Source of the DNA: Flavobacteriales bacterium
GTDB lineage: Bacteria > Bacteroidota > Bacteroidia > Flavobacteriales_G > JALEGO01
Assembly: GCA_020631045.1 (NCBI GenBank)
Contig: JAHDHZ010000014.1
Coordinates: 1 to 52,830 of the forward strand
Reading direction: 5' to 3'
Length of the DNA stretch: 52,830 bases
This document shows positions 1 to 52,830 of the stretch, piece after piece (the first letter of the stretch is position 1; each line of letters starts with the position of its first letter). The notes below the pieces were generated by a model. The model saw nothing but the letters and a program-made list of their open reading frames with translations, did no database searches and was not told the origin of the DNA. Made by a program: the position numbers and the translations under genes.

Positions 1-683
1 CCATCATGCAACCACTCATAATAATATGAAACATCATTTAAAGTAATTAAAACATTGTCTATACCCCAATGATCATAGGCATCACTAGTAGATGCATCTT
101 GAAACCAACGAATCGATACACTGTTGGTCATAGCTGCTGAATTCAAATCAAAACAGTAATTGTTCCACTCAGTTAGAGTAGCATCATATCCTCCATTAGG
201 GTCAAAGTAGTTTATCGTATTCCAATTTACGCCTCCATCAGTAGAGTACTGTAAATACACTCCTTCATCTGGCTCATCAGGACCTTCACAAGGTGAAGTA
301 CCTGCTTGAGTCGCAAATTTTAGATCAAAACAAATGCTTCCGCCGGGAGATAAATCAAAAGTTTGGGTCTCAAGCACTCTGGGTTGAGAAGAAAAATCAC
401 CCATCCAAAGATGTGCTGTGCCATCAGGACTAGGCCCGCAAGGATTCGTGTACATCGCAGCAGTTGTAGCAGCCCAGCCGTTACCAGGTTGATTGCCTGA
501 AGCATTAAAATCATTGTCTAATAAAGGTGTAGAAGAGGTTCCGAATGCAGAAAGTTCAACTTCTTGCCCACAATAAATTTCAGAGATATTAGAATTGGCT
601 ACTACTGTGCACTGAGTGATTGCCTGAGTTGAAATCAGAATCAAAATAGCGCAAATCAGATATGTTCTCACGTAATAAAACAT
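1..683 (-). CDS. Secreted protein with reelin-like/jelly-roll domain (3' end outside the window)
   Basis: The minus-strand frame is open from an ATG at 683 to base 1, so only the first 227 or so residues are seen. The N-terminus looks like a signal peptide (YLICAILILISTQAITQC). After it comes a beta-rich domain with SPGGSICFDLKFA, VYLQYSTDGGVNW and DHWGIDNVLITL. That set is typical of the reelin N-terminal-like or MAM-like domain found in secreted Bacteroidota proteins. The start codon shares one base with the stop of the upstream 140-aa gene (TGATG), so the two are probably co-transcribed and translationally coupled. A T9SS C-terminal domain would be expected beyond the window, but this is inference. 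Confidence 0.75.
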   Translation of the reverse strand, partial: MFYYVRTYLICAILILISTQAITQCTVVANSNISEIYCGQEVELSAFGTSSTPLLDNDFNASGNQPGNGWAATTAAMYTNPCGPSPDGTAHLWMGDFSSQPRVLETQTFDLSPGGSICFDLKFATQAGTSPCEGPDEPDEGVYLQYSTDGGVNWNTINYFDPNGGYDATLTEWNNYCFDLNSAAMTNSVSIRWFQDASTSDAYDHWGIDNVLITLNDVSYYYEWLHD

Positions 684-1105
684 CACTGAATAACAATATT
701 TTTAACCTTCAAATTTTGCAATTGAGACTTAGATCCCGGCAAGTTAATTTTTGAAACAACACTCAATCCTGAAGTTTTATCAAAACACACTCCAGTAATT
801 TGTTGTTGGGCAAGTATTTTATTCTCATAAACAGTTGTTTGCTCGTTCTGAAAACAACCAATACAATAGCTTTGATAGTCTAATTCTAACTGATGTTGCA
901 CAATAATTTCTTGTGAAGTTAAGTTCTCTATACTGAGTAAAAGGTTGGTTTGATTTTTTCCTTTAGAAGCATCTAAACATGAAGTTTCAATACTCGTAAT
1001 TTTAATTTGAGCATCTTCATAAACAACTTGTTGTGCCGAACAGTCTAGCACAAAGAGCGTAAAAACGATCGAAAAAACATAAAATAATGTGCGATTTTTG
1101 TTCAT
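683..1105 (-). CDS. Small exported protein of unknown function (140 aa)
   Basis: The first 24 residues form a clear signal peptide (YVFSIVFTLFVLDCSAQQ). The mature part of about 115 residues is beta-rich (QITGVCFDKTSG, VVSKINLPGSKSQLQNLKVKN) and has scattered cysteines (SCLD, YCIGCFQN, GVCFD). I do not recognise the family. It is joined by a one-base stop/start overlap to the truncated secreted protein downstream, so the pair probably acts together outside the inner membrane. It is preceded by 78 non-coding bases after murI. Confidence 0.65.
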   Translation of the reverse strand: MNKNRTLFYVFSIVFTLFVLDCSAQQVVYEDAQIKITSIETSCLDASKGKNQTNLLLSIENLTSQEIIVQHQLELDYQSYCIGCFQNEQTTVYENKILAQQQITGVCFDKTSGLSVVSKINLPGSKSQLQNLKVKNIVIQ

Positions 1106-1183
1106 CTCTTTTCGTTAATCGCTAAATATACGATAAATAAGATGAAAGATCTGAGATTTATTTAAAATATAATATGGTAGAAT

Positions 1184-1978
1184 TTAATCTAACCAAATAT
1201 TTTTCTTTTTCAAGGCAATTTCTTCAGTAAAAAACTGTGCTGCACTCTGCTGAAAAGAAGTTGTAAAATCAGAAACAAAGAACTGATCTTTTAAATTTTT
1301 TCTAGAAATTTTTGACTTATTAGCAAACTTTTTTTGAATATATTTTGCCACAATCAAAGCAGAATTAATCACTTGAACTCTTTGCTTATAATAAGATTTA
1401 ATGGTTTGTTCAATTAAGGGGTAATGCGTACAGCCTAAAACAATAGCTTGAATATCTTTCAATTCTTTTTTGCTCAAATAAGCGTGAATGATGGTTTTAC
1501 TGATGTTATTGTTGTAATATCCCTCTTCAATCATAGGGGCTAAAAGTGGAGTTGCTAAGCTTTTTACAGTCAAGGCTTTGTTTAACGCTTTAATTTTTCG
1601 TGGATATACTCGAGACTGAATGGTGCCTTTTGTTGCAATTACACCAATGGTTTGGTTTGAAAAATGGCTTGCAACATATTCAGCGATCGGATCAATCACA
1701 TTAACAATAGGTATATCTAAATGCTTTTCTAATTTCTTATAAGCATAAGCTGAAGCTGTATTACAAGCAATTACAATACAATCACATTTTTTTGAGGCTA
1801 AAAACTCCCCAATCTTAATACAATAAGAAACGATAGCCTCTTTTGATTTATCACCATAAGGCAAATGCAAAGTATCTCCGAAATAAATAATCTGAGCTGA
1901 GGCAATCTGAGCTTTAATTTGTTTTGCTACCGTTAAACCTCCGATACCTGAATCAAAAACACCTATTCGAATTGACAT
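1184..1978 (-). CDS. murI: Glutamate racemase
   Basis: This cytoplasmic enzyme interconverts L- and D-glutamate without a cofactor and supplies D-Glu for peptidoglycan. At 264 aa it has the usual family length. The N-terminal VFDSGIGGLTV, the first catalytic cysteine in ACNTASAYAYKKL (residue about 73) and the second in LGCTHYPLIEQT (residue about 184) are all present, as is IYFGDTLHLPYG. It follows the ompH genes on the same strand, but a strong terminator-like hairpin at 1993-2021 separates them, so it may have its own promoter. Confidence 0.95.
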   Translation of the reverse strand: MSIRIGVFDSGIGGLTVAKQIKAQIASAQIIYFGDTLHLPYGDKSKEAIVSYCIKIGEFLASKKCDCIVIACNTASAYAYKKLEKHLDIPIVNVIDPIAEYVASHFSNQTIGVIATKGTIQSRVYPRKIKALNKALTVKSLATPLLAPMIEEGYYNNNISKTIIHAYLSKKELKDIQAIVLGCTHYPLIEQTIKSYYKQRVQVINSALIVAKYIQKKFANKSKISRKNLKDQFFVSDFTTSFQQSAAQFFTEEIALKKKNIWLD

Positions 1979-1992
1979 AGTACTAAAATAAA

Positions 1993-2021
1993 AAAAGCCC
2001 CCAAATGAGTTGGAGGCTTTT
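1993..2021 (-). terminator. Rho-independent terminator after the second ompH gene
   Basis: The stem pairs AAAAGCC-C-CCAA with TTGG-A-GGCTTTT around a five-base loop, with one internal mismatch. Read on the minus strand it is followed by a T-rich run. It lies directly downstream of the OmpH stop (2045) and just before the murI start (1978). Confidence 0.8.
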
Positions 2022-2044
2022 CTAAATTTTTCTGACTTATAAAC

Positions 2045-2539
2045 TTACAAGCCCAGCGATTTTTTAACGATTGGAAGAATATCATCACCCTCAGGAGCGT
2101 GAATCAAAATTCCTGAAGCAGTGTCAAACACGTGGGTATAACCAGCTTTTTTTGCAGCTTCTTTTACAGCTTCTCTTGCCTTTTGCAAAATGGGCTCAAG
2201 TAAAGCAGCTTCTTTCTTTTGAAGCTCAACTTGTGCACTCTCTTGAAAGGTCTTAATTCTTGACTCTAAATCAGTCAATTCTTTCACCTTAGTGTCTTTC
2301 ATTAAATCAGACATAGTCGCCTGACCATTTTGAAATTCAGAAAGCTTTCCTTGATACTCAGTAGTCATAGTCTGAAGTTGTTTTTGTAACGCTTCAGCTT
2401 CTTTTTGAAGGTCACCTTCAGCCGTCTTACGCTCAGGCATTAAAGCTAATAGATCTCCTGAATTGATGTATCCGATTTTTTGAGCAAAAGTGCCCAAAGA
2501 AAGTATCGCTGCAAAGGCTAATAATGTAAGTTTTTTCAT
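2045..2539 (-). CDS. OmpH/Skp-family periplasmic chaperone (second of a tandem pair)
   Basis: Skp-type chaperones hold unfolded outer-membrane proteins in the periplasm and pass them to the BAM machinery. The protein (164 aa) has a signal peptide (LTLLAFAAILSLGTFAQ), the family start KIGYINSGDLLALMPE, a long charged helical coiled coil (about residues 35-115) and the typical C-terminal sheet (AGYTHVFDTASGILIHAPEGDDIL). It is a diverged paralogue of the gene just upstream, 34 bases away. Their position behind the PorV/PorU-type genes fits a role in assembling outer-membrane and T9SS proteins. This is inferred from context. Confidence 0.9.
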   Translation of the reverse strand: MKKLTLLAFAAILSLGTFAQKIGYINSGDLLALMPERKTAEGDLQKEAEALQKQLQTMTTEYQGKLSEFQNGQATMSDLMKDTKVKELTDLESRIKTFQESAQVELQKKEAALLEPILQKAREAVKEAAKKAGYTHVFDTASGILIHAPEGDDILPIVKKSLGL

Positions 2540-2573
2540 CTTATAAATTTTAATGAGCCAAATATATTAAAAA

Positions 2574-3089
2574 CTATTTCAACTTGTAGCCTAATTTTCG
2601 AATCACCTGATCGCTCTTGTCATACTTTTGATCAGCAAACAAAATATTGCTCTCAGTAGATTTATCAAAAATCATAGATAGACCTTCAGCTTTTGCAATT
2701 GATTTTAGAGCTTCATAAATCTCTTCTTGAATGGGTTCTACCAATTGCTTTCTTTTCTTAAACAACTCACCATCAACACCAAATTTTTCTTTTTGAAAAT
2801 CTTTTACCGATCTTTCTTTTGAAATGATTTCTTCTTCTCTTTTCGCTTTCATCTCTTCAGTCAATAAAACCTGTTCGGCTTGATAAGCTTTGTATAGTTT
2901 ATCAATTTCTGAATACTTTGCCTCTATTTGTTCTTGCCATCTCACCGATAGATCATCTAAAGCTTTCTGCGCTTCAGTATACGAAGGGATTTGGCTTAAA
3001 ATATATTCAGAATCTACATAAGCAAAACGCTGTGCGAGAAGTGAACTTGAAAAAATAAATCCTAAAACGAGTAATTTAATTGCTTTCAT
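2574..3089 (-). CDS. OmpH/Skp-family periplasmic chaperone (first of a tandem pair)
   Basis: The protein is 171 aa. The signal peptide (AIKLLVLGFIFSSSLLAQ) is followed by RFAYVDSEYILSQIPSYTEAQK, the classic OmpH beginning. A charged coiled coil spans about residues 45-130, and the C-terminal sheet contains GLSMIFDKSTESNILFAD. It is the longer paralogue of the downstream OmpH. Duplicated ompH genes are common in Bacteroidota. It starts 41 bases after the stop of the large C25 peptidase, so read-through from the porV2-porU2 transcript is possible. Confidence 0.9.
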   Translation of the reverse strand: MKAIKLLVLGFIFSSSLLAQRFAYVDSEYILSQIPSYTEAQKALDDLSVRWQEQIEAKYSEIDKLYKAYQAEQVLLTEEMKAKREEEIISKERSVKDFQKEKFGVDGELFKKRKQLVEPIQEEIYEALKSIAKAEGLSMIFDKSTESNILFADQKYDKSDQVIRKLGYKLK

Positions 3090-3130
3090 AAGGTTTGTTT
3101 GTTAACTGCTAAACAAATTTAATGCCAAAC

Positions 3131-6100
3131 TTATCTCATCAAATACATCTTTCCAAAAGACTTGTGAAAAAATTGATCAGCATTACTTGCTCTATTCTTG
3201 ATGTTTTCTCCGTTAATACTTGTAATCACTCTGTATAAATACACGCCATTGGCCAATCGATCACCGTAGCGATCAGTGCCATCCCATGCAAAATCAGTAA
3301 TATTTCTACCAATGCGCAAAGCACCTAATTCTTCTTTAGTGATTTCTCTAACCAACTTACCTGTAGCACTTAAAATTTGAATCTTAAAGACCTCAGGAAT
3401 TTCTGAACCCGTTAAAGTAAATACAAACTGAGTTTTTGTGGTAAAAGGGTTCGGATAGTTCATCACCTGAGTAATGCTTGACTCTAAGATGACCTCAAAA
3501 GATATTTCATAAGCCACTTTTCCTGATTTATTTCCTGACTTATCCCACCCTTGCACTGACAGAGTGTAAATTCCGTCTTCAGAAAGATTTGGAATCAGCT
3601 GAATATCAAACACATTATTTTGAGTTGAAGCTAAATTATAATCAATGGCATAATTTTGAGAAGTATTGCTAAAGTAAATAGGCATTACTGTTCCGTTTGG
3701 ATAGGTAAGGCTCATTTGAAAATTGGCCGTATCTTCAATCTCATCTAAAGCCAAAAAGGTGTTCTCATCTTTTAAAGAAATGTCAATTTTAGGGCGCGGA
3801 GAAACAATTTCACCATCAATGATGTGCATTCCATCAAAAGTCACATCTAAGATCGGATTGGCGCGATCTTCTCGTACGAAAAACGGAATACTCAATAAAT
3901 TATTAAAGTGCTCTTGCTCAATCTGCCAGAGCGAATCTTGCGGGTTCACCTCAACAAATAATTGATTGAGCCCACTGATGTTTTGGGTGGATATAACTAC
4001 CGTATCAAAGAGGTTTTCTCCTACCAACAAAGGCGCTTGCAAAGCATAAGGCACATCAAAGTTACCTGAGGCATTTGACACAATCTTATAACTTACACGT
4101 AACGAATCAAAATCAACCTCTGCGATGTTTTGAATTAAAACTGCAAATCTTAAACTATCTCCTTGGTTCAAGGTGTCTTTTTCAAGATAAAATCCACCCG
4201 AAAAATCAATGGCTGCTTCTGGGGCGGCATCAAAGAGTACGTGCCAACTGTCATTTTGAGCAGGATAATTAAATTGATCGTCTTTTAAATTTACGCGCAA
4301 CTTGATGTATGGATGTTGATCTGCGTTTACAATGCCAGAAATATCTGTGTCTATGGCACTGTAAGCTGTTAATTGGTGTAATACTTGATTGTTTTCAGAT
4401 AAAATTTGAAGCTCCACTGAATCACTCATCACACCTTCAGTGCTCGGATAATTATAACTTAAGCTATGCCATTTTTGAGCAGGCCCTATCAAGGTTGAAG
4501 TGATCGATCCTTGATCGTCTAGCCCGCGCATGGCTGTGTTTAAAACCAAGGTGGTATCCATTTTACTGCCAGCCAATTCTATGGTAGTTGAAGGATCGCC
4601 CACTTTAGTGAAAAAGATCCAAGGATATCCGTCAGGTAAGGTATCTAAAGCAAATGATCCTAAGTTATTCAGCGCTGCTTTAATGCCTGAATTTTGAATG
4701 TTTGCATCGCTTTGATACGCAGGGCGCTGAACAGTATAAATCAACAAATAGTGCCCGTTGGGAATTTTGTTGTTAAGCATAGAGGCCATAGAATCCATTT
4801 GCTCTGCACTTGGAGTCATGAAATTAAAGTACTGAGTGGTATGTGCAGGGTGAGATTGACCAGGGCTGGCATAATTACAGTTATTTAAGTTGGGCTCATC
4901 AAGGTTGTTGCCATTACCAAAATCATTTTGCGGGTAATTAACTGTGTCACCATTGTCTAAAATATCGGCTACATACCAAGGCTCTAAAGTTACAGGGTCA
5001 ATCACTGAAACTAAAAATGCCTTTGCACCCCATCCACAAGTGCTTTGACCTTGTCGAACACCGTTGATTTTATATTCAGTAGCACTGAAGTCTGCTTTGG
5101 TCCATTGATTGCCCACAAGATTAACAAACAAACTTGCCCCAGTGGTATCAAAACTAATTTCTTTTGATTGCCTGATGTAGTTTAGCCCGTTAAACTGATC
5201 GTTTTTGAATTGAAAGAAATGATCTTGACCCCAGCCATTTTTCTGATTGATGTATTGAAAAGAACGCTCTCTATAAATCACCGAATCAGGATCAGGGTGT
5301 GTGGCTGCACAACGCCAAAAATACACGATGCTATCACCTGTAATGGGTAGGTTTGGTGTAAAGGCTACTACTCCACCCTCAGATGAAACAATTTGTTGTT
5401 GCAACAAGGAGCTGTTGAATAAATCTGTCGTGTCAATTTGAAAGATATAGTCTCTTAAAGGCGCCATAGGATCAGCTGTAGATGCTTTTAAAGTCACACC
5501 AACAGAATCAATCACTGCATAATTAGATGGGTAAACCGGAACCAAATCATTAGAGGTAATTGAAAGACTGGGTATGTCTGACACCTCAATTTTATTGTTA
5601 AACTCTGAACGCTCTTGAATAAATCCAGAAGGATCAATGTGAATTTCAAATTGATTGTTGCCTACTCCACTTTCAGGATTGACCGCAAAAGTGAAATGTA
5701 AGGTGTCAGAATATACAATGCGATCAATACCAAAATTGTGAAGCGTGTCTGTTCCGTCAGGAAAAAACCTTCTTACTGAGATTTGCAATAGATCACTGGT
5801 ATCAATCTTACCAATATTGTGAGCGACTACATGCATTTGAAAACTATCCATGGCCGTTGAAATGTTTTCAGGGGTATACCACACTTTTGCAGGCTCAATC
5901 AGGGCATAATCAACTTGGGTATTTTTGGTCATGCACATTGAAGGATCGCCGTGATAGACCGCTTCAAATGCCGTTGCTCTCAATGAATTATGAGAAGGGT
6001 TTTCTAAAACCAACTGTTTAGAAGCTTCTTGCAAGGCAAGGCCTACGGGTTTACCATAATGTTTACTTGTCAAGTTTTGATAAAAAGGCACACTTAAACT

Positions 6101-8239
6101 GTTTAAATATATGCCAATCCCTTGATCGGCTTGAGCGATAAAGGCAATGGCTCCCTTGTTTGGAGTAAGTACAAAATCTTCACTCAAACTACCACTACCT
6201 ATTTGGCTAATGTCTCCTGATAAACATCCATTTGAGAGTAAAAAGAAGTATTTATCTTGGTTGTTATAACTCGCTGCATTGTCAATAGCAATATCAAAAC
6301 TTCCGGCTGAAGAATGTCCGAAAAAGCTTAAAAAAGCTGCTCCGTTATTGATGATGGTTTTGATTGAGTCAGAGAGGTTAAAATCTATGGGATCAGCTGT
6401 AGATTTATAAAAAGAGCGCACATTAGCTCCATAGCATGTATCAGAAATAATAGAAGCATAATTTTCTAGATAATTTCTGAATTGGGCTTGCTCAGAAGTA
6501 TCTCCTCCACCCCCAAAATGCAATACATTTTTATGCCATAATTCTTCAGAAATATTACCTGGAGCCTGATAATCTGAAAGTGCCAACTCGTGTGCCATAA
6601 CCTTATCTAAATAATCAAGCACCTCAGCATTGCTTTGAGCGGCCAATCTACCTACCGGAATTTCTGGTACATTGGGTGTGCCTGCTAAGCCTTCAACAAA
6701 ATTGAAATCATTGGCTGGCCAACTGTAAGAGGGTACTAAATTTTGAGCTCTAAACGTGTTGTTTTTTCTAAAAGACTGCCCCTCATCCATAATCGCTTTA
6801 CCCAATAGAAAGAGGTGCTTGGGTTTAGAAGGCCAAAGATTGTACAGCTTTCTACAAAGATTCTTAATGCCTATAGCATGAGAGGGCACTCCACTGGCGA
6901 ATTGATCAGATAACTCATCAATGTAGAACACAAAAGCATTGTGGCCAGAAGTATTTTTATAATCTGCATACTCTAACGCGCTTGTGCTTAATTTCTTGTT
7001 GGTCACAATTAAAAACCCTGAATCAGGAGTAAGCAAACCATAATCAACAAACTGACCACTTTCAGTAACGTGATCTATTGCGCTGACAGCAGTATAATTT
7101 GCATCAGTAGTTAAATAACATATTTTATTAGACTGATTGGTAGAAGCAGGCACAACCACCTCAATGTTTGAGCTATTTAAATTCACTGCAATTCGATAAC
7201 CATCTGTAAGATCATACAAATAAGTAGTTGTTGCATTTGAAAAGCCTGAAATGTTTAAATGATAATCATTAGATGCATTGTTTTCAAGAGTAAAAAGTTG
7301 ATTGGTTGTGTTTACAGGTAAACTAAAACTAGCAGGGTAATCTAAAGCAGCATAAGCCACCACAATGTACCCTCTTTTACCGTCATTGTCTTCAAGCACA
7401 TCAAAATTGAGTTGTTGAGTAGCAGCTGAAAGCCCTGAAATAGTGTCGTGCACCACAACATTAGCACTTGCAAAAATGGTAGAATCAAAAATTGTGTTTG
7501 CATTGAGCTGCACATTCACATGCTTTGAAGCCTCATTTCTACCTTTGATAAAATAATCTAAATAAGCGCTGGGGGCACCTGGGCCAGAGTATATGTTTGG
7601 AGTATTAAAATTCACTGAAAGCACCCCTGAAATTTCTCTATACAAATTTGAAAACCATCCTTCACCTAAGGTATAATTCGGGTCTTTCTTGGTATTGGTT
7701 GTTCCGGCATAATACCTATTGTTAAAAAAGGTTACATCACTCTCCCAATAATAAGGTTCTAGCAACCCATTGTTGATGGGGTCAGAGTTTATGGTGATCA
7801 AACGCTTGTTACTCGTTGAATTGTTAAGACTTAAAAAATAGTAAATCGTATCAGAAAATAAACTGTAATAAGGGTTTGATTGTTGTGCTCTTGATCCATA
7901 TAAAGTAGTGTCGAGCCATCCATCATTTTTTTGGGCGTAAAACTCAATGTAATCAGTAGGGTCAAAAGAGCCATCTGCTTCTCCTTCAATGTGAATGGCC
8001 AATTGCTCACCCTTGCCAAAGATTTGAATGTTTTGAGGATTAATCAGATCAATGTCGTGCTGACCAAGTGCTATAAATGCCGCTTGCAAAGTTGTGTAAT
8101 CAATGCGATGCATGCCGTTGTTGGTGATGGCAAACTTATAATAATACTGATCGTAATTGATCCATTGATCACCGTAGTTTTGTGCCCACAAAACAGAGAG
8201 TGTACAAACACAAAAAACAGTATAAATCAGTTTACGCAT
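3131..8239 (-). CDS. T9SS-associated C25 (gingipain-like) peptidase, PorU2-like, 1702 aa
   Basis: PorU is the outer-membrane sortase of the type IX secretion system. It cuts the C-terminal domain from cargo and attaches the cargo to lipopolysaccharide. This protein has a signal peptide (LIYTVFCVCTLSVLWAQ), a gingipain-like C25 domain in which the catalytic His is in FLSFFGHSSAGSF (residue about 642) and the Cys in LLSNGCLSGD (about 672), then long CARDB/Ig-like stretches and a FlgD-like C-terminal domain (MNYPNPF ... FAWDGTDRYGDRLANGVYLYRV). It is much longer than classical PorU (about 1100-1300 aa) and lies directly behind a PorV-type gene, the arrangement of the long PorU2 form. I chose the ATG at 8239 over the GTG one codon upstream. 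The canonical porU is probably elsewhere in the genome. Confidence 0.85.
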   Translation of the reverse strand: MRKLIYTVFCVCTLSVLWAQNYGDQWINYDQYYYKFAITNNGMHRIDYTTLQAAFIALGQHDIDLINPQNIQIFGKGEQLAIHIEGEADGSFDPTDYIEFYAQKNDGWLDTTLYGSRAQQSNPYYSLFSDTIYYFLSLNNSTSNKRLITINSDPINNGLLEPYYWESDVTFFNNRYYAGTTNTKKDPNYTLGEGWFSNLYREISGVLSVNFNTPNIYSGPGAPSAYLDYFIKGRNEASKHVNVQLNANTIFDSTIFASANVVVHDTISGLSAATQQLNFDVLEDNDGKRGYIVVAYAALDYPASFSLPVNTTNQLFTLENNASNDYHLNISGFSNATTTYLYDLTDGYRIAVNLNSSNIEVVVPASTNQSNKICYLTTDANYTAVSAIDHVTESGQFVDYGLLTPDSGFLIVTNKKLSTSALEYADYKNTSGHNAFVFYIDELSDQFASGVPSHAIGIKNLCRKLYNLWPSKPKHLFLLGKAIMDEGQSFRKNNTFRAQNLVPSYSWPANDFNFVEGLAGTPNVPEIPVGRLAAQSNAEVLDYLDKVMAHELALSDYQAPGNISEELWHKNVLHFGGGGDTSEQAQFRNYLENYASIISDTCYGANVRSFYKSTADPIDFNLSDSIKTIINNGAAFLSFFGHSSAGSFDIAIDNAASYNNQDKYFFLLSNGCLSGDISQIGSGSLSEDFVLTPNKGAIAFIAQADQGIGIYLNSLSVPFYQNLTSKHYGKPVGLALQEASKQLVLENPSHNSLRATAFEAVYHGDPSMCMTKNTQVDYALIEPAKVWYTPENISTAMDSFQMHVVAHNIGKIDTSDLLQISVRRFFPDGTDTLHNFGIDRIVYSDTLHFTFAVNPESGVGNNQFEIHIDPSGFIQERSEFNNKIEVSDIPSLSITSNDLVPVYPSNYAVIDSVGVTLKASTADPMAPLRDYIFQIDTTDLFNSSLLQQQIVSSEGGVVAFTPNLPITGDSIVYFWRCAATHPDPDSVIYRERSFQYINQKNGWGQDHFFQFKNDQFNGLNYIRQSKEISFDTTGASLFVNLVGNQWTKADFSATEYKINGVRQGQSTCGWGAKAFLVSVIDPVTLEPWYVADILDNGDTVNYPQNDFGNGNNLDEPNLNNCNYASPGQSHPAHTTQYFNFMTPSAEQMDSMASMLNNKIPNGHYLLIYTVQRPAYQSDANIQNSGIKAALNNLGSFALDTLPDGYPWIFFTKVGDPSTTIELAGSKMDTTLVLNTAMRGLDDQGSITSTLIGPAQKWHSLSYNYPSTEGVMSDSVELQILSENNQVLHQLTAYSAIDTDISGIVNADQHPYIKLRVNLKDDQFNYPAQNDSWHVLFDAAPEAAIDFSGGFYLEKDTLNQGDSLRFAVLIQNIAEVDFDSLRVSYKIVSNASGNFDVPYALQAPLLVGENLFDTVVISTQNISGLNQLFVEVNPQDSLWQIEQEHFNNLLSIPFFVREDRANPILDVTFDGMHIIDGEIVSPRPKIDISLKDENTFLALDEIEDTANFQMSLTYPNGTVMPIYFSNTSQNYAIDYNLASTQNNVFDIQLIPNLSEDGIYTLSVQGWDKSGNKSGKVAYEISFEVILESSITQVMNYPNPFTTKTQFVFTLTGSEIPEVFKIQILSATGKLVREITKEELGALRIGRNITDFAWDGTDRYGDRLANGVYLYRVITSINGENIKNRASNADQFFHKSFGKMYLMR

Positions 8240-8242
8240 CAC

Positions 8243-9310
8243 TTATTTATTGATCATGAGTTTTAATGAGAATACGTGTGAATACAACCCAGCAGAAGCA
8301 TCGCCAATATCGGTTAAAGCATAATCAATCATGACTTTTTGAATTTTAACACCAATTCCTAAATTGGGTTGTACGGTCATAAACTCACGTGATCCTAAAT
8401 CGTTCAATTCTCTTTGCAAATTACCCAATCCACCCCTTAAAAAAACCAAATCTTTATACCCCAATTCAAAGCCAAAGTGCGGATCAACACTCACAGGGTC
8501 ACCTTGAATCAATACATTTCTTTTGCCATCTGTGGTCAAATCAATATTTATTTCTGTTAGTAAGTTGAGTTTTTCATTGAGCTTAAAATCACGACCCACC
8601 GCTAAAATAATTCTTGGCAAGGTAATTTCGGTCGATGCGGTAGGAATTTCATTACCTGTAATGGCAAATACCTCTTGGGTACGGTCATTTAGATCGTAAG
8701 ACCAAGCATTCACAGTTGTTGTAATGTCTCTTGCCAACACTCCAAAACGCCACTTATTTATACTGTATTGAGCCCCCAGATCAATTCCAAAACCCCAAGC
8801 GTTGGCAAAATCTCCGACAGTTCTGTGCACAATTTTTGCACTTGCTCCGATGTTTAACCCTTGAGCAAACAGATTTTTTCTGGCATAAGAGATGATAAAA
8901 GCATAATCAACTGCTGAGAAAGAGGTGACATTGTCGTAATTAATGCTACCATCTGGCTCAATCAATTCAATGGTATTAGGAATGTCATCTATTCCAAAAC
9001 GAATCATACTCAAACCCAAGGCAGAAGAAGAATCGATGCGCAACGCTCCACCCAAATAATCAAATTTTGCAATGCCCGCAAAATATTCAGCATGCATGGC
9101 TCCAATTTCTTTGTCTTTTACATGAACAAGACCTGAGGGATTCCAATACGAAGCGGTTAAATCATTGGCAGTAGCCACCACAGAATTTGAACGCCCCATA
9201 GCTTGTGCACCAATACCAATTGATAGAAATTCATTACTAAATTTCGGAGCTTGACCTTGAAGGTTTAAAGCAAGTAAAAACACCGAAAAACACGAAAGCA
9301 GACTTCTCAT
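8243..9310 (-). CDS. PorV-family outer-membrane protein (PorV2-like) of the type IX secretion system
   Basis: PorV is a FadL-like beta-barrel that shuttles T9SS cargo from the translocon to the PorU sortase. The protein is 355 aa, with a signal peptide (LSCFSVFLLALNLQGQ) and the family signature FLSIGIGAQAMGRSNSVVATANDLTASYWNPSGL. Alternating beta-strands continue to a barrel-closing end (GLYSHVFSLKLMINK). The motif DVTA.YWNP-like start and HAEYFAGIAKFDY fit the PorV2 subgroup rather than classical PorV, a distinction I make from memory of the families. Three bases separate its stop from the ATG of the C25 peptidase, so the two form one operon. Confidence 0.85.
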   Translation of the reverse strand: MRSLLSCFSVFLLALNLQGQAPKFSNEFLSIGIGAQAMGRSNSVVATANDLTASYWNPSGLVHVKDKEIGAMHAEYFAGIAKFDYLGGALRIDSSSALGLSMIRFGIDDIPNTIELIEPDGSINYDNVTSFSAVDYAFIISYARKNLFAQGLNIGASAKIVHRTVGDFANAWGFGIDLGAQYSINKWRFGVLARDITTTVNAWSYDLNDRTQEVFAITGNEIPTASTEITLPRIILAVGRDFKLNEKLNLLTEINIDLTTDGKRNVLIQGDPVSVDPHFGFELGYKDLVFLRGGLGNLQRELNDLGSREFMTVQPNLGIGVKIQKVMIDYALTDIGDASAGLYSHVFSLKLMINK

Positions 9311-9381
9311 TGTATGAAAGTTAAGTTTTTATTTTAAGATAACTCTAAAAATTATTTTAAATTGTGTGGCAAACTCAGATT

Positions 9382-10200
9382 ATGAACCCTCGAAGTTTTC
9401 TACCCAATGCTCTTACCTTAAGTAATTTAATGTTGGGCATTCTTGGCATTGTTTTTTCTTTTCAAGGTGCTTTGCACTTATCTGCTTATTGTATTGTATT
9501 GGCTGCCGTGTTTGATTTGTTGGATGGATTGGTTGCTCGATTGGTAAACGGTCAATCAGAAATTGGTGCTCAACTCGATTCATTGGCCGATATGGTAAGC
9601 TTTGGTGTGTTGCCCGGAATACTGATTTTTCAATTGTTAAGAATTTGTTTTTCAGAATATTATCAAGATTTATTACATACTGAAAATGGAGTGTTTTATG
9701 CTTTTGGATTGTTGATTCCTTTATTTGCTGCTACGCGCCTTGCAATTTTCAACACCTCTAATGATCAACAAACTGATTTTAAAGGAATGCCTACTCCGGC
9801 TATTGCTTTAGGAATTGCAAGCATTATCATTTTAATTGATCAAGAACTCAAAGTAAACACTTATGTGCCCATAGAGATGAAAACCCTTGATTATTTAAAA
9901 AGTATTTACAGAATCTCAAGCTTTGATTATAAGTTGTATACTCTAATTATGCAACCTTTAAACTACATGGTGTTAGCTGTTTTTTGCGCCATATCAATGG
10001 TCTTGCCCTTGAGGTTTATCTCCTTTAAATTCAAAGGATTTAATTTTAGAAAAAACCTAAGTAAGTATCTCTTGATTTTAGGGGCATTGTTAATTTTAGG
10101 TTACTGTTGGTATGTCAGACACTTTTTTATGGCTTTTGCACTTATCTTTGTATGGTACTTTGTTGCCTCAGTGTTGCACAATTTTATTTCTAAATCATGA
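9382..10200 (+). CDS. pssA: CDP-diacylglycerol-serine O-phosphatidyltransferase
   Basis: This enzyme makes phosphatidylserine from CDP-diacylglycerol and serine in the inner membrane, the first step towards phosphatidylethanolamine. The CDP-alcohol phosphotransferase motif DG-x2-AR-x8-G-x3-D-x3-D is intact in DGLVARLVNGQ..IGAQLDSLAD (residues about 47-69). About eight hydrophobic segments follow, ending FALIFVWYFVASVLHNF. An in-frame GTG lies 18 bases upstream, but the ATG at 9382 (MNPRSFLPNALTLSN) gives the normal family N-terminus. Its stop overlaps the purS start by four bases (ATGA). Confidence 0.93.
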   Translation: MNPRSFLPNALTLSNLMLGILGIVFSFQGALHLSAYCIVLAAVFDLLDGLVARLVNGQSEIGAQLDSLADMVSFGVLPGILIFQLLRICFSEYYQDLLHTENGVFYAFGLLIPLFAATRLAIFNTSNDQQTDFKGMPTPAIALGIASIIILIDQELKVNTYVPIEMKTLDYLKSIYRISSFDYKLYTLIMQPLNYMVLAVFCAISMVLPLRFISFKFKGFNFRKNLSKYLLILGALLILGYCWYVRHFFMAFALIFVWYFVASVLHNFISKS

Positions 10201-10445
10201 CATTTAAAGCCTACATCAACATCATGCCTCAAAAGGCAATTTTAGACCCTCAAGGAGAAGCTGTTTGCAATTCATTAAACAGTTTAGATTTTTCAATCAA
10301 TCAAGTACGAGTGGGTAAAAGAATTGAATTAAATCTCAATGCTTCAGATGTTAAGCAGGCAGAGCAGTTAGCCGAAAAAGCTTGTAAAAAGCTTTTGGTG
10401 AATCAAATCATGGAGTCTTACAGCATAGAGATTCAAAAGGTTTGA
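10197..10445 (+). CDS. purS: Phosphoribosylformylglycinamidine synthase subunit PurS
   Basis: PurS is the small subunit of the three-part FGAM synthase (PurS-PurQ-PurL) and bridges the glutaminase and the synthetase in purine biosynthesis. The 82-aa protein shows the family pattern: KAYINIMPQKAILDPQGEAV near the start, then VRVGKRIELNLNA and EQLAEKACKKLLVNQIMESYSIEI. It overlaps pssA by ATGA and the next gene by TTGA, so it sits in the middle of a tight three-gene operon. No purQ or purL is present in the window. Confidence 0.9.
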   Translation: MTFKAYINIMPQKAILDPQGEAVCNSLNSLDFSINQVRVGKRIELNLNASDVKQAEQLAEKACKKLLVNQIMESYSIEIQKV

Positions 10446-11971
10446 TCAGCTACATACGTACCCTTCTTTGTTTTTTATTTTTACTAAATACCTGCTTTGC
10501 TCAAAAAGTTTTTGTTCCTCAAAAAAATGGGCAAGACTTTATTTTAATCTTGCAAGCAGATGAGCCATTAGAGTATTGTATATATAAAAATGGGCTAAAT
10601 TCTAAACCCTATACATTTACGAGCCAAGCACATTCAAAGGGCGTTTATATCTCAGAGAAAATCAGTCATTCTGCAGACTCTGTTCTTCTCTCTAAAATGA
10701 GTGAAAACAATGCTTTAAGAGCATTTTATTTGAACAATCAAGAACTTGGTGCAACAAGCCTATTAAATTGTGAGTGTGAAGAAATCCCTGTAATATCAAA
10801 AACTTCATGGTGCATTGAAAATTGCACTCCTGATGATCCTTATGAGTTTCAAACACCCACACACATCATTGTGCACCATTCTGCAGATACGCAATTTGAT
10901 GCAGACACAAACTTTACATCAGCTGTGCAGTTTTACCACAGCCTTCACACCAACACAAATGGTTGGGACGATATAGGCTACAATTGGATCATTGACCCTT
11001 TAGGAAACATTTTTGAAGGCCGCCCCTCTGGTGCTAAAGGAGCACATTTTTCATGTATGAACAACAACACCTTAGGCATAGCTCTTTTAGGTAATTTTCA
11101 AATCAATACCCCAAGCCAAGCTGCCATTGAAGCTCTAGAAAAGCTCATTGCTTTTGAAGTTTGTAAAAAAGGCATCAACCTTAAAGATGTATTGTACCAT
11201 CCTGCTTCATCACTTCAATTAAATCGAATTTCAGGTCATTTAGACGGCAATAATTCAAATGAAGGTTGTGCTTCAGGAACCTCATGCCCCGGAACAAACC
11301 TATACAGTCAACTCACCAGCATTCAATCTAACATTGAGTCAGACTCATGTATCAAATCTTTCAATCAAGACCTTTATTTTTCTAACGCCAGCTTAAGTGG
11401 CAATGCTGTAAGCATTAGTAGTGGAGATCAAGTAGACTTGAATTTAGAAGTCAATTCAGTAGGCTTTAACAACCAAACCTTTAATTTCTCTTCTAAGGTT
11501 GCCATTTCTGAAGATTCTTTATTGAGCCCTGACGATACAGTACTGCACAGCTCTTTTGTGCTTTTCAATACCAATAATGGACCTTCTAGTTTTAGTGCAA
11601 GTGTTGATATTCCTGCTTTGGGTGGATGGCAAAACTACTTTTTAATTGCTATGCTTGACGCTGAAAATGAAATCGAAGAGTTTGATGAAAACAACAATAC
11701 GTTTTATATTCAGCTCGATCCTTTAAATGTTTCAAGGGCTTTAACGTCTTTTCAAGGCGTTGAAATATACCCTAATCCCATTAAAAATAATGTGTTTATA
11801 AAAAGCAGTGAAGTGCAGATCAGTGCTGAATTATTGGGCTTAGATGGCAGTTTTATACGCCCGCTTTTCATCAACAAGGCCAATGCTTTAGATGATTTAA
11901 GTGTAGGAGTTTACTTAATTAAACTTATTTCAGATCAAGGTTTTATTTTTAAAAAAATAGTGAAGATTTAG
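10442..11971 (+). CDS. Secreted N-acetylmuramoyl-L-alanine amidase (PGRP domain) with T9SS type A sorting domain
   Basis: The start is a TTG that overlaps the purS stop (TTGA). It is the only start that keeps the signal peptide (IRTLLCFLFLLNTCFAQ). The central PGRP/amidase-2 domain (about residues 138-290) contains the zinc-ligand motifs HIIVHHSAD, RISGHLDG and SGTSCPGTNL, and the conserved GWDDIGYNWIIDPLGNIFEGRP. A CARDB-like beta domain follows (LNLEVNSVGFNNQTF ... NEIEEFDENNNTF). The last 70 residues are a T9SS type A signal (EIYPNPIKNNVFIKS ... LSVGVYLIKLIS..FIFKKIVKI). It is probably exported by T9SS and cuts peptidoglycan stem peptides, of self or of prey bacteria. The target is not visible from sequence. 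Confidence 0.9.
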   Translation: MISYIRTLLCFLFLLNTCFAQKVFVPQKNGQDFILILQADEPLEYCIYKNGLNSKPYTFTSQAHSKGVYISEKISHSADSVLLSKMSENNALRAFYLNNQELGATSLLNCECEEIPVISKTSWCIENCTPDDPYEFQTPTHIIVHHSADTQFDADTNFTSAVQFYHSLHTNTNGWDDIGYNWIIDPLGNIFEGRPSGAKGAHFSCMNNNTLGIALLGNFQINTPSQAAIEALEKLIAFEVCKKGINLKDVLYHPASSLQLNRISGHLDGNNSNEGCASGTSCPGTNLYSQLTSIQSNIESDSCIKSFNQDLYFSNASLSGNAVSISSGDQVDLNLEVNSVGFNNQTFNFSSKVAISEDSLLSPDDTVLHSSFVLFNTNNGPSSFSASVDIPALGGWQNYFLIAMLDAENEIEEFDENNNTFYIQLDPLNVSRALTSFQGVEIYPNPIKNNVFIKSSEVQISAELLGLDGSFIRPLFINKANALDDLSVGVYLIKLISDQGFIFKKIVKI

Positions 11972-11982
11972 AAATAATTTCA

Positions 11983-12055
11983 TGGCTTGGAAAAAGTCTT
12001 TTTTTGTTCCACAAACCAAAGGTTTGAAGTCACCAAAAAGATTTTTTCCAAGCCA
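11983..12055. repeat. Intergenic hairpin with conserved loop core, between convergent genes
   Basis: Arms of about 21 bases (TGGCTTGGAAAAAGTCTTTTT, left 11983-12003; right 12035-12055, one mismatch) flank a 31-base loop. The loop holds its own small hairpin, CAAACC-AAA-GGTTTG, followed by AAGTC. That core matches the loops of the hairpins at 35492-35561, 37809-37900 and 45075-45134. It lies between the amidase stop (11971) and the lspA stop (12068) and could end transcription from both sides. Confidence 0.75.
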
Positions 12056-12067
12056 CAAAATTTTACT

Positions 12068-12682
12068 TTATTTGTTTTCAGGAAACCATCTATTTTGATA
12101 AATCAAAAAGAAGGTAATGCCCACAGAAATAGCAAAATCAGCTAAATTAAAAATGGGTTGAAAGAATTGAACGCGTGCTCCTGCATACCCTGTCCATTCG
12201 ATGATTTTCCACTCTGGCCAACAACAAAAATCAATTACAGGCAAATACAACATATCAACTACTCGCCCCTGTAAAAAGCTTTCATAACCTTCACCCCAAG
12301 GCACTACTTGAGCAACTTCAAATAAAGAGTCTGTAAAGATTAACCCGTAAAATAAACTATCAAAAAGATTGCCTACAGCTCCTGCCAAAACAAGTCCTGC
12401 GCAGAGAAACATGCCTATGTGAGTAGTGCGTTTTTTACTGTATTGATACAAGTAATAAAACCCTACAATAGAAAATACAATGCGAAAAGTAGTTAAAAAC
12501 AATTTACCCAAAACTCCACCAAATTCAAACCCAAAAGCCATACCAGGGTTTTCAGTGAAATGCAAGCGAAACCAATCAAAAATGACGATTTCTTCTCCTA
12601 TTTGCAAATTAAGCTTAACATAAATCTTTAAGGCTTGGTCAGCCAATAAAACCAAGAAAAAAACAAGTAAAGATAAGCGCAT
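12068..12682 (-). CDS. lspA: Signal peptidase II (lipoprotein signal peptidase)
   Basis: LspA is an inner-membrane aspartyl protease that removes signal peptides from prolipoproteins. Four membrane segments are visible. The family motifs are ENPGMAFGF, GAVGNLFDSLFYG and FNLADFAIS, the last two carrying the catalytic aspartates. GRVVDMLYLP is also present. At 204 aa it is longer than E. coli LspA because of an insertion with SLFEVAQVVPWGEGYESFLQ and CCWPEW, as often seen in Bacteroidota. The ATG at 12682 was preferred to an upstream TTG. It lies four bases after the DksA-like gene and is co-transcribed with it, a common pairing in this phylum. Confidence 0.95.
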   Translation of the reverse strand: MRLSLLVFFLVLLADQALKIYVKLNLQIGEEIVIFDWFRLHFTENPGMAFGFEFGGVLGKLFLTTFRIVFSIVGFYYLYQYSKKRTTHIGMFLCAGLVLAGAVGNLFDSLFYGLIFTDSLFEVAQVVPWGEGYESFLQGRVVDMLYLPVIDFCCWPEWKIIEWTGYAGARVQFFQPIFNLADFAISVGITFFLIYQNRWFPENK

Positions 12683-12686
12683 GTGC

Positions 12687-13061
12687 TTATTGATTTTTCT
12701 TTGCCTCAATACTCAAAGTTGCATGTGGCACAACTCTTAAGCGCTCTTTAGAAATCAACTTATTGCTCACTCTACAGATGCCATAAGTCTTATTTTCAAT
12801 ACGAATCAAAGCATCTTCAAGGTTTTTGATGAATTTTTTTTCTCTAGTAGCAAACCTTGCAGTGTCTTCACGAGACAGCACATCAGAGCCATCTTCAAGC
12901 ATTTTAAAAGTCGGAGAAGTATCTTCTGTACCGTTGTCTTCTGCCTTAGAAATTGCAGATTTTAACAATTCATAATTCTCTCTAGCCTCTTTGAGTTTAT
13001 TATCAATAATCTCTTTGAACTCTAACAATTCATCGTCGGTATATCTTGTTTTTTCAGCCAT
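12687..13061 (-). CDS. DksA/TraR-family protein with degenerate zinc finger
   Basis: DksA-type proteins bind RNA polymerase through its secondary channel and tune transcription with ppGpp. The 124-aa protein has the helical coiled-coil part (DDELLEFKEIIDNKLKEARENYELLKSA) and the conserved YGICRVSNKLISKERLRVVPHAT end. A canonical DksA finger needs four cysteines, but only the one in GICRV is kept, so this member probably does not bind zinc there. This loss is usual for the Bacteroidota type. The ATG at 13061 was chosen over a TTG at 13085. lspA follows. Confidence 0.88.
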   Translation of the reverse strand: MAEKTRYTDDELLEFKEIIDNKLKEARENYELLKSAISKAEDNGTEDTSPTFKMLEDGSDVLSREDTARFATREKKFIKNLEDALIRIENKTYGICRVSNKLISKERLRVVPHATLSIEAKKNQ

Positions 13062-13135
13062 TGAATTAGAATTTTGATAACGCAAGATAAGAAACTTCTT
13101 AAAGTAGCAAAGAGAATTTGTAAAAACTTTTAATT

Positions 13136-13218
13136 AATCTTTTGGAGGGTGGATAGATTTAGAGGCTGACAAAGCTGGGCTTTGAGTGCCTCTAAATCTA
13201 TCCACCCTCCAAAAGATT
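13136..13218 (-). repeat. Perfect 31-bp inverted repeat between ileS and the DksA-like gene, carrying GGGTGGAT in both arms
   Basis: The left arm at 13136-13166 and the right arm at 13188-13218 match without a mismatch. Each arm includes TTTTGGAGGGTGGATAGA. The 21-base loop holds a second perfect hairpin, CAAAGC-TGG-GCTTTG. The element lies 14 bases after the ileS stop, so on the minus strand it may serve as the ileS terminator. The GGGTGGAT octamer, over-represented in the window, forms the stem as an inverted pair. Loop layout resembles the other core hairpins, but the core sequence is more diverged. Confidence 0.85.
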
Positions 13219-13231
13219 ACAAAACAAAGAA

Positions 13232-16200
13232 TTAGTTTTTAGCAATCTGAATTTTAGTGATCAAATCTTCAGTCAAATCAAGCTCGGTAGCCTCATCAGA
13301 AATTGAAGCGACCAAATCAAGCTGATCAGTCAAAGTTTCAGCGCACACATATGATTGATTGGCTTTAAGGGCTTGGGCAATTTGAGTCTCTTGTAAAATT
13401 TGCACCTTAATGCGATCTGTTACCTCAAAGCCTTTTTCTTTTCTAAGATTTTGAATCCTGTTAACCAATTCTCGAGCAATTCCCTCATCAATAAGCACTT
13501 GATTTAAGCTTAAATCTAAAGCTACGGTCATGCCATTTTCACTCATCACTTGCCATCCTTCAATATCAGAGGTTTCAATCACTACATCTTCAGAGGTAAG
13601 CTCAATTTGTTTATCTGAAAGCTGCAAGATAAAACTACCGCTTGTTTCTAAAACACTGATTTGCTCATTGGTAAATTGTTGCACCTCAGCAGCAATGGCT
13701 TTCATGTCTTTGCCATGCTTTGGGCCAAGGGCTTTAAAATTGGCTTTTGCCGTTTTTGAAAACACATTAGAGTTTGCCTCTAAAATTTCTAATTCTTTGA
13801 CATTCACTTCAGATAAAATTAAGGCCTCTACCGCTTTAATTTGACCCTTTACCGTATCATTTAAAGCCGGAACCATAATTTTTTGCAAGGGCTGACGCAC
13901 TTTGATTTTTTCTTTTTTACGGATCGACAACACCATAGAACAGACGTTCTGCGCGATGTGCATGCGCTGCTCTAAATCTTGATCAATAATTTTTGTGTTG
14001 GATGTCGGAAAGTGCTCAATGTGTACTGAAATTTCTTTAGCTCCCATCACCTGGGTCAAATCTTTAAACACCTGTTCTGCAAAAAAAGGCGCGATGGGTG
14101 CCACAAGCTTACAAGTGGTTTCAAGACAAGTATACAGGGTTTGATACGCCGCTATTTTATCTTCAGAGTAATCGCCTCTCCAAAAACGTTTACGACACAA
14201 ACGCACATACCAATTACTCAGTTCGTTGACCACAAAGTCTTGAATGGCTCGAGCAGCTTTAGTAGGCTCATAATCGTTATAAAATGCATCAACTTGCGCA
14301 CACAAAGAATTTAACCTTGAAAGCACCCAGCGATCAATCTCAGGGCGTTGTGCTATGGCAATTTCTTCAGCCGATGCATTGAATCCATCAACATTGGCAT
14401 ACAGCGCAAAAAAGGCATAAGTGTTGTGAAAAGCCCTGAAAAACTTACGTTGCACCTCAACAATTCCTTCTAAATCAAATTTGAGATTATCCCATGGCTG
14501 TGCGTTGCTGATCATATAAAAACGCGTAGCATCTGGGCCATACTTTTCAATAGTTTCAAAAGGGTCAACTGCATTGCCTAAACGCTTAGACATTTTCTGC
14601 CCATTTTTATCTAATACTAGCCCATTTGACACCACTGCTTTGTAGGCGACAGAATCAAAACACATGGTGGCAATGGCATGCAAGGTAAAAAACCACCCGC
14701 GCGTCTGATCAACCCCTTCTGCAATAAAGTCTGCAGGGTAGGCCTTACCAGAATCAATCAATTCCTTATTCTCAAAAGGATAATGCAACTGTGCATAAGG
14801 CATTGATCCCGAATCAAACCACACATCGATCAAATCTAGCTCTCGATACATAGGCACCCCTGCCTTAGAGGCCAACACAATATCATCGACATAAGGGCGA
14901 TGCAAATCAATTTTCGCATAGTTCTCTTTAGAAAAATCTTCAGGAGTAAAATCCTTCAAAGGATTTGCCTTCATAACACCAACACTTACTGAGTGCTCAC
15001 AGGCTTCATACAATTCTTTTAACGAACCAATGCAGATTTGCTCTTTTTTGTCTTCTGAAGTCCAAATCGGAATGGGTATACCCCAATAGCGCGAACGTGA
15101 AAGGTTCCAATCTTGCAGATTTTCAAGCCAGTTGCCAAAGCGACCCGTTCCGGTTGAAGCTGGTTTCCAATTGATGGTTTTATTTTTTTCGATCAATTTT
15201 TCTTTTACCTCGGTTGTTTTGACAAACCAAGAATCTAGTGGGTAATACAATACTGGTTTATCAGTACGCCAACAATGAGGGTAATTGTGACTGTACTTTT
15301 CGACCTTAAAAGCCTTGTTTTGCTCTTTTAAATGAATGGCAATCTCAACATCGGTTGATTTATTAGGAGCACTTCCATCTGAGTAGTATTCATTTTTCAC
15401 AAACTTTCCACTCAACCAATCTACACCATCAATAAACTTACCTTGTGTGTCTACAATAGGAATCAGTTTGCCTTCTGCATCTCTCACAAGCATACCAGGC
15501 ACACCAGCTTTTTTAGCCACCATCGCATCATCAGCACCAAAAGTGGGGGCAGTGTGCACAATACCTGTTCCGTCTTCAGTAGTCACAAAATCTCCGGGTA
15601 TGACCTGAAAGGCTTTTTCTGGATTTTCTGCTGGAGTGGCAACATCGATTAACTGTTGGTAGGTTAATCCAACCAAATCTGTGCCTTTCACTTCACTGAT
15701 AATTTTATAAGGAATGTTTTTATCGCCTTTGTTGTAAGCATCTAATTCAAGTTCGGCATTTTCAGCTTTAAAATGCTTTGCGATCAAGTTTTTAGCCAAA
15801 ACCACCTTAATGGGTTTATGGGTATATTGATTGTAGGTCTGCACCAGCACATACTCAATCTTTGGCCCAACGGTCAAAGCAGTGTTTGAAGGAAGCGTCC
15901 AGGGTGTGGTTGTCCAAGCCAACATGTGTACAGAGTCTGACCCAAATAGTTGTTGTTTTTGATCAGTTTCATTCAATAAAAACTGAGCCACTACGGTAGT
16001 ATCTTTCACATCTTTGTAACAACCTGGTTGATTGAGTTCATGCGATGAAAGTCCCGTACCCGCAGCAGGAGAATAAGGTTGAATGGTATACCCTTTATAC
16101 AACAAGTCTTTTTTATAAAGCTGTGAGAGCAACCACCAAACCGATTCAATGTACTTATTATCATAGGTAATGTAGGGGTCATTCATATCGACCCAATAGC

Positions 16201-16618
16201 CTGCTTTTTCAGTGAGTTTGTTCCAATGATCGGTGTATTTCATCACCGCTTCACGACACTTTTGATTGTACTCTGCAATCGAGATTTTCTTACCAATGTC
16301 TTCTTTGGTAATGCCTAGCGCCTTTTCAACACTTAATTCAACCGGAAGACCATGAGTATCCCAACCCGCTTTACGTTTTACTTGATAACCTTTTTGAGTT
16401 TTATAACGACAAAAAATATCTTTGATCGCTCGGGCCATTACATGGTGAATGCCAGGCATTCCATTGGCCGAAGGAGGACCTTCATAGAACACAAAAGTAT
16501 CGGCTCCTTCTCTTGATTCAATGCTTTTTTCAAAAATCTTATTTTGAGTCCAAAAATCTTGAACATCTTTTGCAATTTTTGAGAGGTCTAAGCCTTTGTA
16601 TTCTTTGAATTTTTTCAT
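13232..16618 (-). CDS. ileS: Isoleucyl-tRNA synthetase
   Basis: Class I synthetase that charges tRNA-Ile. The HIGH-type motif is in SANGMPGIHHVMARAIKD (residues about 50-67) and the KMSKS-type loop in LDKNGQKMSKRLGNAVDP. The editing domain lies between them (TTPWTLPSNTALTVG ... DGTGIVHTAPTFGADD), and WFDSGSMPYAQ is present. At 1128 aa it is the long, eukaryote-like form usual in Bacteroidota. The ATG at 16618 (MKKFKEYKGLD) is the natural start. A good -7 element (TAACTTTG, 16639-16646) lies 20 bases upstream. Confidence 0.96.
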   Translation of the reverse strand: MKKFKEYKGLDLSKIAKDVQDFWTQNKIFEKSIESREGADTFVFYEGPPSANGMPGIHHVMARAIKDIFCRYKTQKGYQVKRKAGWDTHGLPVELSVEKALGITKEDIGKKISIAEYNQKCREAVMKYTDHWNKLTEKAGYWVDMNDPYITYDNKYIESVWWLLSQLYKKDLLYKGYTIQPYSPAAGTGLSSHELNQPGCYKDVKDTTVVAQFLLNETDQKQQLFGSDSVHMLAWTTTPWTLPSNTALTVGPKIEYVLVQTYNQYTHKPIKVVLAKNLIAKHFKAENAELELDAYNKGDKNIPYKIISEVKGTDLVGLTYQQLIDVATPAENPEKAFQVIPGDFVTTEDGTGIVHTAPTFGADDAMVAKKAGVPGMLVRDAEGKLIPIVDTQGKFIDGVDWLSGKFVKNEYYSDGSAPNKSTDVEIAIHLKEQNKAFKVEKYSHNYPHCWRTDKPVLYYPLDSWFVKTTEVKEKLIEKNKTINWKPASTGTGRFGNWLENLQDWNLSRSRYWGIPIPIWTSEDKKEQICIGSLKELYEACEHSVSVGVMKANPLKDFTPEDFSKENYAKIDLHRPYVDDIVLASKAGVPMYRELDLIDVWFDSGSMPYAQLHYPFENKELIDSGKAYPADFIAEGVDQTRGWFFTLHAIATMCFDSVAYKAVVSNGLVLDKNGQKMSKRLGNAVDPFETIEKYGPDATRFYMISNAQPWDNLKFDLEGIVEVQRKFFRAFHNTYAFFALYANVDGFNASAEEIAIAQRPEIDRWVLSRLNSLCAQVDAFYNDYEPTKAARAIQDFVVNELSNWYVRLCRKRFWRGDYSEDKIAAYQTLYTCLETTCKLVAPIAPFFAEQVFKDLTQVMGAKEISVHIEHFPTSNTKIIDQDLEQRMHIAQNVCSMVLSIRKKEKIKVRQPLQKIMVPALNDTVKGQIKAVEALILSEVNVKELEILEANSNVFSKTAKANFKALGPKHGKDMKAIAAEVQQFTNEQISVLETSGSFILQLSDKQIELTSEDVVIETSDIEGWQVMSENGMTVALDLSLNQVLIDEGIARELVNRIQNLRKEKGFEVTDRIKVQILQETQIAQALKANQSYVCAETLTDQLDLVASISDEATELDLTEDLITKIQIAKN

Positions 16619-16638
16619 TTGTAGGTATAATGCACTTG

Positions 16639-16666
16639 CAAAGTTAAAAAATACTTGACTCGAGAA
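16639..16666 (-). promoter_or_regulatory. Candidate Bacteroidota promoter of ileS
   Basis: On the minus strand TTC (16666-16664), a 17-base spacer and TAACTTTG (16646-16639) match the TTG-N17-19-TAnnTTTG consensus known from Bacteroidota except for one base in the -33 triplet. The -7 element ends 20 bases before the ileS ATG. Confidence 0.6.
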
Positions 16667-16692
16667 GTGTTTTTTTGCACTTTCACATGCGC

Positions 16693-17418
16693 ATGAACAA
16701 CAAAACACAATCAATCACTGTGCTTGCACTTGAATTTTGCAGCATGCTACTCATTGCTTTTACGATTTGGAGCTGTGAAGAGCAGGAACCTTTTGAATAT
16801 GACCAAACCATAAGAAAAGTACGCATCTACACAGAAACAGTAGGCCTTGGGCATTCATTCATCACAATTGATAACGGGTCAGACACCAAATTATATACTT
16901 ACGGAAGATACGGTGAAACACACAAAATACTACCCATTGACCCTTATACTGCTCCCAACGGAGAAGGTGTTTTAATTCGATTAGAGGGCGTAGAAGCACT
17001 TTATTATATCAAGCACAAATTTGATAGTACAGATGCCAAGTGTTTTCAGATTATGGATGCAGATGCACAAAAAGTGTTAGATTATTTTGAAAACAGATTC
17101 AATAGCTCTGAAGTGTTGCCAAAAAAAGGTCTGTATGCTTATAATGAAAAAGCTCGTGTAATTGATGTTTACCATATTGTTGCAAATAATTGTACCACTA
17201 TTTTATCAACTGCCCTTAGATTTAGCGGATCAAAATATACTGCTGAAGAAAAATCTCCTGATTATGTCAACCCGGGGATGTATCGTGAGAGTTCTATTTA
17301 TTTACCCAGAGTGCTTGAAGCAGATTTACTACAAAAAGCAAAAAACCCGCATTTTTCTGGTGTAGCCAATATCACCGATATTGCCCTTGAAGAGATTGTC
17401 TCTCGTAATTTGCCTTAA
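16693..17418 (+). CDS. Probable lipoprotein with possible permuted papain-like (DUF4105-type) fold
   Basis: The 241-aa protein starts with a hydrophobic signal ending FTIWSCEEQEP, a plausible though non-classic lipobox. Two motifs recall permuted NlpC/P60-like or DUF4105 proteins: VGLGHSFITIDNG near the start of the mature part and IVANNCTTILSTALR near residue 180, which would supply His and Cys. I infer a papain-like fold from these short motifs only; the function is unknown. Start codons at 16687 and 16693 are both possible, and a TTG exists at 16675. It is divergent from ileS. Confidence 0.65.
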   Translation: MNNKTQSITVLALEFCSMLLIAFTIWSCEEQEPFEYDQTIRKVRIYTETVGLGHSFITIDNGSDTKLYTYGRYGETHKILPIDPYTAPNGEGVLIRLEGVEALYYIKHKFDSTDAKCFQIMDADAQKVLDYFENRFNSSEVLPKKGLYAYNEKARVIDVYHIVANNCTTILSTALRFSGSKYTAEEKSPDYVNPGMYRESSIYLPRVLEADLLQKAKNPHFSGVANITDIALEEIVSRNLP

Positions 17419-17446
17419 ACCCGCAAAAGTTTATATTTATCATTAG

Positions 17447-18529
17447 ATGTACGCCCTCTTAAAATTTTTAGCTGGCAGTGTTTTGCGCATTTTTTTTCGC
17501 AGAATTGATGTGGGGGGACTTGAAAATGTCCCAAAAAATAGTCGTGTTATTGTTTCTTGCAATCACCCCAACGCCTATGTTGAAGCCATGCTTGTGGGTA
17601 TTTTACTCACCGATTTAAAATTCTCAATTTTGGTCAGAGCAGATGTGTTTCAAAACAAAATCTTGGGCTTTATTTTAGATAAATTTTTTCTGATTCCAGT
17701 CTACCGCCCGAGAGATGGTATGCAAAATATGCACAAAAACAAAAAGAGCTTTGAAAGAGCGGTAGAAAAAATTGCGCAGGGGCGTTCGATTTTAATTTTT
17801 AGTGAAGGAACCTCTCAGCGCGGCAAAGAGATTTTGCCTTTGAAGACGGGTACGGTGCGGCTGGGATTTCAAACCTTTGAAACCTTAAAAGAAGAGGTGT
17901 ATATTTTACCTGTAAGTGTGAATTATACCTACTTTACCAAACAACAAGAAGCAGTTCACATTAGAGTAAATAAACCTTTAAAAGTATCAGAGTATTATAC
18001 CGATGATCAAGAAACTTACTTTAATCAAGTAAAGCAAATGAGTGGGCATTTAGAAGAACGATTAAGAACAGGTATTGTACAAATGAATTATGATCAAATT
18101 AAACCTTTTAACCAGCAATTTCGAGTAAGTCGCAATCATTTTTTAAAACAAGACAAGGCCTTTGTAAACTATAGCAATATTGCATTTAATACTGAGCAAT
18201 CAGGTGATCCTTTAATCACAAAAAATAGCAAATCAATCTTTCGCTACCTTGAGTTGCCATTTGTTTTTTTGGGTGGATGCGTCCACTACTCCATAATCTG
18301 GTTATTTGAATACATCACCTCAAAGGTACCACTATCAAAAGAGTTTTACACTTCAGTATGGCTGAGCTTGATGATGCTTTTTATATTTTTCACACCCCTA
18401 TTTTTGCTGTTGTTCTTTTCAGCTAAAAACATTTTGCTCGTTTTTGTATTGGGCTACATGAGTCTGTTAAGCTTTTATAGAAACTTAGGTTACAAAACCT
18501 CTTTAAGCTTCTTTAAAGACAAAATCTAA
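17447..18529 (+). CDS. Lysophospholipid (1-acylglycerol-3-phosphate) acyltransferase family, PlsC-type
   Basis: PlsC-type enzymes add an acyl chain to lysophosphatidic acid or similar lipids. Here the first motif is SCNHPNAYVEAM, where the Bacteroidota subgroup usually has NHPNSxLD, so Asp is replaced by Glu. The second motif is FSEGTSQRGKEILPLKTGT, and FLIPVYRPRDG lies between. About 110 residues of extra C-terminal sequence hold three hydrophobic segments (YSIIWLFEYITS, VWLSLMMLFIFFTPLFLLLFF, NILLVFVLGYMSLLSF). The substrate cannot be told from sequence. It ends inside the 3' end of the convergent hemL gene (27-base overlap). Confidence 0.85.
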   Translation: MYALLKFLAGSVLRIFFRRIDVGGLENVPKNSRVIVSCNHPNAYVEAMLVGILLTDLKFSILVRADVFQNKILGFILDKFFLIPVYRPRDGMQNMHKNKKSFERAVEKIAQGRSILIFSEGTSQRGKEILPLKTGTVRLGFQTFETLKEEVYILPVSVNYTYFTKQQEAVHIRVNKPLKVSEYYTDDQETYFNQVKQMSGHLEERLRTGIVQMNYDQIKPFNQQFRVSRNHFLKQDKAFVNYSNIAFNTEQSGDPLITKNSKSIFRYLELPFVFLGGCVHYSIIWLFEYITSKVPLSKEFYTSVWLSLMMLFIFFTPLFLLLFFSAKNILLVFVLGYMSLLSFYRNLGYKTSLSFFKDKI

Positions 18530-19801
18530 TCCACCCTTAAACACCTGGGCAGTACGCTCAATTTGTGAGCGGGTGTGCGTATGAGAAATAAAACCCACCT
18601 CAAAAGCTGAAGGGGCGACATAAATGCCATTTTCTAATAAATATCTGTGCATTTTTTTAAAATAAGTGCTGCTTTCTTTTCGAATTTGAGAAGCCGCTGA
18701 AAGAATATTATCTGTCAGATAGGTCGTCCAAAAAATAGAACCGATGTGATACATAAAAAACGGATAGTTATTCGCCTTTGCATGTGCTAGAATTGGATCT
18801 ACCAACGCCTTGGTCTTTTCATGCAAGTCTTCATAAAAATTGGGCGCTAAACACTGAGAGAGCTGGGCGATTCCACCCGCCATAGCAACAGGATTTCCAG
18901 AAAGAGTTCCTGCTTGATATACAGGGCCTTCAGGAGCTACGTGGGCCATGTTTTTAGCAGAAGAAGCATAAGCTCCAACAGGAAAACCTCCACCAATAAT
19001 TTTACCAAAAGCAATCAAATCTGGCTGAATGTCATAATATCCAGCTGCTCCTTGAAAACCTACTCTAAAGCCTGAGATCACCTCATCAAAAAGCAATAAA
19101 ATACCTGTCTGATCACACAAATCACGCAAGAATTGTAAAAATTCTTTGCCTTGAATCAACAATCCATTATTGGCAGGAATGGGTTCAATGGCAATGCAAG
19201 CAATTTGATCTTTGAACTGCGCTACACACTTTTTTAAAGCCTCTTGATCATTAAGGGGCAAAACCAAAGTGTCTTTTACATAACTCTGAGGTATTCCTGC
19301 AGAAGAAGCCTCTCCGAATGTAGCTAGGCCAGATCCGGCGCTTACCAACAAACTATCGACATGCCCGTGGTAACAACCTTCAAACTTAATGACCTTGTCT
19401 TTGCCTGTAATGCCACGCGCCAAACGAATTGCAGACATTGCAGCTTCAGTACCTGATGAAACAAAACGAATTTTTTCAATGTAATTATGATTTGAAACGA
19501 TCAATTCGGCTAGTTCATTTTCTAACTGAGTAGGCGCACCAAACGAGGTGCCCTGCTGAATGGTTTGTATTACTTTTTGTTCAATTTTTTGATTGGCATG
19601 CCCTAAGATCAAAGGCCCCCAAGATTGACAATAATCAATGTAGGTATTGCCATCTTCATCAGTAATTTCAGCACCTTTTCCTTTTTTGATAAACAAAGGT
19701 GTGCCGCCTACCGATTGAAAAGCACGTACCGGAGAGTTTACTCCACCGGGCATTAAAGTACATGCTTTTTGATATAATTCGCTTGATTTTTGGGTATTCA
19801 T
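18503..19801 (-). CDS. hemL: Glutamate-1-semialdehyde 2,1-aminomutase
   Basis: This PLP enzyme converts glutamate-1-semialdehyde to 5-aminolevulinate, the entry step of tetrapyrrole synthesis by the C5 route. Key stretches: MPGGVNSPVRAF, RFVSSGTEAAMSAIRLARG, KFEGCYHGHVDSLLVSAGSG, LLFDEVISGFRVG and the PLP lysine in IAFGKIIGGGFPVGAY. The ATG at 19801 (MNTQKSSELYQKA) gives a normal 432-aa protein. A -7-like element TACTTTTG ends only four bases upstream of it, so the mRNA may have almost no leader. The 3' end overlaps the convergent acyltransferase gene. Confidence 0.95.
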   Translation of the reverse strand: MNTQKSSELYQKACTLMPGGVNSPVRAFQSVGGTPLFIKKGKGAEITDEDGNTYIDYCQSWGPLILGHANQKIEQKVIQTIQQGTSFGAPTQLENELAELIVSNHNYIEKIRFVSSGTEAAMSAIRLARGITGKDKVIKFEGCYHGHVDSLLVSAGSGLATFGEASSAGIPQSYVKDTLVLPLNDQEALKKCVAQFKDQIACIAIEPIPANNGLLIQGKEFLQFLRDLCDQTGILLLFDEVISGFRVGFQGAAGYYDIQPDLIAFGKIIGGGFPVGAYASSAKNMAHVAPEGPVYQAGTLSGNPVAMAGGIAQLSQCLAPNFYEDLHEKTKALVDPILAHAKANNYPFFMYHIGSIFWTTYLTDNILSAASQIRKESSTYFKKMHRYLLENGIYVAPSAFEVGFISHTHTRSQIERTAQVFKGGLDFVFKEA

Positions 19802-19920
19802 ACTGCAAAAGTACTGCTCAGAAATGAAATATCCATCCAAGCAGAAAAAAAATGGGTCAACCTACTCATAATTAATAGATTATTGCTAACTTCGTGCTCC
19901 AAAATTAAAACAATTTAAAA

Positions 19921-20211
19921 ATGACAAAAGCAGACGTTGTTTCTAAAATCGCCGATCAAATCGGTTTAGAAAAAACTACAACCCTAGCAGTTGTTGAGGC
20001 TTTTATGAGCACTATTAAGTCTTCTATGGAAGATGGTAAAAACGTATATTTAAGAGGTTTCGGTAGTTTTATCATTAAAACTAGAGCGGCAAAAACCGGA
20101 AGAAACATTTCAAAAAATACAAGTGTTCAAATTCCTGCACACAACATACCTGCGTTTAAGCCTTCAAAAACTTTTACTGAAAGTATTAAGAAAAAAGTTA
20201 AGGTAAAGTAA
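19921..20211 (+). CDS. HU-family DNA-binding protein
   Basis: HU/IHF proteins bend DNA and pack the nucleoid. The 96-aa sequence follows the family closely: MTKADVVSKIADQIGLEKTT, then VYLRGFGSFIIKTRAAKTGRN with the DNA-intercalating arm region, and KPSKTFTESIKKKV at the end. TAACTTCG at 19887-19894 is a seven-of-eight match to the -7 element, 26 bases before the ATG. The TPR gene begins four bases after the stop. Confidence 0.94.
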   Translation: MTKADVVSKIADQIGLEKTTTLAVVEAFMSTIKSSMEDGKNVYLRGFGSFIIKTRAAKTGRNISKNTSVQIPAHNIPAFKPSKTFTESIKKKVKVK

Positions 20212-20215
20212 GTTT

Positions 20216-20695
20216 TTGAAGCATTTAAAAACATATCTACTTATTTTAGTCATAGGGCTTAGTGCTGCATTTGCATTGAGTTTTTTACCTACAAAGAGCG
20301 GTGTTAAAACTGCTCAAGAATCACAAGTTGATGCAAACGATTTAAGTATCGAAAAAGCCATCAAACTTGTTAAAGAAGGTTCAAACCCTATGGCTGGAAT
20401 CACTATGCTAAAAGATATTGCCGAAAAAGATCCAAAAAATACTGAGGCCTTGCGTCATTTGGCGTTTTTCTCAATTCAATCAGGACAACTTGATAAGGCA
20501 ATTCAACGATTTGAGCAGATTCATGCTATTGATGAATCAAAAACAGATGTGTTGTACTACTTGGGTGGATTATACCAAGAAACTGGGCAAAAGGACAAGG
20601 CCCTAGAATACTATGAGAAGTTTCAGCTCGTCAACAAAGACGACAAACTCAATCAAAGTATTGACCAACAAATTAAAATTTTAACAAACTCATAA
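20216..20695 (+). CDS. TPR-repeat protein with N-terminal membrane anchor
   Basis: The only start that keeps the hydrophobic anchor (TYLLILVIGLSAAFALSFL) is a TTG at 20216, four bases after the HU stop. The remaining 125 or so residues are outside the cytoplasm and form about three TPR units (AIKLVKEGSNPMAGITMLKD, ALRHLAFFSIQSGQLDKAIQ, VLYYLGGLYQETGQKDKALE). TPRs mediate protein-protein contacts. The partner is unknown. One GGGTGGAT octamer falls at 20563 in YLGGLY. Confidence 0.8.
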   Translation: MKHLKTYLLILVIGLSAAFALSFLPTKSGVKTAQESQVDANDLSIEKAIKLVKEGSNPMAGITMLKDIAEKDPKNTEALRHLAFFSIQSGQLDKAIQRFEQIHAIDESKTDVLYYLGGLYQETGQKDKALEYYEKFQLVNKDDKLNQSIDQQIKILTNS

Positions 20696-20705
20696 ACAAA
20701 CAATT

Positions 20706-20796
20706 ATGCCAAGCGGAAAGAAAAGAAAAAGACATAAGATGGCAACTCATAAAAGAAAGAAAAGATTAAGAAAAAACAGACACAAGAAAAAGTGAT
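20706..20796 (+). CDS. Tiny basic AURKAIP1/COX24-domain protein with an apparent +1 frameshift
   Basis: An ATG at 20706 opens MPSGKKRKRHKMATHKRKK, the hallmark start of the roughly 30-residue AURKAIP1/COX24 (mS38-like) proteins found beside rng in Bacteroidota. The family end, RLRKNRHKKK-stop, is encoded at 20764-20796 but in the next frame. One extra A in the run 20760-20764 breaks the frame. Read straight, the product instead continues KIKKKQTQEKV... to a TAA further on. The span is 91 bases, not a multiple of three. It could be an assembly or sequencing error in a homopolymer, a real mutation, or a slippage site. The gene lies between the TPR gene and rng. Confidence 0.75.
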
Positions 20797-20830
20797 CTGT
20801 TGCTCTATTTTTTAATTTAAATTCTTTCAT

Positions 20831-22381
20831 ATGGCTAGTTCTTTGATCATTGATCACAAAGAATCTGGCGTAGAAGTTGCACTACTTCAAGACAAGCTCT
20901 TAGTAGAATTTCATAAAGAAAACCAAGACATTAACTACCATGTAGGTGATGTATACTTGGGTAGAATACGCAAATTCTCGCCAGGAATCAACGCTGCTTT
21001 CGTAGATATAGGATACGGAAAAGACGGCTTTCTACATTATCACGACCTCGGCCCTCAGGTACATTCATACATCAAGTATGTGAATGGAGTACTAGATGGC
21101 AGTATTACCTCTCCCGATATCGGGAAATTTAAAAACGAGAAATCAACTAACAAAGACGGTAAAATTGATGTGGTTTTAAAAAAAGAAGTGCGCTTAATGG
21201 TGCAGGTCTCTAAAGAACCCATCTCTACCAAAGGTGCTCGAATTACAGCTGAAATTACCTTTGCAGGTAGATACTTAGTGTTGGTACCCTTCTCTAATCG
21301 AGTATCGATTTCTCAGCGCGTAAAAAGCAAGCAAGAAAAAGATCGTTTGGTGCGTTTGGTGAAAAGCTTAAAGCCTAAAAACTTTGGGGTAATCATTCGA
21401 ACAGTTGCAGAAGACGTGAAATCTGCTGACTTAGATGCTGATTTGAAAGCATTAGTTCAGAAATGGAATGACTGTTTTGAAAGCATTAAAAACTACAAAT
21501 ACGGCACCAAATTAGTTGGTGAGATGAATATGGCCTCAGCCATTTTGAGGGATATTTATAATCCAAGCTTTAGTGAGGTGATCGTCAACGACAAAACAAT
21601 GATGCAAGACATCAAATCATACGTCGGAACGATTGCTAAAGGAAAAGAAAAAATCGTAAAATTCTACAATGGACAAATGCCCATATTTGACCATTATAAT
21701 ATTGAAAGTCAAGTGAAACAATCTTTCGGAAAAACGGTGATGATGCCTTCTGGCGCTTACCTTGTTATAGAACACACTGAAGCGCTGCACGTAATTGATG
21801 TAAACAGTGGTGCAACTTCAAGAAAAAAAGAAGATGGCGAGACCAACGCCCTTAAAGTAAACATTGAATCTGCCAAAGAGATTGCTCGTCAATTACGCTT
21901 ACGAGATATGGGCGGAATCATCGTTGTCGATTTTATCGATATGCGTCAAGACAAAAATAGAAAGCTGTTGTATGATACCATGAAAGAGCTTTTAAAGAAA
22001 GAAAAGGTCAAGCACAGCATGCTACCTCTTTCTCGTTTTGGATTGATGCAAATTACTCGTGAACGTGTGCGTCCTGAAATGAAAATAGACACCACTGAAG
22101 TGTGCCCTTCTTGTAACGGAAAAGGCAAGGTAGAGAACAGCAGTGAAGTGACCACAGCACATATCTATAATTCTATTAAAGAAATTTCTAAAAAGCATCC
22201 TAAGAAGAACATCACTGTAGTGGTACATCCTTACATTGAAGCTTATTTAAATAAAGGAATAGCCTCTAAATCGTTAAAGTGGAGATGGGAGCTTAAAACA
22301 AGCTTTACAGTCAAATCTTCAGACGCCAATGAATTATTAGAGTACTACTTTATTGATAAAAAAGGAAACATGTTAGACTAA
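20831..22381 (+). CDS. rng: Ribonuclease E/G family protein
   Basis: An endoribonuclease that trims rRNA and starts mRNA decay. The 516-aa protein has the S1 domain at the N-terminus (GDVYLGRIRKFSPGINAAFVDIGYGKDGFLH), the catalytic metal-binding part (ALHVIDVNSGATSRK, RDMGGIIVVDFIDM) and the zinc-link CPSCNGKGK near residue 425. It lacks the long C-terminal scaffold of E. coli RNase E, so it is of the RNase G type. The last codons and the stop lie inside a hairpin shared with the convergent OmpA-type gene. Confidence 0.93.
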   Translation: MASSLIIDHKESGVEVALLQDKLLVEFHKENQDINYHVGDVYLGRIRKFSPGINAAFVDIGYGKDGFLHYHDLGPQVHSYIKYVNGVLDGSITSPDIGKFKNEKSTNKDGKIDVVLKKEVRLMVQVSKEPISTKGARITAEITFAGRYLVLVPFSNRVSISQRVKSKQEKDRLVRLVKSLKPKNFGVIIRTVAEDVKSADLDADLKALVQKWNDCFESIKNYKYGTKLVGEMNMASAILRDIYNPSFSEVIVNDKTMMQDIKSYVGTIAKGKEKIVKFYNGQMPIFDHYNIESQVKQSFGKTVMMPSGAYLVIEHTEALHVIDVNSGATSRKKEDGETNALKVNIESAKEIARQLRLRDMGGIIVVDFIDMRQDKNRKLLYDTMKELLKKEKVKHSMLPLSRFGLMQITRERVRPEMKIDTTEVCPSCNGKGKVENSSEVTTAHIYNSIKEISKKHPKKNITVVVHPYIEAYLNKGIASKSLKWRWELKTSFTVKSSDANELLEYYFIDKKGNMLD

Positions 22382-22398
22382 CCCTTGTTAGTCTAACA
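22371..22398. terminator. Bidirectional hairpin formed by the 3' ends of rng and the OmpA-type gene
   Basis: TGTTAGACTAA and its exact complement pair around the six-base loop CCCTTG. Both stop codons are inside the arms, so the two convergent genes end with the same bases (TTAGACTAA, giving Leu-Asp-stop in each). A bidirectional terminator is likely, though neither side has a long T run. Confidence 0.7.
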
Positions 22399-23374
22399 AC
22401 TCAAATACACTGTTTAAATCAGGGGTGATTACCACTTCGATTCTTCTGTTTTTAGCTTTTGCATCTGATGATTTTGCTGGGTCTACTGGAACAAACTCCC
22501 CTCTACCTGCAGGGGTAACTCTAGTAGCATCAACTCCTTTAGCGATTAAAATACGCACTACTGAAGTTGCCCTTAAGACACTTAGATCCCAATTGTCTTT
22601 CAGGTTTCCGCCCCTTATTTTGTCGGTATCAGTATGACCTTCAACCATAATTGAAATATCTTCTTGGTCTTTTAACACCAAGGCCAGTTCTTCCAATGCT
22701 TTTTTGCCCTCTGAATCAATGTTGGTACTACCAGAAGGAAACAACAACTTGGCTTGCATAGAGACGTATATTTTTCCGTCTCTTTGCTCAACTTGAAGCC
22801 CCTTGTCTCTAAAACCCAACAAAGCTTGAGCAATTTTTTCTTTCAAACGCTCAGAAGCAGCCTTTTGTTCAGCTAAGATAGACTCAAGCTCTTTTACTCG
22901 TTGCTCTCTTTTTTCTAATTCTTTATTCAATGCTCCTAACTCAGATTTTTGAGTATTTAAAGAGTTTTCTAGCGCTCTTAAAGCATCTTCTTTTCTTTGT
23001 AAATCTTCACGTGAACGCTCAAGCTCTGAAACCAATTTCACACTCTCAGCTTTGTTTGAGTTTTCTAATTGACGAATCTTATCAATCAGTTCATCATTTA
23101 AGCGGTTAATCTTATCATACTGACTGGTCATTTTTCTTAGTGAGCGGCCCGTAACCATCGTATCGTGTTTCAAAGCTTTAATGTCTGTTTTTAAACGGTT
23201 AAACTCATCTTCTCGTTCTGCTAATTGATTTTCAATGTTTTTGAGCTTTTCAAGCATGGTTTGCTGGTTTTTCTCGGCAGATTCTGCTCGAAGTTTCATG
23301 TCTTCATATTTTTTTGCTGGCACACAGCCTGCCAATAAAATAACATACAATGCGAAAAAGGCCTTTAATTTCAT
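22388..23374 (-). CDS. OmpA-family lipoprotein with coiled coil (Pal-like)
   Basis: The signal ends in a lipobox (VILLAGCVPAKK), so the protein is probably an outer-membrane lipoprotein. Residues about 25-200 form a long charged coiled coil (ENQLAEREDEFNRLKTD ... LNKELEKREQRVKELES). The C-terminal 130 residues are an OmpA-type peptidoglycan-binding domain: LLFPSGSTNIDSEGKKALEELA, VEGHTDTDKI, NWDLSVLRATSVVRIL, GRGEFVPV and KNRRIEVVI. It would tie the outer membrane to the wall. It is convergent with rng. Confidence 0.92.
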   Translation of the reverse strand: MKLKAFFALYVILLAGCVPAKKYEDMKLRAESAEKNQQTMLEKLKNIENQLAEREDEFNRLKTDIKALKHDTMVTGRSLRKMTSQYDKINRLNDELIDKIRQLENSNKAESVKLVSELERSREDLQRKEDALRALENSLNTQKSELGALNKELEKREQRVKELESILAEQKAASERLKEKIAQALLGFRDKGLQVEQRDGKIYVSMQAKLLFPSGSTNIDSEGKKALEELALVLKDQEDISIMVEGHTDTDKIRGGNLKDNWDLSVLRATSVVRILIAKGVDATRVTPAGRGEFVPVDPAKSSDAKAKNRRIEVVITPDLNSVFELLD

Positions 23375-23424
23375 AGATTGAGTTTCACTAAATATAGAAT
23401 TTTTCTATAATTTCACAGCACACT

Positions 23425-24690
23425 ATGCATGTTTTTGACACTTCTTTATCTTGCGCTCGCACACGAGATGCTCAAGACTCTTTAGCCGAGTTTAGAAACC
23501 AATTTTTATTTCCCCAGCACAAAGGTGAAAAAGCACTGTACTTTGTAGGCAATTCTTTGGGCTTGCAACCCGAAAATACCAAATCCTTTTTTAAACAAGA
23601 GCTAGATGATTGGGCAAAATATGGCGTTGAAGGCCATTTTAAAGCAGGAAACCCTTGGGTAGATTATCACAGTAGTTTTGCTAAACCCTTAGCAAAAATT
23701 GTGGGGGCTTTGCCTCACGAAGTAGTAGTCATGAATACCTTGACGGCCAACCTGCATTTTTTAATGGTTTCGTTTTATAGGCCAAAGGGTAAAAAAGTAA
23801 AGATTTTGTGTGAACAAAAGCCTTTTCCCTCAGATCGGTTTGTGCTGGAGTCTCAAATCAAGTTTCATGGATTAGACCCCAAAGAATGTATTATAGAGGT
23901 TGAGCAAACTAGTGAAGATTATGATGGTGAGATGGTACAGGCTATAGAAAGGCATAAGGATGAGATTGCTCTGATTTTTGTGGGTGGTGTGAATTATTAT
24001 ACGGGCAGGTGTTTTGATCTAAAACAACTGGCACAAACTGCAAACAAGCACAACATTTGCATAGGTTATGATTTGGCACATGCGGCAGGAAATACAACTT
24101 TAGAGCTTCATGATTGGGGAGTAGATTTTGCTGCCTGGTGTTCATACAAATACCTCAACGCTGGCCCTGGAGCTGTGAGTGGGGTATTTATTCATGAAAA
24201 GCATCATAAAGATCAGAGCTTACCTAAGTTTACTGGTTGGTGGGGGCATAATGCTAAAACACGCTTTGCAATGGGCAATACATTTGACCCTATTTTAACA
24301 GCCGAGAGTTGGCAAACATCAAATGCTCCGGTGTTTAATATGGTAGGGTTGAAAGCCTCTCTTGAACTCTTTGAAAATGCAGGATTTCAAAATATTATTG
24401 ACAAAAGAATTGAGCTGAACAACTACGCCTTATTTCTTTTTGAAGCGCTGATTAATAATAGCGTTCCCATAAAAATTATAACGCCAAAAGCACAAGCTTC
24501 AAGAGCTTCTCAACTCTCTTTATATATTGATCAAAATGGCAAAAAACTCTTTGAACACCTTACTGAAAATGGAGTGTACAGTGATTGGAGAGAACCCAAT
24601 GTGATTCGTCTGGCAACTGTAGGTTTATACAATTCTTTTGAAGATATTTATAAGCTATACCAGCTTATCAAAGCATTCTATACATGCTAA
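23425..24690 (+). CDS. kynU: Kynureninase
   Basis: A PLP enzyme that splits kynurenine into anthranilate and alanine (or 3-hydroxykynurenine likewise) in tryptophan breakdown. The 421-aa sequence shows YFVGNSLGLQPENT, VVVMNTLTANLHFLMVSFY, IGYDLAHAAGN and the PLP lysine in WCSYKYLNAGPGAVSG, with TGWWGHNAKTRFAM later. It overlaps the following acyltransferase by seven bases. No other kyn gene is present here. Confidence 0.94.
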   Translation: MHVFDTSLSCARTRDAQDSLAEFRNQFLFPQHKGEKALYFVGNSLGLQPENTKSFFKQELDDWAKYGVEGHFKAGNPWVDYHSSFAKPLAKIVGALPHEVVVMNTLTANLHFLMVSFYRPKGKKVKILCEQKPFPSDRFVLESQIKFHGLDPKECIIEVEQTSEDYDGEMVQAIERHKDEIALIFVGGVNYYTGRCFDLKQLAQTANKHNICIGYDLAHAAGNTTLELHDWGVDFAAWCSYKYLNAGPGAVSGVFIHEKHHKDQSLPKFTGWWGHNAKTRFAMGNTFDPILTAESWQTSNAPVFNMVGLKASLELFENAGFQNIIDKRIELNNYALFLFEALINNSVPIKIITPKAQASRASQLSLYIDQNGKKLFEHLTENGVYSDWREPNVIRLATVGLYNSFEDIYKLYQLIKAFYTC

Positions 24691-25733
24691 AAATACACCA
24701 AAGAAATTTTGGGTTAGACTTACTTAGAGCCATCTCTATTTGGTTGGTCTTACTGCAGCATGCTGGACTAAATATTTCAGGTCTCGCGCCTTTAAAAATT
24801 GGCGCTATTGGGGTTGAGATGTTTTTTGTTTTGAGTGGGTTTTTAATCGGAGGCATTCTGTTTAAAGCCTTATCTAAAAATGAACCCTTCATCAAAACCA
24901 TTTTCACTTTTTGGATTCGGCGTTGGTTTAGAATTCTGCCTTTATACTACTTGGTTTTAGCCTTTAAATATTGCTTTATAGACTCAAGTATCGGAACAAA
25001 TATTTTCTACTACATTTTCTTTTTACAAAACAATTTTTATGGCATTGACTACTTACATGTCTCTTGGAGTTTGGTGATTGAAGAGTGGTTTTATTTGTTT
25101 AGCCCCTTGTTTTTATTTGTGCTCACCCGCTTGTTTGAAGATCACAAAAAAGTAGTGGTGGGCATGCTTGTTTTTATTGGTCTTGTTGTGCTCGCAAGAA
25201 CCCTTTATGTGCTCATATTAAATACGCCTTATAGTGGAATTAATGCCAACTTTCCATTTCGTTTTGATAGTTTGTTTTTAGGGGTATTGTTAGCTTACCT
25301 TAAACGGTATTTTACAGCTAAATACAAAAGCTTACAACATCCTTTTATTTGTTTATCAGGATTATTACTTTGCTTGGTTTACCTGTTGTATTACCACTCT
25401 TTAAGTTCAGTTTCAATTGAACTAATCAACCAAGAGCTCTTGCCTAGAACACTGGGGTTTTTTATACTCCCCCTTTCTTTTGCTCTTGTATTGCCTTACG
25501 CATCCACCCTAAAGGCAAAAACCTCAACACTTTTTTACAAATTTATCACGTATACCAGCCTGTTTACCTATGCGATTTATTTGGTGCATGGGTTTGTGTT
25601 TCATCAGGCTTTAAAGGGTGATATTTTCATAGTAGAGTTTAGCTTATCAATTGCTATAACTTATTTAATTGCTTGGGTGTTATACCGGTTTTACGAAAAG
25701 CCTATATTGGGTATTCGAGATCGTTTGTTTTAA
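24684..25733 (+). CDS. Acyltransferase 3 family membrane protein (OafA/YrhL-like)
   Basis: These integral membrane enzymes transfer acetyl or other acyl groups to sugars of O-antigen, capsule or peptidoglycan. The 349-aa protein has the typical start GLDLLRAISIWLVLLQHAG with the key His, then FFVLSGFLIGG, WIRRWFRILPLYY and SWSLVIEEWFYLFSPLFLF, and about ten membrane helices. The acceptor is unknown. The ATG lies within the end of kynU, so the two are translationally coupled despite having no clear link in function. Confidence 0.88.
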   Translation: MLKIHQRNFGLDLLRAISIWLVLLQHAGLNISGLAPLKIGAIGVEMFFVLSGFLIGGILFKALSKNEPFIKTIFTFWIRRWFRILPLYYLVLAFKYCFIDSSIGTNIFYYIFFLQNNFYGIDYLHVSWSLVIEEWFYLFSPLFLFVLTRLFEDHKKVVVGMLVFIGLVVLARTLYVLILNTPYSGINANFPFRFDSLFLGVLLAYLKRYFTAKYKSLQHPFICLSGLLLCLVYLLYYHSLSSVSIELINQELLPRTLGFFILPLSFALVLPYASTLKAKTSTLFYKFITYTSLFTYAIYLVHGFVFHQALKGDIFIVEFSLSIAITYLIAWVLYRFYEKPILGIRDRLF

Positions 25734-25737
25734 AATA

Positions 25738-25770
25738 AAAAGCTGTCTAGTATTTCTACAGACAGCTTTT
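25738..25770. terminator. Hairpin between the acyltransferase and the lipoprotein gene
   Basis: AAAAGCTGTCT (25738-25748) pairs exactly with AGACAGCTTTT (25760-25770) around an 11-base loop. It sits between two convergent genes, with A runs on one side and T runs on the other, so it can work in both directions. Confidence 0.85.
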
Positions 25771-25791
25771 AGAATTTATTTAAAGTATAAA

Positions 25792-26220
25792 TTACTGCTT
25801 TTCTACAACAAACTCAACATCAACTTCTTCTCCATCTTCCATAATTTCAGTAGAGAATTTTTTTGTGTTATCTCCACTTTCAAGTACTTCAAGAACGGTA
25901 TTCTCACCCTCTGCTGTGATGGTTACTTGCGTAGCATCTTCGTTTACAGTGTAAGTGAACGCTAAATCATCACCTTCATGAAACTCCATAGATCCGGCGC
26001 AATCATCATTCTTAATTTTACAGTCATTAAAAGTGATTGACTCAAACAAAAGCTCATGTGCTTCTTCTAAATCCATGGCATGTGTGTGGTCTCCGTGTCC
26101 TTCTTCAGCAGAAATGATCATCCACTTTCCGCTTAAATCGTCTACTAATTTTTGATCGTCTTTCTTACAAGATGAAATCAATGCAATCGCTAAAATTGCG
26201 GGTAAAATAATTTTGTTCAT
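25792..26220 (-). CDS. Lipocalin-like lipoprotein with His-rich patch, possibly metal-related
   Basis: The ATG at 26220 gives a 142-aa protein with a lipobox (AILAIALISSCKKDDQ). After DDLSGKWMIISAEEGHG the sequence carries a His/Asp-rich patch (GHGDHTHAMDLEEAHE), then a beta-rich lipocalin-like body (ITFNDCKIKNDDCAGSMEFHEGDDLAFTYTV). It is divergent from a Fur-family regulator, and a perfect 7-1-7 palindrome lies 24 bases upstream of its start. I infer control by that regulator and a possible metal-binding role. The exact function is not known. Confidence 0.7.
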   Translation of the reverse strand: MNKIILPAILAIALISSCKKDDQKLVDDLSGKWMIISAEEGHGDHTHAMDLEEAHELLFESITFNDCKIKNDDCAGSMEFHEGDDLAFTYTVNEDATQVTITAEGENTVLEVLESGDNTKKFSTEIMEDGEEVDVEFVVEKQ

Positions 26221-26243
26221 AGTTTTAAAGTTTAAATAATTAA

Positions 26244-26258
26244 TGCAACTAAGTTGCA
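26244..26258. promoter_or_regulatory. Perfect 7-1-7 palindrome, candidate operator of the Fur-family regulator
   Basis: TGCAACT-A-AGTTGCA is a perfect 15-base inverted repeat in the 91-base gap between the divergent lipoprotein (start 26220) and regulator (start 26311). Fur, Zur and PerR boxes share this 7-1-7 layout. Half-site-like bases TTGC recur nearby (26272-26308). The link to this regulator is inferred. Confidence 0.65.
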
Positions 26259-26310
26259 AATATAATTAAACTATTTGAAAATTGCCATAAACTTGCGTAA
26301 ACTTGCACAA

Positions 26311-26694
26311 ATGGCAATTGTAAGAAACACCAAATCTTCTAGAATTTTGATGGATGTTTTTAAAAACACTCAAAGGGCACTGTCTGTGGTCGATTTGGTC
26401 AGTAGATTCAAAGAAGAGATGAACAAAACCACAATTTACAGAATTTTAGAAAAGCTTGAAAAACAAGGTTTTGTGCATTCTTTCACGGGTTTAGATGGCT
26501 TAAAATGGTATGCAAAATGCCACGATTGCGACTCACATAAGCACATTGATGCTCACCCACATTTTCAGTGTCAATCTTGTCAAAAAATTGATTGTTTATC
26601 TGAATCTATTAGTATTCCTAAGCTTGAAGGTAGAAAAGTTGATTTTGCGCAGGTGTTGTTGGTTGGAAAGTGTGGTGACTGTACAAGTAATTAA
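26311..26694 (+). CDS. Fur-family metalloregulator (Fur/Zur/PerR type)
   Basis: The ATG at 26311 (MAIVRNTKSSRILMDVFK) gives 127 aa. The winged-helix part holds MNKTTIYRILEKLEKQGFVH, the family's recognition-helix region. The metal part has KCHDCDSHKHIDAHPHFQC, and two CxxC pairs (QCQSC and GKCGDC) form the structural zinc site. Which metal it senses cannot be told from sequence. The metal-related genes at 26936-28575 and the divergent His-rich lipoprotein make Zn or Cu plausible. It may repress itself through the palindrome at 26244. Confidence 0.88.
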   Translation: MAIVRNTKSSRILMDVFKNTQRALSVVDLVSRFKEEMNKTTIYRILEKLEKQGFVHSFTGLDGLKWYAKCHDCDSHKHIDAHPHFQCQSCQKIDCLSESISIPKLEGRKVDFAQVLLVGKCGDCTSN

Positions 26695-26721
26695 GTTTTG
26701 TTATATGATTTTTCTTTTTTT

Positions 26722-26815
26722 GGGCGTTACCCTTTGGGTCGCGCTAATCAGGGGTACGCTTTGCTTCCGTGCGCTGCACCCGATCATACTTCTCGGCCCT
26801 TAATATCGCTAACGC
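26722..26815. repeat. Palindromic intergenic element of the GGGCGTT...AACGC type
   Basis: The 241-base gap after the Fur-family gene holds a GC-richer stretch unlike its surroundings. It starts GGGCGTTACCCTTTGGGTCG, has the small hairpin ACCC-TTT-GGGT, and ends GCTAACGC, complementary to the start (GCGTTA/TAACGC). Sequences opening GGGCGTT-CCC-GGGTCG are a dispersed intergenic repeat that I recall from many Bacteroidota genomes. No ORF is visible. Only one copy is in this window. Confidence 0.55.
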
Positions 26816-26920
26816 TACTTTAGTAAAATAAGAAGTAAAAAATTTCCTGATATTTTAGAGACTTTTCCAAGGGGCAATCCCCAGTATTAGCAAGGTCAAA
26901 ATAAACACAAGAAAATTAAT

Positions 26921-26928
26921 TAATTTTG
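26921..26928 (+). promoter_or_regulatory. Candidate -7 element of the HYC_CC_PP gene
   Basis: TAATTTTG matches TAnnTTTG exactly and ends seven bases before the ATG at 26936. No TTG is present at the usual distance upstream. If it is used, the transcript would have almost no leader. Confidence 0.4.
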
Positions 26929-26935
26929 TAATTAA

Positions 26936-27322
26936 ATGTTAATCATCAGACAAGCAATATTTCTATTCTTAAGCTTCAATTTACTTTTTTCTGGCAGTGG
27001 CATCCAAATCAAAAAACATTATTGCGGAGGCAACCTCAAATCAATTAGCTTACTTCCCGCTGAAAAATCATGCTGCAGCTCTAATGAAAAATCTCCTTGT
27101 TGTAATAACACTACCCAGCTTGTTCAAGCAGATGTTAATTTGCAGGTTACTCAATTAGCAAATTTTGACTTTAGCTCTACTACTTTTTTCAAAACACTAA
27201 GCTTTACAAAACATATACAATACACCAATTTATTAGCAAGTGTATTTGTTTATATTCCTCAAAAAATCCCCCCTTTACAGGATAAAGATATTTACATCCT
27301 TGTACAACGCTTTCTTCTTTAA
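26936..27322 (+). CDS. HYC_CC_PP family protein
   Basis: The 128-aa protein has a hydrophobic N-terminus (QAIFLFLSFNLLFSGSGIQI) and the three features that give the family its name: KKHYCGG (residues about 27-33), a cysteine cluster (KSCCSSNEKSPCCNN) and PQKIPPLQD near the end. Family members occur in Bacteroidota next to metal-handling genes. The Cys-rich cluster could bind metal, which is inference. It heads a same-strand run with an outer-membrane barrel and an HMA protein. Confidence 0.82.
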   Translation: MLIIRQAIFLFLSFNLLFSGSGIQIKKHYCGGNLKSISLLPAEKSCCSSNEKSPCCNNTTQLVQADVNLQVTQLANFDFSSTTFFKTLSFTKHIQYTNLLASVFVYIPQKIPPLQDKDIYILVQRFLL

Positions 27323-27400
27323 GTCTATTTGAGTTATACATATTCCTACTCATCAGGTCATGAGCTAGAATTTTTATGTTTTATTTCAAAATAGCATTCA

Positions 27401-28183
27401 ATGAAAAATATTTTACCCGTGTTTGTTACACTAAATTTAATCGCAATAAACACACTGGCTCAAGGGCCTCCTATTACAGCTGACAAGCCTATTATGCTTG
27501 GCGCAAAACGAGTGGTGATAAAATCGCTTACAGAAATTAGAAGTACAAATCATGGAACCTTTATAAAAGCTCCTTTGATAGTTCACTACTTGCCAACACC
27601 AAACCTATTATTTGCGGCTCATATTCCCTATGTGAATACGGTATTCAATGAAAATTTGCTAGAGACCCCAAAGAACTTTTCAGGCCTAGGAGATGTAGAG
27701 CTGCTTGGTAAATACCAGTTTTACCGAAAAGATGCTACTGGTAAAACGTTTAGAATGGTTGCCAAAACCTTGCAAACTTTACCAACAGGTAAGGCCTATA
27801 ATTTAGATGGAATTTTAACAGGTACTTACCAAGGCTACGTTGGTGTAGTGGCAGGTTACGAAAGCATCAAATATGGTATTTCTAATGAACTAGGAATAAA
27901 TATGAGTGGCAATTCTTCTCTTAGAGAATTTAAGCACAAAATTGGCTTTGGGCTACCTCTTTTAAAGCCTAGTTACCCTGTTAAACAAGTAAACCTGTAT
28001 TTTGAATACAAGAACAGTTGGTTTTATAATACTAATGGCTATCGCCTACTGTATGCACAAGGGCTTCAATACGCCATTAAGCGCTTAATATTAGAGGCTG
28101 CCATCCAGTTTCCGCTTATTCAAGAGAATACTATTCAAAATTTCAAAAGGAGTATGTTCATTGGAACACGCTATATTTTTTAA
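27401..28183 (+). CDS. Outer-membrane beta-barrel protein (MetA/transporter-like)
   Basis: The 260-aa protein has a signal peptide (ILPVFVTLNLIAINTLAQGPPITADKP) and then alternating beta-strands with turn-rich links (TFIKAPLIVHYLPTPNLLFAAHIPYV, GDVELLGKYQFYRKD, LQTLPTGKAYN), ending in a barrel-type terminus with aromatic last residue (SMFIGTRYIF). The pattern fits the Phenol_MetA_deg-like barrel group. The substrate is unknown. Its place between HYC_CC_PP and HMA genes suggests a role in metal response or efflux. Confidence 0.65.
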   Translation: MKNILPVFVTLNLIAINTLAQGPPITADKPIMLGAKRVVIKSLTEIRSTNHGTFIKAPLIVHYLPTPNLLFAAHIPYVNTVFNENLLETPKNFSGLGDVELLGKYQFYRKDATGKTFRMVAKTLQTLPTGKAYNLDGILTGTYQGYVGVVAGYESIKYGISNELGINMSGNSSLREFKHKIGFGLPLLKPSYPVKQVNLYFEYKNSWFYNTNGYRLLYAQGLQYAIKRLILEAAIQFPLIQENTIQNFKRSMFIGTRYIF

Positions 28184-28200
28184 CCCTTAAATTTTTAACA

Positions 28201-28575
28201 ATGAAAATAATTATAACAATAACAACAATTTTAGGCATGATGTATATGCCAATTTTAGGAATTAGTCAAAACACCGAAGGCCTGGTTGATTCTTTTACTG
28301 TAAAAGTAGAAGGCCTGGGTTGCCCTTATTGTGCATATGGCCTTGAAAAAAAGTTTTTAGAGCTTAAAGATGTTCAAAATCAACACATAAATATTGAGAC
28401 CGGTATACTTACCTTTACCTACCCTTTTTTACTTGGCTTAACCACTGATCAAGTAGAAGCACAAGTGAAGAAATCTGGATATACCGCTGCTTGGATCAGG
28501 GTTATAAGGGCTAGTGGAAAGGTAGAGGAAGACACCCTAAATACCACAAGTAAAATAAATTTTTTTAGACGTTAA
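28201..28575 (+). CDS. Secreted heavy-metal-associated (HMA) domain protein
   Basis: The 124-aa protein has a signal peptide (ITTILGMMYMPILGISQ) and one HMA domain (about residues 28-100). The metal-binding loop is GLGCPYCAYGLEKKF, with the CxxC pair that usually binds Cu(I), Hg(II) or Zn(II). The domain ends KKSGYTAAWIRVIR. It starts 17 bases after the barrel gene. A periplasmic metal carrier or sensor is likely. Confidence 0.85.
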   Translation: MKIIITITTILGMMYMPILGISQNTEGLVDSFTVKVEGLGCPYCAYGLEKKFLELKDVQNQHINIETGILTFTYPFLLGLTTDQVEAQVKKSGYTAAWIRVIRASGKVEEDTLNTTSKINFFRR

Positions 28576-28618
28576 AATCAGTAACAATTTTTGTGCTGTT
28601 ACGTAGTTTGTTTAAAGA

Positions 28619-31600
28619 ATGAAGAGACACTTTATACTCATCGTATTATTTTTTGTAAACTCAAAGCTTTTTTCACAATGTGATGTTTCTACACCATTAT
28701 TTAATGTTGATTTTTCTTCAACTCTAGATACTTTATGGATAAGTCCTGACACCATTAGAAGTGGCTTATGTTGTGGATCCTCCAATCCAGATAAGTGTGT
28801 ATCATTTTTAGTAACGCTTCCTTCAAATGCCTCAGGTATTATTTTCAATATTTATTCAGGCGCCATACCACCAGGCGCATTATTTTATCAAATTGATTGC
28901 GGCACTCCAACTCAGGTTGGTCAACCGCTTTGTTTAAATGGATCAGGGCCTTTTTTAATCACTTTTTGTAAACCCGGAAACAATCAAAATCAGTATTCAA
29001 TATTGCCTATTCCCAATGCTGATGCAGGACCAGACATTGCGGTAAATGATGGTTGTATAGGTCAAATATATGCATCTGGATATGAGACAAGCACACTTAC
29101 ATGGACGTCTGTATTCCCTGGTTCTCCAGGAGATTACAATCATTATCTTTCTTGCAATACAGCATGTGACACCACTACTGTTACTGCACAAATTGGCTAT
29201 CCAACTTATGTAGATTATCAAGTATGTGGTCAAGCTTTGGGAGCATGCAACAATATTACAATTTGCGATACCGTGCGTACCTATTTTAACTCTTCTTTAA
29301 GAGCAGATATTTTACCTGTAAATCCGATGGTATGCTTTGGTGACCCTGGCACCTATATCCATGCAAATCCTAGTGGAGGAACACCTCCTTATGATTTTCA
29401 ATGGAGCACCTTAGAAACATCTGACAGCATTTTTGTGAATGCAGGAACCTATTACCTCACCCTTTCAGATACCTCAGGTTGCCCTCCTACCTTTGACACT
29501 GTACAAGTTGGCAGCTATACACAAACATTACTAGCCGATGCTGGTCATGACACTACCATTTGTGCAAGTAATACATCTATTGGATTAAGTGGAACTTTAA
29601 CTGCTGCTCCCTCAGGGTTATGGATAGGTCAAGGCACTTTTACAAACGCCAATGATCTAAACACTAGCTATTTTCCAAGTCAAGCTGAAATACAAACAGG
29701 GTCTTCTGTTGTTTATTTGCAAACCGCAGGTCATTCCACTTGTCCAATACATACCGATAGTGTAGAGGTTTTTTATGAAAATTTTGACGCACAAATCAAT
29801 GCTATTGTAGACAGTATATCTTGCCACAATGCAAATGATGCAAATATATTTCTTCAAACTTCTGGCAATAACGCGCCCTTTTCTTATGTATGGTCAAACG
29901 GACAAACCGGACAAATAAACTCTACGTTAAGCCCAGGTACATATACCGCAACTATAACTGACGCTATAGGTTGTATAGATTCAAGCACTTTTGCCATAGA
30001 GAACCCACCCTTACTAAATTTGAATGTCATAGATCGTAATGACATCTCTTGTAATGGAGGTTCAAATGGAAATATTGAACTACAAATAGATGGAGGAAGG
30101 CCAAGCTATACAATCAGTTGGAATAACGGCGAAAATACTTCTTCTATTGGTAATCTAATGGCAGGTAATTACTCGGTAACTGTGAGTGATCAGTTTATAT
30201 GTACAGACAGTATTCAAGTAACCCTAACAGAACCATTGCAAGCACTAAGTATACAAAATACAGTTCAACACCTCAGTTGCTTTGAGAGCAATGATGGAGC
30301 AATTACCATGCAAGCAAGTGGAGGAACAGCCCCCTATAGTTATTCATGGAATAATGGATTAAACTCAAGCACCATAAATCAACTCACGGCTAATTCATAT
30401 GTTCTAACCACTACAGATGCTAATTATTGCATTGAAATAGACACCATATTAATCACTCAACCAGACAGCATATCTTATACAGTAAGCCTAAACCTTGACA
30501 CTATATGCGAAGGTATGCAAGTGGAGGCAACCGTTTCTAATATACAAGGTGGAACACCTGCCTATCAATACTTTTGGGACAATCAATCAGGTACTAATAT
30601 TCATAGTTTTGTTGCTCAGCAGTCAAACTTAGTTTCCTTCTACCTAACAGACTTAAATGGATGTAGGTCTTTTGAATCTTTATTGCCTGTAGATATGATA
30701 TCAACTGTTTTAGACTCCATTCAAATTATTTCTGTAGACTCAGTTTGTGAAGGAGAAACTATTGATATTGAAGGAGAGTTGTTTAGCAACCAAAATCAGC
30801 AATATAACTTCTTTTGGAGTACAGGCCATAATTGGCTGTCTAATTTCCCTTTGCTTGTTGATCAAGATACAACAATAGAACTTATCGGAATTAATAGCTG
30901 CAACGATACCATAAAAGCTCAAAAACACATCACAGTTAACCCTTACCCCGATTTAAGTTTTGTAGACTATCAAAATGAAGGTTGTGCCCCTTATTTATTT
31001 ACTTTTCAAGGCTCCTTAGATAGTTCTATCAATTACACTTGGTATTTTTCTAATCTAGATTCTGTAAATACATTGAACGCTCATTATCTTTTTCCAAACC
31101 CAGGAATTTACCCCATAAACTTAAAAGCCGTTTCTAGTTTTGGTTGTATTACATATGCTAATTTTATTGATTCTATAACTGTAAGAACTAACCCCATGGT
31201 GCTATGCTCGGCAAATGTATATGAGCAACCAGTAGATGAGCCTATTTTTAACTTTTCAGCTTCTGGAGCAATGAGTTATGAGTGGTCTGCAAGCTTTCTA
31301 ACAGATTCATCCCTTATTCAAAGCCAAACTTTTCAATTTACGTTTGAAGATACCGGTAAATATAACTTAGCGTTAACTGGAATAGATGAATTTGGATGTA
31401 TTGATTCTTGTCATTTGCAAGTAGAAGTTACCCCCACTCATTCTATCAAAACACCTAATGTTTTTATCCCCTCTGGACCATCTGGTGGATATATTTCAGA
31501 TTATACTAATATTAATAATACCATCTTTTTTCCTTTTGTAGAATATGTAGCAGAATTTGAGATGGTTATTTTTAATCGTTGGGGAGAAATGGTATTTCAG

Positions 31601-31741
31601 TCCTTTGACCATTTTATTGGATGGGACGGTTATTACAAGGGCAAACTTTCCCAGCAAGACACTTATATGTATAAAATAATAGTTGTTTTTACAGATGGAT
31701 ATAAAAGAGTAAAAACAGGAGACGTAACTTTACTTCGTTAA
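28619..31741 (+). CDS. SprB-repeat surface adhesin with gliding-motility-type C-terminal domain
   Basis: The 1040-aa secreted protein has a signal peptide (ILIVLFFVNSKLFSQC). Around residues 395-620 there are three SprB-like repeats with the pattern SCxxxxDGxIxxxxSGG-P-Y-W-x-G...L..G.Y.V.V.D..GC (DSISCHNANDANIFLQ, DISCNGGSNGNIELQI, HLSCFESNDGAITMQA). A PKD-like domain follows (YTWYFSNLDSVNTLNAHYLF). The last 90 residues are a type B T9SS domain (NVFIPSGPSGG ... MVIFNRWGEMVFQS ... GWDGYYKGK..QQDTYMYKIIV). It is likely exported by T9SS and shown on the cell surface for adhesion or gliding. Cys-rich and Asp-rich throughout. Confidence 0.9.
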   Translation: MKRHFILIVLFFVNSKLFSQCDVSTPLFNVDFSSTLDTLWISPDTIRSGLCCGSSNPDKCVSFLVTLPSNASGIIFNIYSGAIPPGALFYQIDCGTPTQVGQPLCLNGSGPFLITFCKPGNNQNQYSILPIPNADAGPDIAVNDGCIGQIYASGYETSTLTWTSVFPGSPGDYNHYLSCNTACDTTTVTAQIGYPTYVDYQVCGQALGACNNITICDTVRTYFNSSLRADILPVNPMVCFGDPGTYIHANPSGGTPPYDFQWSTLETSDSIFVNAGTYYLTLSDTSGCPPTFDTVQVGSYTQTLLADAGHDTTICASNTSIGLSGTLTAAPSGLWIGQGTFTNANDLNTSYFPSQAEIQTGSSVVYLQTAGHSTCPIHTDSVEVFYENFDAQINAIVDSISCHNANDANIFLQTSGNNAPFSYVWSNGQTGQINSTLSPGTYTATITDAIGCIDSSTFAIENPPLLNLNVIDRNDISCNGGSNGNIELQIDGGRPSYTISWNNGENTSSIGNLMAGNYSVTVSDQFICTDSIQVTLTEPLQALSIQNTVQHLSCFESNDGAITMQASGGTAPYSYSWNNGLNSSTINQLTANSYVLTTTDANYCIEIDTILITQPDSISYTVSLNLDTICEGMQVEATVSNIQGGTPAYQYFWDNQSGTNIHSFVAQQSNLVSFYLTDLNGCRSFESLLPVDMISTVLDSIQIISVDSVCEGETIDIEGELFSNQNQQYNFFWSTGHNWLSNFPLLVDQDTTIELIGINSCNDTIKAQKHITVNPYPDLSFVDYQNEGCAPYLFTFQGSLDSSINYTWYFSNLDSVNTLNAHYLFPNPGIYPINLKAVSSFGCITYANFIDSITVRTNPMVLCSANVYEQPVDEPIFNFSASGAMSYEWSASFLTDSSLIQSQTFQFTFEDTGKYNLALTGIDEFGCIDSCHLQVEVTPTHSIKTPNVFIPSGPSGGYISDYTNINNTIFFPFVEYVAEFEMVIFNRWGEMVFQSFDHFIGWDGYYKGKLSQQDTYMYKIIVVFTDGYKRVKTGDVTLLR

Positions 31742-31892
31742 AAAAACCAATTTAGATCTTGAAAAGTTTAGGCTAGGTTTTGATCAGAAGTTAGTATTTG
31801 ATGAACAAAAGCATCGAACACCTACTTATACAAAAGATGTGTGCTGTATAATTATGATTATCAATAAGTTAAAGGGGTATAAAAAAACAAAA

Positions 31893-31921
31893 ACGGGAGA
31901 CACTCTTTGAATATCTCCCGT
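31893..31921 (-). terminator. Terminator of tRNA-Leu
   Basis: On the minus strand ACGGGAGA and TCTCCCGT pair across a 13-base loop and are followed by TTTTGTTTTTTT. The hairpin begins four bases after the tRNA 3' end. Confidence 0.85.
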
Positions 31922-31925
31922 AGGG

Positions 31926-32010
31926 TACTCGGGGCGGGACTTGAACCCGCACGACCGCAATGGTCATTGGATTTTAAGTCCAACGTGTCTACCAATTCCA
32001 CCACCCGAGC
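31926..32010 (-). tRNA. tRNA-Leu (anticodon TAA)
   Basis: The 85-base gene folds as a class II tRNA. The acceptor is GCTCGGG with CCCGAGT (one G-T pair), the anticodon arm TTGGACTTAAAATCCAA shows TAA, a long variable arm TGACCATTGCGGTCG follows, and the T arm is GCGGGTTCAAGTCCCGC. CCA is not encoded (the next bases are CCC). Confidence 0.95.
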
Positions 32011-32142
32011 AAAAAAGCATTCAAATTTTAATAATTTTATCGTTGCTTTACTTTTTCTTTTCAGTCATTTACGCTTGTAAACTCCTTCAATAAAAAAAAC
32101 AAAGCGCCTCAATCTTATTAAAATTTAAACGCTTTTTGTATT

Positions 32143-32171
32143 AAGACAATTTGTTTTTGACAAATTGTCTT
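32143..32171 (-). terminator. Terminator of tRNA-Gly
   Basis: A perfect 12-base stem (AAGACAATTTGT / ACAAATTGTCTT) with a five-base loop starts three bases after the tRNA-Gly 3' end on the minus strand. The rest of the 164-base gap to tRNA-Leu is AT-rich and shows no other feature. Confidence 0.8.
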
Positions 32172-32174
32172 TAG

Positions 32175-32247
32175 AGCGAAAGACGGGGTTCGAACCCGCG
32201 ACCTCGACCTTGGCAAGGTCGCGCTCTACCAGCTGAGCTACTTTCGC
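32175..32247 (-). tRNA. tRNA-Gly (anticodon GCC)
   Basis: The 73-base gene has acceptor GCGAAAG/CTTTCGC, D arm AGCTCAGCTGGTAGAGC, anticodon loop CTTGCCAAG showing GCC, and T arm GGGTTCGAACCC. The 3' CCA is not encoded. Confidence 0.95.
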
Positions 32248-32330
32248 ATTATTTAAAAGAACGATACAGAATAAATCTGGTCAACAAAAATAGAGAAATT
32301 TCTTTACTTAAAGAAACGGTTTTAAATTTT

Positions 32331-34952
32331 CTATGAAACGCCCGTTAATTTTTTGATCTCATTGAGCTTTACCAAAGCCTCAACAGGTGTTAGACTGTCA
32401 ATGTCTAAATGCTTAATCTCATCTCTGATCTGTTCTAAAATAGGGTCATCTAACTGAAAAAAGCTCAATTGCATTTTTTCATCACCTATTTCTTTTTTAG
32501 GCGTTTTTTGAATAGAAGCGGTAATAGATTGCCCACCTTTTTTACTTTCTAAACTCTTTAATTTAGCATCTGCTTTTTCAACTACCGTTTTAGGGATTCC
32601 TGCCAATCTTGCTACATGAATACCAAAACTGTGGGCGCTTCCACCCGCGATAAGCTTACGCAAGAATATGATTTTACCCTCAATTTCTTTGACCGATACA
32701 TTGTAGTTTTTAATGCGCTTAAATTGATTGGTCATTTCGTTTAATTCATGATAATGCGTGGCAAAAAGCGTCTTTGCTTTGTGCTTATTTTCATGTAAAA
32801 ACTCGGTGATTGCCCAGGCAATAGAAATACCATCATAGGTACTTGTACCCCTTCCGATCTCGTCTAACAATACTAAACTACGATCAGACACATTATTTAA
32901 AATACTGGCCGTTTCTGACATTTCAACCATAAAGGTCGATTCACCTGCCGAGATATTATCTGAAGCCCCTACTCTAGTGAAAATCTTATCAATCAACCCA
33001 ATATGTGCACTTTGGGCAGGCACAAAACTCCCGATTTGAGCCAACAACACCACAATGGCTGTTTGTCTAAGTAAAGCAGACTTACCCACCATATTAGGCC
33101 CTGTAATGATGATGATTTGCTGGGTTTTATCGTCTAAAAAAACAGAGTTTGACACATACTGCTCTCCCAAAGGCAAGAGTTTTTCAATTACCGGATGACG
33201 CGCCTCTTTGATATCAAGCACATGCGATTCATCAACCAGAGGTTTTACATAATTCGCCTGTTTAGAAAGCAGCGCAAAACCCGTTAAGCAATCAAGTTTG
33301 GCTAAACAGAAAGCAGCTTTTTGAATACCCAAAATTTGACTAGTCAAAAAATGTAAAACATCAGCATAAATCTGTGTTTCAAGTTCTAAAATTTTAGATT
33401 CTGCCGACAGTATTTTCTCTTCGTAATCTTTTAACTCTTGGGTGATGTATCGCTCAGCAGAAGTCAGCGTTTGCTTGCGAATCCACCCTTCAGGTACTTT
33501 GTCTTTGTGGGTATTTCTAACCTCAAGGTAATATCCAAACACATTATTAAAGCCCACCTTTAATGAGCTAATGCCTGTTTGTTGCATTTCGCGCTCTTGT
33601 AGTTTCAACAAATAGTCTTTTCCGTTTTTAGAAATCTCTCTCAACTCATCAAGCTCTGAATTGATGCCTGATTTTATAACAGCCCCTTTTGAAACCAACA
33701 CGGGAGCTTCTTCATTAATATGCTTTTCAATGTATTCAATGGTTTTTTCATGTGTACCCATCTGCTTTGAAAGCGCTTTTAATGCGGGGTTTTGAGTCGC
33801 CTCACAAATTGCTTGAATGGGCCCGATAACCTGTAGGCCTTTTTTTAAGGATAACAACTCTTTAGGATGCGCTTTTAAAACAGCTATTTTAGCACTCAAG
33901 CGCTCTAAATCACCCAAGCTATTTAAGTGTTCAGAAAGGGAGCTGAGATCTGTTTTTTGATCTAACAAAGCCTCAACACAAGAAAGTCGTTCATTGATTT
34001 GATTGACATTCTTCAGCGGAAGGGTTAACCAACGTTTCAATAAACGTGCTCCCATCGGACTTTGCGTGTGATCAATCACATCTAACAAAGTAGTAGCCCC
34101 ATGATTATGAGAATCAATCAACTCTAAGTTGCGAATTGTAAATCCGTCTAACCATACATAGCGGTCGTCTTGCACCACTGAGATGTTTGAAATATGCTTA
34201 AGTGAAGTATGTTTGTTTTCTGTCAAATAATGCAAAATTGCTCCTGCACACACCATTCCTAAAGTATGATTTTCAACTGCAAATCCTTTTAAATTTTTTA
34301 CTTGAAAGTGACTAGTCAATTTTTCGTAAGCATAATCATGGGTAAACACCCAATCGCCCAATGCAAAATGACAAGATTTTTGAGTGAGTTGCTTGATTTG
34401 ATCAGATGGCTTTTCTGTGTTGTATAACACTTCTTTAACATCAAAGCTTTCAATAAGTTTTTCTATGGTTTGAAAATCACCTTGAGCCAATAAAAACTCT
34501 CCTGTAGTGACATCTAAAAAACTGACGCCGAACTGTTTTTTTTCTTGATAAACAGCCGCTAAAAAATTGTTGGTTTTGTGATCTAATACTTGGTCATTAA
34601 AAGCAACACCCGGAGTAACCAACTCGGTAACCCCACGCTTTACAATTTTCTTTTCTTTACTTGGGGCTTCTAATTGATCGCAAATTGCCACTCTATAGCC
34701 CGCTCTTACTAGTTTTGGTAAATAGGTGTTTAAAGAATGGTGTGGAAAACCCGCCAACTCTAGTTTAGACCCTCCGTTGTTTCGATTGGTCAATACAATA
34801 CCCAGTACTTTTGATGCTTTAATCGCATCTTCACCAAAGGTTTCATAGAAATCACCCACTCTAAACAACAACAATGCCCCTGGGTGTTTTGACTTGATGT
34901 CAAAATACTGCTTCATTAAAGGGGTTTGTTTTGTAGATTTGCTGCTGGCCAT
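32331..34952 (-). CDS. mutS: DNA mismatch repair protein MutS
   Basis: MutS finds mismatches and starts repair. The 873-aa protein has the mismatch-reading domain start TPLMKQYFDIKSKHPGALLLFRVGDFYETFGEDA with the Phe-x-Glu motif, the clamp region, the Walker A motif ITGPNMVGKSALLRQ, Walker B LVLLDEIGRGTSTYDG and ATHYHELNEM, and the helix-turn-helix dimer end (SFGIHVARLAGIPKTVVEKA). The length is normal. The ATG at 34952 is only 21 bases from the probable start of the divergent methyltransferase. A perfect TAnnTTTG element (TACCTTTG) lies nine bases upstream. Confidence 0.97.
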   Translation of the reverse strand: MASSKSTKQTPLMKQYFDIKSKHPGALLLFRVGDFYETFGEDAIKASKVLGIVLTNRNNGGSKLELAGFPHHSLNTYLPKLVRAGYRVAICDQLEAPSKEKKIVKRGVTELVTPGVAFNDQVLDHKTNNFLAAVYQEKKQFGVSFLDVTTGEFLLAQGDFQTIEKLIESFDVKEVLYNTEKPSDQIKQLTQKSCHFALGDWVFTHDYAYEKLTSHFQVKNLKGFAVENHTLGMVCAGAILHYLTENKHTSLKHISNISVVQDDRYVWLDGFTIRNLELIDSHNHGATTLLDVIDHTQSPMGARLLKRWLTLPLKNVNQINERLSCVEALLDQKTDLSSLSEHLNSLGDLERLSAKIAVLKAHPKELLSLKKGLQVIGPIQAICEATQNPALKALSKQMGTHEKTIEYIEKHINEEAPVLVSKGAVIKSGINSELDELREISKNGKDYLLKLQEREMQQTGISSLKVGFNNVFGYYLEVRNTHKDKVPEGWIRKQTLTSAERYITQELKDYEEKILSAESKILELETQIYADVLHFLTSQILGIQKAAFCLAKLDCLTGFALLSKQANYVKPLVDESHVLDIKEARHPVIEKLLPLGEQYVSNSVFLDDKTQQIIIITGPNMVGKSALLRQTAIVVLLAQIGSFVPAQSAHIGLIDKIFTRVGASDNISAGESTFMVEMSETASILNNVSDRSLVLLDEIGRGTSTYDGISIAWAITEFLHENKHKAKTLFATHYHELNEMTNQFKRIKNYNVSVKEIEGKIIFLRKLIAGGSAHSFGIHVARLAGIPKTVVEKADAKLKSLESKKGGQSITASIQKTPKKEIGDEKMQLSFFQLDDPILEQIRDEIKHLDIDSLTPVEALVKLNEIKKLTGVS

Positions 34953-34961
34953 AAAGGGCTA

Positions 34962-34969
34962 CAAAGGTA
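34962..34969 (-). promoter_or_regulatory. Candidate -7 element of mutS
   Basis: TACCTTTG on the minus strand fits TAnnTTTG exactly and ends nine bases before the mutS ATG. A TTG at the usual spacing is not present. It lies in the 21-base gap between two divergent start codons, so transcription of one gene must overlap the start of the other. Confidence 0.5.
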
Positions 34970-34973
34970 CGAT

Positions 34974-35504
34974 TTGAATAGAAAACTAAAAAACAATGAA
35001 TTAAACCGCTTATCGATTGATGAATATAAGTCGGCGGAGAAAAGCAATATGGTGCTAATTCTTGATAATGTTCGTAGTCTAAATAACATAGGATCAATCT
35101 TCAGAACTGCTGATGGCTTTCGTGTGCGCGCTATTTATTTGTGTGGAATCACTGCCCAGCCCCCCCACCGAGAAATTCAAAAAACAGCGCTTGGCGCTAC
35201 CCAAAGCGTAGATTGGAAATACTTCAACACCACCTTAGAAGCCCTTGCCCACCTCAAAGAAAAAGATTATACCATTTACAGCATCGAACAAGCCAAAAAC
35301 CGCATTTGGCTGCAAGATGTAACACCTAAAAAAGAAAAAGATTATGCCCTAGTATTCGGCCATGAAGTAAAAGGAGTGGCGCAAGAAGTGATTGATCAAA
35401 GTGATGGGGTAATTGAGATTCCGCAGAAAGGCACCAAGCACTCTTTTAATTTAAGCACTTCTGTAGCAATGGTATTGTGGGAGTTTAATAGAGAGTGGAT
35501 GTAA
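34974..35504 (+). CDS. SpoU/TrmH-family RNA 2'-O-methyltransferase
   Basis: SPOUT enzymes methylate ribose in tRNA or rRNA. The sequence contains the three SPOUT motifs: LDNVRSLNNIGSIFRTADGF, YALVFGHEVKGV and IEIPQKGTKHSFNLSTSVAMVLWEF. The likely start is the TTG at 34974 (M-NRKLKNNELNRL), which gives 176 aa and the usual N-terminus of the Bacteroidota members. An ORF extension to 34926 would run into the mutS start. Which RNA it modifies is not clear. The last four codons and the stop form the left arm of the hairpin at 35492-35561. Confidence 0.9.
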   Translation: MNRKLKNNELNRLSIDEYKSAEKSNMVLILDNVRSLNNIGSIFRTADGFRVRAIYLCGITAQPPHREIQKTALGATQSVDWKYFNTTLEALAHLKEKDYTIYSIEQAKNRIWLQDVTPKKEKDYALVFGHEVKGVAQEVIDQSDGVIEIPQKGTKHSFNLSTSVAMVLWEFNREWM

Positions 35505-35561
35505 GTATTTTTGCGCTGTCAAACACAAGGTTTGAAGGCTTAAAATACTTACATCCACTCT
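35492..35561. repeat. Hairpin with conserved loop core whose arm copies the methyltransferase gene end
   Basis: Perfect 20-base arms (AGAGTGGATGTAAGTATTTT) at 35492-35511 and 35542-35561 surround a 30-base loop. The left arm contains the last codons and the TAA of the SpoU gene, so the right arm is an inverted copy of a gene end. The loop (GCGCTG, then CAAAC-ACAAG-GTTTG, then AAGGC) is identical in all 30 bases, reverse-complemented, to the loop of the element at 37809-37900. The stop of the convergent gene lies just outside at 35565. Confidence 0.85.
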
Positions 35562-35564
35562 TTG

Positions 35565-35936
35565 TTAAATACACAATTGATCACAGATTCTTTGAATCAA
35601 CATTGAGGTAATTCTCTTTTCTAGTTCTTTTTTGTTTTCAAGTACAACACTTAACTCTTCAGTGCTAAGAAAACCAACAATAAAACCAATTAAAGTATAT
35701 TTTAAAGCAGGCTTTTTTTGAACATAATGTTGAATCGAGATCTTCTTTTGTGCTACATCTAGATTAGCAATACTTTGCATGTTAAAGTGCCTGATGAAAT
35801 ACGATAAAATGGCCTTATTTTGCAACTTTAAAATGGGCCTCAATATCTTGTTTTGAAAGTTTACTAAACTTTCTCTTTTATTATCTACGGGTAGTTTTAA
35901 ATCTTCTCTTATTTGAATTAAAACCTGATCTCTCAT
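35565..35936 (-). CDS. Conserved hypothetical protein, third gene of the UbiA operon (123 aa)
   Basis: The ATG at 35936 overlaps the UbiA stop by four bases (ATGA), so translation is coupled. The sequence is mainly helical and basic (MRDQVLIQIREDLKLPVDNK, NFQNKILRPILKLQNKAILSYF), with one hydrophobic stretch (ALKYTLIGFIVGFLS) near residue 85. The N-terminus resembles that of the first UbiA-like protein (MRDQAIRQIKYLL), perhaps by chance. I do not recognise a family. Confidence 0.7.
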   Translation of the reverse strand: MRDQVLIQIREDLKLPVDNKRESLVNFQNKILRPILKLQNKAILSYFIRHFNMQSIANLDVAQKKISIQHYVQKKPALKYTLIGFIVGFLSTEELSVVLENKKELEKRITSMLIQRICDQLCI

Positions 35937-36832
35937 TGTAAAAAGAGTTGTAAACCATATCCAACCAACAAACAAATGCATGAAAGCGCACTCAAAGCAA
36001 TTGCTTTTGACATAGCAGGCTCATAGTTTGAAAGATCTGCATATTTCTTAGTGGCTTGAATGGCTTGCAAAGCAATAGGAAAAGTCAAGAGCAATACCGC
36101 TAACCATAACGAGACATACCCCATCAATAGGGCTGTTATAAAGACAACATATGCAATGATTGACAACCACACGAGAAGTTGATGGGCTTTGGCTTGCCCT
36201 AAAATCACTGGAATGCATTTTTTATTATTTTTTAAATCATCTTGATAATCAAAAATATTGCTGATTAACCCGATATTCATCGTAAAAACACCCACTGGAA
36301 TACTGATCAATAAAGGTTCAAGGGCGTGTGCGCCCGTTAAAATATAAAAAACACCATATACAATCATAGGACCAAAGGCAAAGAAGAGCGCTGTTTCACC
36401 TAACCCCCTAAAATTTAGTTTTACGGGTGGAGCTGTGTAAAACAACACAATAAATAATCCAGCTAAGGTCATATATACAACAGGTAGGCCTATTTCAATG
36501 AATAAATAAATTCCACAAGCTAAAGCCAATAACGCGCAAATGATTGTAGCAATCAATACTTGTCTGGTTGTAATTTGCCCATGAATTAATGGGCTGTCAT
36601 GAAACTGTTGATCTTTATTGCCTAGCCTGTTTTCTTTAAAGTCAAAATAATCGTCAATAAAATCAGCGGCAGAATGGGCCATAACAATCCCAAATGTGGC
36701 GGCTAAAAAATAAATTAGATTAAAACTTCCGTAAACATAGGCAGCTAATCCACCCACCAAACAAGGCAAAAAACTGACCACTAAAAAAGGTGCTCGTGCA
36801 GCTTTTAACCAAATAATGATTTTTTCTTTCAT
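35933..36832 (-). CDS. UbiA-family prenyltransferase (MenA-like)
   Basis: UbiA enzymes attach prenyl chains to aromatic acceptors in the inner membrane. The 299-aa protein has about eight membrane helices and both Asp-rich motifs: HSAADFIDDYFDFKENRLGNKDQ (residues about 52-75) and GLISNIFDYQDDLKNNKK (about 188-205). MenA (menaquinone) is the closest guess, but the acceptor is not proven. The ATG at 36832 overlaps the stop of the upstream paralogue (ATGA). It is the middle gene of a coupled three-gene operon. Confidence 0.85.
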   Translation of the reverse strand: MKEKIIIWLKAARAPFLVVSFLPCLVGGLAAYVYGSFNLIYFLAATFGIVMAHSAADFIDDYFDFKENRLGNKDQQFHDSPLIHGQITTRQVLIATIICALLALACGIYLFIEIGLPVVYMTLAGLFIVLFYTAPPVKLNFRGLGETALFFAFGPMIVYGVFYILTGAHALEPLLISIPVGVFTMNIGLISNIFDYQDDLKNNKKCIPVILGQAKAHQLLVWLSIIAYVVFITALLMGYVSLWLAVLLLTFPIALQAIQATKKYADLSNYEPAMSKAIALSALSCICLLVGYGLQLFLQ

Positions 36833-37689
36833 GTATAAATAATAATAAGTGCTAATAAAATTCCAGTAATCAAAAGATTTAAAATAGAGCGAACAGTTGC
36901 CCACAAATAAGCCTCAATGTCAGAGGTTTGATCTTTGATGACTCTTACCACACTTAAGGCTAAAGGAAGGGTGATAAAACAAAATATTGCTCTTGTGTCT
37001 AAAACTTGAACATATACCAGAAGTGCAATTGACAGATAGGTCAATAAACTCAAAGCATATACCAAAGGCTTGTTTAGTTTAACAACTTTTTGCTGCCCAT
37101 TTATGGTTTTGATATTAAACTTAGCGCCTTTCAAATAGGCTACAACTGTTACCAAAAACCCAAGGGGGAAACTCAAATAAAAAGCGTAAAAATCAAAAAT
37201 TCCGCTCAAAGCAAAATATCCGCTTACCAAACAAAGCGGACCGAAGGTTAAGAAAACAACCAATTCTTTTAAACCCAATTTCATTAAAGGTGTAAACAAA
37301 GTCATGAAAATCAACCCAATAATTGCGGGTACCAAAACCTGAATACCCAGCTTATCAAAGAAATACAAGCCAATAAAAAAGTCAATTACAATACAAACAG
37401 CCCCTGCAACCAGTCCTGGGTTTAAACCCTTTATTTGATCAATAAATAAGGGTTTCCACCCTTTAAATATTTTTGTGTGGGCATCATCTGTAAACGTGTG
37501 GTTCTTGGTGAAATGGTAGTATAAATAATCTCCACCCATTTGGCCGATGAAAAGTGCTAAGAATAACAAAATAAAATCTAAAAGATCAAAAGTGTTGTTT
37601 CTGTAGGCTAAAGCACCTGAAAACAAAGCCGGAACAATAGATGCTGAAAAGAGCAAATACTTGATTTGTCTGATTGCTTGATCTCTCAT
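36829..37689 (-). CDS. UbiA-like membrane protein with degenerate active-site motifs
   Basis: The 286-aa protein has the length, helix pattern and start (VPALFSGALAYRNNTFDLLDFILLFLALF) of UbiA prenyltransferases and sits directly before a normal UbiA gene. The first Asp-rich motif is changed to MGGDYLYYHFTKNHTFTDDAHTK, and the second, expected near AYLKGAKFNIKTINGQQK, has no Asp pair. It may therefore be inactive, use another chemistry, or act as a partner of the downstream enzyme. Starts at an ATG at 37689. Downstream start overlaps by ATGA. Confidence 0.72.
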   Translation of the reverse strand: MRDQAIRQIKYLLFSASIVPALFSGALAYRNNTFDLLDFILLFLALFIGQMGGDYLYYHFTKNHTFTDDAHTKIFKGWKPLFIDQIKGLNPGLVAGAVCIVIDFFIGLYFFDKLGIQVLVPAIIGLIFMTLFTPLMKLGLKELVVFLTFGPLCLVSGYFALSGIFDFYAFYLSFPLGFLVTVVAYLKGAKFNIKTINGQQKVVKLNKPLVYALSLLTYLSIALLVYVQVLDTRAIFCFITLPLALSVVRVIKDQTSDIEAYLWATVRSILNLLITGILLALIIIYT

Positions 37690-37808
37690 AATTATAAACT
37701 TACATAATTTTCAATAATTATTGAAAATTAATCAGGTAAGAATTTAACAATTAACGCTGTATAGAAAGTGTATAAATTATGCCTGCTTTTACTGTAAGCG
37801 GTGGTTGG

Positions 37809-37900
37809 AGATTAACGAAAAGGTGATGGAGGTATTTTAAGCCTTCAAACCTTGTGTTTGACAGCGCAAAAATACCTCCATCACCTTTTCGTTAATCTCG
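37809..37900 (-). repeat. Long hairpin with conserved loop core whose arm copies the phosphoribosyltransferase gene end
   Basis: Perfect 31-base arms (GAGATTAACGAAAAGGTGAT then GGAGGTATTTT) enclose a 30-base loop that is the exact reverse complement of the loop at 35512-35541. The right arm holds the last codons and the TGA of the phosphoribosyltransferase gene, so the left arm is an inverted copy of a gene end. The arm parts next to the loop (GTATTTT/AAAATAC) are also shared with the other element. Coordinates may be off by a base. The gap 37690-37808 shows nothing else. Confidence 0.85.
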
Positions 37901-38378
37901 CCGTTACTTGGTTTTTTGCTTTAAAACTAACCTGAATATGATCTTCAATTGTGGTTGAAAGCGTTAGCCCTACAATATCGGCACGAATCGGAAAATCTCT
38001 GTGTTTGCGATCAACTAACACCACAGAAGAGACGCGTTTTACCGCGTAATTCAGTACTTCTTTAAATACGTACGCCAAGGTTTTACCTGTATTTAAAACA
38101 TCATCAACAATATAGATGGTTTTGTTTTTTAAACTAGTATCTGAGAGCTTTACGGTTGGAATTTTTTTTGAAGTATCAATCACAGCTTCAATCAACACTA
38201 CCTTAAAAGAGGCTATTTTTAACAGTTGTTTTTGCAAGATTTGAGCCAATAAAAAACCCTTGCTGGAGATGCCAACAAGGGTAATTTCTTTTTCATTCAG
38301 ACATTCTTCTATAATCTGAAAACCAATACGTGTAATCTTCTTTTGTGCTTGCTCGTTATTTAAAATTTCACGAGCCAT
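37881..38378 (-). CDS. PyrR-like phosphoribosyltransferase
   Basis: The PRPP-binding motif is YIVDDVLNTGKTLAYV (residues about 90-105). The end LVDRKHRDFPIRADIVGLTLST is PyrR-like. PyrR is a uracil phosphoribosyltransferase, in some bacteria also an RNA-binding attenuator of pyrimidine genes. Here no pyr gene is near, so only the enzyme role is suggested. The ATG at 38378 gives 165 aa. It begins three bases after the pyrophosphatase stop, so the PPi made in phosphoribosyl transfer and its hydrolysis are encoded in one operon. The stop codon lies in the hairpin arm. Confidence 0.85.
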   Translation of the reverse strand: MAREILNNEQAQKKITRIGFQIIEECLNEKEITLVGISSKGFLLAQILQKQLLKIASFKVVLIEAVIDTSKKIPTVKLSDTSLKNKTIYIVDDVLNTGKTLAYVFKEVLNYAVKRVSSVVLVDRKHRDFPIRADIVGLTLSTTIEDHIQVSFKAKNQVTARLTKR

Positions 38379-38381
38379 CAA

Positions 38382-41117
38382 TTATGCTCCAACAATATTG
38401 AACTGAAGACTCACTTTATCTTTAATGATTTTATCTTTTAAAGAAGGAAAAATCTTTTTTGAATTGTAATTGATGCCGAAATCGGTACGATCAAATTCTA
38501 AATCTCCATTGATATTGTATGTGCCATCTGTGTTCATAGAAACAGAAGCCGGAAACTCCACCACTTTAGTTTGGTTTTTGATGGTCAATTCTGCTCTTAA
38601 AATCTGATTCTTGTCAGTTGGCAGATTCTCTAATACTTTTAAAGAAGCGGCAGGATACTTTTCTACGTCAAAAAAGTCAGCATTCTTTAAATGACCAATC
38701 AATTTTGCATTGTACTCAGCATCTTCAACATCAGAACAAGTCATATTATTTAAATCAACAATGATATTGCCTGAAGTTATTTTACCATCTTGAACGTTAA
38801 AACTACCAGACTGAACACCAACTGTACCTTCATGCTTATCTCCCAATAATTTTTTACCAACCCAACCTATTGAAGAAGCCTCAGTGTTTATCTGAATGGC
38901 ACCATCACTTAAAGCAGTAGTGCTGGCAGCAGCACTCATTTCATTGTTTTGATCATCGCTCATTTCAACCACTTCAGTATTGTGGGCATCAGCACTTGCA
39001 TGGCCATGCGCACCAACACCTGGCAAGTGTGGAGCAATTACCAAAGAAACAATAGACATTAACTTAATTAAGATGTTCATTGAAGGGCCAGAGGTATCTT
39101 TAAACGGATCTCCTACAGTATCACCTGTTACAGATGCCTTATGTGCATCAGAGCCTTTATATTCCATCTTTCCGTCAATTTCTACGCCTTTCTCAAAAGA
39201 TTTCTTGGCATTATCCCAAGCACCACCAGCATTACTTTGAAAGATACCCATGAGCACACCACTTACGGTAACTCCGGCTAATAATCCACCCAATACTTCT
39301 GGGCCAAAAGCAAAACCAACAATAATTGGTGTAATTAAAGCAATCAAACCGGGTGCCATCATTTCTTTAATAGATGCTTGTGTTGAAATGGCGACACATT
39401 TATCATACTCAGGCTTGGCTTTGTATTCCATAATGCCAGGAATTTCTTTAAACTGACGTCTTACCTCGTGTACCATTGCCATAGCCGCTCGACCTACAGC
39501 TGCAATTGCAAGGGCAGAGAAAATAAATGGAATCATCGCTCCAACAAATAAACCAGCCAATACATCTGCTTTGTAAATATCAATTGCATCAATACCAGAA
39601 ATTCCAACAAAAGCAGCAAATAACGCTAGTGCAGTTAAAGCAGCTGAAGCAATTGCAAAACCTTTACCAGTAGCAGCAGTTGTGTTACCAACAGCATCTA
39701 AGGTATCGGTACGCTCACGAACCTCATCAGGTAATCCACTCATCTCAGCGATTCCACCCGCATTATCAGCAATAGGGCCAAAAGCATCAATTGCCAATTG
39801 CATAGCGGTCGTAGCCATCATACCAGCAGCTGCAATGGCAACTCCGTATAAACCAGCAAACATGTGTGATAAATAAATACCAGCCGCTAAGATTAAAATT
39901 GGAATAACCGTACTTTCCATACCCACAGCCAGTCCGCCAATGATATTTGTTGCATGTCCAGTTGAAGATTGCTGTACAATAGAGTTTACTGGTTTCTTAC
40001 CCATTGCTGTGTAGTATTCTGTTACAATACTCATTAAAGCGCCAACCACTAATCCTACTACAATAGCAAAGAATACATCCATTGAAGAAAAATCGATTCC
40101 TCTAATGTTCATGCTGTCAGCTAGCATGTAATCACATAAGAAATAAGAAGCAATTCCTGTCAGTACAATCGAAGACCAGTTTCCTAAGTTTAGAGCCATT
40201 TGCACATCGCCTTGATCATCTTTTACTTTCACAAACATGAAACCTACTACAGAAAATAATAATCCAAGTCCTGCAATTACCATTGGTAACAAGATGGGGG
40301 CAATGCCTCCAAAAGCATCTAAAGAAACAATCTCTCTACCTAAGATCATGGTAGCTAAAATAGTCGCTACGTAAGAGCCAAATAAATCAGCGCCCATACC
40401 TGCAACATCACCAACATTGTCGCCCACATTATCGGCAATAGTCGCTGGGTTACGCACATCATCTTCAGGAATTCCCGCTTCAACCTTTCCTACTAAATCA
40501 GCCCCAACATCAGCCGCTTTGGTGTAGATTCCTCCACCCACACGGGCAAAAAGTGCAATTGATTCAGCACCTAAAGAAAATCCTGCCAATACCTCTAGTG
40601 CTTTCTCCATTGCAAGTCCATTAACATCTCCACCTGTATTTAAGACATACATTTGATAGAACACAATAAACAAAGCGCCTAATCCAAGTACTGCAAGACC
40701 CGCAACACCTAAACCCATGACAGAGCCTCCAGTAAATGAAACTTTTAAAGCCTTTTTTAAAGAAGTGCGCGCTGCTTGTGTGGTACGCACATTTGAAAGA
40801 GTTGCTACATTCATGCCGATGTATCCGGCAAATGCTGAAAAGACTGCTCCGATTACAAATGAAATACCAATGATGGGGCTTGAAGTTTCAACAAGAGTAC
40901 CTGACCAAGTCAATAGAATGGTGGCAATCACTACAAAGTAGAACATCACTTTCCATTCTGCTTTCAAGAAAGCCATCGCGCCATCTGCAATGTGCTTTGC
41001 CAATTCTTTCATATTCTCATCGCCCTGCTCTTGTTTTTTTACCCAAGCTTGTTGAACATACATGATGATTAGTCCTAGTATACCTAATAGTGGTGCTGCG
41101 TATATTATTTTATGCAT
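38382..41117 (-). CDS. hppA: Membrane ion-pumping pyrophosphatase fused to a C-terminal YceI domain
   Basis: Membrane pyrophosphatases split PPi and pump H+ or Na+. Residues about 1-725 are a full enzyme with about 16 helices: [51 protein letters not shown] and [14 protein letters not shown]. The Ala in GNTTAATGK, where K+-independent enzymes have Lys, points to the K+-dependent, often Na+-pumping class. After a His/Asp-rich linker ([18 protein letters not shown]), about 180 residues form a YceI-type lipocalin domain ([24 protein letters not shown] ... [14 protein letters not shown]). YceI domains bind isoprenoids such as polyprenyl chains. The fusion is in frame with no sign of a missed stop. 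Confidence 0.92.
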
Positions 41118-41142
41118 TTTTTAAAAATTAAAAAGTCGGGCG

Positions 41143-41170
41143 CAAATATACATTAAACCCTAAAAATCAA
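41143..41170 (-). promoter_or_regulatory. Promoter of hppA-phosphoribosyltransferase
   Basis: On the minus strand TTG (41170-41168), exactly 17 bases, then TATATTTG (41150-41143) is a perfect match to the Bacteroidota consensus TTG-N17-19-TAnnTTTG. It leaves a leader of about 20 bases before the ATG at 41117. Confidence 0.75.
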
Positions 41171-41239
41171 CAAGAAAGGTTTTTTTAATTTGACTTGTAT
41201 TGAATTGTTCGCCATCTTCACAGCCTAAACAAAGAAATT

Positions 41240-42010
41240 ATGAATAAATTTTTCATCAAAAACTTAAGCAGTGTTATAATATTTTGTGGTGTTTTTGCCC
41301 TTATCTCTAGCGAAGGGTGTACTGATACCAGAACCGATAAAGACTTATATGGGCCAGAACAAGAAATCAATCAAGGATGGGAAGATTTCGCAAACCAACT
41401 TTTAGTTGATTATACAAATTCTTCTTTGAATAATGATCTTGAGGATGGGTTTGGATTTCATAAAATTTTCGTGTTCACGCCAAATGAAATGCTTTTAGAT
41501 GAGTATGAAAATGTATTTTTAAACTCAGGTGAAAAGGGTCTTTTAATACAATATCAACTTGAAGGTGATCGTAAGTTTTCTGTTCTTAATTTAAAAGGAC
41601 ATGTGGTATATGATGAATTAAATCTTGAGTCTTTAAATACTCTTATGCCTCAGGGGTATCAAATCACCGAACAAAATCACAATTTCATATCTAAAATTAA
41701 GCCTCAAACTTCATTCGTTGAGAATGGAGTAATTTGTAATCAAAATACAGAAGAATTTATTGGTTCAAACTTTGAAAAACAAATCTCTAACAGTGATGCT
41801 TACATCGCACACAAAACCTTACACAATGATGAGCCTTACTTTTTAATTGAACATCTATATGACGGTCATTATGTTTATGATGTCGTAGTTTGTGGAGCTT
41901 TACATGACGAGGTAGCCATTAGTTATGACGATCTTATTGAGTATGGATATCAAGATGCTATAGATAACATTTCAGCATCTTATACTTCGCTTGATTTAAA
42001 TGATTTTTAA
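41240..42010 (+). CDS. Putative lipoprotein of unknown function (256 aa)
   Basis: The N-terminus is a signal peptide ending in a likely lipobox (IIFCGVFALISSEGCTD). The mature part is acidic with mixed structure (EQEINQGWEDFANQLLVDYTN, EHLYDGHYVYDVVVCGALHDE) and has three more cysteines. I do not recognise a family. It stands alone on the plus strand between hppA and pdhB and overlaps the 3' end of pdhB by four bases in convergent orientation. Confidence 0.65.
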   Translation: MNKFFIKNLSSVIIFCGVFALISSEGCTDTRTDKDLYGPEQEINQGWEDFANQLLVDYTNSSLNNDLEDGFGFHKIFVFTPNEMLLDEYENVFLNSGEKGLLIQYQLEGDRKFSVLNLKGHVVYDELNLESLNTLMPQGYQITEQNHNFISKIKPQTSFVENGVICNQNTEEFIGSNFEKQISNSDAYIAHKTLHNDEPYFLIEHLYDGHYVYDVVVCGALHDEVAISYDDLIEYGYQDAIDNISASYTSLDLNDF

Positions 42011-42987
42011 GACGCATAACTCACCTTTTTCACCGCATCAATCACACGCTTTGCATTCGGCAAAGACTCTTCGATAAACGGCACTGAAAAAGCAAAAGGC
42101 GTATCAGCTTGAGTAATTCTTTGTACAGGAGCGTCTAAATAATCAAAGGCGTTTTGTTGTACGTGATAGGTAATTTCAGTAGCAATTGATCCATACGGCC
42201 AAGATTCTTCGACAACTACTAAGCGGCCCGTTTTTTTAACTGACTCAACAATGGTAGCATAATCTAATGGGCGAATGGTTCTCAAATCAATAATTTCTGG
42301 TTTGTAACCTTCTTTTTTAAGCTCTTCAGCAGCTTTGTAAACCTCTTTGATGATTTTACCAAAGCTCACAATGGTGACATCTTCGCCTTTTTCTACAATA
42401 TGGGCTTTTCCGATCGGTAATAAATATTCGCCTTCTGGCACCTCACCTTTATCGCCATACATTTTCTCTGATTCTAAAAAGACAATGGGATCGTCATCTC
42501 TGATGGCTGCTTTTAAGAGTCCTTTCGCGTCGTAGGGGTTCGAAGGAGTAATGACTTTAAGGCCTGGGATTTGAGCGTACATTGCCTCGAAACTTTGAGA
42601 GTGAGTGGCTGCGAGTTGGCCAGCGGAGCCATTTCCACCCCGAAAAACAATTGGCACTTTATATTGACCCCCTGACATCTGTAGCATTTTAGCCGCATGA
42701 TTCATGATTTGATCTAATGCAAGTACTGCAAAATTCCAAGTCATAAACTCCACAATAGGGCGCAATCCGTTCATCGCCGAACCAATACCAATGGCTGAGA
42801 ATCCAAGTTCAGAAATTGGAGTATCAATTACTCTTTTCGCCCCAAACTCATCAAGCATGCCTTGAGAAACTTTATAAGCACCGTTGTATTCAGCAACCTC
42901 TTCACCCATTAAATAAATGTTTTCATCTCGGCGCATCTCTTCTGACATTGCCTCTCTTAATGCTTCTCTAAATTGAATGGTTCTCAT
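42007..42987 (-). CDS. pdhB: Pyruvate dehydrogenase E1 component, beta subunit
   Basis: The beta half of the heterotetrameric E1 enzyme, which uses thiamine diphosphate to decarboxylate pyruvate for the PDH complex. The 326-aa sequence has MRTIQFREALREAMSEEMRRD, VAEYNGAYKVSQGM, DTPISELGFSAIGIGSAMNG with the ThDP-activating Glu, and ATHSQSFEAMYAQIPGLKV. The alpha subunit is not in the window. Its start overlaps the mreC stop (ATGA), so it is coupled to the cell-shape genes mreB-mreC. Confidence 0.95.
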   Translation of the reverse strand: MRTIQFREALREAMSEEMRRDENIYLMGEEVAEYNGAYKVSQGMLDEFGAKRVIDTPISELGFSAIGIGSAMNGLRPIVEFMTWNFAVLALDQIMNHAAKMLQMSGGQYKVPIVFRGGNGSAGQLAATHSQSFEAMYAQIPGLKVITPSNPYDAKGLLKAAIRDDDPIVFLESEKMYGDKGEVPEGEYLLPIGKAHIVEKGEDVTIVSFGKIIKEVYKAAEELKKEGYKPEIIDLRTIRPLDYATIVESVKKTGRLVVVEESWPYGSIATEITYHVQQNAFDYLDAPVQRITQADTPFAFSVPFIEESLPNAKRVIDAVKKVSYAS

Positions 42988-43826
42988 TGTGTATAGGTTT
43001 GATTAAATGCTTCTCTCAAAGAATCCTGTTCTTGCTTTTGCAAATTTTCTATGATATAAACATAAGACAATTTTAAAAAATCAACACTGGTTTTTAAATC
43101 AATATCGTAAAAAAGCTCTCCGCTCTGAGCTCGAATGCTATCAACTACCCCAATAGCAACACCTGAAGGAAAAACCGTTGAAGCAAAACCCGTAGTAATC
43201 AGATCTCCTTTTTTGATCGGAGAGCTCTGCGGAACCTCATAGAGTTTTAGCTTTTTAGCATCATAAGGCTGCCAACTCACTCGCCCCGTATATCCCTTGG
43301 TTTGCAAAGCACCAAGCACACTAAAACGATCTTTATTTAACAGAGAAATAATCGTTGAAAAATTAGCCGACACATCTTTTACTACACCCACTACTCCATC
43401 TGCATGCATTACCCCCATCTCAGGTTTTATACCATGATTTGCTCCCTTATTGATCATGATGTAGTTGACTTCTTTTTGAATAGATAAATCAACCACTTGA
43501 GCCTGTTGAAATGAAAAACTCTGAGAAAAACTCGAATCTTTTTTTTGGGTGGATGTATGGGAGATTTTCCAATACGCATTCTTGGTTAAATCCCTGAGGT
43601 TTTTATTTTCTTCAAGCAATTTTCGATTCTCTTCTCTTAAATTCAAATAACGATTTAAATTGTTTGAAAAATTATAGTACCTCCCTGAAACTTCGTGATA
43701 AGAGGTATGCAGGGTCGCATTATGGTAATTGTTTGAAGAGAAATATAAGTATAAACCCAGCGTGCTTAAAAACAAAAAGTTAAACACATAGATGTTTCGA
43801 ATAAAAAACTGAATCAGCCTATACAC
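42984..43826 (-). CDS. mreC: Rod shape-determining protein MreC
   Basis: MreC is a bitopic inner-membrane protein that links MreB filaments to the cell-wall synthesis machine. It has one N-terminal helix (IYVFNFLFLSTLGLYLYF), a coiled coil (FSNNLNRYLNLREENRKLLEENKNLRDLTK, about residues 52-82) and the beta-barrel part (MINKGANHGIKPEMGVMHADGVVGVV, DLITTGFASTVFPSGVAIGVV). It is 280 aa. mreD does not follow it. Instead pdhB does. Confidence 0.93.
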   Translation of the reverse strand: MYRLIQFFIRNIYVFNFLFLSTLGLYLYFSSNNYHNATLHTSYHEVSGRYYNFSNNLNRYLNLREENRKLLEENKNLRDLTKNAYWKISHTSTQKKDSSFSQSFSFQQAQVVDLSIQKEVNYIMINKGANHGIKPEMGVMHADGVVGVVKDVSANFSTIISLLNKDRFSVLGALQTKGYTGRVSWQPYDAKKLKLYEVPQSSPIKKGDLITTGFASTVFPSGVAIGVVDSIRAQSGELFYDIDLKTSVDFLKLSYVYIIENLQKQEQDSLREAFNQTYTQ

Positions 43827-43875
43827 TCTACAAAGTTAATCACAGAGCTTTCTTAACAAAGAAATTAAAAAGTTT

Positions 43876-44904
43876 CTAAGAAATTAAAAACGGAAACTTA
43901 TCGATGTTCTTCAGAGCAATGCCTGTTCCGCGCGCCACAGCTCTTAAAGGATCTTCGGCCACATGTACCGGAAGTTTTGTTTTTAAAGAAATACGTTTTG
44001 CAAGACCCCTGAGCATCGATCCTCCACCCGCCATGTAAATACCTGTTCTGTAGATATCTGCAGAAAGCTCGGGAGGAGTCATCTCTAAGGCAAACAAAAC
44101 CGCCTCTTCAATTTTTGAAATAGACTTATCTAAAGCCTCTACAATCTCTTTGTATGAAATATAAATTTCTTTGGGCACACCAGTAATCAAATCTCTACCG
44201 TGTACAGCGTAATCTTGCGGAATTTCTTCGTCTAAATCAATGAGCGCTGCTCCGATGTTGATTTTAATCAATTCAGCGGTGCGCTCTCCGATCAAAATGT
44301 TGTGCTGACGACGCATATACTCTTCAATATCATTGGTGAACTCATCACCCGCCACTCGAATTGACTTATCACACACGATTCCGCCCAAAGCAATAACAGC
44401 AATTTCAGAAGTACCACCACCTATATCAATGATCATATTACCAACAGGTTCTTCGACATCAATGCCAATACCAATAGCAGCGGCCATAGGCTCATGAATG
44501 AGCTTCACTTCTTTTGCGCCAGCATGTTCAGCAGAATCAATTACCGCACGTTTTTCTACCTCAGTAATGCCCGAAGGAATACAAATCACCATTCGCAGTG
44601 AAGTTGCTGAGAAAAAGCTTTTCTTGGTATTGAACATCTTGATCATCTCTCTGATCATATATTCAGCGGCATAAAAATCTGCAATTACTCCATCTTTCAG
44701 CGGACGAATGGTTTTGATGTTTTCATGGGTTTTGCCATGCATTTTCTGGGCTTGTTTACCCACGGCAATAACCTTATCAGTTTTTCGATCAACCGCCACA
44801 ATTGAGGGCTCATCTACCACTACCTTATCATTGTGAATAATAATGGTGTTTGCAGTACCTAAATCAATCGCGATTTCTTGAGTTAAAAAGTCGAAAAATC
44901 CCAT
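43876..44904 (-). CDS. mreB: Rod shape-determining protein MreB
   Basis: Bacterial actin homologue that directs lateral wall growth. The 342-aa sequence has IAIDLGTANTIIIHND (phosphate 1), NMIIDIGGGTSEIAVIALGGIV (phosphate 2) and IYMAGGGSMLRGLAKRI (adenosine). The ATG at 44904 (MGFFDFLTQEIAIDLG) is the standard start; a TTG at 44916 is less likely. The upstream 298 bases hold the structured element described at 44965-45180. Confidence 0.96.
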   Translation of the reverse strand: MGFFDFLTQEIAIDLGTANTIIIHNDKVVVDEPSIVAVDRKTDKVIAVGKQAQKMHGKTHENIKTIRPLKDGVIADFYAAEYMIREMIKMFNTKKSFFSATSLRMVICIPSGITEVEKRAVIDSAEHAGAKEVKLIHEPMAAAIGIGIDVEEPVGNMIIDIGGGTSEIAVIALGGIVCDKSIRVAGDEFTNDIEEYMRRQHNILIGERTAELIKINIGAALIDLDEEIPQDYAVHGRDLITGVPKEIYISYKEIVEALDKSISKIEEAVLFALEMTPPELSADIYRTGIYMAGGGSMLRGLAKRISLKTKLPVHVAEDPLRAVARGTGIALKNIDKFPFLIS

Positions 44905-44964
44905 AACAGATTGCAAGATACAGTTTTTTAAGGTTTAGCGCAAGCGGTTTTTTTGAAGCTATTC

Positions 44965-45180
44965 CGACTATTCGCAGTAGTTGTAGGTTAGAAAAGTGTT
45001 TTTCTAGGTAATACGGGGTCTTTTTGCTGTTCACAAAAAGCCTCCGTTTACCAACAAAAACTATTGTGGCTTACAAAATCTTGGCTTTGGGCGCTGCTAA
45101 ACTGAAGTTTAGAGGCGCGCAAAGCCAAGATTTTTCAGCACACAAATTACTTTTCAAATTCCTACAAGCTACTCGCTTCT
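44965..45180. repeat. Large foldback element with two internal hairpins, upstream of mreB
   Basis: The 298-base gap between mreB and the MbnP-type gene is filled by nested inverted repeats. The outer arms are imperfect: GTAG-TTGTAGG-GAAAAGT (44977-44997) against ACTTTTC-CCTACAA-CTAC (45149-45172). Inside lie hairpin A (45007-45052, GGTAATACGG...CCGTTTACC with CTTTTTG/CAAAAAG) and hairpin B (45075-45134). Together they could fold as a three-way junction. It may be a structured RNA, a leader of mreB, or stacked terminators. No ORF is present. Confidence 0.65.
45075..45134. repeat. Core-type hairpin inside the foldback element
   Basis: Perfect 15-base arms (AAAATCTTGGCTTTG) flank a 30-base loop with GCGCTG, the small hairpin CTAAAC-TGAA-GTTTAG and AGGC. 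The loop has the same length and plan as the identical 30-base loops at 35.5 and 37.8 kb, differing at several bases. Confidence 0.75.
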
Positions 45181-45202
45181 ATTCGGGCTAACTGGCGTAG
45201 CA

Positions 45203-45973
45203 TTAATCTATCGTCAATGTACTAGAGGCTTGCAATAAATCAGCGATTTTCTCAGCCAATACAAAATTATTTAAAGTATGCGTCTCATCTTCATTAGGTA
45301 AGTCTAGGCCGTCAAAAATGGTTTTAAACTCAATATTTAAACTTGCATTTGTGGTTTGATCTTCAGATAAGGTAATGATTTGACTTGGGGCAATCACTCT
45401 ACTTAAATCATTTGCGCCTACGTGGTACACAAAATTTTGGGCAAAACTACCTGAATTGTTTACATCGTACTTACCTTCAATCTTAAAGTAGATGTATTTG
45501 TTTGCCCATCCCCACCACATATTTTCATAAGAAGATAAAGGGCTGTTTTGATCTACAGTTGCAGGATCAGTGGCGTTTAAAGTATTGTTTAAACCCAGTT
45601 CTAATACTAAATCATCAGCATTTTCAGGATTTACATTGATTGTAGCACTCTTTTGTGCGTTGATGGACGGGTCAAATAAGACAGCTGTTTGTTGATCATT
45701 CACTGAAGCTGAAAAGTATAATCTGAACAACTCAATTTTCATCTGCACTGAATCGTTTAAGGTGTAGGTGTTTGACAAGACAAGTGGAGTTTGATCAAAC
45801 AAGGGGTTTAAAGTGATGTTTAAACTGGCACTCGGATCATATAAACAAGATCCGTCGTCTTTTTTAGCATCTGCATCAAAATTTATAGCCAGAGCATCTG
45901 TGCAACCTTTAGGCTTACATGCTGATGAGAAAAGTAAAATGCAAGAAGCAGTAAAGAAAAAAAGGTGTTTCAT
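45203..45973 (-). CDS. MbnP-family lipoprotein
   Basis: The 256-aa protein has a lipobox (SCILLFSSACKPKG), then the short motif GCTDALAINFDADAKKDDGSCLYD, and the MbnP body with IELFRLYFSA, the Trp-rich MWWGWANKYIYFKIEGKYD and NFVYHVGAND. MbnP proteins bind copper through oxidised Trp (kynurenine) when paired with the di-heme enzyme MbnH. No mbnH is beside this gene, so it is an orphan copy or the partner lies elsewhere. A GGGTGGAT octamer (45988) sits 15 bases upstream of the start. Confidence 0.82.
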   Translation of the reverse strand: MKHLFFFTASCILLFSSACKPKGCTDALAINFDADAKKDDGSCLYDPSASLNITLNPLFDQTPLVLSNTYTLNDSVQMKIELFRLYFSASVNDQQTAVLFDPSINAQKSATINVNPENADDLVLELGLNNTLNATDPATVDQNSPLSSYENMWWGWANKYIYFKIEGKYDVNNSGSFAQNFVYHVGANDLSRVIAPSQIITLSEDQTTNASLNIEFKTIFDGLDLPNEDETHTLNNFVLAEKIADLLQASSTLTID

Positions 45974-46076
45974 ATGTTTGGTTTTTGGGGTGGATGGGTT
46001 ACTTCAATTTAAGCGTTAATCAAACACATAACAAACAATTCATATCTTTTATTTTTCTCTCAGTTTATTTTTTTAT

Positions 46077-46084
46077 TACATTTG
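46077..46084 (+). promoter_or_regulatory. Candidate -7 element of the exbB operon
   Basis: TACATTTG fits TAnnTTTG exactly and leaves a leader of about 25 bases before the ATG at 46112. The expected TTG is replaced by a T-rich tract. Confidence 0.5.
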
Positions 46085-46111
46085 AGCACTTAAAGATTAT
46101 TATTTAATACC

Positions 46112-46945
46112 ATGAAAAAGATATTATTATCACTCACATTAGCAGGTTTTATTGCATTTGGTTCAAGTACATATTACGCACAAGATGACGCGACAGTTGA
46201 GCAGACTGAGGCTGTAGCTCAAGAAGCTGAACAAGCAGCAGAGCAAGCTGTTGAAGAAGTGCCAACTGAAGAGGTTGTAGAAGAAACAGCCGTAGAAGAA
46301 GTAGCTGCTGATGAGCGCAGTTTTCATCAAGTGATGAAAAAGACTTTTATTGATGGTGGGCCAATGTTTATGGCTATTGTATTGATTTGTTTCATTTTAG
46401 GTTTAGCCATTGCCATTGAAAGAATCATCTACTTGACCATGGCAACTACAAACAATCAAAAACTATTAGAAAATGTTGAATCTGCTTTAGGCAATGGTGG
46501 AATTGATGCTGCCAAAGAAGTCTGCAGAAATACTTCAGGACCTGTTGCTGAGATTTTCTACGAAGGATTAAACCACCACAATCAAGGGTTAGATATGGTT
46601 GAAAAAACAATCACTGCTCAAGGAAACGTTGCAGCAGGTAGATTAGAAAAAGGAGTTTCTTGGATTTCTTTATTTATCGCTCTTGCTCCAATGCTTGGTT
46701 TCATGGGAACAGTAATTGGTATGATCGGGGCATTTGATGCAATTGCTGAGGCCAACAACATTTCTCCTGCAATTGTTGCTGGTGGTATTAAAGTAGCCTT
46801 GATTACAACAGTTGCTGGTTTGGTTGTAGCAATTTTCTTACAATTATTCTACAACTTCATTGTTGCTAAAATTGACTCTATCATCAACGATATGGAAGAT
46901 GCTTCTTTATCATTAATTGATTTATTAGCAAACTTTAAAAAGTAA
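46112..46945 (+). CDS. ExbB/TolQ-family proton channel subunit with acidic periplasmic extension
   Basis: ExbB forms the proton channel that powers TonB or Tol-type systems. The 277-aa protein begins with a cleavable-looking signal (ILLSLTLAGFIAFGSSTYYAQ), then about 45 residues rich in Glu, Ala and Val (VEQTEAVAQEAEQAAEQAVE), an anchor (FMAIVLICFILGLAIAIERIIYL) and the channel helices (LFIALAPMLGFMGTVIGMIGAF, VALITTVAGLVVAIFLQLFYNF). The last two match the proton-path helices of the family. It heads a four-gene operon. Confidence 0.92.
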   Translation: MKKILLSLTLAGFIAFGSSTYYAQDDATVEQTEAVAQEAEQAAEQAVEEVPTEEVVEETAVEEVAADERSFHQVMKKTFIDGGPMFMAIVLICFILGLAIAIERIIYLTMATTNNQKLLENVESALGNGGIDAAKEVCRNTSGPVAEIFYEGLNHHNQGLDMVEKTITAQGNVAAGRLEKGVSWISLFIALAPMLGFMGTVIGMIGAFDAIAEANNISPAIVAGGIKVALITTVAGLVVAIFLQLFYNFIVAKIDSIINDMEDASLSLIDLLANFKK

Positions 46946-46950
46946 GTAAG

Positions 46951-47340
46951 ATGAGTTTACCCAAAATATTATTATACGCACTCTCTTTTGTAGGGGTAGT
47001 GTTGTTGGGCTTATCTGTTTTTGGAGATAGTCATGATCCGCTTTTATATTACATCTATTTAATTTTATTCTTAGGTGTTGCAGCGGCATTATTTTCAGCT
47101 TTTTCAGGATTAGCAACCAACCCAGGATCAATTAAAAAAAGTTTTACCAGTATCGGAGCTGTTGTTGTATCATTAGTGATCGGTTTTGTATTTTCTTCTT
47201 CTAAAGTATTGCCTTTTTACGGAGAAATTACTGAAAGTGTGTCAAAATGGTCTGGTGTAGGTTTAATTACCTTTTATTGCTTATTTGTTATCGCAGTAGG
47301 CACTATATTATACTCAGCTTTTCGTCAAATCGCTAAATAA
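46951..47340 (+). CDS. Small membrane protein between exbB and exbD
   Basis: The 129-aa protein has four predicted helices (ILLYALSFVGVVLLGLSVFG, LLYYIYLILFLGVAAALFSAFS, SIGAVVVSLVIGFVFSS, GLITFYCLFVIAVGTILYSAF). It starts five bases after exbB and ends six bases before exbD. Such an extra gene is common in Bacteroidota exbB-exbD-exbD operons. Its job is unknown; it may be an accessory part of the motor. Confidence 0.8.
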   Translation: MSLPKILLYALSFVGVVLLGLSVFGDSHDPLLYYIYLILFLGVAAALFSAFSGLATNPGSIKKSFTSIGAVVVSLVIGFVFSSSKVLPFYGEITESVSKWSGVGLITFYCLFVIAVGTILYSAFRQIAK

Positions 47341-47346
47341 AGCATT

Positions 47347-48027
47347 ATGCCAAAAAGAGAAAGCCCAGAAATCAATGCAGGGTCAATGGCAGATATTGCC
47401 TTCTTGCTTTTGATCTTCTTTCTTGTAACTACTACCATGGACAGTGATTGGGGATTAGCGCGCTTATTACCGCCTCCACCCGAAGAAATTGAACAACAAG
47501 AAGAAATCAAAATTAAAGAACGAGATGTATTTGTCGTACTTGCTAACGCCAATAACCAATTATTGGTTGAAGGCGAAGTGCTTGATGTTTCAATGCTGAA
47601 AGAAAAGGCAAAAGAGTTTATCGCCAACAAGGCTAGACTTGAAACCCTTCCACAATGGGAAGATGTATCAGTCTCTATTGCGCAACAAAAATTAGCTGAT
47701 GCTCAAAACGAAGAGACCAAGAAAAAATGGACCAAGCGTTTAGATGCAGCAAAACTTTTAGGAGATTACACACTCACCAAGCAAGTGATTTCTTTACAAA
47801 ACGATAGAGGTACTTCATATGATTTGTACATTCAAGTGCAAGATGAATTGGCAAATGCCTACAATGAGCTTAGAGAAGAATTGGCTCAAGACCGTTTAGG
47901 AGTTTCTTATTACGAATTGCTTGAGAAAGCTAAAAGAGACGATAAGGCAAAAGAGAAATTAAAAGCCATCAAAACAGTTTATCCTCAACGCATCTCTGAG
48001 GCTGAACCTAAAGATGCTGTTCAATAA
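47347..48027 (+). CDS. ExbD/TolR-family protein (long form, 226 aa)
   Basis: The single helix carries the conserved Asp: NAGSMADIAFLLLIFFLVTTTM, residue about 15, which lines the proton path with ExbB. The periplasmic part is longer than in E. coli ExbD, with a Pro-rich start (LARLLPPPPEEIEQQEE), a ferredoxin-like core (DVFVVLANANNQLLVEGEVL) and an extra helical insert rich in Lys, Glu and Ala. It is the first of two exbD genes and 12 bases before the second. Confidence 0.92.
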   Translation: MPKRESPEINAGSMADIAFLLLIFFLVTTTMDSDWGLARLLPPPPEEIEQQEEIKIKERDVFVVLANANNQLLVEGEVLDVSMLKEKAKEFIANKARLETLPQWEDVSVSIAQQKLADAQNEETKKKWTKRLDAAKLLGDYTLTKQVISLQNDRGTSYDLYIQVQDELANAYNELREELAQDRLGVSYYELLEKAKRDDKAKEKLKAIKTVYPQRISEAEPKDAVQ

Positions 48028-48039
48028 AATTGAAATCAT

Positions 48040-48501
48040 ATGTCAAGATTTAAGAAAAAATCAGGAAAAGGTTCTCAAGCAATATCAACAGCTTCTCTGC
48101 CAGATATTGTTTTTATGTTGCTTTTCTTTTTTATGGTAACTACTGTAATGCGTGAGGTTGACTTGCAAGTTAAACTTGAACAACCACAGGCTAAAGACAT
48201 TCAAAAATTAGAGAACAAATCTTTAGTAAGTTACATTTATATAGGAGAACCTATAAAGCGTGCAAAATACGGGACTGAGCCCAGAATTCAACTGAACGAT
48301 GATTTTGCCACTGTTGATGATATTCGCCCTTTTATTGAGACATTTCGTAGTGGTCAAGATGAAGGATTACATTCTAAACTCACCACTTCTTTGAAAGTTG
48401 ATAAGGAAGTAAAAATGGGAGTAATTACAGATGTAAAGCAACAATTGAGAAAGTCTCAACAATTAAAGATCATGTACTCTACCATGCAAAAGTCTGAGTA
48501 A
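48040..48501 (+). CDS. ExbD/TolR-family protein (short form, 153 aa)
   Basis: The N-terminal helix is SLPDIVFMLLFFFMVTTVM, with the proton-path Asp at residue about 24. A short periplasmic domain follows (SYIYIGEPI, PRIQLNDDFATVDDI, VKMGVITDVKQQLRKSQQLKIMYS). It is a paralogue of the longer ExbD just upstream; the two may form heterodimers inside the ExbB ring. A terminator at 48528-48556 ends the operon. Confidence 0.92.
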   Translation: MSRFKKKSGKGSQAISTASLPDIVFMLLFFFMVTTVMREVDLQVKLEQPQAKDIQKLENKSLVSYIYIGEPIKRAKYGTEPRIQLNDDFATVDDIRPFIETFRSGQDEGLHSKLTTSLKVDKEVKMGVITDVKQQLRKSQQLKIMYSTMQKSE

Positions 48502-48527
48502 AGAAACATTCTTTTAAAAAACTCGTT

Positions 48528-48556
48528 AAAGCTCTACATCATGTAGGGCTTTTTTT
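48528..48556 (+). terminator. Terminator of the exbB-exbD operon
   Basis: AAAGCTCTACAT and ATGTAGGGCTTT pair with one G-T pair, followed by TTTTTTT. It lies between the second exbD and the aspartate kinase gene, so the latter probably has its own promoter. Confidence 0.88.
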
Positions 48557-48572
48557 ATGCTCTAAAATATAG

Positions 48573-49838
48573 ATGAGTCAGGCAGTAGAAGTATATAAAT
48601 TTGGTGGAGCATCGGTAAAAGATGCTGAAAGTTTATTAAATGTTGCCAAAATTGTAAAACAGCATAAGGCATCACAGCTCATCGTGGTAGTTTCTGCTAT
48701 GGGAAAAACAACCAATGCATTAGAATTGATTTTCAAAGCACGACTAAACAACAATCAAAAGCTTCAAAACAAAAGACTAGAGCAATTAAAAGGCTTTCAT
48801 GTAGGTATTGTAGGTCAGCTTTTTGAAAACGAGCACAAAGAGCTTATTTTAAATGAAATTGAAGGGGTCTTTCACTCTTTAAAAGATTCTTGCAACACAA
48901 AAACTGGGTCAGAAGACGAGCTTTATGATAAAATTGTAAGTCATGGTGAGCTACTCTCAACAAAAATAGTTTCTGCTACACTTCAATTAAAAGACATAGA
49001 CAACAAATGGATTGACGCAAGAGAGGTGATCATCACAGATCAACGAAATAGAAACGCTTCAATTGATTTTACCTCAACTACTCTAAAGCTTAAAGATCAG
49101 TTAAACAAGCAAGTTAAAAAAGTCTATGTTTTGGGTGGATTTATCGGTAGTTCTAAACAAGGTATTACAACAACGTTAGGCAGAGAAGGCTCAGATTATT
49201 CAGCCTCTGTAATTGCCTATTGTTTAAACGCTAAATCTGTAACGATTTGGAAAGATGTAGAAGGAGTATTAAATGCAGACCCAAGATACTTCAAAGACAC
49301 TCAAAAGCTTGATCAAATTTCATATGAAAATGCTGCTGAGCTCTCATATTATGGCGCTTCTGTAATTCATCCAAAAACTATACAGCCCTTAAAGAAATTA
49401 AAAATCCCTCTTTATGTAAGGTCTTTTGAAAAATTAGAAACCAAAGGCACCACTATTTCTGAGAAAGAATCTGTGAAAAATATTGCAAGTTTTATCATTA
49501 AACCTCAGCAATGCTTAATGAGCTTAAAACCCAAAGATTTTTCATTTGTAAACGAAAAACATTTAAAAGTTTTATATACTCATTTTGATGATATAAGTGT
49601 TAGAGTAAATTTAGCTCAACACTCTGCAATTCATACCTATTTTATCTTTGATCAAAAATGGATTGACCGAATAAACAAACCGCTATTAGAAAAATCTTTT
49701 GAGATTAACCAAAAGACTGATCTAAATCTGATTACTATATGTTTTTCTGACGAGCAAAGTATTGAGAAAATCACCAAAGATCAAACCATCATATTAGATC
49801 AAAAAATAGGAAAAGTAACGAGATTATTAACCTATTGA
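48573..49838 (+). CDS. Aspartate kinase
   Basis: Makes aspartyl-phosphate, the first step towards lysine, threonine and methionine. The N-terminal kinase domain is clear: VYKFGGASVKDAESLLNVA, LIVVVSAMGKTTNAL, SHGELLSTKIVSATL, TTLGREGSDYSASVIA and TIWKDVEGVLNADPRY. The C-terminal 130 residues (CLMSLKPKDFSFVNEK ... ITICFSDEQ) are in ACT-domain position but diverged. It is monofunctional (421 aa, no homoserine dehydrogenase part). The 3' end overlaps the convergent PID-CTERM gene by 12 bases. Confidence 0.92.
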   Translation: MSQAVEVYKFGGASVKDAESLLNVAKIVKQHKASQLIVVVSAMGKTTNALELIFKARLNNNQKLQNKRLEQLKGFHVGIVGQLFENEHKELILNEIEGVFHSLKDSCNTKTGSEDELYDKIVSHGELLSTKIVSATLQLKDIDNKWIDAREVIITDQRNRNASIDFTSTTLKLKDQLNKQVKKVYVLGGFIGSSKQGITTTLGREGSDYSASVIAYCLNAKSVTIWKDVEGVLNADPRYFKDTQKLDQISYENAAELSYYGASVIHPKTIQPLKKLKIPLYVRSFEKLETKGTTISEKESVKNIASFIIKPQQCLMSLKPKDFSFVNEKHLKVLYTHFDDISVRVNLAQHSAIHTYFIFDQKWIDRINKPLLEKSFEINQKTDLNLITICFSDEQSIEKITKDQTIILDQKIGKVTRLLTY

Positions 49839-50093
49839 TTTATTCGATCGAAAGACTGTTTTGTAACCAAAATACACCCCTGCAATTAACAATAAGCTTA
49901 TTCCATTATCAATAGGAATACATGGTGGAGGCCAACATGGTGGCGTACCCCCTCCCCCAGCTGGAGGCGGTGGTGGTGGAGGTGGTGGAGGTGGAGATCC
50001 TTGAGCAAAAGCAAAGGCAGCTAAACCTACAAACAACACCAATAAAAAAGCTTGCTTAATTGATAGATATTTATTTCTGTATTTACGTTGCAT
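49827..50093 (-). CDS. PID-CTERM protein with polyproline run (88 aa)
   Basis: The ATG at 50093 gives a signal peptide (SIKQAFLLVLFVGLAAFAFAQ), an 11-residue proline run after GS, a Gly run and PPCWPPPC, and then the C-terminal sorting segment IPIDNGISLLLIAGVYFGYK followed by basic residues. The PID motif, hydrophobic helix and basic tail together are the PID-CTERM type of sorting tail found in Bacteroidota. It starts four bases after the stop of the large T9SS protein, so the two are one operon. No candidate sortase is in the window. Confidence 0.8.
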   Translation of the reverse strand: MQRKYRNKYLSIKQAFLLVLFVGLAAFAFAQGSPPPPPPPPPPPAGGGGTPPCWPPPCIPIDNGISLLLIAGVYFGYKTVFRSNKSIG

Positions 50094-50097
50094 AATT

Positions 50098-52830
50098 TTA
50101 GTGTACAATGCTTAATCTATGTTGTTCAACAGGCTGATCTTTTTGTAAAAGAGTTACAATATACTCACCATTTGCTAGATGGGCGGTGCGAATCATTGTA
50201 TTGTTTTCATTTATAGAATGATTATAAATTAACTGCCCTGCCAAAGAAAATATGGTAACCGTGTAATCTTCGTGTCGCTTCAAATTATTAAAGTTAAGCA
50301 CAACGAGTTCATCAGCTGGGTTGTTCACAATACGCATCTTATTGTTTGCCGTGGTTAACTGATCAGAAGAAACTGGGCCATCAACTACAGTAATTGTTTT
50401 ACTGAATGTTTCACTACAAGTTTGGTCTAAGTTTGTAGCAGTAAGTGAAACTGTATAAGTGCCCGCTTGAGCATAATTATGAGAAGGCTGAGATAAATTA
50501 GAAGTATTACCGTCGCCAAAACTCCAAATAAAAGAGCTTGCTCCTTGCGATAAATTATCAAATACAACCTCATTTTCAGTAGATGCTTGATAATCATTTG
50601 TAACCATGAAAAATGGATATAAATCACTATTTTGAGCTTCTAGATTATAACTAAACACTGAACTACAATTATCTTGATCTGTAATAGTCAAAGAGTAACT
50701 GCCTTGTTCAACATTGTAAATAGCTGGTGTACTAGCACCATTTGACCATTGATAAGTTAAGGGTTGTTGTGCCCATTGTACATCAGTAATAAAAATGCTT
50801 CCATCATTTGCCTGACAGGTAGTGGGCGCACTTAAAGTATGTTGTACTTGAAAGTTCTGAGGACTTACCAATTGAACCTCTTTATAGACTACTGAGCAAT
50901 TGCCTGACAATGGAATAAACTCAATTTTATACGTGCCACTTGATAAACCGATTAAAGAATCTGATTGAGCACTTTTGTTTTGTGCAATTAATGCTCCATT
51001 ACTGTTATACCAATTAAAATCTCCCATTAAACCTCCAGTAGAAACATTAATCTGAGAGGGTTGATCATTAAAGCAAGACCCGGTTAGAACCTCAGCTTGT
51101 AAAGGAGCATTAAAATGCAATACAAATCGATCAGTCAAAGAAGTATCATTGACTATAAAACTGTAAGAGTTGTTTGTTCTTAGATCAATTGTGGTTGAAG
51201 TTAATTTATCTTCTAATAAAACGCATTCACCATTGTTAAATGAATTGATTCCATCAAAATTAAAGGTGTAGCTTGCATTAAATTCAGGCTTAAACATCAC
51301 TTGAATTTCTTTGTTTTGATCTAAATCTGGTTGCATATTGATTGCCATATCATAAGAAGCATAAGGTTGCTCTTGAATAGTATATAAACTAGGATACAAT
51401 GGCTCTTCTGTAAAGAATTTATAAGCCCCATACCAAGAACCCAGTCCGTTAGAAGAAGCTGTATCTCCGAATGAAATAGCAGTCTCATCTCTGTATCCGT
51501 TGCCATCATCAACCATAATCTTCAAACAACTCAAAGGAATTGTATTGTATAAAGCTTGATTAGAATCAACAATGGCATTTCTATTTACTGTAATAGAAGC
51601 ACCAGGAGAATGAGCTTTCACCCAGAATCCCGAAAGTGGTGAAACGATAGAAGTTCCACCATTAACACTAATGCCCGAAACAAAAGAAGAATATTGCTCT
51701 TCACATCTGTTATAAGTATAAATGGCATCACAGCAACCCACCTTTGACCAACCTGAAGAAGCTTGCCAATCAATAGATGCTGGATAAGGATTGGCTACCA
51801 AATTAAATCCATCATGTAAATTACCGGCAGAAGAAGTTGTATAGGTAATTGGCATTGAAAAATCACTCAATGAATAAGGCCCAGTTACATAGTATTCATA
51901 AGGAAAAATAGTATCCCAGTTATAACACAAAAACCCTGTACCTGCTGCAATAGATTGATTTACACTTGTAGGAACAATATACCCACTATCAGAAACATCT
52001 TGAACGGTTTCATCATAGTAATATGTATTTGGTGAGTAATCTGGTATATAAGACCCAGGAAAACCTTGGTAATAAAGGTTGGTAAACCCACCAAAAGTCA
52101 TGTCAAATGGAGCTCCAACAGACAAATACCCTTGACAACCCTCAATGCAACGTTCAACAGTCATATTACCTGTAAGTGTACCTGTGCCTGTACCCAACAA
52201 CATTCCTTGGTTGGGTGGATCACACTTTAATACAAAATCATCAGCATTGGTTAAATCAAGTTCTCCTTGTAACAGCTCCATTCTTTTAGTTACACAAACA
52301 GTACTTCCAGTGTTGACATCTAGTCCGTTAGGATTATTTAATTCAAAGTCACAAAATGCAAAATCTCCTTTAATTTCTTGTCCTGTATTTGTTCCGCTGA
52401 AAGAAACCAAACCTGTAGAGACAAAATCAGATCCTGTAGCCTCATTACAAAGACTACCACAGACATTCAATTGATTTGAACCCATATTCAAAGAACCTGT
52501 TGCTGTAATGGTAATATTTGAAGCAAAAGCTACACTAGAGGCTGTCACATCATGATTTAAAACCACACAATCTGTACAAGATGGTAAACGAGCTTCATTC
52601 CAAGTTGATGGAGTATTCCAATCACCAGACATCACAGAAATTAAACATTTATCTAAATAATCTGGAGTGCCATCTCCATCTTCGTCAGGCACGACAGCTG
52701 GTGTACCACCTTCATCTATATCACAAGCACGATCAATTCCATCCATATCTGTATCAGAACCCGAAAGAGTGATGTCAGGTTCAGTACCTTCAATAATGTC
52801 TAATATACCGTCATCGTCAGAATCTGTATC
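50098..52830 (-). CDS. Large secreted T9SS surface protein (5' end outside the window)
   Basis: The frame is open from 50098 to the last base; an internal Met at 52746 is not the real start because the reading frame runs on (DTDSDDDGILDIIEG). The visible part has Asp-rich TSP3-like calcium repeats (DEDGDGTPDYLDKC), a beta-helix-like region with TASSVAFASNITITATGS, a long unassigned middle, one SprB-like repeat (CQANDGSIFITDVQ), a PKD domain (FIWSFGDGNTSNLSQPSHNYAQAGTYTVSL, split by many Asn and Ser) and a C-terminal type A-like T9SS tail (FSLAGQLIYNHSINENN, LANGEYIVTLLQKDQ). It is likely exposed on the cell surface. Confidence 0.87.
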   Translation of the reverse strand, partial: DTDSDDDGILDIIEGTEPDITLSGSDTDMDGIDRACDIDEGGTPAVVPDEDGDGTPDYLDKCLISVMSGDWNTPSTWNEARLPSCTDCVVLNHDVTASSVAFASNITITATGSLNMGSNQLNVCGSLCNEATGSDFVSTGLVSFSGTNTGQEIKGDFAFCDFELNNPNGLDVNTGSTVCVTKRMELLQGELDLTNADDFVLKCDPPNQGMLLGTGTGTLTGNMTVERCIEGCQGYLSVGAPFDMTFGGFTNLYYQGFPGSYIPDYSPNTYYYDETVQDVSDSGYIVPTSVNQSIAAGTGFLCYNWDTIFPYEYYVTGPYSLSDFSMPITYTTSSAGNLHDGFNLVANPYPASIDWQASSGWSKVGCCDAIYTYNRCEEQYSSFVSGISVNGGTSIVSPLSGFWVKAHSPGASITVNRNAIVDSNQALYNTIPLSCLKIMVDDGNGYRDETAISFGDTASSNGLGSWYGAYKFFTEEPLYPSLYTIQEQPYASYDMAINMQPDLDQNKEIQVMFKPEFNASYTFNFDGINSFNNGECVLLEDKLTSTTIDLRTNNSYSFIVNDTSLTDRFVLHFNAPLQAEVLTGSCFNDQPSQINVSTGGLMGDFNWYNSNGALIAQNKSAQSDSLIGLSSGTYKIEFIPLSGNCSVVYKEVQLVSPQNFQVQHTLSAPTTCQANDGSIFITDVQWAQQPLTYQWSNGASTPAIYNVEQGSYSLTITDQDNCSSVFSYNLEAQNSDLYPFFMVTNDYQASTENEVVFDNLSQGASSFIWSFGDGNTSNLSQPSHNYAQAGTYTVSLTATNLDQTCSETFSKTITVVDGPVSSDQLTTANNKMRIVNNPADELVVLNFNNLKRHEDYTVTIFSLAGQLIYNHSINENNTMIRTAHLANGEYIVTLLQKDQPVEQHRLSIVH

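Follow-up and report, generated by a model that had tools for sequence, protein, structure and literature searches.

A dispersed hairpin core whose arms appear to be inverted copies of adjoining DNA in a Flavobacteriales genome

The 2.34-Mb genome of this member of the Bacteroidota carries a family of long hairpins that are centered on one conserved core, and as a whole they are probably best explained by a mobile core together with fold-back copying of the flank upstream of it. In this reading, the part that comparison of related loci supports well is that one flank was copied in inverted form beyond the core. Using a covariance model built on an alignment of 22 example elements, we found 57 distinct elements (89 matches counting both strands, which were then merged), 5 of which lie inside the window, that is, the whole stretch of 52,830 nucleotides from which the analysis started.

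Two elements of the window, A (positions 35484-35569; 28-bp arms, 93% complementary, 30 nt between them) and B (37808-37899; 31-bp arms, 100% complementary, also with 30 nt between), lie on opposite strands, and their cores (GCGCTGTCAAACACAAGGTTTGAAGGCTTA) are identical at 30 of 30 positions. The arm of A includes the final 18 coding bases and the stop codon of a SpoU/TrmH-family gene, and that of B includes the final 16 coding bases and the stop codon of a phosphoribosyltransferase gene. The first-pass annotation had described two hairpins with a common 30-base core and the coding ends of neighboring genes in their arms, and the coordinates of arms, cores, and ORFs summarized in Table 1 bear this out. 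Its statement that the arms share only seven bases was slightly too strong: the seven bases are indeed common to both, and beyond them 12 of 21 positions match (the mean over all pairs of elements was 6.5), a level reached by 13 of the 630 element pairs. Four long-hairpin centers were detected in the window versus none in each of six first-order Markov controls, and RNA folding of the two hairpins gave z-scores of −11.8 and −15.1; thus, A and B did not arise by chance. Positions 38382-41117 of the window encode a membrane pyrophosphatase and a C-terminal YceI-like domain fused in one ORF, and the same arrangement is present in the same-genus genome G001.

TABLE 1 Coordinates of the elements, their parts, and adjoining features (window positions unless stated otherwise)
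Feature	Position	Strand	Description
SpoU/TrmH-family RNA methyltransferase gene	34986..35504	+	Pfam SpoU_methylase, E=3e-33; last codons and stop in 5′ arm of A
Element A, 5′ arm	35484..35511	+	Native flank: methyltransferase gene end and T-run
Element A, core	35512..35541	+	Inner hairpin TCAAAC-ACAAG-GTTTGA; TG / AG unpaired
Element A, 3′ arm	35542..35569	+	Putative inverted copy; 93% complementary to 35484-35511
Convergent ORF, 138 aa	35565..35981	-	Stop overlapped 5 nt by far arm of A; no Pfam or NCBIfam match
Element B, 3′ arm	37808..37838	-	Putative inverted copy; 100% complementary to 37869-37899
Element B, core	37839..37868	-	30/30 identical to core of A
Element B, 5′ arm	37869..37899	-	Native flank: phosphoribosyltransferase last codons and stop, and T-run
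Phosphoribosyltransferase (PyrR-like) gene	37881..38381	-	NCBIfam PyrR models, E~6e-26, below cut-off
Element C	11976..12062	+	Same family, divergent core; between convergent genes ending at 11971 and 12068
Element D	13135..13219	+	Perfect 32-bp outer arms; core GAGGC-TGA-CAAAG-CTGGG-CTTTG-AGT-GCCTC
Element E	45064..45145	+	Variant core CTAAAC-TGAA-GTTTAG; adjoins dispersed repeat
C45 repeat copies	Stretch L037: 300-660, 1490-1660, 4636-4970, 14119-14379, 15002-15262, 18635-18895		Contig C45

The 22-sequence alignment yielded a core consensus of about 30 nt, TTTTNNGTGC-TGW-CAAAS-N4/5-STTTG-AAK-GCACNNAAAA, with a TTT(T) stretch 5′ of nearly every core. This T-run is part of the target rather than of the core, since it is already present at the empty sites of the repeat on contig C45 described below. 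The covariance model found no element in G001 and, in 58 other relatives, nothing beyond one marginal match. A core-pattern search of 84,980 species genomes returned just 14 scattered singletons, and IMG/VR returned one; these were taken as chance matches, as no core-centered hairpin was present at the fetched loci. No long hairpin of any kind was found in 170 kb of the relatives G001 to G003, and hairpins of other kinds, coreless long ones included, are few within this genome. One such case is a perfect inverted repeat of 40 bp on contig C37 (stretch L263, 4130-4229), which has a spacer of 20 nt and lacks the core. Cores without arms were not convincingly detected either, among 35 loose motif matches in the approximately 540 kb scanned closely, and an Rfam search of window positions 10000 to 46000 returned two tRNAs only and no match for the elements.

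Within the genome, the elements are clustered: in the stretches taken for close work (about 1.0 Mb in all), 40 further stretches totaling 479 kb contained none, compared with about 12 expected, and the G+C content of element-bearing contigs is slightly higher than that of element-free contigs (0.374 versus 0.365). Three or four hairpins spaced at approximately 100 nt and in mixed orientations occur together at L035 11909-12265 and L114 4584-4900. Six contig ends fall in a hairpin or no more than about 30 nt from one (the end of C54 in L120, the start and end of C26 in L113, and the ends of C84 in L125, C40 in L117, and C31 in L115), and C54 and C26 terminate in one and the same element. The hairpins therefore seem to break the assembly, and 57 may be an undercount.

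The elements adjoin the 3′ ends of genes. Convergent gene pairs flank 18 of them, tandem pairs flank 30, and 4 have an apparently divergent context; the remaining 5, near contig ends, were left unassigned. Their arms mostly begin 1 to 15 nt outside a stop codon, and their positions cluster about 40 to 60 nt past stop codons. Orientation relative to transcription is mixed, and for several elements between tandem genes the closest stop codon lies 3′ of the core. The first-pass annotation had held that a gene end is copied back beyond the core; A and B have arms arranged in this way, but an overlap with coding sequence of at least 8 nt occurs in no more than four elements, and the copying of gene ends is thus incidental, the tail of a distribution. 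Where a gene end facing the element lay within 40 nt, overlap between arm and coding sequence was seen in 6 of 19 cases 5′ of the core and in 1 of 20 cases 3′ of it (Fisher P = 0.044; Mann-Whitney P = 0.043), a small comparison, hand-compiled from simple ORF calls with A and B included, that is just nominally significant. In the C45 family, as in A and B, it is likewise the flank 5′ of the core that is native. These data give moderate support to the view that the native flank is the 5′ one, the polarity that fold-back priming predicts.

To see how arms relate to cores, we compared pairs among 36 long-armed elements. Arm positions 21 to 40 nt from the center were 32% identical where the cores of a pair shared at least 90% identity and 30% identical where they shared less than 70%. 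Identical cores thus bear unrelated yet near-perfectly paired arms, which indicates that the arms were not inherited with the core. Most arms are unique to their element, and searches with arms plus flanks matched mainly duplicated loci (C19:22067, C45:6481, C84:8059, and C54/C26) and a short common inner-arm motif. Since the outer flanks of the copies with common arms match too, these copies are segmental duplications. The sequence GAAAAAGTCTTTT is common to some elements (the C45 repeats, C47, and window position 11976) amid otherwise unrelated flanks, and part of an arm may therefore sometimes travel with the core. The element at which C54 and C26 end (L120/L113) and the one at L034 12076-12136 lie in homologous repeat copies, with cores in opposite orientation and arms that differ and are perfect in C54/C26; either an inversion of the spacer or a second insertion would account for this difference.

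A dispersed repeat of approximately 120 bp (GGCTCCCGATCC...GGATC.GAGTTTCTCAAA) is present in about nine copies, mostly on contig C45, between unrelated genes, and it occurs both with and without an element. Read in the orientation of the core, an empty copy runs ...ACTAAGGCATTCGAAAAAGTCTTTTGC|CCCACAATCACC, with the junction GGCATTCGAAAAAGTCTTTTGC|CCCAC, and a filled copy runs ...TAAGGCATCCGAAAAAGTCTTTTGC - AGTACTGACAAACCAAAGGTTTGAATGCACA - GCAAAAGATTTTTTCTTCTGCC|CTACAACCACC, with a junction of the form GGCATCCGAAAAAGTCTTTTGC-[core]-GCAAAAGATTTTTTCTTCTGCC|CTAC. Both kinds of copy contain the flank 5′ of the core, and what the filled copies have in addition is the core of approximately 31 nt plus an inverted copy of approximately 22 nt of that 5′ flank (18 of 22 positions matching). 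In this one family, then, the duplication is inverted and not direct, and the filled copies return to the repeat at a TGCC-type microhomology of 3 to 4 nt. The filled copies carry identical differences between their two arms, which points to common descent; they probably derive from one insertion followed by duplication, and so stand for one event, not several. The shared flanks of C56/C9 and of C47/C40 were also considered as empty sites, and their comparison was uninformative.

Orthologous intergenic DNA of G001 to G003 is too diverged to align (mostly 68 to 81% identity in same-genus matches), and comparison was thus limited to coding ends and repeat copies. For the methyltransferase, the tail past the anchor is 7 residues here and 5 to 13 (median, 8) in 29 orthologues, and inverted repeats close to the stop codon reached a score of at most 12 in the 29 orthologues versus 22 here. 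With a tail of normal length and no hairpin in the orthologues, the coding end is ancestral in position and the hairpin is new. At the phosphoribosyltransferase stop, the inverted-repeat score was at most 11 in 29 orthologues versus 31 here, and the tail (37881-37899) is 3 to 4 residues longer than in the measurable orthologues, which means that this gene end is not simply unchanged. This comparison had been proposed in the first-pass annotation, which expected relatives to have the gene end and lack the arm copy. The earlier proposal of a fixed core beside unrelated flanks, one of which is copied back inverted, gains support from the empty and filled repeats, the hairpin-free orthologues, and the polarity of the coding overlap.

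The same observations bear on other readings of the elements. They could be old 3′-UTR stem-loops under selection, bound by a protein via the core, with arms whose divergence by compensatory changes preserved pairing. A constant loop on a variable paired stem is the classic pattern of such RNAs, and the clustering at about 40 to 60 nt past stop codons and the very stable folding of the window elements agree with it. However, cores that are 96 to 100% identical accompany arms at random similarity, which leaves no time for compensatory divergence; moreover, the same-genus genome has no element, and the element-free repeat copies have one arm only, so that we regard this reading as unlikely. It is also quite improbable that the complete hairpin, arms included, moves in the manner of a MITE or REP and replaces gene ends on landing. 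Dispersed copies with common flanks and arms (C19:22067, C45:6481, and C84:8059), the weak similarity of the A and B arms, and the long phosphoribosyltransferase tail could be read in this way, but the arm-sharing copies match in their outer flanks as well, as segmental duplications do, most arms are unique, the TrmH stop codon is at its ancestral place, and the empty repeats already have the 5′ arm.

Insertion of the core into the loop of pre-existing terminator hairpins, both arms being old terminator stems, would suit elements that lie just past stop codons and, between convergent genes, often occupy the whole gap. Yet the orthologous stop codons lack long hairpins (scores of at most 12 versus 22 and 31), as do 170 kb of relatives, coreless long hairpins are rare in this genome, and the empty repeats have one arm, all of which makes this origin highly improbable. 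Fold-back chimeras formed during assembly or amplification come to mind because the assembly is fragmented and several contigs end inside hairpins, but random chimeras would neither center 57 palindromes on a conserved core nor avoid coding sequence, and one element was recovered with the same sequence from two contig ends (C54/C26); an artefact is thus hardly credible.

For the reading that we prefer, a mobile core with fold-back copying of its upstream flank, the steps may be envisaged as follows. A self-complementary core of approximately 30 nt would join 3′ of a T-run, usually just past a stop codon, and fold on itself, so that its 3′ half could prime synthesis back along the newly made strand. 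The strand would be extended 5′ to 3′ through the core, its GCAC end would pair with GTGC, and about 15 to 30 nt of the 5′ flank would then be copied in inverted form before synthesis resumed on the normal template, probably via a few bases of microhomology. The product would run from flank through core to inverted flank and form a near-perfect hairpin that differs from locus to locus. The priming step is inferred, and the donor of the core is likewise conjectural: a nascent strand ending in a T-run might switch to an existing element, copy its core, and fold back. The ORFs checked beside elements revealed no candidate for a mover, being housekeeping or gliding/secretion genes or ORFs without a match. 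The Y1 transposase family PF01797 gave no match in this genome (assembly 98.6% complete) and one in G002, and the reverse transcriptase family PF00078, which a retroelement would call for, gave none in this genome and one in G001. Tentatively, and at somewhat less than even odds, the elements may be a minimal mobile element, in which a hairpin core of approximately 30 nt joins the 3′ end of a target after a T-run, self-primes copying of the target, and leaves an inverted target duplication at each insertion. Such an element would require no Y1 transposase or reverse transcriptase and might do without any enzyme of its own.

Several known systems share features with this family. Short-range template-switch mutations create RNA hairpins with perfect stems (Monttinen & Loytynoja 2022, PMC8794818), and template switching perfects quasipalindromes in Escherichia coli and yeast (PMC7202029, PMC8604942). 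The elements resemble such mutations in the reverse-complement copy of adjacent sequence, in the long perfect stems, and in the perfected palindrome, and the inverted copy is present in the derived state and absent from the ancestral one, both in the C45 repeats and in the orthologues without a hairpin. In contrast to template-switch mutations, which are described as sporadic and sequence independent, they have a conserved core of approximately 30 nt at the center of 57 elements and have spread to dozens of loci. With REP/REPIN sequences and their RAYT (TnpA_REP) transposases, they have in common short imperfect hairpins with a mismatched stem, an intergenic and dispersed location, and some clusters in opposite orientation (PMC6006769, PMC3116915). 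In REPs, the whole palindrome is conserved, with a GTAG-type foot and a Y1 transposase (PMC6006769, PMC3116915), whereas here the core alone is conserved, a T-run precedes it, the arms are locus specific, there is no GTAG/GGAG foot, and a Y1 transposase was not detected. Like bacterial MITEs, Rickettsia palindromic elements, RUP, and Correia elements, they are small noncoding palindromic mobile sequences (PMC2229807). MITEs have conserved terminal repeats of their own, while the outer inverted repeat here appears to be made from the target, and terminal inverted repeats common to the copies were not found, save at duplicated loci and for one short inner-arm motif. Long perfect inverted repeats that extend over coding sequence are found in mitochondrial genes of Nematomorpha, and template switching has been proposed as one of their possible origins (PMC6649704); these repeats are mitochondrial and lie within genes, and the sections of that paper drawn on here describe no conserved mobile core, unlike what we find. 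Literature searches that paired Flavobacteriia with either template switching or REP gave no result. A mobile core with arms from inverted target duplication matches none of template-switch mutations, REP/REPIN sequences, MITEs, and Rickettsia palindromic elements, and to our knowledge, and in a limited search of the open literature, no repeat family combines these two features.

The RNA hairpins predicted for the five window elements are very stable (−35 to −64 kcal/mol), and in the elements inspected closely by eye no obvious U-tract follows the hairpin. A putative terminator function, which the first-pass annotation suggested for any gene, is plausible, and the elements may also act as hairpins at RNA 3′ ends or protect RNA. 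If our reading of the elements is true, a very small sequence would be spreading through this genome and turning the adjacent DNA into a long hairpin each time it lands, which would link dispersed palindromic repeats with template-switch mutagenesis, two subjects so far treated separately, and would provide a natural system for fold-back copying at dozens of separate sites. A further consequence would be that a gene can gain a strong 3′-end hairpin in one step instead of by the usual slow compensatory evolution.
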